Positions 1 through 22,287 of a stretch of 22,287 nucleotides of DNA are shown here, piece after piece. The position numbers and the translations under genes were made by a program. Position 1 is the stretch's first letter, and every line of letters begins with the position of its first letter. This stretch comes from a virus, in the IMG/VR virus record IMGVR_UViG_3300005264_000218, positions 1 to 22,287 of that record, one strand, 5' to 3'. Below the pieces are notes generated by a model. That model did not search any database, was not told the DNA's origin, and saw nothing but the letters and a program-made list of their open reading frames with translations.

Positions 1-117
1 GTAGCAACAACAACTTCTGGAACTCTGTTTTCAGCTATTGATTTTGCTGCATCAAGAAGTGTTGCATCTGGTGATACTTTGAATGTGACTTATACATTCA
101 CTTCTGCTGACGCATAA
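1..117 (+). CDS. C-terminal end of a phage structural (tail) protein, partial
   Basis: The frame is open from base 1 and stops at TAA 115-117, with TAG directly after it, giving 38 residues of a protein that begins outside the window. The segment is rich in Ser, Thr and Ala and ends in alternating beta-strand-like residues (TLNVTYTFTSADA). In my memory that ending is common in small tail-fibre or virion surface proteins of siphoviruses; this is a weak family resemblance, not a motif match. It is followed by a strong terminator, so it is likely the last gene of a rightward virion operon. Confidence 0.6.
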   Translation, partial: VATTTSGTLFSAIDFAASRSVASGDTLNVTYTFTSADA

Positions 118-140
118 TAGGTAATTTATCAACAAAAACT

Positions 141-173
141 TCTACCCTATACTAAACCATAGGGTAGATTTTT
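141..173 (+). terminator. Rho-independent terminator after the structural gene
   Basis: A 10-bp perfect inverted repeat (TCTACCCTAT at 141-150, ATAGGGTAGA at 159-168) encloses an 8-nt loop and is followed by a T run at 169-173. It sits between the stop at 117 and the next start at 194, so it should end or attenuate the upstream transcript. Confidence 0.8.
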
Positions 174-193
174 AACTCAAAGGAACCATACAA

Positions 194-562
194 ATGCCTT
201 CATTTGAATCAAATTCACAGGTAGTATTACAACCACTGGATGAGAATGTTTATATCAATTATAGATTTTCAACTTGCTCTACATCTGCATCAAATGATGG
301 TTATTTACCTTTTGGTGCAACTATATCATCATCTATTATTACAGCAACAAAGTTTGCTGATGAAAATAATAGAACAATAACACCAATCAATGATACTGAA
401 ATAGCCACATTGTCATCAATAGCAGATAATATTATCACTATAAAATATAACTATCCATCTACCAATGGAAATGGATACTACAAAATTAGAATGAAAAACA
501 CTCTAAGTAATGGAACAATACTGGAAGCTGACTTTAATAGGATTATTGCAAAAGATATATAA
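194..562 (+). CDS. Hypothetical phage protein, probably beta-rich virion accessory
   Basis: This 122-residue protein has the Shine-Dalgarno AAAGGA about 8 nt before its ATG. I do not recognise the family. There is no signal peptide, membrane segment or cysteine cluster. The sequence is rich in Ser, Thr, Asn and Ile with alternating hydrophobic residues; its C-terminal half (YYKIRMKNTLSNGTILEADF) reads like an Ig-like or jelly-roll beta sheet. It lies between a structural gene end and a membrane protein gene, the usual place for a small tail or baseplate accessory. Virion role is inferred from position only. The gene is real by its SD, its length and its tight 15-nt gap to the next gene. Confidence 0.6.
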   Translation: MPSFESNSQVVLQPLDENVYINYRFSTCSTSASNDGYLPFGATISSSIITATKFADENNRTITPINDTEIATLSSIADNIITIKYNYPSTNGNGYYKIRMKNTLSNGTILEADFNRIIAKDI

Positions 563-577
563 AACTGAGGTTGAAAA

Positions 578-1003
578 ATGGAACAAAGACGATTGACTGA
601 CCAATTAGAAAATCTATCTGATCACGATTTGTTGGTGGCACACTCAGTAAAAATTGACAATATATGTAAGATGATCAGGGAAAACAATAATAAGTTAGAT
701 ACTTATATTGATAAAATTGACCATAGATGTGAAACAACACACGATAGAATAGATGTCCAAATTGATAATACAATCAGTAAAGGCACTATCAAGTGGGGGG
801 TTGGGATTATATTTGTAGTGTTTGTCAGTATTATATCTGTTATTGGTGTTAATCAAGTTTTGATTTCAAAACACACAGCAGAAATAAAAGATACTAAGGA
901 ACACATTATCATAGTTGAAACAAAATTAGAACAAAATAGAGCCTTTCTAAAATCAAACTATAAATCCCTTATTCATATCCAAGAAACAATGGAACAAAAA
1001 TAG
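578..1003 (+). CDS. Coiled-coil protein with one membrane segment (holin or XhlA-like)
   Basis: The protein has 141 residues. Residues 1-68 are polar and heptad-like, consistent with a coiled coil. One strong hydrophobic helix spans about 72-93 (GVGIIFVVFVSIISVIGV), and residues 97-141 form a second charged coiled coil. This layout resembles phage XhlA-type hemolysin proteins and other single-helix lysis accessories that act in the inner membrane with a holin and endolysin. It differs from classical XhlA, where the membrane helix lies close to the C terminus. It follows the previous gene by 15 nt with SD GAGG, and a terminator follows. No endolysin is visible nearby, so the lysis role is an inference from topology and position. 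A membrane-anchored tail or superinfection protein is an alternative. Confidence 0.5.
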   Translation: MEQRRLTDQLENLSDHDLLVAHSVKIDNICKMIRENNNKLDTYIDKIDHRCETTHDRIDVQIDNTISKGTIKWGVGIIFVVFVSIISVIGVNQVLISKHTAEIKDTKEHIIIVETKLEQNRAFLKSNYKSLIHIQETMEQK

Positions 1004-1025
1004 GGCACTTGTGCCCTTGTTGGAA

Positions 1026-1061
1026 GGCTGGTGATACAATTCCCTCTATCACCAGCCTTTT
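1026..1061. terminator. Shared terminator between convergent operons
   Basis: An 11-bp perfect stem (GGCTGGTGATA at 1026-1036, TATCACCAGCC at 1047-1057) has a 10-nt loop and TTTT after it on the plus strand. It lies between a rightward gene ending at 1003 and a leftward gene ending at 1067, so it can serve both. The poly-T tract favours plus-strand termination. A smaller hairpin (GGGCA/TGCCC, 1003-1016) precedes it. Confidence 0.8.
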
Positions 1062-1066
1062 CCACT

Positions 1067-1399
1067 TTATCTAACCAATCTCAACTTTGTAAGATGTGTT
1101 CTATAAGTTGAAACATTTTCTACATTTCTGAACCAATATCTTTTGACAATAGAATTATGTGATTCTATTGCTGTCAGTGGTCTTGAATGAGCACCCACCA
1201 ATTTACCATTCTTATCATATATTGTTATTGCTAATTCAGCATATCCCAATTTCTTATCATAATTGTTTGTAATAACCATATTCATTGTGAAATAACCCTT
1301 ATCAAGTTTTGAATTAGCTAATTCTACTTTCAATTTGCCTGCTGAAGCACTCCCAACCATAACCAATACCATCAATACTACCATCATAAATTGTTTCAT
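1067..1399 (-). CDS. Secreted or periplasmic small protein with signal peptide
   Basis: This 110-residue protein begins with Met-Lys, a hydrophobic core rich in Met, Val and Leu, and a plausible signal peptidase I site SASAG after residue 20. The mature part is about 90 residues of alternating polar and hydrophobic character (YFTMNMVITNNYDKKLGYAE, LAITIYDKNGKLVG), resembling the beta-sandwich of FxLYD-type secreted domains. No cysteine is present. SD GGAGG precedes the ATG, and its start overlaps the stop of the gene before it by ATGA. It is the last gene of a three-gene leftward cassette with its own promoter. A role outside virion assembly, such as host surface modification or exclusion, is an inference from the signal peptide and the moron-like context. 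Confidence 0.65.
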   Translation of the reverse strand: MKQFMMVVLMVLVMVGSASAGKLKVELANSKLDKGYFTMNMVITNNYDKKLGYAELAITIYDKNGKLVGAHSRPLTAIESHNSIVKRYWFRNVENVSTYRTHLTKLRLVR

Positions 1400-1518
1400 T
1401 CTGTGTCATCCTCCATTTCAAAGTAATTCTTTTTAGCCAAAGCATCAATTATTCTTTTAGTAATAAGATATGCTACTTCATCCGCAATTTCATACTCATC
1501 TCTTTCTTCATTTTCCAT
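1396..1518 (-). CDS. Small acidic protein, 40 residues
   Basis: The reading frame MENEERDEYEIADEVAYLIT... runs 40 codons to TGA. It has an excellent SD (AAAGGAGAATAAA before ATG) and its stop overlaps the next ATG (ATGA), showing translational coupling to the secreted protein gene. The previous gene stops one base before this start. The product is strongly acidic at both ends with an amphipathic central helix (AYLITKRIIDALAKK). The function is unknown; it could be a regulator or chaperone for its secreted partner, but nothing proves this. Signals and spacing make the gene convincing despite its size. Confidence 0.65.
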   Translation of the reverse strand: MENEERDEYEIADEVAYLITKRIIDALAKKNYFEMEDDTE

Positions 1519-1519
1519 T

Positions 1520-1876
1520 TTATTCTCCTTTGTTTATTAGTGCAATAACATCTTCATCACTTATATTGTATTTGAATGATGATGTATATAAATCCACACA
1601 CTCTCTAACCTTTAACTCCATTTCATTATCACAATTTTCAAATATAATGTCAAACCATTCATCCCTTTCACCTGTGTATAAGGAATATGATGATATAACA
1701 AACTTGAGAAAACCATCTTGAAATAAATTATTTACAGCATCCTGCCTTTTTTCAAAATCTTCTTGAGAATTATGAATATATTCACTATCATTCTCATCCA
1801 AGAACTCTGTTATATCTCTTGCAAGTAATCTGTAATTTTCCATCTTGAGTATCTTTGCCAATTCCTGATTAGTCAT
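1520..1876 (-). CDS. Hypothetical acidic protein, first gene of the moron-like cassette
   Basis: The product has 118 residues, is acidic and probably mostly helical, and has no membrane segment, signal peptide or recognisable motif. The SD AAAGGAGAT lies 5-6 nt before ATG. It is the first gene after a near-perfect sigma70 promoter at 1910-1938 and is followed within one base by the 40-residue gene, whose SD lies inside this gene's last codons. The N terminus (TNQELAKILKMENYRLLAR) could form a short helical bundle. I do not recognise it. Its position suggests a cytoplasmic partner of the secreted protein downstream. Confidence 0.6.
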   Translation of the reverse strand: MTNQELAKILKMENYRLLARDITEFLDENDSEYIHNSQEDFEKRQDAVNNLFQDGFLKFVISSYSLYTGERDEWFDIIFENCDNEMELKVRECVDLYTSSFKYNISDEDVIALINKGE

Positions 1877-1909
1877 CTTGTATCTCCTTTGTTAGTTGAT
1901 TATGGATGG

Positions 1910-1938
1910 ATAATACCACAGCATTATATGGATGTCAA
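1910..1938 (-). promoter_or_regulatory. Near-consensus sigma70 promoter for the 1876-1067 cassette
   Basis: On the minus strand the -35 is TTGACA (1938-1933), the spacer is 17 nt, and the -10 is TATTAT (1915-1910). Transcription should start near 1903, about 27 nt before the ATG at 1876. It lies between the methyltransferase stop (1962) and the first cassette gene. It is one of the strongest promoters in the window and needs no phage factor by sequence. Confidence 0.8.
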
Positions 1939-1961
1939 GAGTTAATTTCATCAATTCACAT

Positions 1962-3077
1962 TTAGCCAACATTATTTTTTTCCAAAATCCATAGCATTTC
2001 ATCAACTTTATTATTTCTACCACTAAGATTTCTACTTCCTCTAAATGTATTATATTCAATTATTTTTACCTGAACCTCACCATATTTTGCTAAAGTATTT
2101 TGTATATCATCCTTTGATAAAATCCCTTCATTATTATATGATAATATAATAAACTTTGACTTTGTTTCCTTAATCAAATTATCAAACTCAATCAATGCTG
2201 ATGCTTTATAATTATATTTTGACTTGTTCCAGTCTTTAGGTATACCCGATACTTTTGATATATTTTTTAAAGTGTCTTCATCATAATCACATATGGTATT
2301 TAACATATGGTAATTTGACCCATAAGGATGTTGATTATACGGTGGGTCATAATACACTATATCTAAATTATTAAGTGTCTTAACAAGGTCATTTATATTT
2401 TTTTGGTGAACAATAGTATCACATTCAAAATTGGATAAAATAATTGGTTCTATTGTTATATCTTTCATAATCCTTTGAAGAGCATTTTCACCATCACCAC
2501 CAAACTTACCTAATTTTGTGTATTTAGATTTATAAAATCCCTTAAATACACCAGATGTATTGGTATGAACTGACGCCCTATATAATAACAATGATAAACA
2601 AATATCTTTATATTTTTCATCTACATCATCAATTAACCTTCTGATATTATCAATGATTTTAGCATTTTCATTTGTATAAAAGCATCTTTCTCCATCTTTA
2701 ACATCATTGGTATTGTTTGGTGAATAATATTTTTCAATTATCCCTTGTCCGAATTTATCACTTAATTTGTTACTATTCAAATAGTCAATTATATTAGTAA
2801 GTTTAATCATATCTATATCTGATTTATTAGTAAGAAATGCTTTATTAATAATATATGAATATGTCTCTATATCATTAGAGTACAATACACTAGCATGTTG
2901 TTTCAACATTCTACCAACAATTCCACTACCAGCAAATCCATCCATCATAACCATTTTATCCTTACCCAATTTTTGTTTAATGGACATAATAATATTCTCT
3001 ATATGATATATTAATTTTCTCTTGTTGCCAATATATGTTATTAGTTGTTTTGTTAAATATTGTTTATTCTCTATCAT
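1962..3077 (-). CDS. D12-class DNA adenine N6-methyltransferase
   Basis: This 371-residue protein should transfer methyl from S-adenosylmethionine to adenine N6 in a specific DNA site. The N-terminal YIGNKRKLI (15-23) is the usual D12 family entry. Motif I DGFAGSG (46-52) binds SAM. Motif IV DPPY (244-247) follows IVYY and is catalytic. The length fits full-size family members, and I see no lesion. The start has SD AAAGG 6-7 nt upstream. It lies downstream of a homing endonuclease gene in the leftward block; no cognate restriction enzyme is visible, so protection of phage DNA from host restriction is the likely role. The second D12 enzyme in this window (12197-13255) is clearly diverged, so they probably recognise different sites. 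Confidence 0.9.
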   Translation of the reverse strand: MIENKQYLTKQLITYIGNKRKLIYHIENIIMSIKQKLGKDKMVMMDGFAGSGIVGRMLKQHASVLYSNDIETYSYIINKAFLTNKSDIDMIKLTNIIDYLNSNKLSDKFGQGIIEKYYSPNNTNDVKDGERCFYTNENAKIIDNIRRLIDDVDEKYKDICLSLLLYRASVHTNTSGVFKGFYKSKYTKLGKFGGDGENALQRIMKDITIEPIILSNFECDTIVHQKNINDLVKTLNNLDIVYYDPPYNQHPYGSNYHMLNTICDYDEDTLKNISKVSGIPKDWNKSKYNYKASALIEFDNLIKETKSKFIILSYNNEGILSKDDIQNTLAKYGEVQVKIIEYNTFRGSRNLSGRNNKVDEMLWILEKNNVG

Positions 3078-3087
3078 TCATTTTCCT

Positions 3088-3147
3088 TTAACCTATATTG
3101 TCAAATATATTTTCAATATAGTTTCTTATCAAAACTTCATCAGTCAT
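3088..3147 (-). pseudogene. 19-codon remnant repeating an internal part of the endonuclease gene
   Basis: An ATG overlapping the end of the endonuclease gene opens MTDEVLIRNYIENIFDNIG and then stops. The endonuclease itself contains VTDEVLIRNWIESVF internally (DNA around 3420-3466). The two share a 20-nt identical stretch. The piece ends 11 nt before the methyltransferase ATG. It is best read as the residue of a second or ancestral copy of that region rather than a working gene, though it has its own start codon. Confidence 0.6.
3125..3144. repeat. 20-nt direct repeat, partner at 3444-3463
   Basis: CTTATCAAAACTTCATCAGT occurs identically at 3125-3144 and 3444-3463, 319 bp apart. One copy is inside the endonuclease gene, the other just beyond its end. 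Recombination between them would remove the nuclease catalytic domain and leave an ORF ending in the remnant sequence. Confidence 0.85.
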
Positions 3148-3847
3148 CCTTTATTCTCAAGAAAGTTTTGATTTTATTTTCTGTCTCCACCCTGTTATTT
3201 TTCCAATCATACACCCACACATCCAACAAGTCAATGTTTTTATATTCACATAATTCTCTTTTTAGCTTGTCCCTTATTTTGGTCTTGGCATTGTTATGGT
3301 ATTTTCCATTTATTTCGATAGCTTTGCCCATACAAGCAATCCATATATCGAGCTCTAACCATTTGCCAGTCTCAGGATTGACTATCTGTCTTATATTATT
3401 ATATGACATCTTATCTTTGTCAAACACTGATTCAATCCAATTCCTTATCAAAACTTCATCAGTTACACCAGCACCCTGACGCTTCATCCAACAATGAGGA
3501 CAACCTCTACCCTTCAACCAATTAGCCAATGTGATTGTGAAGTCATTCTTGCATATCATACAATAACAATTCATTGTCTTATGTGCATTGATAAACCTTT
3601 TCTCAAGTAATATAACATCACCATCTGCAAATAACTTTCTCACTTCATTGATGTTTCTATTATAATTCCCTGCACATTTAGGGCAATCAAAGCCAGATTT
3701 TATATTGTTGAAGTTTCTCCTGATTGAATGGTCTCCCTTCCTGCACCATAAATCCATCAGCGTGCCAGCATTTTTATACTCACTCAATAAATCATATCCA
3801 TAGCCATCTAACATTTCTACCATTTCACTCTGTTTCCATTTTCTCAT
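3140..3847 (-). CDS. Homing endonuclease: zinc ribbons plus Vsr/EDxHD-type nuclease
   Basis: This protein has 235 residues. Residues about 25-60 and 85-125 form two zinc-ribbon repeats, each ending in a CxxC after a Gly-containing turn (SGFDCPKC and GRGCPHC). The C-terminal 90 residues contain LELDIWIACMGKAIEINGKY then H, matching the E..D..E..H pattern of Vsr-like, EDxHD homing nucleases (I-Bth0305I type). That family cleaves DNA to spread its own gene. The upstream gene stop and this ATG overlap as TAATG. The downstream repeat shows that this C-terminal domain was rearranged. Function by family is well supported; the target site is unknown. Confidence 0.75.
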   Translation of the reverse strand: MRKWKQSEMVEMLDGYGYDLLSEYKNAGTLMDLWCRKGDHSIRRNFNNIKSGFDCPKCAGNYNRNINEVRKLFADGDVILLEKRFINAHKTMNCYCMICKNDFTITLANWLKGRGCPHCWMKRQGAGVTDEVLIRNWIESVFDKDKMSYNNIRQIVNPETGKWLELDIWIACMGKAIEINGKYHNNAKTKIRDKLKRELCEYKNIDLLDVWVYDWKNNRVETENKIKTFLRIKDD

Positions 3848-4227
3848 TATCCATTCTCCATCATTATTATATTATCCATATAGTGCCTGTAATAATCAAC
3901 ATATATCCCATTGTTCCACTGTTCCACATATGGCTGTAGAATCAAATACTTATCATCACTCTTACCATAATTCTTACCAACAATATGGACTATATTTCTC
4001 TTTCTCAATTGTTGCAATCCTTTATAGAAACCAACACCTATTCTTATTGATAAATTTTCAGGATCATATTTCATTGTCAAATCATCTGTCTCAATTGTAT
4101 GATTTACCAATATACACAAAAGTTTTGCTGCAGTGGGCTTCAATCCAAGCTCTGGCAAAATCTTATACAAAATAAGTGGTATAGGATAAGATATACTCAT
4201 TACTACATCATTCACAATACTTAACAT
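3847..4227 (-). CDS. Possible winged-helix DNA-binding protein
   Basis: This 126-residue protein has an N-terminal half (IPLILYKILPELGLKPTAAK LLCILVNHT) that looks like helices of a winged-helix domain, followed by a short helix (GFYKGLQQLRKRNIV) and a beta wing. That resembles replisome-organiser or plasmid-replication wHTH proteins, but there is no decisive motif. SD AAAGGAATG precedes the start, and its stop overlaps the endonuclease start (TAATG), showing coupling. Within the leftward early-type block, a replication or regulatory role is plausible but inferred. Confidence 0.5.
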   Translation of the reverse strand: MLSIVNDVVMSISYPIPLILYKILPELGLKPTAAKLLCILVNHTIETDDLTMKYDPENLSIRIGVGFYKGLQQLRKRNIVHIVGKNYGKSDDKYLILQPYVEQWNNGIYVDYYRHYMDNIIMMENG

Positions 4228-4231
4228 TTTA

Positions 4232-4411
4232 TCATTCCTTTATGATATAAACCCCACGCTCTTTTGCTGCTTTCACAATATATCTTACTTTATCATCAGT
4301 TAGGTCATCACATTTCATACATTTTCCAGAGCATTCTATACTAATTGCTTGCTCACTCATATAAGGATACATTACCATACAATTATTGCATTTTCTATAA
4401 ATTAGTTTCAT
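4232..4411 (-). CDS. Small zinc-ribbon protein, 59 residues
   Basis: The frame MKLIYRKCNNCMVMYPYMSE... runs 59 codons to TGA at 4232-4234. Two cysteine pairs are visible: C8-x2-C11, then C27, C31-x2-C34, a likely zinc site. SD GGAG lies at good spacing, inside the preceding gene, whose end overlaps this start by 17 nt. It stops 4 nt before the next ATG. It is likely a small nucleic-acid-binding or protein-binding factor of the early block. No family name can be given. Confidence 0.65.
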   Translation of the reverse strand: MKLIYRKCNNCMVMYPYMSEQAISIECSGKCMKCDDLTDDKVRYIVKAAKERGVYIIKE

Positions 4412-4589
4412 TCTTTATCTCCTTCAATATATCAAAAAAGAAAGGTGCTATATCTTCACCATATTGTTCTGCATCAGTGTTTATCGTTATTTCTTCAAAT
4501 CCTTTTGGATCATCTTTCCAACAAGAAAGATAGAATATAAATGCATCCTTTATATCTTCTTCTGTTATTTCAATCTTTGTTATTTCCAT
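4395..4589 (-). CDS. Hypothetical small acidic protein
   Basis: A 64-residue acidic product (MEITKIEITEEDIKDAFIFY...) has no recognisable motif. The SD AAGGAGAT lies before the ATG. Its 3' end overlaps the zinc-ribbon gene, which is typical of tightly packed phage early genes and supports co-translation. It is predicted to be soluble and helical. Function is unknown. Confidence 0.55.
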   Translation of the reverse strand: MEITKIEITEEDIKDAFIFYLSCWKDDPKGFEEITINTDAEQYGEDIAPFFFDILKEIKNETNL

Positions 4590-4620
4590 ATCAATCTCCT
4601 TTTCACAAGTTATTCATAAA

Positions 4621-4821
4621 TTACATAAACTTTTCAAATGGGTTCCTATTCTCAGGCTTCACTATCTTTCTATTGAAACCTCTTCTAGTCATCAACTTCT
4701 TACAATTCTCACAGGTGACTTCATCAATATATGTGGCAAACTGAAAATCATGCCTCTCAGCACTACATAAACTATGTTGATGCCCTAACCTGAAATGAAA
4801 CTTCTTTATATTCTTTGACAT
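4621..4821 (-). CDS. Small zinc-binding protein
   Basis: A 66-residue basic protein carries a His/Cys set: GHQHSLCSAERH in the N-terminal third and VTCENC in the middle, in the order H-x-H-x3-C then C-x2-C. Similar short phage proteins with a HQHSLC...VTCxxC pattern are known to me as conserved hypotheticals, so zinc binding is likely. It lies 4 nt after the preceding gene. Molecular role is unknown; DNA or RNA binding is possible from the basic composition. Confidence 0.6.
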   Translation of the reverse strand: MSKNIKKFHFRLGHQHSLCSAERHDFQFATYIDEVTCENCKKLMTRRGFNRKIVKPENRNPFEKFM

Positions 4822-4825
4822 TTAT

Positions 4826-5110
4826 CTATACCTTTATATTTTTCTGCCAATGCTGATCACTATCACCATCCAATGGCAATACCTTCAACTCATTATATAA
4901 CCCTTGCAACTCATTATACTCAAGTATTGGTATATGTAATGCCAAATCCTTTTGCCTGTCAGTCAAATTATCAAACCCTTTCATATTCACCTGTGATTTC
5001 ACACTTGCTTTTACATATATCATAGGCTTTCCACTTATATCACTATAATTGGTTGATACTGGTTTGTCTTCAACCTCTTTTTTCTTTCCAAAATCTATAA
5101 ACTTATTCAT
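4826..5110 (-). CDS. Hypothetical protein of the leftward block
   Basis: I chose the internal ATG at 5110 (94 residues, MNKFIDFGKKKEVEDK...) because AGGGGAAATGAA precedes it and the upstream gene stops 1 nt before. The longer 113-residue frame would add a hydrophobic stretch that is really the end of the upstream gene read in another frame. The product has a charged N terminus, a central segment SGKPMIYVKASVKSQV that may form strands, and a helical C terminus. The family is not recognised. Confidence 0.6.
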   Translation of the reverse strand: MNKFIDFGKKKEVEDKPVSTNYSDISGKPMIYVKASVKSQVNMKGFDNLTDRQKDLALHIPILEYNELQGLYNELKVLPLDGDSDQHWQKNIKV

Positions 5111-5111
5111 T

Positions 5112-5750
5112 TCATTTCCCCTCAAAATTATCAAAATTAGGATTATGGTTTTCACTATACAATTCACTCATTTCATTTACATAATTGAAAATTGCCGTAT
5201 TGACATTTTGACCATCTTCTTTTGCATTATTCATTCTCATAGACATATAATCAGCACTCAATACTATCAATGACTTCAATATATCATTTTCTTTGATAGA
5301 AAACATCTTCCTATATATCTTTACCATCTTATCTAAATTGAATATAGTATTGTCCCTATAAGCACCTTTCAAACTAAACACCTTTAAATTATCATCTAAC
5401 TTGCTTATCAGTTTATACACTTCATCCATTATAGCATCATCCACCATCCAATGGTCAGGTGGGTTTATACAATAACGATTCATATCATCAATAGGGTCAT
5501 TTTCCATTATCTGCAAATCAATCATTAGTTTCTTATATTTTATACTAGATGATTTTGATACACCACTAATCTTTGCAAGATATTTCAACCCTGATCTATA
5601 AACAAAAGCATTATGATATTTATCAAATGAACTCATATCATACATCTTATGAATAAAATTACCTTGTCTTTTGTTCAATACTTTTACTTCTACTAAATGA
5701 TCAATACCAATTCTCATACCATCCATATAACCTTCAACATCTTTTATCAT
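5112..5750 (-). CDS. Possible winged-helix replication or regulatory protein
   Basis: This 212-residue protein has residues about 50-85 (GLKYLAKISGVSKSSSIKYKK then a helix) reading as a helix-turn-helix with a Ser-rich second helix. The rest is mainly helical with no enzyme motif. SD AAGGAAGGATAATG precedes the start. It is the second gene behind the leftward promoter, and the next gene begins 1 nt after its stop. A replication initiator accessory or transcription factor is a reasonable guess, not a demonstrated assignment. Confidence 0.5.
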   Translation of the reverse strand: MIKDVEGYMDGMRIGIDHLVEVKVLNKRQGNFIHKMYDMSSFDKYHNAFVYRSGLKYLAKISGVSKSSSIKYKKLMIDLQIMENDPIDDMNRYCINPPDHWMVDDAIMDEVYKLISKLDDNLKVFSLKGAYRDNTIFNLDKMVKIYRKMFSIKENDILKSLIVLSADYMSMRMNNAKEDGQNVNTAIFNYVNEMSELYSENHNPNFDNFEGK

Positions 5751-5766
5751 CTATCATTATCCTTCC

Positions 5767-6165
5767 TTATATACCATAAAATAAACTAGTTCCACCCTGT
5801 ATTAAACCATACCCATCTTCTATCATCTTCTTACCATCATCTATCATCTGTTGACCAACTTCTCGATCAGCTCTAACCTGAAGATCATCTATCATAACTT
5901 TCACGGACAACTTTGGCATCATGGATAATTTCATAATTAGATTACCATACAATCCTATTTCACTCAGTTTAGGGAAATTCTTCACTCTAGACCCATCTGA
6001 TCTATATATCATAAGCAATTCTTCATCACTCATATCATATAAAACATTCACTGCATCCACAAAACCATCCTTTACTATTCTAAGAAAACCATTATTATCC
6101 AAACCACTCATCACCTTATCTATTTTAAACTTGCTCATACTCTTCATCACATCATTACCAATCAT
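5767..6165 (-). CDS. Hypothetical protein, first gene of the leftward operon
   Basis: This 132-residue mostly helical protein ends in a Gly-rich tail (DGYGLIQGGTSLFYGI). It has many Met and Lys residues and no cysteine cluster. SD AGAGGTG precedes the ATG, overlapping an AGGTGT motif that is repeated across the control region. It is the first gene after the promoter at 6222-6250, a position often used for an early regulator. No family is recognised. Confidence 0.55.
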   Translation of the reverse strand: MIGNDVMKSMSKFKIDKVMSGLDNNGFLRIVKDGFVDAVNVLYDMSDEELLMIYRSDGSRVKNFPKLSEIGLYGNLIMKLSMMPKLSVKVMIDDLQVRADREVGQQMIDDGKKMIEDGYGLIQGGTSLFYGI

Positions 6166-6221
6166 AATTTACACCTCTTTTTGTTATTATTATCAAATCC
6201 ACAAACCCAATCTACATATAT

Positions 6222-6250
6222 ATAATAACATATCATTATTAAAAAATCAA
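6222..6250 (-). promoter_or_regulatory. Extended -10 promoter for the leftward early block
   Basis: On the minus strand the -35 is TTGATT (6250-6245), followed by a 17-nt spacer ending in TGT and a -10 TATTAT (6227-6222). TG one base before the -10 makes an extended -10. The start would be near 6214, about 49 nt before the ATG at 6165. It probably drives genes from 6165 leftward, at least to the methyltransferase. Confidence 0.6.
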
Positions 6251-6255
6251 CCTGG

Positions 6256-6409
6256 AGGTGTCATAAAATGAAAATAAAAAACACCCATAATAAAGATAAT
6301 AGAAATAATAGAGATAATAGACTACAAGGTGTAAATAATTTATCAATAAAAAAATAAAACATCTTGAGGTGTCATATCACCAGATAATCCAAAAGTTGAA
6401 ATCAGGTGT
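6256..6409 (+). repeat. Four spaced AGGTGT motifs (fifth on the minus strand)
   Basis: AGGTGT occurs on the plus strand at 6256-6261, 6327-6332, 6367-6372 and 6404-6409, and on the minus strand at 6176-6171. Context alternates between AGGTGTCATA and AGGTGTAAA. Some copies can act as Shine-Dalgarno sites, but not all precede a start, so binding sites for a phage regulator are possible. Confidence 0.5.
6268..6357 (+). CDS. Possible 29-residue peptide with strong ribosome site
   Basis: ATG at 6268 follows GGAGGTG with good spacing. The product MKIKNTHNKDNRNNRDNRLQ... contains a 9-nt repeat three times (DNR/NNR/DNR) and is very polar and basic. No plus-strand promoter is evident just upstream. 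The strong SD is the only positive evidence; it may instead be a chance reading through a regulatory repeat region. Confidence 0.3.
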   Translation: MKIKNTHNKDNRNNRDNRLQGVNNLSIKK

Positions 6410-6626
6410 AAAATATTTTCTTGAAATAATAAAATCCAATGATTTCAAATGGTTATTGTTTGTAAATCATTCACATCAATCTATAAAAGGATTATATCAA
6501 GTCAATCAATTTGACTGGTGTAAAAAGATAATGATTTCAAATGGTTATGAAAAAAATTGCTCTGTGACAAAACTTTTACATTTCTTTTGTGATTTTAGAT
6601 TGACTTACTGTGTAAGGGTATGTTAG
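6369..6626 (+). CDS. Doubtful 85-residue ORF with GTG start
   Basis: A GTG at 6369 opens 85 codons (MSYHQIIQKLKSGVKYFLEI...). The GTG lies inside an AGGTGT motif and lacks a separate Shine-Dalgarno. Composition is plausible for a protein, with aromatic and basic residues and three cysteines near the end. A 19-nt direct repeat (6438-6456 and 6530-6548) is read in two different frames inside it, arguing against ordinary coding evolution. I keep it only because little else fills this interval. Confidence 0.25.
   Translation: MSYHQIIQKLKSGVKYFLEIIKSNDFKWLLFVNHSHQSIKGLYQVNQFDWCKKIMISNGYEKNCSVTKLLHFFCDFRLTYCVRVC
6438..6548. repeat. Pair of 19-nt direct repeats
   Basis: AATGATTTCAAATGGTTAT occurs exactly at 6438-6456 and 6530-6548, 92 bp apart, in the divergent control region. 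The spacing and exactness suggest a protein-binding site pair or a small duplication. Confidence 0.8.
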
Positions 6627-6629
6627 AAT
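6600..6629 (+). promoter_or_regulatory. Rightward extended -10 promoter into the 24-nt repeats
   Basis: The -35 is TTGACT (6600-6605), the spacer is 18 nt, and the -10 is TAGAAT (6624-6629) with TG at 6621-6622. Transcription would begin near 6636 and run straight into the GC-rich tandem repeat at 6698. No protein-coding gene of convincing quality follows before 7455, so the product may be an untranslated RNA or a primer transcript. Confidence 0.55.
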
Positions 6630-6697
6630 GGCTATATAAAAAAAAAACTGGCTGGTTAAATGGTCCTTTGCTTAACTGGTCCTAGTTTTTCTAGCTT

Positions 6698-6781
6698 GGA
6701 CCTAATTTCTGGCCAGGACCCGGACCTAATTTCTGGCCAGGACCCGGACCTAATTTCTGGCCAGGACCCGGACCTAATTTC
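6698..6781. repeat. 24-nt tandem repeat, 3.5 identical copies (iteron-like)
   Basis: Units are at 6698-6721, 6722-6745 and 6746-6769, with a half unit at 6770-6781. Each reads GGACCTAATTTC followed by TGGCCAGGACCC. The units are identical, much more GC-rich than surrounding DNA, and contain the palindrome TGGCCA and paired GGACC boxes. Inverted GGTCC boxes lie just upstream (6662, 6678). Identical direct repeats in a divergent intergenic region beside AT-rich DNA fit iterons of a replication origin or a multi-site operator. Transcribed from the promoter at 6600, the GGUCC and GGACC boxes could also pair as RNA hairpins. Confidence 0.85.
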
Positions 6782-6806
6782 CTTATATAATGATCTATAT
6801 AGCAAA

Positions 6807-6872
6807 ATCATATGATAGCAAGCATTGTTAGCAATGCTTTCCTTGCAGGAAAGATATATCATATGATAGCAA
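6807..6872. repeat. 15-nt repeats flanking two hairpins
   Basis: ATCATATGATAGCAA occurs at 6807-6821 and 6858-6872, each containing the palindrome ATCATATGAT. Between them lie two inverted repeats in tandem: AGCATT/AATGCT with a 6-nt loop, and TTTCCT/AGGAAA with a 3-nt loop. The symmetrical layout suggests binding sites around a cruciform or a folded RNA. Confidence 0.65.
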
Positions 6873-6876
6873 TAAC

Positions 6877-6988
6877 TGTCCCTTGGTCGTTGAACCTATA
6901 ATTATATCATTTGATATTAACAAATGTCTACTATGTGAAAATCTAAACAATGTCCCTTGGTCGTTGAACTTATAATTATATCATTTGA
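6877..6988. repeat. Two 38-nt direct repeats with one mismatch
   Basis: Copies are at 6877-6914 and 6951-6988, 74 bp apart, differing at one base (C or T after TTGAA-C). Each begins TGTCCCTTGGTCGTTGAAC and ends with the palindrome TATAATTATA then TCATTTGA. TATAAT could be a -10, but no good -35 sits 16-18 nt upstream. The high conservation suggests paired regulator or initiator sites, or promoters for a non-sigma70 polymerase. Confidence 0.8.
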
Positions 6989-7105
6989 AGAACAGCAAAT
7001 CATTCACCAGATTGCATTCTTGATATAATAGCAAGTGATAATTTGTCTAGATATACATCCATACCATTTGATAAATAACCTACCTTATATGCAAAATAAT
7101 TTATC

Positions 7106-7135
7106 TTGACAAAATGAATAATTTTATGATACAAT
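7106..7135 (+). promoter_or_regulatory. Strong rightward sigma70 promoter before the structured RNA
   Basis: The -35 is TTGACA (7106-7111), the spacer is 18 nt, and the -10 is TACAAT (7130-7135) preceded by TGA, giving an extended -10. The start is expected near 7142. The promoter is followed within 90 nt by a strong terminator, so without antitermination it makes only a short RNA. Confidence 0.75.
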
Positions 7136-7148
7136 ACTAAATAGTATT
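7133..7148. promoter_or_regulatory. Palindromic operator candidate over the -10 and start site
   Basis: AATACT at 7133-7138 and AGTATT at 7143-7148 form a perfect 6-bp inverted repeat with a 4-nt centre. It overlaps the -10 box and the likely start site of the promoter at 7106-7135, where a dimeric repressor would block transcription. It could alternatively be the first RNA hairpin. Confidence 0.45.
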
Positions 7149-7272
7149 GAGAGAAATCATTTTCCATTTATATCTCTCATCTCCTTAATACTGGTTATAT
7201 TCAACCAGTGTTGATTTTATATTATATTAAAAATAGGTGACTTTTTAGCCATAATTTTAGTCACCTATTTTT
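7142..7272 (+). ncRNA. Candidate structured small RNA or attenuator leader
   Basis: From the start near 7142 to the terminator end the transcript would be about 130 nt with no convincing ORF. It contains three successive hairpins: TGAGAGA/TCTCTCA (7148-7154 with 7173-7179), AATACTGGTT/AACCAGTGTT (7187-7196 with 7203-7212, one wobble pair) and the 14-bp terminator. It may be a stand-alone small RNA or a leader controlling read-through into the packaging genes at 7455. I see no match to a named RNA family. Confidence 0.5.
7229..7272. terminator. Strong, potentially bidirectional terminator
   Basis: A 14-bp perfect stem pairs 7229-7242 (AAAAATAGGTGACT) with 7259-7272 (AGTCACCTATTTTT) across a 16-nt loop. 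A and T runs at the stem ends supply U tracts in both directions. It separates the control-region promoters from the late genes that begin at 7455. Confidence 0.85.
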
Positions 7273-7454
7273 ATGCCTAATGAAATCTTTTATCTCATTT
7301 TATCATATATACACAAGAGATAATTATCAATCTTTTTATCAATTATTCCATATAATACAGGGTGAAATGTATTTTATATCATATAATATAAATAATATAA
7401 ATATAGATGTAAAATATAGCATAAGATGTTGATAATATAATAGAGGTTTGATAA
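7273..7454. other. Very AT-rich stretch before the packaging genes
   Basis: This 182-nt interval has no supported gene. It holds a long-spaced inverted pair TTATCTC/GAGATAA (around 7289-7322), a TATAAT at 7351-7356 with no convincing -35, and nearly pure A/T sequence from about 7370 to 7440. It could be a DNA-unwinding element of an origin near the iteron-like repeats, or just a leader for the terminase gene. Confidence 0.35.
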
Positions 7455-7973
7455 ATGGCAAAGATAAAATCAAAGAAGAAAGCAAAGCAAATTAAATATG
7501 ATAGTTCTAAGTTGTTTAGATGTAACACCTGTGGTAAAGATAAAACAGCAAAGTCATTTTCAAAAGATGGAAGACATAAAACAGGGTTGAAAGCATTTTG
7601 CAAAGTATGTGAAAAGAAACAAAAGAAACTAGATGACATTGATAAAGAACTTGGTATAACAAAATCATATAGAGATAAACATATTACTGAAAAAATAAAA
7701 GAATCAAGTAATATGGATAAACATATTAGTGAAAGGTTGTCTGATGCTTTATTGGTGTCATTTGGTGAGAACCTTGAAAGTATTGTAACTGAGTTAAACA
7801 ACCTTATATTTTCAAGGGCTACCAAAGATAATGTCAAACTGGCAGGGATTTCTGTGGTACTTGATAGAATTGTTGGGAAACCAAAAGCAGAGATGGTGAT
7901 TGAACAGAAATTGATAAATATAACAATAAACAAGCCAAATCTGGATGATGTCATTGATATACCAAAATCATAA
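7455..7973 (+). CDS. terS: Probable terminase small subunit with N-terminal zinc finger
   Basis: The protein has 172 residues. A basic N terminus precedes a zinc module at about 23-52 (CNTCGKDK... then CKVCEK), followed by a helical linker and a C-terminal part (NVKLAGISVVLDRIVGKPKA) that resembles terminase small-subunit-like proteins. In such phages this subunit recognises the packaging site and recruits the large ATPase-nuclease. Position supports it: first gene of the rightward packaging cluster, before large terminase and portal. SD AGAGG precedes the ATG. The last codons (Lys-Ser-stop) lie inside the 60-nt repeated element. A zinc-finger regulator is the alternative. Confidence 0.55.
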   Translation: MAKIKSKKKAKQIKYDSSKLFRCNTCGKDKTAKSFSKDGRHKTGLKAFCKVCEKKQKKLDDIDKELGITKSYRDKHITEKIKESSNMDKHISERLSDALLVSFGENLESIVTELNNLIFSRATKDNVKLAGISVVLDRIVGKPKAEMVIEQKLINITINKPNLDDVIDIPKS

Positions 7974-8022
7974 CTACTTGAAATCATTACAAATCATTCG
8001 CTTTTTTAGCTGCAAATCGTCT
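7964..8022 (+). repeat. Packaging-gap element, copy 1 (TCGTCT element)
   Basis: Bases 7964-8005 match 15791-15832 at 40 of 42 positions, and both continue to AATCGTCT. This copy begins in the last codons of the small terminase gene. Its 3' part TTTTAGCTGCAAATCGTCT (8004-8022) recurs exactly at 8151-8169. It has imperfect versions of the two hairpins seen in the copy at 15791. It is not directly followed by a start codon. A weaker similarity (TTGAAATCATTA near 8046) follows it. Confidence 0.75.
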
Positions 8023-8150
8023 TTATCAAAAACCCCAAGTATTTGAAATCATTAGATAATCAAGCTTTTTGTTATTTTTTATCAAGTTTTTTGAATGTAT
8101 AAAATTCTCAAGGTATTGGAATTATTGGATAAATTGAAATTGGTATGGTA

Positions 8151-8169
8151 TTTTAGCTGCAAATCGTCT
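8151..8169 (+). repeat. Packaging-gap element, partial copy 2, in a leader
   Basis: This is an exact 19-nt copy of the 3' part of the element at 8004-8022, ending TCGTCT. TTGAAA lies upstream at about 8134, as in the other copies. The SD AAAGGAG and ATG of the next gene follow within 16 nt, so here it forms a 5' leader. Confidence 0.75.
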
Positions 8170-8184
8170 AGAAAAAGGAGAAAT

Positions 8185-8367
8185 ATGGAAACAGAAAAAA
8201 TATATTATGATGAAGTGAATAACAATGGACAAGAATGGTTAGTAACTGATAATCTTGGATATACCAAGTATATGTGTGATGGGTGTGGTAGATGGATGAG
8301 AGTAGCCAAACATTTATATCCTGAAACCTTTACTTGTATTTGGTGTGGTGTGGAGATAAAGAAATGA
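8185..8367 (+). CDS. Small zinc-ribbon protein, 60 residues
   Basis: I chose the ATG at 8185 (METEKIYYDEVNNNGQ...) because AAAAAGGAG precedes it. A longer frame from 8095 has no SD and would read through the repeated leader. The protein carries CDGCGRWM and CIWCGVEIKK, two CxxC pairs 18-20 residues apart, forming a zinc ribbon. Its stop overlaps the next start (ATGA). It may bind nucleic acid or a partner protein; the specific role is unknown. Confidence 0.65.
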   Translation: METEKIYYDEVNNNGQEWLVTDNLGYTKYMCDGCGRWMRVAKHLYPETFTCIWCGVEIKK

Positions 8368-8549
8368 GATCATTTGAGGGGGTATTTGATAATTCAGTTA
8401 AAGCTTTATCAGATTTATGGAAGTGTAAATATGCATCAAAGAGAATCAAAAATAAACCTAAGCTAACTAATACACTATTCTATGATGATATATTATTGAG
8501 AGGATGGGATGAGGTTAAAGACATTTATTTGAAAGATGTGGGGAGATAA
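8364..8549 (+). CDS. Hypothetical 61-residue protein
   Basis: The ATG at 8364 overlaps the previous stop (ATGA), with SD GGAG in the upstream gene. The product is basic in the middle (WKCKYASKRIKNKPK) and acidic at the end, without a recognisable motif. It lies between a zinc-ribbon gene and a methyltransferase. The end of this gene supplies GGGGAG, a strong SD for an ATG at 8553 that is out of frame with the methyltransferase. Confidence 0.55.
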   Translation: MRSFEGVFDNSVKALSDLWKCKYASKRIKNKPKLTNTLFYDDILLRGWDEVKDIYLKDVGR

Positions 8550-8569
8550 TTTATGATAGTAAAAATAAA

Positions 8570-9331
8570 GTGTACCAAGAGAATTGTATAGATACAATGA
8601 AAAAAATGGATAAGTATTATACCAAACCTGATATAGTTGATTTATGTTTATCATATATTGATGTTGATAGTTATGATAATGTCATTGAACCAAGTGCTGG
8701 AGATGGGGCATTCTCAACTAAAATAAATTGCACAGCATTTGATATACACCCTAACCACCAAGATATAATACAACAGGATTATCTTGAATATAAACATATA
8801 ATGAAAGGCACTACACTTGTTATAGGCAATCCACCATTTGGGAGAAACAATTCAATGTCATTGGCATTTATCAAACACTCAATTTTCTCTGATTGTATAG
8901 CATTTATATTACCAAAATCATTCAAGAAACAATCACTACAAGATAAAGTTCCAATATATTTTCATTTAATCAAAGAGATTGATATACCACCTGATAGTTT
9001 TATATACAACAATAAATCATATAATGTGCCTTGTGTGTTCCAGATTTGGGAGAAACAAGATATAAAGAGATTGAAACCAAAACCACTAATACCCAAGTCA
9101 TTTTCATTTGTTAAATCAGGGGGTGATGTGAGTATAAGAAGGGTTGGTGTTAATGCTGGTCAGTTGTATACCAATACTGATAAATCTCCATCCTCTCATT
9201 ATTTTCTCAAAGTGGGTGATGGTTTTATTGAAAAGTATAATAAAATAAAATGGTTACATAATAATACGGTTGGGTGTAATAGTATATCAAAGCAAGAGTT
9301 GATAAGGGAGATTGACTATGAAAATAAATAA
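8570..9331 (+). CDS. N6-adenine DNA methyltransferase with a disturbed N terminus
   Basis: The open frame has 253 codons from a GTG at 8570. Motif I is EPSAGDGAF (40-48) for SAM, and motif IV is NPPF (87-90), the adenine-methylating catalytic motif; the rest is likely a target recognition domain. The start is uncertain: the strong SD GGGGAG belongs to ATG 8553, which is one base out of frame, while GTG 8570 and ATG 8597 or 8606 lack good SDs. The first 14 codons (YQENCIDTMKKMD) match the N terminus of the next methyltransferase (YNENCLDTMKRMD), a different class, so this gene looks like a recombinant joined to a borrowed start, with a one-base loss. Activity depends on initiation at an internal Met. 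Confidence 0.75.
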   Translation: MYQENCIDTMKKMDKYYTKPDIVDLCLSYIDVDSYDNVIEPSAGDGAFSTKINCTAFDIHPNHQDIIQQDYLEYKHIMKGTTLVIGNPPFGRNNSMSLAFIKHSIFSDCIAFILPKSFKKQSLQDKVPIYFHLIKEIDIPPDSFIYNNKSYNVPCVFQIWEKQDIKRLKPKPLIPKSFSFVKSGGDVSIRRVGVNAGQLYTNTDKSPSSHYFLKVGDGFIEKYNKIKWLHNNTVGCNSISKQELIREIDYENK

Positions 9332-10121
9332 AATATACAATGAGAATTGTCTTGATACAATGAAAAGAATGGATGATAATTATATTGATTTGACTGTAAC
9401 ATCACCACCTTATGATGGTATGAGAACCTATAAGGGTTATTCATTTGATTTTAAACCAATAGCCAAAGAATTATACAGGGTGACAAAAGAAGGTGGTGTA
9501 GTGGTCTGGGTTGTTGGGGATGCTGTTATTGATGGTAGTGAGACAGGTACTTCATTCAGGCAAGCATTATACTTCAAAGAAATTGGTTTTAGGTTACACG
9601 ATACAATGATATATCAAAAGACAGGAATACCATTCCCTGGCAATGTAAGATACAATCAAATGTTTGAATATATGTTTGTGTTTAGCAAAGGCAAACCAAA
9701 TTGTTTCAATCCTATCTTGAAGAAAAATAAATGTGCTGGTTCTGTAAAACCTAATGGTGCAATGTATAGACAGAAGGATGGTTCATTCAAGAAAAATAAT
9801 GTGAAGAAGATAAAAGAATATGGTGTTGAAGGTAATGTGTGGGTGATAAGTGGTGGAATGAATAAATCAACTAAAGATAAAATAGCATTCAAACACCCAG
9901 CCATATTCCCAGAAGAATTAGCAACCAAACATATAAAATCTTGGAGTAATAAGGGTGATTTGGTATATGATTGTTTTATGGGTAGCGGGACTGTAGCTAA
10001 GTGTGCTATGTTATTGGATAGAAATTATATTGGTTCAGAAATGTCTCAAGAATATTGTGATATAATAAAAGAAAGATTGAAGTCATTGAATAACTTTGGT
10101 CAATTCTTTGGAGAAAGATAA
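9318..10121 (+). CDS. Beta-class DNA methyltransferase (SPPY type)
   Basis: This 267-residue enzyme carries the catalytic motif SPPY (29-32) before the SAM motif DCFMGSGT (218-225), the beta-class order. The target domain lies between them. SPPY enzymes methylate cytosine N4 or adenine N6; I cannot decide which. I chose ATG 9318 because GGGAG precedes it; the frame could extend to a TTG. It overlaps the preceding methyltransferase by 14 nt, so they are co-translated. Complete motifs and usual length indicate an intact enzyme, probably protecting phage DNA from restriction. Confidence 0.85.
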   Translation: MKINKIYNENCLDTMKRMDDNYIDLTVTSPPYDGMRTYKGYSFDFKPIAKELYRVTKEGGVVVWVVGDAVIDGSETGTSFRQALYFKEIGFRLHDTMIYQKTGIPFPGNVRYNQMFEYMFVFSKGKPNCFNPILKKNKCAGSVKPNGAMYRQKDGSFKKNNVKKIKEYGVEGNVWVISGGMNKSTKDKIAFKHPAIFPEELATKHIKSWSNKGDLVYDCFMGSGTVAKCAMLLDRNYIGSEMSQEYCDIIKERLKSLNNFGQFFGER

Positions 10122-10154
10122 TGTGTAAAAACATACCCTCTATGGGGGCTATAT
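10119..10154 (+). repeat. 36-nt element with conserved mini-ORF, copy 1
   Basis: This matches 12155-12190 at 30 of 36 positions without gaps. Both begin at the stop codon of a methyltransferase gene as TAATG, so an ATG overlaps the stop and opens a mini-ORF: MCKNIPSMGAILWI (10121-10165) here. CATA-N5-TATG followed by GGGGGCTAT can form a small hairpin and supplies the SD for the terminase ATG at 10156. It may be a coupled leader peptide or a duplicated gene border. Confidence 0.7.
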
Positions 10155-10155
10155 T

Positions 10156-11082
10156 ATGGATATAAAGATAGACCTGAGTAATATACTTGAAGTGATGAAT
10201 CCTGCCTTTCACTGGCTGTTGGTGAATAAATCAAGAAATGTTGTATTGAGAGGTGGTGCTGGTTCTAGTAAGAGTTATTCTGCTATACAGGCATTATTAT
10301 TCCAGATACTAATAGATTATGATAAACCACCAGTGAATTATCTCCTATTGAGAAAAACACTTCCAGCAGCAAAGAAATCAATCATACCACTGCTGAAACA
10401 TATAATGACAGAATGGGGTTTGACAAGTGATATAGTCAAAGAGAATAAGAGTGACCACACTTTTACATTCTCCAATGGTTCAGTGATACAGGTTGATTCG
10501 TTAGATGACCCAGAGAAAATCAAATCAATATTCAACATCAGTAAGATAATGCTTGAAGAAGCAAATGAATTCACTCTTGAAGATTACTTACAACTCAATC
10601 GGCCAGAAGAAATCAAACATCATACATATTCTTGTGATTTTGGTTTCACTAACCCTACAGCACTAACAAGGGTTGCTGTTCAAGATAATGATATTTATGT
10701 AGATGAATTATTTTATCAATCAAAGAAAACCAATGCACAATTGATTGAATTTATTCAAAATAACACTTCACCTGATGTAATCTATTGTGATTCAGCAGAA
10801 CCAAATAGAATACGTGAAATGAGAAATGCTGGTATAAATGCAAAGAAATCAAAGAAAGAAATAAAGGATGGTATAGATTTTGTAAAGAGACACCATATCT
10901 ATGTAACTAAAAGAAGTAACAACATTCAAACAGAACTCAATACTTACAGATGGCCAGATTCAAAAGATGGCAAAAATGATAAGGATGTTCCAATAGATTT
11001 TATGAACCATGCCTGTGATGCAATAAGATATGGTGCATATACCAAGTGGGGTAGAAAACAATCCTTTGGAGTAATAACATAA
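10156..11082 (+). CDS. terL: Terminase large subunit, copy 1, with internal deletion
   Basis: This is a 308-residue packaging motor protein. The ATPase has Walker A GGAGSSKS (33-40) and Walker B with catalytic Glu (KIMLEEAN, 130-137). The nuclease has Asp161 (CDFGF), Asp212 (CDSAEP) and Asp288 (CDAIRYG). In full-length relatives such as SPP1 gp2 (about 420 residues) some 110 residues lie between the Walker B region and the first nuclease Asp. Here the link is only about 20 residues, joined near LQLNRPEEI, so the coupling motif and linker are absent. The frame is kept. The catalytic residues remain but the motor is unlikely to work normally. A second damaged copy starts at 13255. The stop overlaps the next start (TAATG). 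Confidence 0.85.
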   Translation: MDIKIDLSNILEVMNPAFHWLLVNKSRNVVLRGGAGSSKSYSAIQALLFQILIDYDKPPVNYLLLRKTLPAAKKSIIPLLKHIMTEWGLTSDIVKENKSDHTFTFSNGSVIQVDSLDDPEKIKSIFNISKIMLEEANEFTLEDYLQLNRPEEIKHHTYSCDFGFTNPTALTRVAVQDNDIYVDELFYQSKKTNAQLIEFIQNNTSPDVIYCDSAEPNRIREMRNAGINAKKSKKEIKDGIDFVKRHHIYVTKRSNNIQTELNTYRWPDSKDGKNDKDVPIDFMNHACDAIRYGAYTKWGRKQSFGVIT

Positions 11083-11423
11083 TGAATAAAATAATTTTAT
11101 ACAATGAAGATTTCAATGATTTTGATACAGGCAAACAATATGATGTGATAATAATGAACCCTCCATTTGTTAAATTTGGTGAGAAGTTTATCAAGAAGTG
11201 TATTAGTTTATTGAAACCCGGTGGTTATTTTGGGTGTATTATGTCTCCTACTTGGCGAAGTGTATCAAGTAAGACAGGAAGGCAATATAATAAATCTTAT
11301 ACAATAATGGTACAGGCTGGTGAGTTTATTATGATTCATATGTATTCAACCAAAGAAACCAAAGATGCTTTTGGTCAGTCAATTGGTCAGGTTGATACTT
11401 TTGTATGGAGAAAGAATGACTAA
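11082..11423 (+). CDS. Catalytic half of an adenine methyltransferase (NPPF), N terminus missing
   Basis: This 113-residue protein has DVIIMNPPF with motif IV NPPF at 26-29, followed by LLKPGGYFGCIMSP, the typical strand after motif IV. There is no SAM-binding motif I. The start NEDFNDFDTGKQYD is what normally lies just before motif IV, so the N-terminal half is absent. A matching SAM half occurs downstream at 11870-12157. The ATG overlaps the terminase stop (TAATG). By itself it should be inactive; it may be a gene fragment or half of a split enzyme. Confidence 0.7.
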   Translation: MNKIILYNEDFNDFDTGKQYDVIIMNPPFVKFGEKFIKKCISLLKPGGYFGCIMSPTWRSVSSKTGRQYNKSYTIMVQAGEFIMIHMYSTKETKDAFGQSIGQVDTFVWRKND

Positions 11424-11425
11424 AA
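11407..11425. repeat. 19-nt direct repeat, partner at 11861-11879
   Basis: GGAGAAAGAATGACTAAAA occurs exactly at 11407-11425 and 11861-11879, 454 bp apart. Each copy is the end of one gene (Arg-Lys-Asn-Asp-stop), an SD, and the ATG of the next gene (Met-Thr-Lys), so gene junctions are duplicated. Recombination between copies would excise the gene between them cleanly. Confidence 0.85.
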
Positions 11426-11877
11426 TCACTAATACCAATAGTGATGTATATTACTATGACCTGACTGACTATAAGCAGACAGTCCCAGTACTACCAAAGC
11501 AATTGTATGACAGTTGGTTTGACCAATCCTCTGGGTTGAAGTGGGTTACTGTACCAGCAAAAGGTGGTGCCACAATACCATTTTATGATGTTCTTGGTAA
11601 TGTTAAAAAGGTGAGATATACAACAACAAATATAATAAAAAGAACCAAAGGTAAAAAGGTATTGGTTGATCATAATTTTAATGATTATTATGTAGATGAT
11701 GTGGGTGATGTTATATCAAACAATCATTATATATTCTTTTATGATGATAATAAAGAAAGAGATTGTATTATCAACACCTTACAATTTCTTATTGATAATA
11801 ACCTAAGAGATTTATTCAAAAACAGGGGTGGTTTTGTTAATACTTACATACCAGCAATAAGGAGAAAGAATGACTAA
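11416..11877 (+). CDS. Hypothetical protein between the two methyltransferase halves
   Basis: I chose ATG 11416 (MTKITNTNSDVYYYDLTDY...) because GGAGAAAGA precedes it; the frame could extend to 11365 but without an SD. The 153 residues have a beta-rich centre (VRYTTTNIIKRTKGKKVLVD) and a C-terminal helix then GGFVNTYIPAIRRKND. The ending resembles parts of methyltransferase-associated or target-recognition proteins in my memory, but I cannot name the family. It overlaps both neighbours by 8 nt. Its place between split methyltransferase halves suggests a related role in target binding; this is inference. Confidence 0.5.
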   Translation: MTKITNTNSDVYYYDLTDYKQTVPVLPKQLYDSWFDQSSGLKWVTVPAKGGATIPFYDVLGNVKKVRYTTTNIIKRTKGKKVLVDHNFNDYYVDDVGDVISNNHYIFFYDDNKERDCIINTLQFLIDNNLRDLFKNRGGFVNTYIPAIRRKND

Positions 11878-12157
11878 AAAACACCAAGACATATTTACAC
11901 CTGAATGGATGGTGCAAGAGTTACTTGACCATATACCATTCAAAGATGGTGACACAATACTTGAACCAACGGCAGGTGATGGCAATATGGTTGAGCCAAT
12001 ACTGAAACATTGTAAAGGTGTATCAGTTGAATTGACAGCCAATGAATTACAGAAGAAGCATTATGATATATTGAAAGATAGAGTTATGATTTATGGTGAA
12101 GTAGTTGAAAACAAAACTGGTTCTTTATTTACACAATTATTTGGTGGAAAACACTAA
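11870..12157 (+). CDS. SAM-binding half of an adenine methyltransferase, C terminus missing
   Basis: This 95-residue protein begins MTKKHQDIFTPEWMVQELLD, the usual opening of N6-adenine methyltransferases, and has motif I EPTAGDGN (32-39), but no NPPF motif. It ends in LFTQLFGGKH, which resembles the end of the 9318 methyltransferase (FGQFFGER), so a fusion to a different gene end is likely. Its missing half resembles the gene at 11082-11423. SD GGAG precedes. Either a fragment or half of a split, circularly permuted enzyme. Confidence 0.7.
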   Translation: MTKKHQDIFTPEWMVQELLDHIPFKDGDTILEPTAGDGNMVEPILKHCKGVSVELTANELQKKHYDILKDRVMIYGEVVENKTGSLFTQLFGGKH

Positions 12158-12190
12158 TGTGTAGAAGCATACACACTATGGGAGCTATGT
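12155..12190 (+). repeat. 36-nt element with conserved mini-ORF, copy 2
   Basis: This is the partner of 10119-10154 (30 of 36 identical). The mini-ORF MCRSIHTMGAM runs 12157-12192, starting on the previous stop (TAATG). TGTGTA/TACACA forms a perfect 6-bp stem here. A D12 methyltransferase follows instead of the terminase, which is displaced to 13255; the cassette appears inserted between this leader and terminase copy 2. Confidence 0.7.
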
Positions 12191-12196
12191 AAAAGG

Positions 12197-13255
12197 GTGA
12201 TAAGATACTCAGGAAGTAAAAGTAAAATTATTGATAAGATACTTTTGATAGTAGATGAATATAGACCATCAGTTGTAATGGATGGGTTTGCTGGGAGTGT
12301 AAGAGTATCAAAGGCACTGAAACAATCTGGGTATTCTGTTATATGTAATGACATCAATGAATGGAGTTATATTTTTGGTCAATGTTTTTTATTGAACAAA
12401 CAACCATCTCAGTATTATACAGAAAAAATCAATCATTTGAATAACTTACAACCAATTGATGGATGGTATTCAAATAATTATGGTGGTATTGATAATAATG
12501 GGTCATCTATTCAATTTGATAGTAAGAAAAGAATGTGGCAATTACATAATACAATGTTATTGGATGCTATAAGAGATGAGATTGATATAATAAGTGATAA
12601 TGAGATTGAAAAATCAGTGTTGCTTACAGGTCTTATATTGGCACTTGATAAGGTTGATAATACAATGGGACATCAAACATCTTATTTGAGGGAGTGGTCA
12701 CCTCGATCATATAAGAAATTAGAATTACAAGTGCCTGATTTTATTATTGATAATAACAAACACCAAGTATATCAGGATGACATCTTTGATTTATTGGATA
12801 GACAACAGGCTGATTTATATTATTTTGATCCACCATATGGGTCAAATAATGATCAGACACCAACAACAAGAGTGAGATATACATCATATTATCATATTTG
12901 GAAGACAATCATATTGAATGATAAACCTGATGTATTTGGTGCATCAAATAGAAGGTGTGATAGCAGGGACAAGTATTCAGTATCTATTTTTGAGGAGTAT
13001 AAGAAAGTGGATGGGAAGTTTATAGCAGAGCAGGCAATTGATAATTTGATAGGTAAGGTTGCATCAGGTGTGATTGTGATGTCATATAATAATAATGGCA
13101 GAGTGCCAGTAGAATTACTGAAAGATAAGTTTGATAAGTGTATCAGTTTTGATCATAAATCAAATACAATGACTAATATGACAACCAACAAACAATGGGT
13201 CAATATAAATCATAACACCAATCAAGAGTATTTATTTATAAAGGATAAAAGATAA
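12197..13255 (+). CDS. D12-class DNA adenine N6-methyltransferase, second
   Basis: The protein has 352 residues. YSGSKSKII (4-12), motif I DGFAGS (29-34) and catalytic DPPY (211-214) define the D12 class, and the length is normal. The motif I continuation VRVSKAL is less canonical than the usual G-x-G-like sequence but keeps FAGS. The start is GTG 12197 after AAAAGG; the nearest ATG frame is blocked. The stop overlaps the terminase copy 2 start (TAATG). It is distinct from the D12 enzyme at 1962-3077. It probably protects phage DNA at another site. Confidence 0.85.
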   Translation: MIRYSGSKSKIIDKILLIVDEYRPSVVMDGFAGSVRVSKALKQSGYSVICNDINEWSYIFGQCFLLNKQPSQYYTEKINHLNNLQPIDGWYSNNYGGIDNNGSSIQFDSKKRMWQLHNTMLLDAIRDEIDIISDNEIEKSVLLTGLILALDKVDNTMGHQTSYLREWSPRSYKKLELQVPDFIIDNNKHQVYQDDIFDLLDRQQADLYYFDPPYGSNNDQTPTTRVRYTSYYHIWKTIILNDKPDVFGASNRRCDSRDKYSVSIFEEYKKVDGKFIAEQAIDNLIGKVASGVIVMSYNNNGRVPVELLKDKFDKCISFDHKSNTMTNMTTNKQWVNINHNTNQEYLFIKDKR

Positions 13256-13715
13256 TGGATATAAAGATTGACCTTAGTAATATACTTGAAGTAATGAATC
13301 CTGCCTTTCATTGGTTATTGGTGAATAAGTCAAGATTTGTTGTATTGAAGGGTGGTGCTGGGAGTGGCAAGTCATTCTCTGTGATACAGGCTTTATTATT
13401 CAAGATACTATATCCTATGCTGATAGTGCAGAGCCTCAAAGAATCAAACAAGCAAGAAATCACAACATCAATATGAAGAAAAGCAATAAGTCAATTCTTG
13501 ATGGTATTGACCTCATAAAAACAAAGAAAATATGTGTTACAAAGAGAAGTGTCAATGTAATCAATGAGTTAGGGACATACAAATACGCTGACATCAAAGA
13601 CCAAAAAGAAGTGAAAGAAGTGCCTTTGAAGATTCATGATCATACTATGGATGCTATAAGGTATTGTATTTACACCCATTATGGAAGGAAGAGAAACTTT
13701 GGTGTTGTTACATAA
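13255..13715 (+). pseudogene. terL: Terminase large subunit, copy 2, deleted and frameshifted
   Basis: The N terminus nearly repeats copy 1 (MDIKIDLSNILEVMNPAFHW) with Walker A GGAGSGKS, but after about residue 57 (QALLFKIL) the sequence jumps to the nuclease end. The jump is out of frame: the first frame stops at 13476, while a shifted frame encodes YADSAEPQRIKQARNHNINM and continues to 13715 (DAIRYCIYTHYGRKRNFGVV). Walker B, the linker and the first nuclease Asp are lost. N-terminal DNA is about 85% like copy 1, the C-terminal protein only about half, so copies diverged unevenly. It cannot make a working motor. Confidence 0.85.
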
Positions 13716-13749
13716 ATATAAACGAACAAATGATATAAATATAAATGAA

Positions 13750-13778
13750 TTGAAAATTACAATGTGGAGTTGTCGTCT
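13750..13778 (+). promoter_or_regulatory. Packaging-gap element, short copy 3, portal leader
   Basis: TTGAAA (13750-13755), ATTACAA, then TCGTCT (13773-13778) follow the order seen in the 60-nt element at 15791. AATATAAAGGAA follows in both, giving the SD for the portal ATG at 13800. It is shorter and lacks the hairpins, so homology is moderate. Confidence 0.5.
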
Positions 13779-13799
13779 TTCAATATAAAGGAAAATAAT

Positions 13800-15788
13800 A
13801 TGAGCTTAGTATTGAGTAGAGGCGTCTGGGTTGATTCAACAACCATACAGGAACCAACATCTACGAAAAATTACCAAGATGTCTTATATGCTGTAAAAAA
13901 TAACAGACTGGAAAGTTGGGCAGCCAATAGTCAAGAATCTTTTGCTACCAATTATACCATTCATAGAGCTATATCTCTTATTGCGTCCAATGTGGCATCA
14001 GTGCCCTTACGCTTCTATAAATCAAATGGTGATTTACTACCGCCTGATAATCCAATTTCAAAACTATTCAATAGACCAAATGCATCCACTTCAAACTACG
14101 AATTCTGGGAACAATCTATCATAAACTTATTGATATATGGTGAGTGTATGATATATCTAAATTCAAATGATTACAATAGAATTGCTGAGATGTTTGTTGT
14201 TAGTCCTAAGTTTATGCGTCACCAACTCAATAAAGAAACAGGACAAATTGAAAGATGGGTATATAATGATAAAATCCCTATGGATGCAGAAGATGTAGTA
14301 TTCCTGAAACTCCCTAGCCTATCTGGTGTAAGGGGTATGTCACCAATTGATACTATTCTCACTGAATTACAAACAGATGAAGAAGCATCTAAGTTCAACC
14401 AATCTTATTTCAAAAATAGTGCTCAGGTTGGTGGTGTATTATCAACACCAACAGATAGTGAAATCTCCATTGAAGAACTCAAGAAGGTTGTTACTGAATG
14501 GAACAATAGTCATCAGGGAAGTAATAAAGCTTACAAGGTGGCTGGTTTATTGGGTGGAATGCAGTATAAAGAAATCAGTGCTTCAATGTCTGATATGCAA
14601 TTTCTCCAAGGTAGAAAAGATTTTAGAGATAAGATTATGACACTACTTGGTGTCAATCCTACTGTGATGGGTATTGTAGAGGATGTCAATCTTGCTAATG
14701 CATCTATGGCAATGAGACAATTCACTGAACTTACAATCATACCACATCTAATGAGATTTCAACAGAAGTTCAATTCAACAATCTTTTCAAATTTCTATCC
14801 TGATATATTCTGTAAGTTTGATATTGGTTCAATAGAGGCACTCAAATCAGATCTCAAGAAACAACTTGAATCAGCTAAAGAATTATTGATGATGGGATAT
14901 ACAAGAAATGAGATAAATGAAAGATTAGAACTTGATATGCCTGATACAGATGATAATGAGGACTTACTCCCAATGAACTTGGTTCAAAGGGGTGTTGCTA
15001 ATTTATTACATACGCCTGTTGCACCAACACCAGAGAAATCAGTTGAAACAGAAGTTATTGATATAATTGAAAAATTACCTGCTATTGAAAATAAACAAAC
15101 ATCTTACAGGGACAATTTCTTGAAGGTTCAAAATGGTCAAGAGAGACCATTTCATAAGAAGATGAAAAGTTATTTTTACAAACAACGTAGTAAGGTATTG
15201 AAAATAATGGCTGATGCTAAGAATGTGCATAATATAACAAATGCTCTTGGTTCATTGATTGAGAGTGAAAATAAGAGATTGAAAACAGCATTAACACCAT
15301 TATATGAAAATACAGTTGAAGCTGGTCAAAATCTAGCACTTGGAACACTTGGTGAAAAAATGATTTCAAAAGAACTTATATCATTTGATGCTATGTATAA
15401 TAGATTGAATAAAATTATTGGTATAAACAATACTACATTCAATCAAATCAAGATGGAATTATATGATGGGGCAAATGAAGGTGAAACAATAGACCAAATG
15501 GCTAAAAGAGTTAGGGGTGTCTATAATATGGCAGAAAAAAGAAGTTTGATAATTGCAAGAACAGAGACATCTACATTGATAAGTGAAACAACCTTTGATG
15601 TGTATAAATCCAAAGGTGTAAGAAAAAAGAATTGGATAAGCACTAAAGATAATAAAACAAGACAAACACATACACAAAATGATAATGATGGTGAAATACC
15701 AATGGGCAAAACTTTCAGTGGGACTGGTGAACTCTTTCCAGGAGAAGTGAATTGTCGGTGCTGCATTTCTCCAGTAATCACAATTTAG
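13800..15788 (+). CDS. Portal protein fused to a MuF-type head morphogenesis domain
   Basis: I start at ATG 13800 because AAAGGA precedes it; a GTG at 13764 lies in the repeated leader. The 662-residue protein has an HK97-family portal domain to about residue 420 (ANYTIHRAISLIASNVASVP-like stem helix; KIMTLLGVNPTVMG and SMAMRQFTELTIIPHL near the wing). The C-terminal about 120 residues form an SPP1 gp7/Mu gpF domain: ARTETSTLISETT, then NWISTKDNKTRQTH and PGEVNCRC. The portal forms the dodecameric vertex for DNA entry; MuF proteins assist head assembly and may enter the host with DNA. Fusion of both is known in some phages. No lesion is seen. Confidence 0.9.
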   Translation: MSLVLSRGVWVDSTTIQEPTSTKNYQDVLYAVKNNRLESWAANSQESFATNYTIHRAISLIASNVASVPLRFYKSNGDLLPPDNPISKLFNRPNASTSNYEFWEQSIINLLIYGECMIYLNSNDYNRIAEMFVVSPKFMRHQLNKETGQIERWVYNDKIPMDAEDVVFLKLPSLSGVRGMSPIDTILTELQTDEEASKFNQSYFKNSAQVGGVLSTPTDSEISIEELKKVVTEWNNSHQGSNKAYKVAGLLGGMQYKEISASMSDMQFLQGRKDFRDKIMTLLGVNPTVMGIVEDVNLANASMAMRQFTELTIIPHLMRFQQKFNSTIFSNFYPDIFCKFDIGSIEALKSDLKKQLESAKELLMMGYTRNEINERLELDMPDTDDNEDLLPMNLVQRGVANLLHTPVAPTPEKSVETEVIDIIEKLPAIENKQTSYRDNFLKVQNGQERPFHKKMKSYFYKQRSKVLKIMADAKNVHNITNALGSLIESENKRLKTALTPLYENTVEAGQNLALGTLGEKMISKELISFDAMYNRLNKIIGINNTTFNQIKMELYDGANEGETIDQMAKRVRGVYNMAEKRSLIIARTETSTLISETTFDVYKSKGVRKKNWISTKDNKTRQTHTQNDNDGEIPMGKTFSGTGELFPGEVNCRCCISPVITI

Positions 15789-15790
15789 TG

Positions 15791-15850
15791 AAAATCATAA
15801 CTACTTGAAATTATTACAAGTCATTCGCTTTTCCGCTAGGCGAATCGTCT
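15791..15850 (+). promoter_or_regulatory. Packaging-gap element, copy 4, protease leader (best folded)
   Basis: The first 42 nt match 7964-8005 with two differences. Two perfect hairpins are visible: ACTTG/CAAGT (15803-15807 with 15817-15821) and ATTCGC/GCGAAT (15823-15828 with 15840-15845, 11-nt loop). TCGTCT follows at 15845-15850, then an A-rich stretch, AAAGGA and the protease ATG at 15874. It is most likely an RNA leader or processing site. Confidence 0.7.
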
Positions 15851-15873
15851 AAAAAATATAAAGGAATAAAATA

Positions 15874-16311
15874 ATGGAACAAAAAATAATAAAGTATTCA
15901 ACTGAGAAAGCTCAAAAGACAGATAAAGAAAGAGTGTTGAGGTTTATTGGTAGTGATGCAAAAAAAGATAGAGATGGTGATATAGTTGATGGTTGGAAGC
16001 TAACAGAGTATAAGAAAAACCCTGTTGTATTGTTTTCTCATAATTATCACGAAGCACCTGTAGCCAAGACAAAAAAGGTTTGGGTTGATAAAAGCACTAA
16101 TCAATTGATGTTTGAGATTCAATTTCCAGAGGCATCAGTTAGTGCTATTGGGGATTCTTTATTCAAATTATACAAAGGTGGGTTTATGTCCGCTACAAGT
16201 ATTGGCTTCATTCCTGATTATGATAAGATTGAGTATCCTAGAAAGAAGGGTGGTCCGAATAGAATAATGAAAGATGTTAATTTGTTAGAGATTTCACTGG
16301 TGTCTGTTTGA
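15874..16311 (+). CDS. Prohead protease (HK97 U35 family), C terminus lost by frame change
   Basis: This is a 145-residue serine protease core that would cleave the capsid delta domain during maturation. His56 (SHNY), Ser109 (ATSIGF) and Glu139 (LLEISLV) mark the active site by family pattern. The family continues EISLV-SVPANP, but here the frame stops with TGA right after SLVSV. An open frame shifted by one base (16310 onward) continues with an acidic domain. So the core is complete but the C-terminal part is separated, probably by a small deletion. Relatives are about 180-225 residues. SD AAAGGA precedes. Activity of the core alone is uncertain. Confidence 0.8.
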   Translation: MEQKIIKYSTEKAQKTDKERVLRFIGSDAKKDRDGDIVDGWKLTEYKKNPVVLFSHNYHEAPVAKTKKVWVDKSTNQLMFEIQFPEASVSAIGDSLFKLYKGGFMSATSIGFIPDYDKIEYPRKKGGPNRIMKDVNLLEISLVSV

Positions 16312-16324
16312 GATAGTAGATGAC

Positions 16325-16576
16325 TTGGAACTTGACCAAATAGCAAAGTGGTTAGATGATGATACAGATGAAAAAATACTGGATGATAAGACTGATGTGG
16401 TTCTTGATAAAGACATTAATAATGAAACTGATTATGATGCCCTTCTCAAAGAAGTCAAACAAGAGATAGAAGATGACAAGAAAGAGAATTACTTCTATAA
16501 GTTGTTTGAAGAGTATAAAGAAACCATTGAAACAGAAGATGACATCTACCAAGAGATGATAGATGAATTATCATAA
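16325..16576 (+). CDS. Frame-shifted acidic C-terminal part of the protease gene
   Basis: The 83-codon frame could use TTG 16325 but has no SD, and open reading extends upstream to at least 16304 in the same frame. The product is highly acidic (KWLDDDTDEKILDDKTDVVL) and then helical (YKLFEEYKETIETEDDIYQE). Acidic helical tails of this kind occur at the C termini of some phage proteases and scaffolds. It is best read as the detached tail of the protease gene; independent translation is doubtful. Confidence 0.45.
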   Translation: MELDQIAKWLDDDTDEKILDDKTDVVLDKDINNETDYDALLKEVKQEIEDDKKENYFYKLFEEYKETIETEDDIYQEMIDELS

Positions 16577-16617
16577 TATGAAAAAATATAACAATTGGTA
16601 TAAATAGTAATAACAAT

Positions 16618-16672
16618 ACCTGATTGGTTCCTGTTAAAAGGGTGACTATCTCATACGAGAGACCAATCAGGT
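16618..16672 (+). promoter_or_regulatory. Three-way-junction-like RNA in the capsid leader
   Basis: An 11-bp perfect outer stem pairs ACCTGATTGGT (16618-16628) with ACCAATCAGGT (16662-16672). Inside are two small hairpins: TCCT/AGGG (16629-16632 with 16639-16642) and TCTC-ATAC-GAGA (16649-16660). No U tract follows, so it is not a classical terminator. With the next hairpin it forms an unusually structured 5' leader before the major capsid gene. Confidence 0.65.
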
Positions 16673-16692
16673 TATATAACAATCAAAAATAA

Positions 16693-16734
16693 TACAAGGT
16701 GTCAGGGTGAAAACCATACTGACCATCACTTGTA
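16693..16734 (+). promoter_or_regulatory. Hairpin with GAAA tetraloop before the capsid gene
   Basis: TACAAG/CTTGTA (16693-16698 with 16729-16734) closes a helix containing GTCAG/CTGAC (16701-16705 with 16719-16723) and GGT-GAAA-ACC (16706-16715), a GNRA-type tetraloop. A 3-nt bulge ATA separates the inner helices. It ends 43 nt before the capsid ATG. It could stabilise the abundant capsid mRNA, act as a processing site or regulate translation. Confidence 0.6.
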
Positions 16735-16777
16735 TTTGATGATATAAACAACAATTAAAATATATGAGGTAAATATA

Positions 16778-17938
16778 ATGGATAAAAAATTAGAACTAAA
16801 AGGCTTACTGAGAGAATTGATGGATGAAGAAACTGCAAAGAAAGAAATCGCAAAAAAAGACGAAGCTTATGCTAAACTTCTTGAAGAAAACAAAGCTCTC
16901 AAAGAACTTGAGGAAAAAAGAAAAAATGCTAAAGGCAAAAACGTTAAACTCAACACACCTACTGGTGAATCAGTTGATTTTATCTACAAGGGTTGGGATT
17001 TGAGAAATCAATGTGCTGATCTTACTATTGCTAGTGAAGAAACAAAAAATGAGATTGCAAAGTTTTCTATTGATATGATTACTAAAGCATCACTGGGTGA
17101 AGGAAATACTGGTGCATATCTTGTTCCTGATAGTTATGAAAATACTATTATGGCACTTGCAAGATTACAATCAATTGCCCTTCAAGAATGTAGAATTTTC
17201 AACATCTCCAGAGATGTATTGAAAATTCCTGTTGAATCAACTAATACAGCTGTTGATATTCAGGCATTTGGAACAGCCAATACTGAGAGTGATCCTGTAT
17301 TATCACAGATTACACTTGATATGAAACGTATCGGGAATTACTCTGAAATCTATAATGACTTACTTGAAGATTCAGTATTTGACATTTCAAGTTGGTTAGC
17401 ATCTATGGGTGCTGAAGCAATTGGGATGGAGATTGATAATAACGTTCTTGGTTCAGGAACTGGTTTCACAGGTAATGCTTTGACTGATGCTGGTTCAACT
17501 GTTACGGTTGGAACATCTGCTTCAACTATTGCTGACCTTTCTTACAATCATTTCTCACTAGCTGTTGCTGAATTGAGTGAGAATCAAGTTGGTGGAGCTA
17601 AGTTTTATATGAATAAAATTGGTGCCCATTATGTAAGAACACAGAAAGATGATAATAACAGACCAATTTTTCAGCTTCCTACAGCTGATAATGCTGGGCA
17701 ACTTTATGGTTATGATGTTAGATTGAGTGACAAAATAACTGGTGCTCCTGCAACTACAGACCCATTTGTATTATTTGGCAACTTGAAAAATTATGCTCTT
17801 GGTATTAGAAAGGGTATGGAGTTTCAAATCAATCCTTACATCAAAATGAAAGAAGGAATTAGCCAATTCATTTTAAGTGCACGTGTTGATGGTGATGCTC
17901 TTATGGATAGTTCATTTGTAAATATCGCTATTGGGTAA
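16778..17938 (+). CDS. Major capsid protein, HK97 fold
   Basis: This 386-residue protein assembles the icosahedral shell. Residues about 1-55 are a charged coiled coil (delta or scaffold domain) expected to be removed by the prohead protease. Residues about 100-386 read as HK97 fold: ASLGEGNTGAYLVPDSYENT, the region ISRDVLKIPVE, DISSWLASMGAEAIGMEID in the spine helix region, and the C-terminal end KEGISQFILSARVDGDALMD. SD GAGG precedes the ATG. An elaborate structured leader precedes it and a strong hairpin follows, fitting a highly expressed gene. I see no truncation. Confidence 0.92.
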   Translation: MDKKLELKGLLRELMDEETAKKEIAKKDEAYAKLLEENKALKELEEKRKNAKGKNVKLNTPTGESVDFIYKGWDLRNQCADLTIASEETKNEIAKFSIDMITKASLGEGNTGAYLVPDSYENTIMALARLQSIALQECRIFNISRDVLKIPVESTNTAVDIQAFGTANTESDPVLSQITLDMKRIGNYSEIYNDLLEDSVFDISSWLASMGAEAIGMEIDNNVLGSGTGFTGNALTDAGSTVTVGTSASTIADLSYNHFSLAVAELSENQVGGAKFYMNKIGAHYVRTQKDDNNRPIFQLPTADNAGQLYGYDVRLSDKITGAPATTDPFVLFGNLKNYALGIRKGMEFQINPYIKMKEGISQFILSARVDGDALMDSSFVNIAIG

Positions 17939-17986
17939 TTGAAAACCTTATCAGTAAGTCCATTTATTTGGACTTACTGGTTTCAA
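17939..17986 (+). terminator. Strong hairpin after the capsid gene (terminator or attenuator)
   Basis: AGTAAGTCCA (17953-17962) pairs with TGGACTTACT (17969-17978) across a 6-nt loop. TTGAAA...ACC and GGTTTCAA extend the helix outward to 17939-17986. The T tract is weak, so partial termination or 3'-end protection of capsid mRNA is likely, lowering expression of downstream genes. Confidence 0.7.
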
Positions 17987-18005
17987 TTTATAGAGGGGAT
18001 GCAAT

Positions 18006-18182
18006 ATGATAAAGCAAAGTGAAAATAAAATGATTGGTGAGAGAATTAACAAAGATGAATTGACAAATCAAGTATGGATATGTGTATCTTGCAACAGATA
18101 CAAAATACAACCTGATAAACCACAAGATTGTGCTTGTCATAATCCAATATATGTTGTTGATTTAACTAAAAGGATAGAATAA
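18006..18182 (+). CDS. Small zinc-ribbon protein after the capsid gene
   Basis: The frame MIKQSENKMIGERINKDELT... runs 58 codons to TAA. It has CVSC (26-29) and CAC (42-44), a probable zinc ribbon. SD GAGGGG lies 7-8 nt upstream. It ends one base before the head-tail connector ATG. I do not know a named family; similar tiny zinc-ribbon ORFs sit in phage head modules. The role is unknown. Confidence 0.65.
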   Translation: MIKQSENKMIGERINKDELTNQVWICVSCNRYKIQPDKPQDCACHNPIYVVDLTKRIE

Positions 18183-18183
18183 T

Positions 18184-18762
18184 ATGAGTATATCACAATA
18201 TAGCCTGGTGGCACTGAATGATGTCAAATCTTATCTTGGTATATCAGGTTCAAACAGTGACACTGATGATGTCATTGGTGATTTGATTGATAGTGTATCT
18301 GTCTTATTTGAGACATATTGCAACAAGAAAATTATGTCAAGAGAATATGAAGATGAAATATATGATGGTAATGCAGGTAATAGATTATTTACTAGACAAT
18401 ATCCTATTACATCAATAGATTCCATTTATGATGATACTGAGTGGAACTTTGGCACTGATACTTTAATACCATCTGGTGATTATATGATTCATCCTGATAT
18501 GAATAATGTTTATTTCAAAGATAATATACTTGATGATGGTGTTGGAAATATAAAGATTACTTATACTGCTGGATATGAAAGTGTCCCAGCAGACATAAAA
18601 CATTGTTGTATTCTTGAAGTCATAAGAAGATTCAATCATAGGAAGAAACCAGAAGTATCAAGTGAGACACATAATGATGGAAATGTTATTTTTGATATGA
18701 ATGCATTATTGAAAGAGACCAAAATTATACTGAACAAGTATAAAAGGTTTTGTGTTGTATAA
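18184..18762 (+). CDS. Head-tail connector protein (HK97 gp6-like)
   Basis: This 192-residue protein begins with the typical connector pattern: LNDVKSYLGISGSNSD, then DVIGDLIDSVSVLFETYCNK. The central RLFTRQYPITSIDSIYDD and the IKITYTAGYESVPADIKHCC near the middle are classic for the phage gp6/DUF connector family (strand then helix). It forms a ring under the portal that links head and tail. Position after capsid and before gp10-like fits. The stop overlaps the next start as TAATG. Confidence 0.8.
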   Translation: MSISQYSLVALNDVKSYLGISGSNSDTDDVIGDLIDSVSVLFETYCNKKIMSREYEDEIYDGNAGNRLFTRQYPITSIDSIYDDTEWNFGTDTLIPSGDYMIHPDMNNVYFKDNILDDGVGNIKITYTAGYESVPADIKHCCILEVIRRFNHRKKPEVSSETHNDGNVIFDMNALLKETKIILNKYKRFCVV

Positions 18763-19190
18763 TGGCTTTTGCAGAAGTAACATATAGCTCAAGAGCTAAT
18801 ATTGGTAATTTACCAAAGGAGTTCAAGAAGTTCTTTTACAAAGGTATAAGTGATGCAATGCTTTATGCTGAAAATAAGTCAAAAGAAAGCATTGGAACAT
18901 CAGGCAAACCTGGTGTAATTTCTGGTCATTTACGTAGAAGCATTCAAGGTAGAAGTAATAAAGAAAAGGGAACACTATCAAGTGATGTTATATATTCAGC
19001 AGTCCATGAATATGGTGCAATAATCACACCAAAAAAAGCAAAAGCCTTGAGATTCAAGATTGGTGATAGATGGGTTACAACACAAAAGGTTGTTATTCCA
19101 AAAAGACCATTTCTCAGGCCAGCCTTTGAAGACAATATGAAAGATATTGAAGCAATTATCAAAAATAGAGTAACGGAAGGGATGTCATAA
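18762..19190 (+). CDS. HK97 gp10-like head-tail joining protein
   Basis: This has 142 residues from ATG 18762 (TAATG overlap; the upstream in-frame start at 18750 is within the previous gene). The pattern SGHLRRSIQ, SAVHEYGAI and KRPFLRPAFEDN is the signature of the HK97 gp10 family (Arg-rich Ser helix, then VEYG, then RPFLRPA). The family joins head connector to tail. It is complete and normal in length. Confidence 0.85.
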   Translation: MAFAEVTYSSRANIGNLPKEFKKFFYKGISDAMLYAENKSKESIGTSGKPGVISGHLRRSIQGRSNKEKGTLSSDVIYSAVHEYGAIITPKKAKALRFKIGDRWVTTQKVVIPKRPFLRPAFEDNMKDIEAIIKNRVTEGMS

Positions 19191-19637
19191 ATGGATCAAA
19201 GAAACGAGTTATTGTATCAAATTGAAACTGATATAAAAGAAAAGCTTACAAAGGTGAATGGATATAATTTTACACCTGCTGTAGTCAAACGTGGCATCCA
19301 TTCTTGGAATGACTTTCAAATCAAACCTGCAATCTGTTTTACATTCATTGATGAGAAACCTTATGAATCAGGCAACTATCAAAAAACTTATAGTAATATA
19401 GATACAAAAGAGATAAGGCTAATGTTCTATGGATATAATGATAGTGAGTATGGAAATAGTGATATGATTTTCACAATGGCTGCTGATATGGAAACCTTCT
19501 TGAAATCAAGCGATATGACAGAGAATGAAGATATGATTGTTAATGGGTTGGAAATAAAAGAGGCAGGTTCAAGTGATCCTATCAATAGTTTTTTGATGGA
19601 TGTATCTCTTATTTACAACTATAAAGATTTGACTTGA
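19191..19637 (+). CDS. Probable tail-completion (tail terminator) protein
   Basis: This 148-residue protein starts directly after the previous stop. It has an N-terminal helix (DQRNELLYQIETDIKEKLTK), then strands (AICFTFIDEKPYES, KEIRLMFYGYN), typical of tail terminator proteins that cap the tail tube. Assignment rests on position between gp10-like and tail tube genes as much as sequence. Two stops (TGA, TAG) end it, immediately followed by an endonuclease remnant. Confidence 0.65.
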   Translation: MDQRNELLYQIETDIKEKLTKVNGYNFTPAVVKRGIHSWNDFQIKPAICFTFIDEKPYESGNYQKTYSNIDTKEIRLMFYGYNDSEYGNSDMIFTMAADMETFLKSSDMTENEDMIVNGLEIKEAGSSDPINSFLMDVSLIYNYKDLT

Positions 19638-19640
19638 TAG

Positions 19641-19763
19641 AAAGACAAGTTGAAAGTAAGCCAATGTCAAACACTTGGTATTGATTTATTAGTAATAGAT
19701 GAACAGAAATATAACGAAAACAAAGAATTGGAACTATTGAAAGTAAAACAATTCATAAAATAA
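19641..19763 (+). pseudogene. Remnant of a Vsr-like homing endonuclease C terminus
   Basis: The frame after the tandem stops encodes KDKLKVSQCQTLGIDLLVID then EQKYNENKELELLKVKQFIK and TAA. It aligns with the end of the endonuclease at 3140 (RDKLKRELCEYKNIDLLDVW then VYDWKNN...ENKIKTFL) at many positions: DKLK, C, IDLL, N, K..K.F. The N-terminal and catalytic parts are absent. It lies between tail completion and tail tube genes, a common insertion place for free-standing homing genes; the gene has been largely deleted. Confidence 0.7.
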
Positions 19764-19775
19764 AGGAGTAAGAAT

Positions 19776-20789
19776 ATGAGTAATTCTTCAAAAGGAAAAA
19801 TAAGTTTTGAAAGTGGTCAATCATTTAATGATTATGCTGTGATGACCAATTCAGGCGACAACAAACTACATACCATTTCTGGTGGAACAGTATTCAGTGG
19901 TAAATCAGGTTATGAGGCATCAGTTCGCCCCAATGGGATAGTGACTGGTAGAAACATTTTATCTACAAACACAACAGAAGATACTGTTACTGTTGCAGCT
20001 TTTACAGCTTATTCAAAAGGTGTATTGCAAACGGTTTCTGCAACTACATTGACAATCACTCGTCCTACAGCATCACATCAAGTTTATTCAGTAGTGATGA
20101 GTGATAGTGGTGTTGTATCAATCATTGAAGGTGAAGAACATGCTTCAGCATTTACAGAAACAAGAGCGGCATCTGGTGGGGCTCCTGAGATCCCAGTTGA
20201 TTCAGTAGAGATTGGTCAAATTAAAGTGACATCATCTACATCTGCTGTAATTGATGATGATGAAATTTTTCAAACCGTTGGAAGTCATACTGAAAGATTT
20301 GATTTTCCTACATTTTCAGTGAATAACATTGGTGATGGTGATGCTGCTTCTGTCAGTGCAAAGAAAAATGCTTATGTTGAATTTGCATCTGAGTTTGATG
20401 CGATACATACAGGTGGAACATATAAACAGGTTTATATTAGTTATTATACACCTATTTTTGCAGAAGCAAGTAAAGCAATGGATTTTGTACCTTGTGAGAA
20501 CAGTCATAGTGTTTCAAGTCAGCAATACTATAATGGTAGTATTGGTAGTGTAAGTTCTACATTAGGTCAAGGTAGTTTTACTGCTTTATTATCTGATGGT
20601 GTAACTGATTCACTTGTATCAAATAAAGATGAAACATTAACTATCAAGTTTTATCCAGACAGGAATAAGACACCTTATATTTTATCACAAGGTAAAATTG
20701 GTCTTGGTAGAGTTTTTCCAGTTGATTCACAGAATCAAGCATCAGTAACAATTAGTGCTGAAACAGCATCAGCTGATTTTAGCTCATAA
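19776..20789 (+). CDS. Major tail protein (tail tube)
   Basis: This 337-residue protein is rich in Ser, Thr, Gly and Val with alternating strands. SD AAAGGAG lies 7 nt before the ATG. It sits between tail completion and tail assembly chaperone genes, where the tail tube gene always lies in siphoviruses. The C-terminal third (KIGLGRVFPVDSQNQASVTI) may be an Ig-like extension. Family motifs are not sharp, so position carries the call. Confidence 0.7.
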   Translation: MSNSSKGKISFESGQSFNDYAVMTNSGDNKLHTISGGTVFSGKSGYEASVRPNGIVTGRNILSTNTTEDTVTVAAFTAYSKGVLQTVSATTLTITRPTASHQVYSVVMSDSGVVSIIEGEEHASAFTETRAASGGAPEIPVDSVEIGQIKVTSSTSAVIDDDEIFQTVGSHTERFDFPTFSVNNIGDGDAASVSAKKNAYVEFASEFDAIHTGGTYKQVYISYYTPIFAEASKAMDFVPCENSHSVSSQQYYNGSIGSVSSTLGQGSFTALLSDGVTDSLVSNKDETLTIKFYPDRNKTPYILSQGKIGLGRVFPVDSQNQASVTISAETASADFSS

Positions 20790-20818
20790 CAATAAATAAA
20801 ACTGAGGGGATTTTTAAT

Positions 20819-21256
20819 ATGGGTTTTAATATAAACAAGTTCGAGACATCAACATTCAATGAAAGAACGTTCAATGTTGATGTCCCTGAACTTATTGATT
20901 TTTTTGATAAAGATGACAAACTTGAATGGGTAGTGAGAGGTCTTAATGCTGAAGAATTGGCTATTGTGAATGATGCTGTTGATACTAATAACAATATTGG
21001 TGATATATTATCTGCTATAACAAGTCAAGATGGTTCAAATAAGATGGATGCTATAAAAGATTTGATAGGTTTATCAAGTGATAATGTTCCATCTGATATA
21101 GTAAGAAGATTTGCTATGCTTACAAAAGGTTCTGTTAATCCTGAATGCCCACAATCAATTGCTGTTAAATTAGGTCAATCTCATCCAACAGTTCTATACA
21201 AACTAACAAATAAAATAATTGAATTGACAGGATTGGGTCAAAAGTTGGGGGAGTAG
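20819..21256 (+). CDS. Tail assembly chaperone, short form (gpG-like)
   Basis: This 145-residue acidic protein has a helical C terminus (VLYKLTNKIIELTGLGQKLG). It lies directly before the tape measure gene, the place of tail chaperones in siphoviruses. A slippery GGGGGAG near its end allows a -1 shift into a second frame, giving the long form. The short form coats the tape measure and recruits tail tube subunits by family knowledge. TAG ends it at 21254-21256. Confidence 0.75.
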   Translation: MGFNINKFETSTFNERTFNVDVPELIDFFDKDDKLEWVVRGLNAEELAIVNDAVDTNNNIGDILSAITSQDGSNKMDAIKDLIGLSSDNVPSDIVRRFAMLTKGSVNPECPQSIAVKLGQSHPTVLYKLTNKIIELTGLGQKLGE

Positions 21257-21426
21257 ATAAGCTGTGGGATAATCAACATATAAGAATAGCACTTGCTTTA
21301 TGTGATAAGAACGGCAAGTTTTTATTTGAAGTATTGCCTGATATTTTTCCACAGCATAGATTGACCGAAACTGAAATTTTGTTATGGGATAGATTTCTCA
21401 AAGAAAGGAAAAAAACAAATGGCTAA
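20819..21426 (+). CDS. Tail assembly chaperone, -1 frameshift product (gpGT-like)
   Basis: At GGGGGAG (21247-21253) a -1 slip moves reading from GGG GAG to GGG GGA then GTA. The new frame runs 57 further codons (VDKLWDNQHIRIALALCDKN...) to TAA at 21424-21426. The extension lacks its own SD and start, which supports frameshifting. It overlaps the tape measure ATG (21419) by 8 nt. The total length is about 201 residues. In lambda and HK97 this long form binds the tape measure. Confidence 0.75.
21247..21269 (+). promoter_or_regulatory. Slippery site and 5' arm of a long-range stem
   Basis: The heptamer GGGGGAG (G GGG GAG in the zero frame) ends at 21253. Seven bases later GCTGTGGGA (21261-21269) can pair with the segment at 21347-21355 (TTCCACAGC), 9 bp with one G-U. 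The spacing suits a frameshift-stimulating structure, although the loop of 77 nt is long. Confidence 0.55.
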
Positions 21427-22287
21427 TGTAGTTGAAGTGGTTTTCAAAGGGAATGATAAAGTAACCCCTGTCTTAAAAAACATATCAAGCAAAACCGATG
21501 CACTTGCAAATGATTTGAGTAGTATTGGTGAGCCATTTGCTGCAGCAACAAAAAAGGTATTATTGTTTCAGGCAGCAATAGTTGGTATTGGTGTTATGGG
21601 ACTAAAAGCTTCTGCTGATCTAGAATCAGAAGTTAATAAAATGGTTAAGTCACTCAACTTACCTATTGAAAAAGTTGAAGAGTTCAAAGAAGTGGCAGTA
21701 AAGGTTTTCTCTGCTGGTTATGGTGAAGATATAGCTGATTCATTTGATATTGTTACTGCTGCCAGTAAGAAGTTTGCCAATCTAACATCACAAGATCTAG
21801 AAACAATCACAACCAAAACATTACAACTTACAAGTGTATTTGACACTGATTATACAAAAGTATTGGGTGCTGTCAATACCTTGATGACACAATTTGGTCT
21901 TACATCTGATGAAGCCTTTAATTTTGTAGCATCTGGTTTTCAAAAAGGGTTAGATGGTGCAGGTGATTTTGTTGATTCAATTAACGAATACTCTACTCAA
22001 TTTGCCAATTCTGGTGCTGATGCTGGTGCTTTCTTTTCTATTCTTGAAACAGGTTTTCAAGAAGGGATGTTAGGAACTGATAAAGCAGCTGATATGTTCA
22101 AAGAGTTTCGTGTAAGAATACAAGATGGAAGTAAATTGACAGCTGAATCACTAGCTCTTATTGGTATAGATAATAATAAATTACAAACCAATTTGAATGA
22201 TGGAACACTAACAGTAAAAGAAGCTTTTGATATTATTATACATAAATTGGAAGGTGTAAATGATGCCAGTATTTTGATGCAGGCTGG
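21419..22287 (+). CDS. Tape measure protein, N-terminal part (continues beyond window)
   Basis: The ATG at 21419 follows AAAGGAAAAAAA and overlaps the end of the chaperone extension. At least 289 residues are visible, starting MANVVEVVFKGNDKVTPVLK, and the frame is open to the window edge. GLKASADLESEVNKMVKSLN, then a domain with repeated helices (VLGAVNTLMTQFGLTSDEAF, GAFFSILETGFQEG) matches the TP901/PhageMin tail tape measure N terminus. It sets tail length and later helps DNA enter the cell. No lesion in the visible part. Confidence 0.9.
   Translation, partial: MANVVEVVFKGNDKVTPVLKNISSKTDALANDLSSIGEPFAAATKKVLLFQAAIVGIGVMGLKASADLESEVNKMVKSLNLPIEKVEEFKEVAVKVFSAGYGEDIADSFDIVTAASKKFANLTSQDLETITTKTLQLTSVFDTDYTKVLGAVNTLMTQFGLTSDEAFNFVASGFQKGLDGAGDFVDSINEYSTQFANSGADAGAFFSILETGFQEGMLGTDKAADMFKEFRVRIQDGSKLTAESLALIGIDNNKLQTNLNDGTLTVKEAFDIIIHKLEGVNDASILMQA

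Follow-up and report, generated by a model that had tools for sequence, protein, structure and literature searches.

Two incomplete large terminase genes and a split prohead protease gene in a 22-kb virus record

The terminase region and its intact relative

The virus record IMGVR_UViG_3300005264_000218, whose full stretch of 22,287 bp with linear ends was analysed (the window), contains on the plus strand what is left of two large terminase (TerL) genes of the PBSX/Terminase_3 family. Copy 1 lies at 10156-11082 and copy 2 at 13255-13715, the coordinates given in the original prediction, which were confirmed; the similarity has E values of 1e-25 to 1e-32, far beyond chance. In the Pfam search copy 1 matched Terminase_3 and Terminase_3C, the end of copy 2 matched Terminase_3C, and portal and Phage_capsid genes were found as well. 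Two DNA methyltransferase genes (8570..10121, plus strand) are located between a conserved upstream gene and copy 1, and a methyltransferase cassette (11082..13255, plus strand) between the two TerL copies.

The sole close relative found is IMGVR_UViG_3300005264_000047 (28,588 bp), which is syntenic with the window at about 75-78% nucleotide identity and shares with it the gene order from the portal gene up to where the tail genes begin. In both, TerL, portal, protease and capsid genes follow one another, and the shared parts of copy 1 and the relative's TerL are 82-89% identical in amino acid sequence. The relative differs in having one intact TerL gene of 401 amino acids (1264-2469), present as a single copy directly before the portal gene, where the window has two broken copies; it also lacks both sets of methyltransferase genes at these places. 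Searches for further relatives with the portal, the end of copy 2 and the capsid retrieved none, or the same contig again.

The gene at 7455-7973, upstream of the TerL region, is the counterpart of the relative's 430-912 (45% amino acid identity). It has weak PHROGs matches to endonuclease VII, and a small-terminase assignment would be guesswork based on its position. The window is without the tail region, which comprises about 13 kb in the relative, and neither a host flank nor an integrase could be recognised among the genes examined in it. Phage satellites (PICI or similar) are set apart by the absence of their own capsid and portal genes, and here both genes are present.

A third lesion was found in the prohead protease-scaffold gene (15874..16576, plus strand), which was located by tblastn and by nucleotide alignment with positions 4666-5385 of the relative. 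Near 16308 about 56 nucleotides are lost, including a segment beginning PANP, and the resulting frameshift leaves pieces of 145 and 83 amino acids instead of the 239 amino acids of the relative's intact gene; the Peptidase_S78 match in the window ends at position 144 of 165. Since both pieces stay open, they may still yield a functional protease and, as a protein of its own, a scaffold. Of the window genes that have counterparts in the relative, the only ones found broken were TerL and the prohead protease gene.

What the two TerL copies keep and what they lack

Copy 1, a single open frame of 308 amino acids, joins two parts of the 401-residue orthologue. The N-terminal part (10156..10599) corresponds to residues 1-148 of the relative's TerL, to which it is 89% identical, and covers positions 5-120 of the 201 of Terminase_3, as against 5-201 in the relative, so the ATPase domain is incomplete. 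The nuclease part (10600..11082), a Terminase_3C match, corresponds to residues 243-401 (82% identity) and is in frame with the N-terminal part. As predicted from the sequence, the catalytic residues of both domains are kept: the P-loop GGAGSSKS (with a Ser that 1 of 28 relatives also has at that position), the Walker B and catalytic Glu as EE, and the equivalents of D254, D305 and D381, the three Asp of the RNase H-like nuclease. The prediction that about 110 residues are absent between them was right as to the internal loss, the size of which is 93 residues (about 149-242) when measured against the intact orthologue; at the joint (10599/10600) there is no more than a single Arg codon. An intein or intron was considered and rejected, as sequence is missing rather than inserted.

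The lost segment contains the ATPase coupling strand with its NP motif, the lid and the linker. In the structure that AlphaFold predicts for the relative's TerL (mean pLDDT 89), strands E160-165 and E186-191 of the ATPase sheet belong to this segment, as do the lid helices and the linker. Its residues N166, P167 and G224 do not vary in any of the 28 relatives compared. The closest solved fold for the intact TerL is the D6E large terminase (PDB 5OE8), in which N169 contacts the P-loop lysine, the lid carries Y213 and the linker comprises residues 230-241 (PMC5727402). Read from the alignment with D6E, with a numbering offset of 3, the lost segment includes the equivalents of N169, Y213 and the linker, all of which D6E has and copy 1 lacks. 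In T4, mutants in the coupling motif have lost both ATPase activity and packaging (PMC3012670). When copy 1 itself was modelled, the strand before the P-loop was no longer formed and the pTM was 0.53 as compared with 0.71. For the nuclease part the closest solved fold is the SPP1 G2P nuclease (2WC9). From the lack of the coupling strand, the lid, the linker and the invariant N166, P167 and G224 we infer that copy 1 is not a packaging motor.

The missing middle was not found elsewhere in the window by tblastn. A profile of the lost segment searched against the six frames of the window gave as best match a stretch of 22 residues (E 0.02) that is read from copy 1 in a different frame, which was taken as chance.

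Copy 2 begins (13255..13410) with about 52-53 codons that contain only the P-loop and ends (13411..13715) with the last approximately 100 codons of a diverged nuclease domain (Terminase_3C, E 6.6e-8), which is open over 102 codons and lies in another frame than the 5' end. At the joint, about position 13410, residues 1-52 of the relative are followed by about 297-401, so that about 250 residues are lost, and due to the frame change there is no single open frame with ATPase and nuclease. This agrees with the description of copy 2 as keeping only Walker A and the nuclease end, out of frame. Aligned with the relative's intact 401-residue TerL, both copies are incomplete, and that no intact motor gene is visible holds for the window. 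Structure and conservation indicate that the window as recorded would encode no working packaging motor.

The two ends of copy 2 differ in their similarity to copy 1. Over the first 159 nucleotides the identity is 84%, equivalent to 88% at the amino acid level, and for residues 14-52 it is 85%, versus 55% for the C-terminal part (51% to the relative); that the copies are about 85% identical at the start and only about half at the end had been correctly noticed before. Measured against the relative, the identity of the N-terminal part of copy 2 exceeds that of the C-terminal part by 0.26, whereas in 25 other TerLs this gap has a mean of 0.07 and a maximum of 0.24. The drop in identity coincides with the junction. 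The gap in copy 2 had been described as an internal deletion; residues are indeed absent, but the lineage changes at the junction, which speaks for a mosaic joint rather than a simple deletion. The simplest reading is that copy 2 would be a joint between two TerL lineages with its end from the more diverged one, a reading that is only moderately supported because the N-terminal part is short. Read as a mosaic, copy 2 illustrates on a small scale how terminase genes can recombine internally.

Selection, related terminases and the origin of the lesions

In comparison with the relative, the pN/pS values of the two halves of copy 1 are 0.12 and 0.20, those of the capsid and portal genes 0.14 and 0.22, respectively, and the N-terminal part of copy 2 compared with copy 1 gave 0.22. 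The similar divergence and strong constraint of both halves of copy 1 mean that they belong to one gene that was recently intact, and strong purifying selection on the remnants means that the lesions are recent or artefactual, so that both TerL genes appear to have worked until recently or still to do so in the living population, which probably has an intact TerL. The synonymous divergence (pS) of copy 1 (0.63-0.70) is higher than that of the portal and capsid genes (0.47-0.49), which suggests a recombination history of TerL separate from that of portal and capsid.

The lost 93-residue segment was kept in 160 of the 160 related TerLs measured, and the 308-residue architecture occurred in none of them; 80 came from viral contigs, where neither search pattern fell within the lost segment, and 80 from bacterial and archaeal genome contigs, a set that is biased since one of its two search patterns lay inside the segment. 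In GenBank phages the best 40 matches to copy 1 were all split into two pieces, as expected if those phages hold the segment. A 32-nucleotide pattern adjoining the copy 1 junction had no match in the other viral contigs searched, a set from which near-identical records may be missing. Among known PBSX-family TerLs, those of the Thermoanaerobacterium phage THSA-485A and of Helicobacter pullorum prophages are full-length (about 39-42% identical to the relative's TerL) and differ from the genes of the window in being intact and single copy at the match. Some Paenibacillus and Bacillus TerLs (L092, L094, L096) show similarity to this family only up to residue 241; their ATPase is the same but the nuclease domain is of another kind, as if domains had been exchanged naturally at the linker.

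Most likely the window stems from an ordinary tailed phage with a recent deletion or an assembly fault rather than from a phage with a new kind of motor. The ancestor would have had one Terminase_3/PBSX TerL gene just before the portal gene, as is seen in the relative. The identity pattern suggests that recombination with related phages introduced the methyltransferase cassettes together with a second 5' end of TerL, and left the second TerL a mosaic with its end from a more diverged lineage. Later, copy 1 would have lost the 93-codon piece and copy 2 been joined out of frame, a loss and a joint that are both observed, and these lesions would be either real deletions in a defective genome or consensus faults. 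We regard this history as a whole as probable; in its favour are the single intact 401-residue orthologue that the sole close relative has at the corresponding position and the third broken gene nearby, which is also a morphogenesis gene. Three late-gene lesions beside intact and constrained genes are, however, odd for a decaying prophage, an in-frame copy 1 fits a kept protein (one third of deletions are in frame by chance), and the comparison rests on one close relative.

The history has two branches. With nearly an even chance, the deletions and the copy 2 joint are absent from the phage itself and are joins that arose by amplification, scaffolding or consensus calling in a mixed population of related phages. 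That three junctions fall in essential genes while the other genes are intact and constrained is consistent with such an artefact, as is the switch of lineage at the copy 2 joint, which is what a chimera of two phages would look like; against it, both halves of copy 1 resemble one gene. The simple form of this explanation, an assembly that collapsed between paralogous repeats, had been proposed at the outset and finds no support. The record is without N, and within 150 nucleotides of any junction the longest exact match to elsewhere in the window is 17 nucleotides, with no repeat spanning a junction. As there is no long repeat at any junction, a plain collapse between the two TerL copies inside the contig does not account for the lesions. 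The junctions would fit either a true deletion or a join of different phages present in the sample.

The second branch, to which we give a substantial probability that stays short of even, is that the deletions are true and the genome is defective, either a recent prophage or a deletion derivative packaged by a related helper phage. The joints are clean and the loss is recent, and the databases contain a related phage whose TerL is similar and intact; but no host flank is seen, no helper is known from this sample, and portal and capsid genes are kept, unlike in typical satellites.

It had also been suggested that the in-frame retention of copy 1 could mean a new shortened protein; this would be a short TerL that works or a nuclease with a new role. 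The in-frame joint, the strong constraint on both halves and a nuclease domain that is predicted to be intact and matches the SPP1 G2P nuclease well would fit. Constraint can, however, predate the deletion, the P-loop strand is absent in the model, the invariant N166, P167 and G224 have gone together with two ATPase strands, the lid and the linker, and none of the 160 relatives has this architecture; this reading is thus very unlikely. In its most specific form, copy 1 would be a real, expressed terminase of 308 residues with the nuclease directly on a cut-down ATPase core, acting in a non-packaging role or as partner of an intact motor encoded elsewhere, which we likewise consider highly improbable. 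As the window is incomplete, the rest of the genome may have an intact TerL, though nothing suggests one. The least probable proposal, with barely any chance of being right, is that the unsampled remainder of the genome (the tail region is absent from the window) contains the missing middle, which would be brought in by DNA rearrangement or function as a polypeptide of its own; no trace of it was seen in any frame of the window, and the relative has no such arrangement.

For users of such records the case is a caution that a TerL in a contig can have a good Pfam match and still be without a working motor. The three linked late-gene lesions mark a record whose reads need checking before it is used as a reference.

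Methyltransferase genes and short repeats around the copies

The first part of the cassette between the TerL copies (11082-12157) consists of three small open reading frames with ATGA overlaps, namely a methyltransferase motif IV part, a frame without family and a motif I part. The matched motif parts are in reversed order as compared with phrog_799 and phrog_9133, and the three frames may represent a permuted split methyltransferase. Proteins with motif I only are also found in T4-like phages (KpV477).

Similar short intergenic elements precede copy 1 (10119-10156, GTGTAAAAACATAC...CTATGGGGGCTAT) and the D12 methyltransferase gene (12155-12197, GTGTAGAAGCATAC...CTATGGGAGCTAT). A 59-nucleotide repeat (8563-8621 and 9326-9384, 83% identical) is located at the 5' ends of the two neighbouring methyltransferase genes, which are of different type. 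Farther upstream, at 6698-6781 in the intergenic region, there is a 24-nucleotide tandem repeat in at least three copies.
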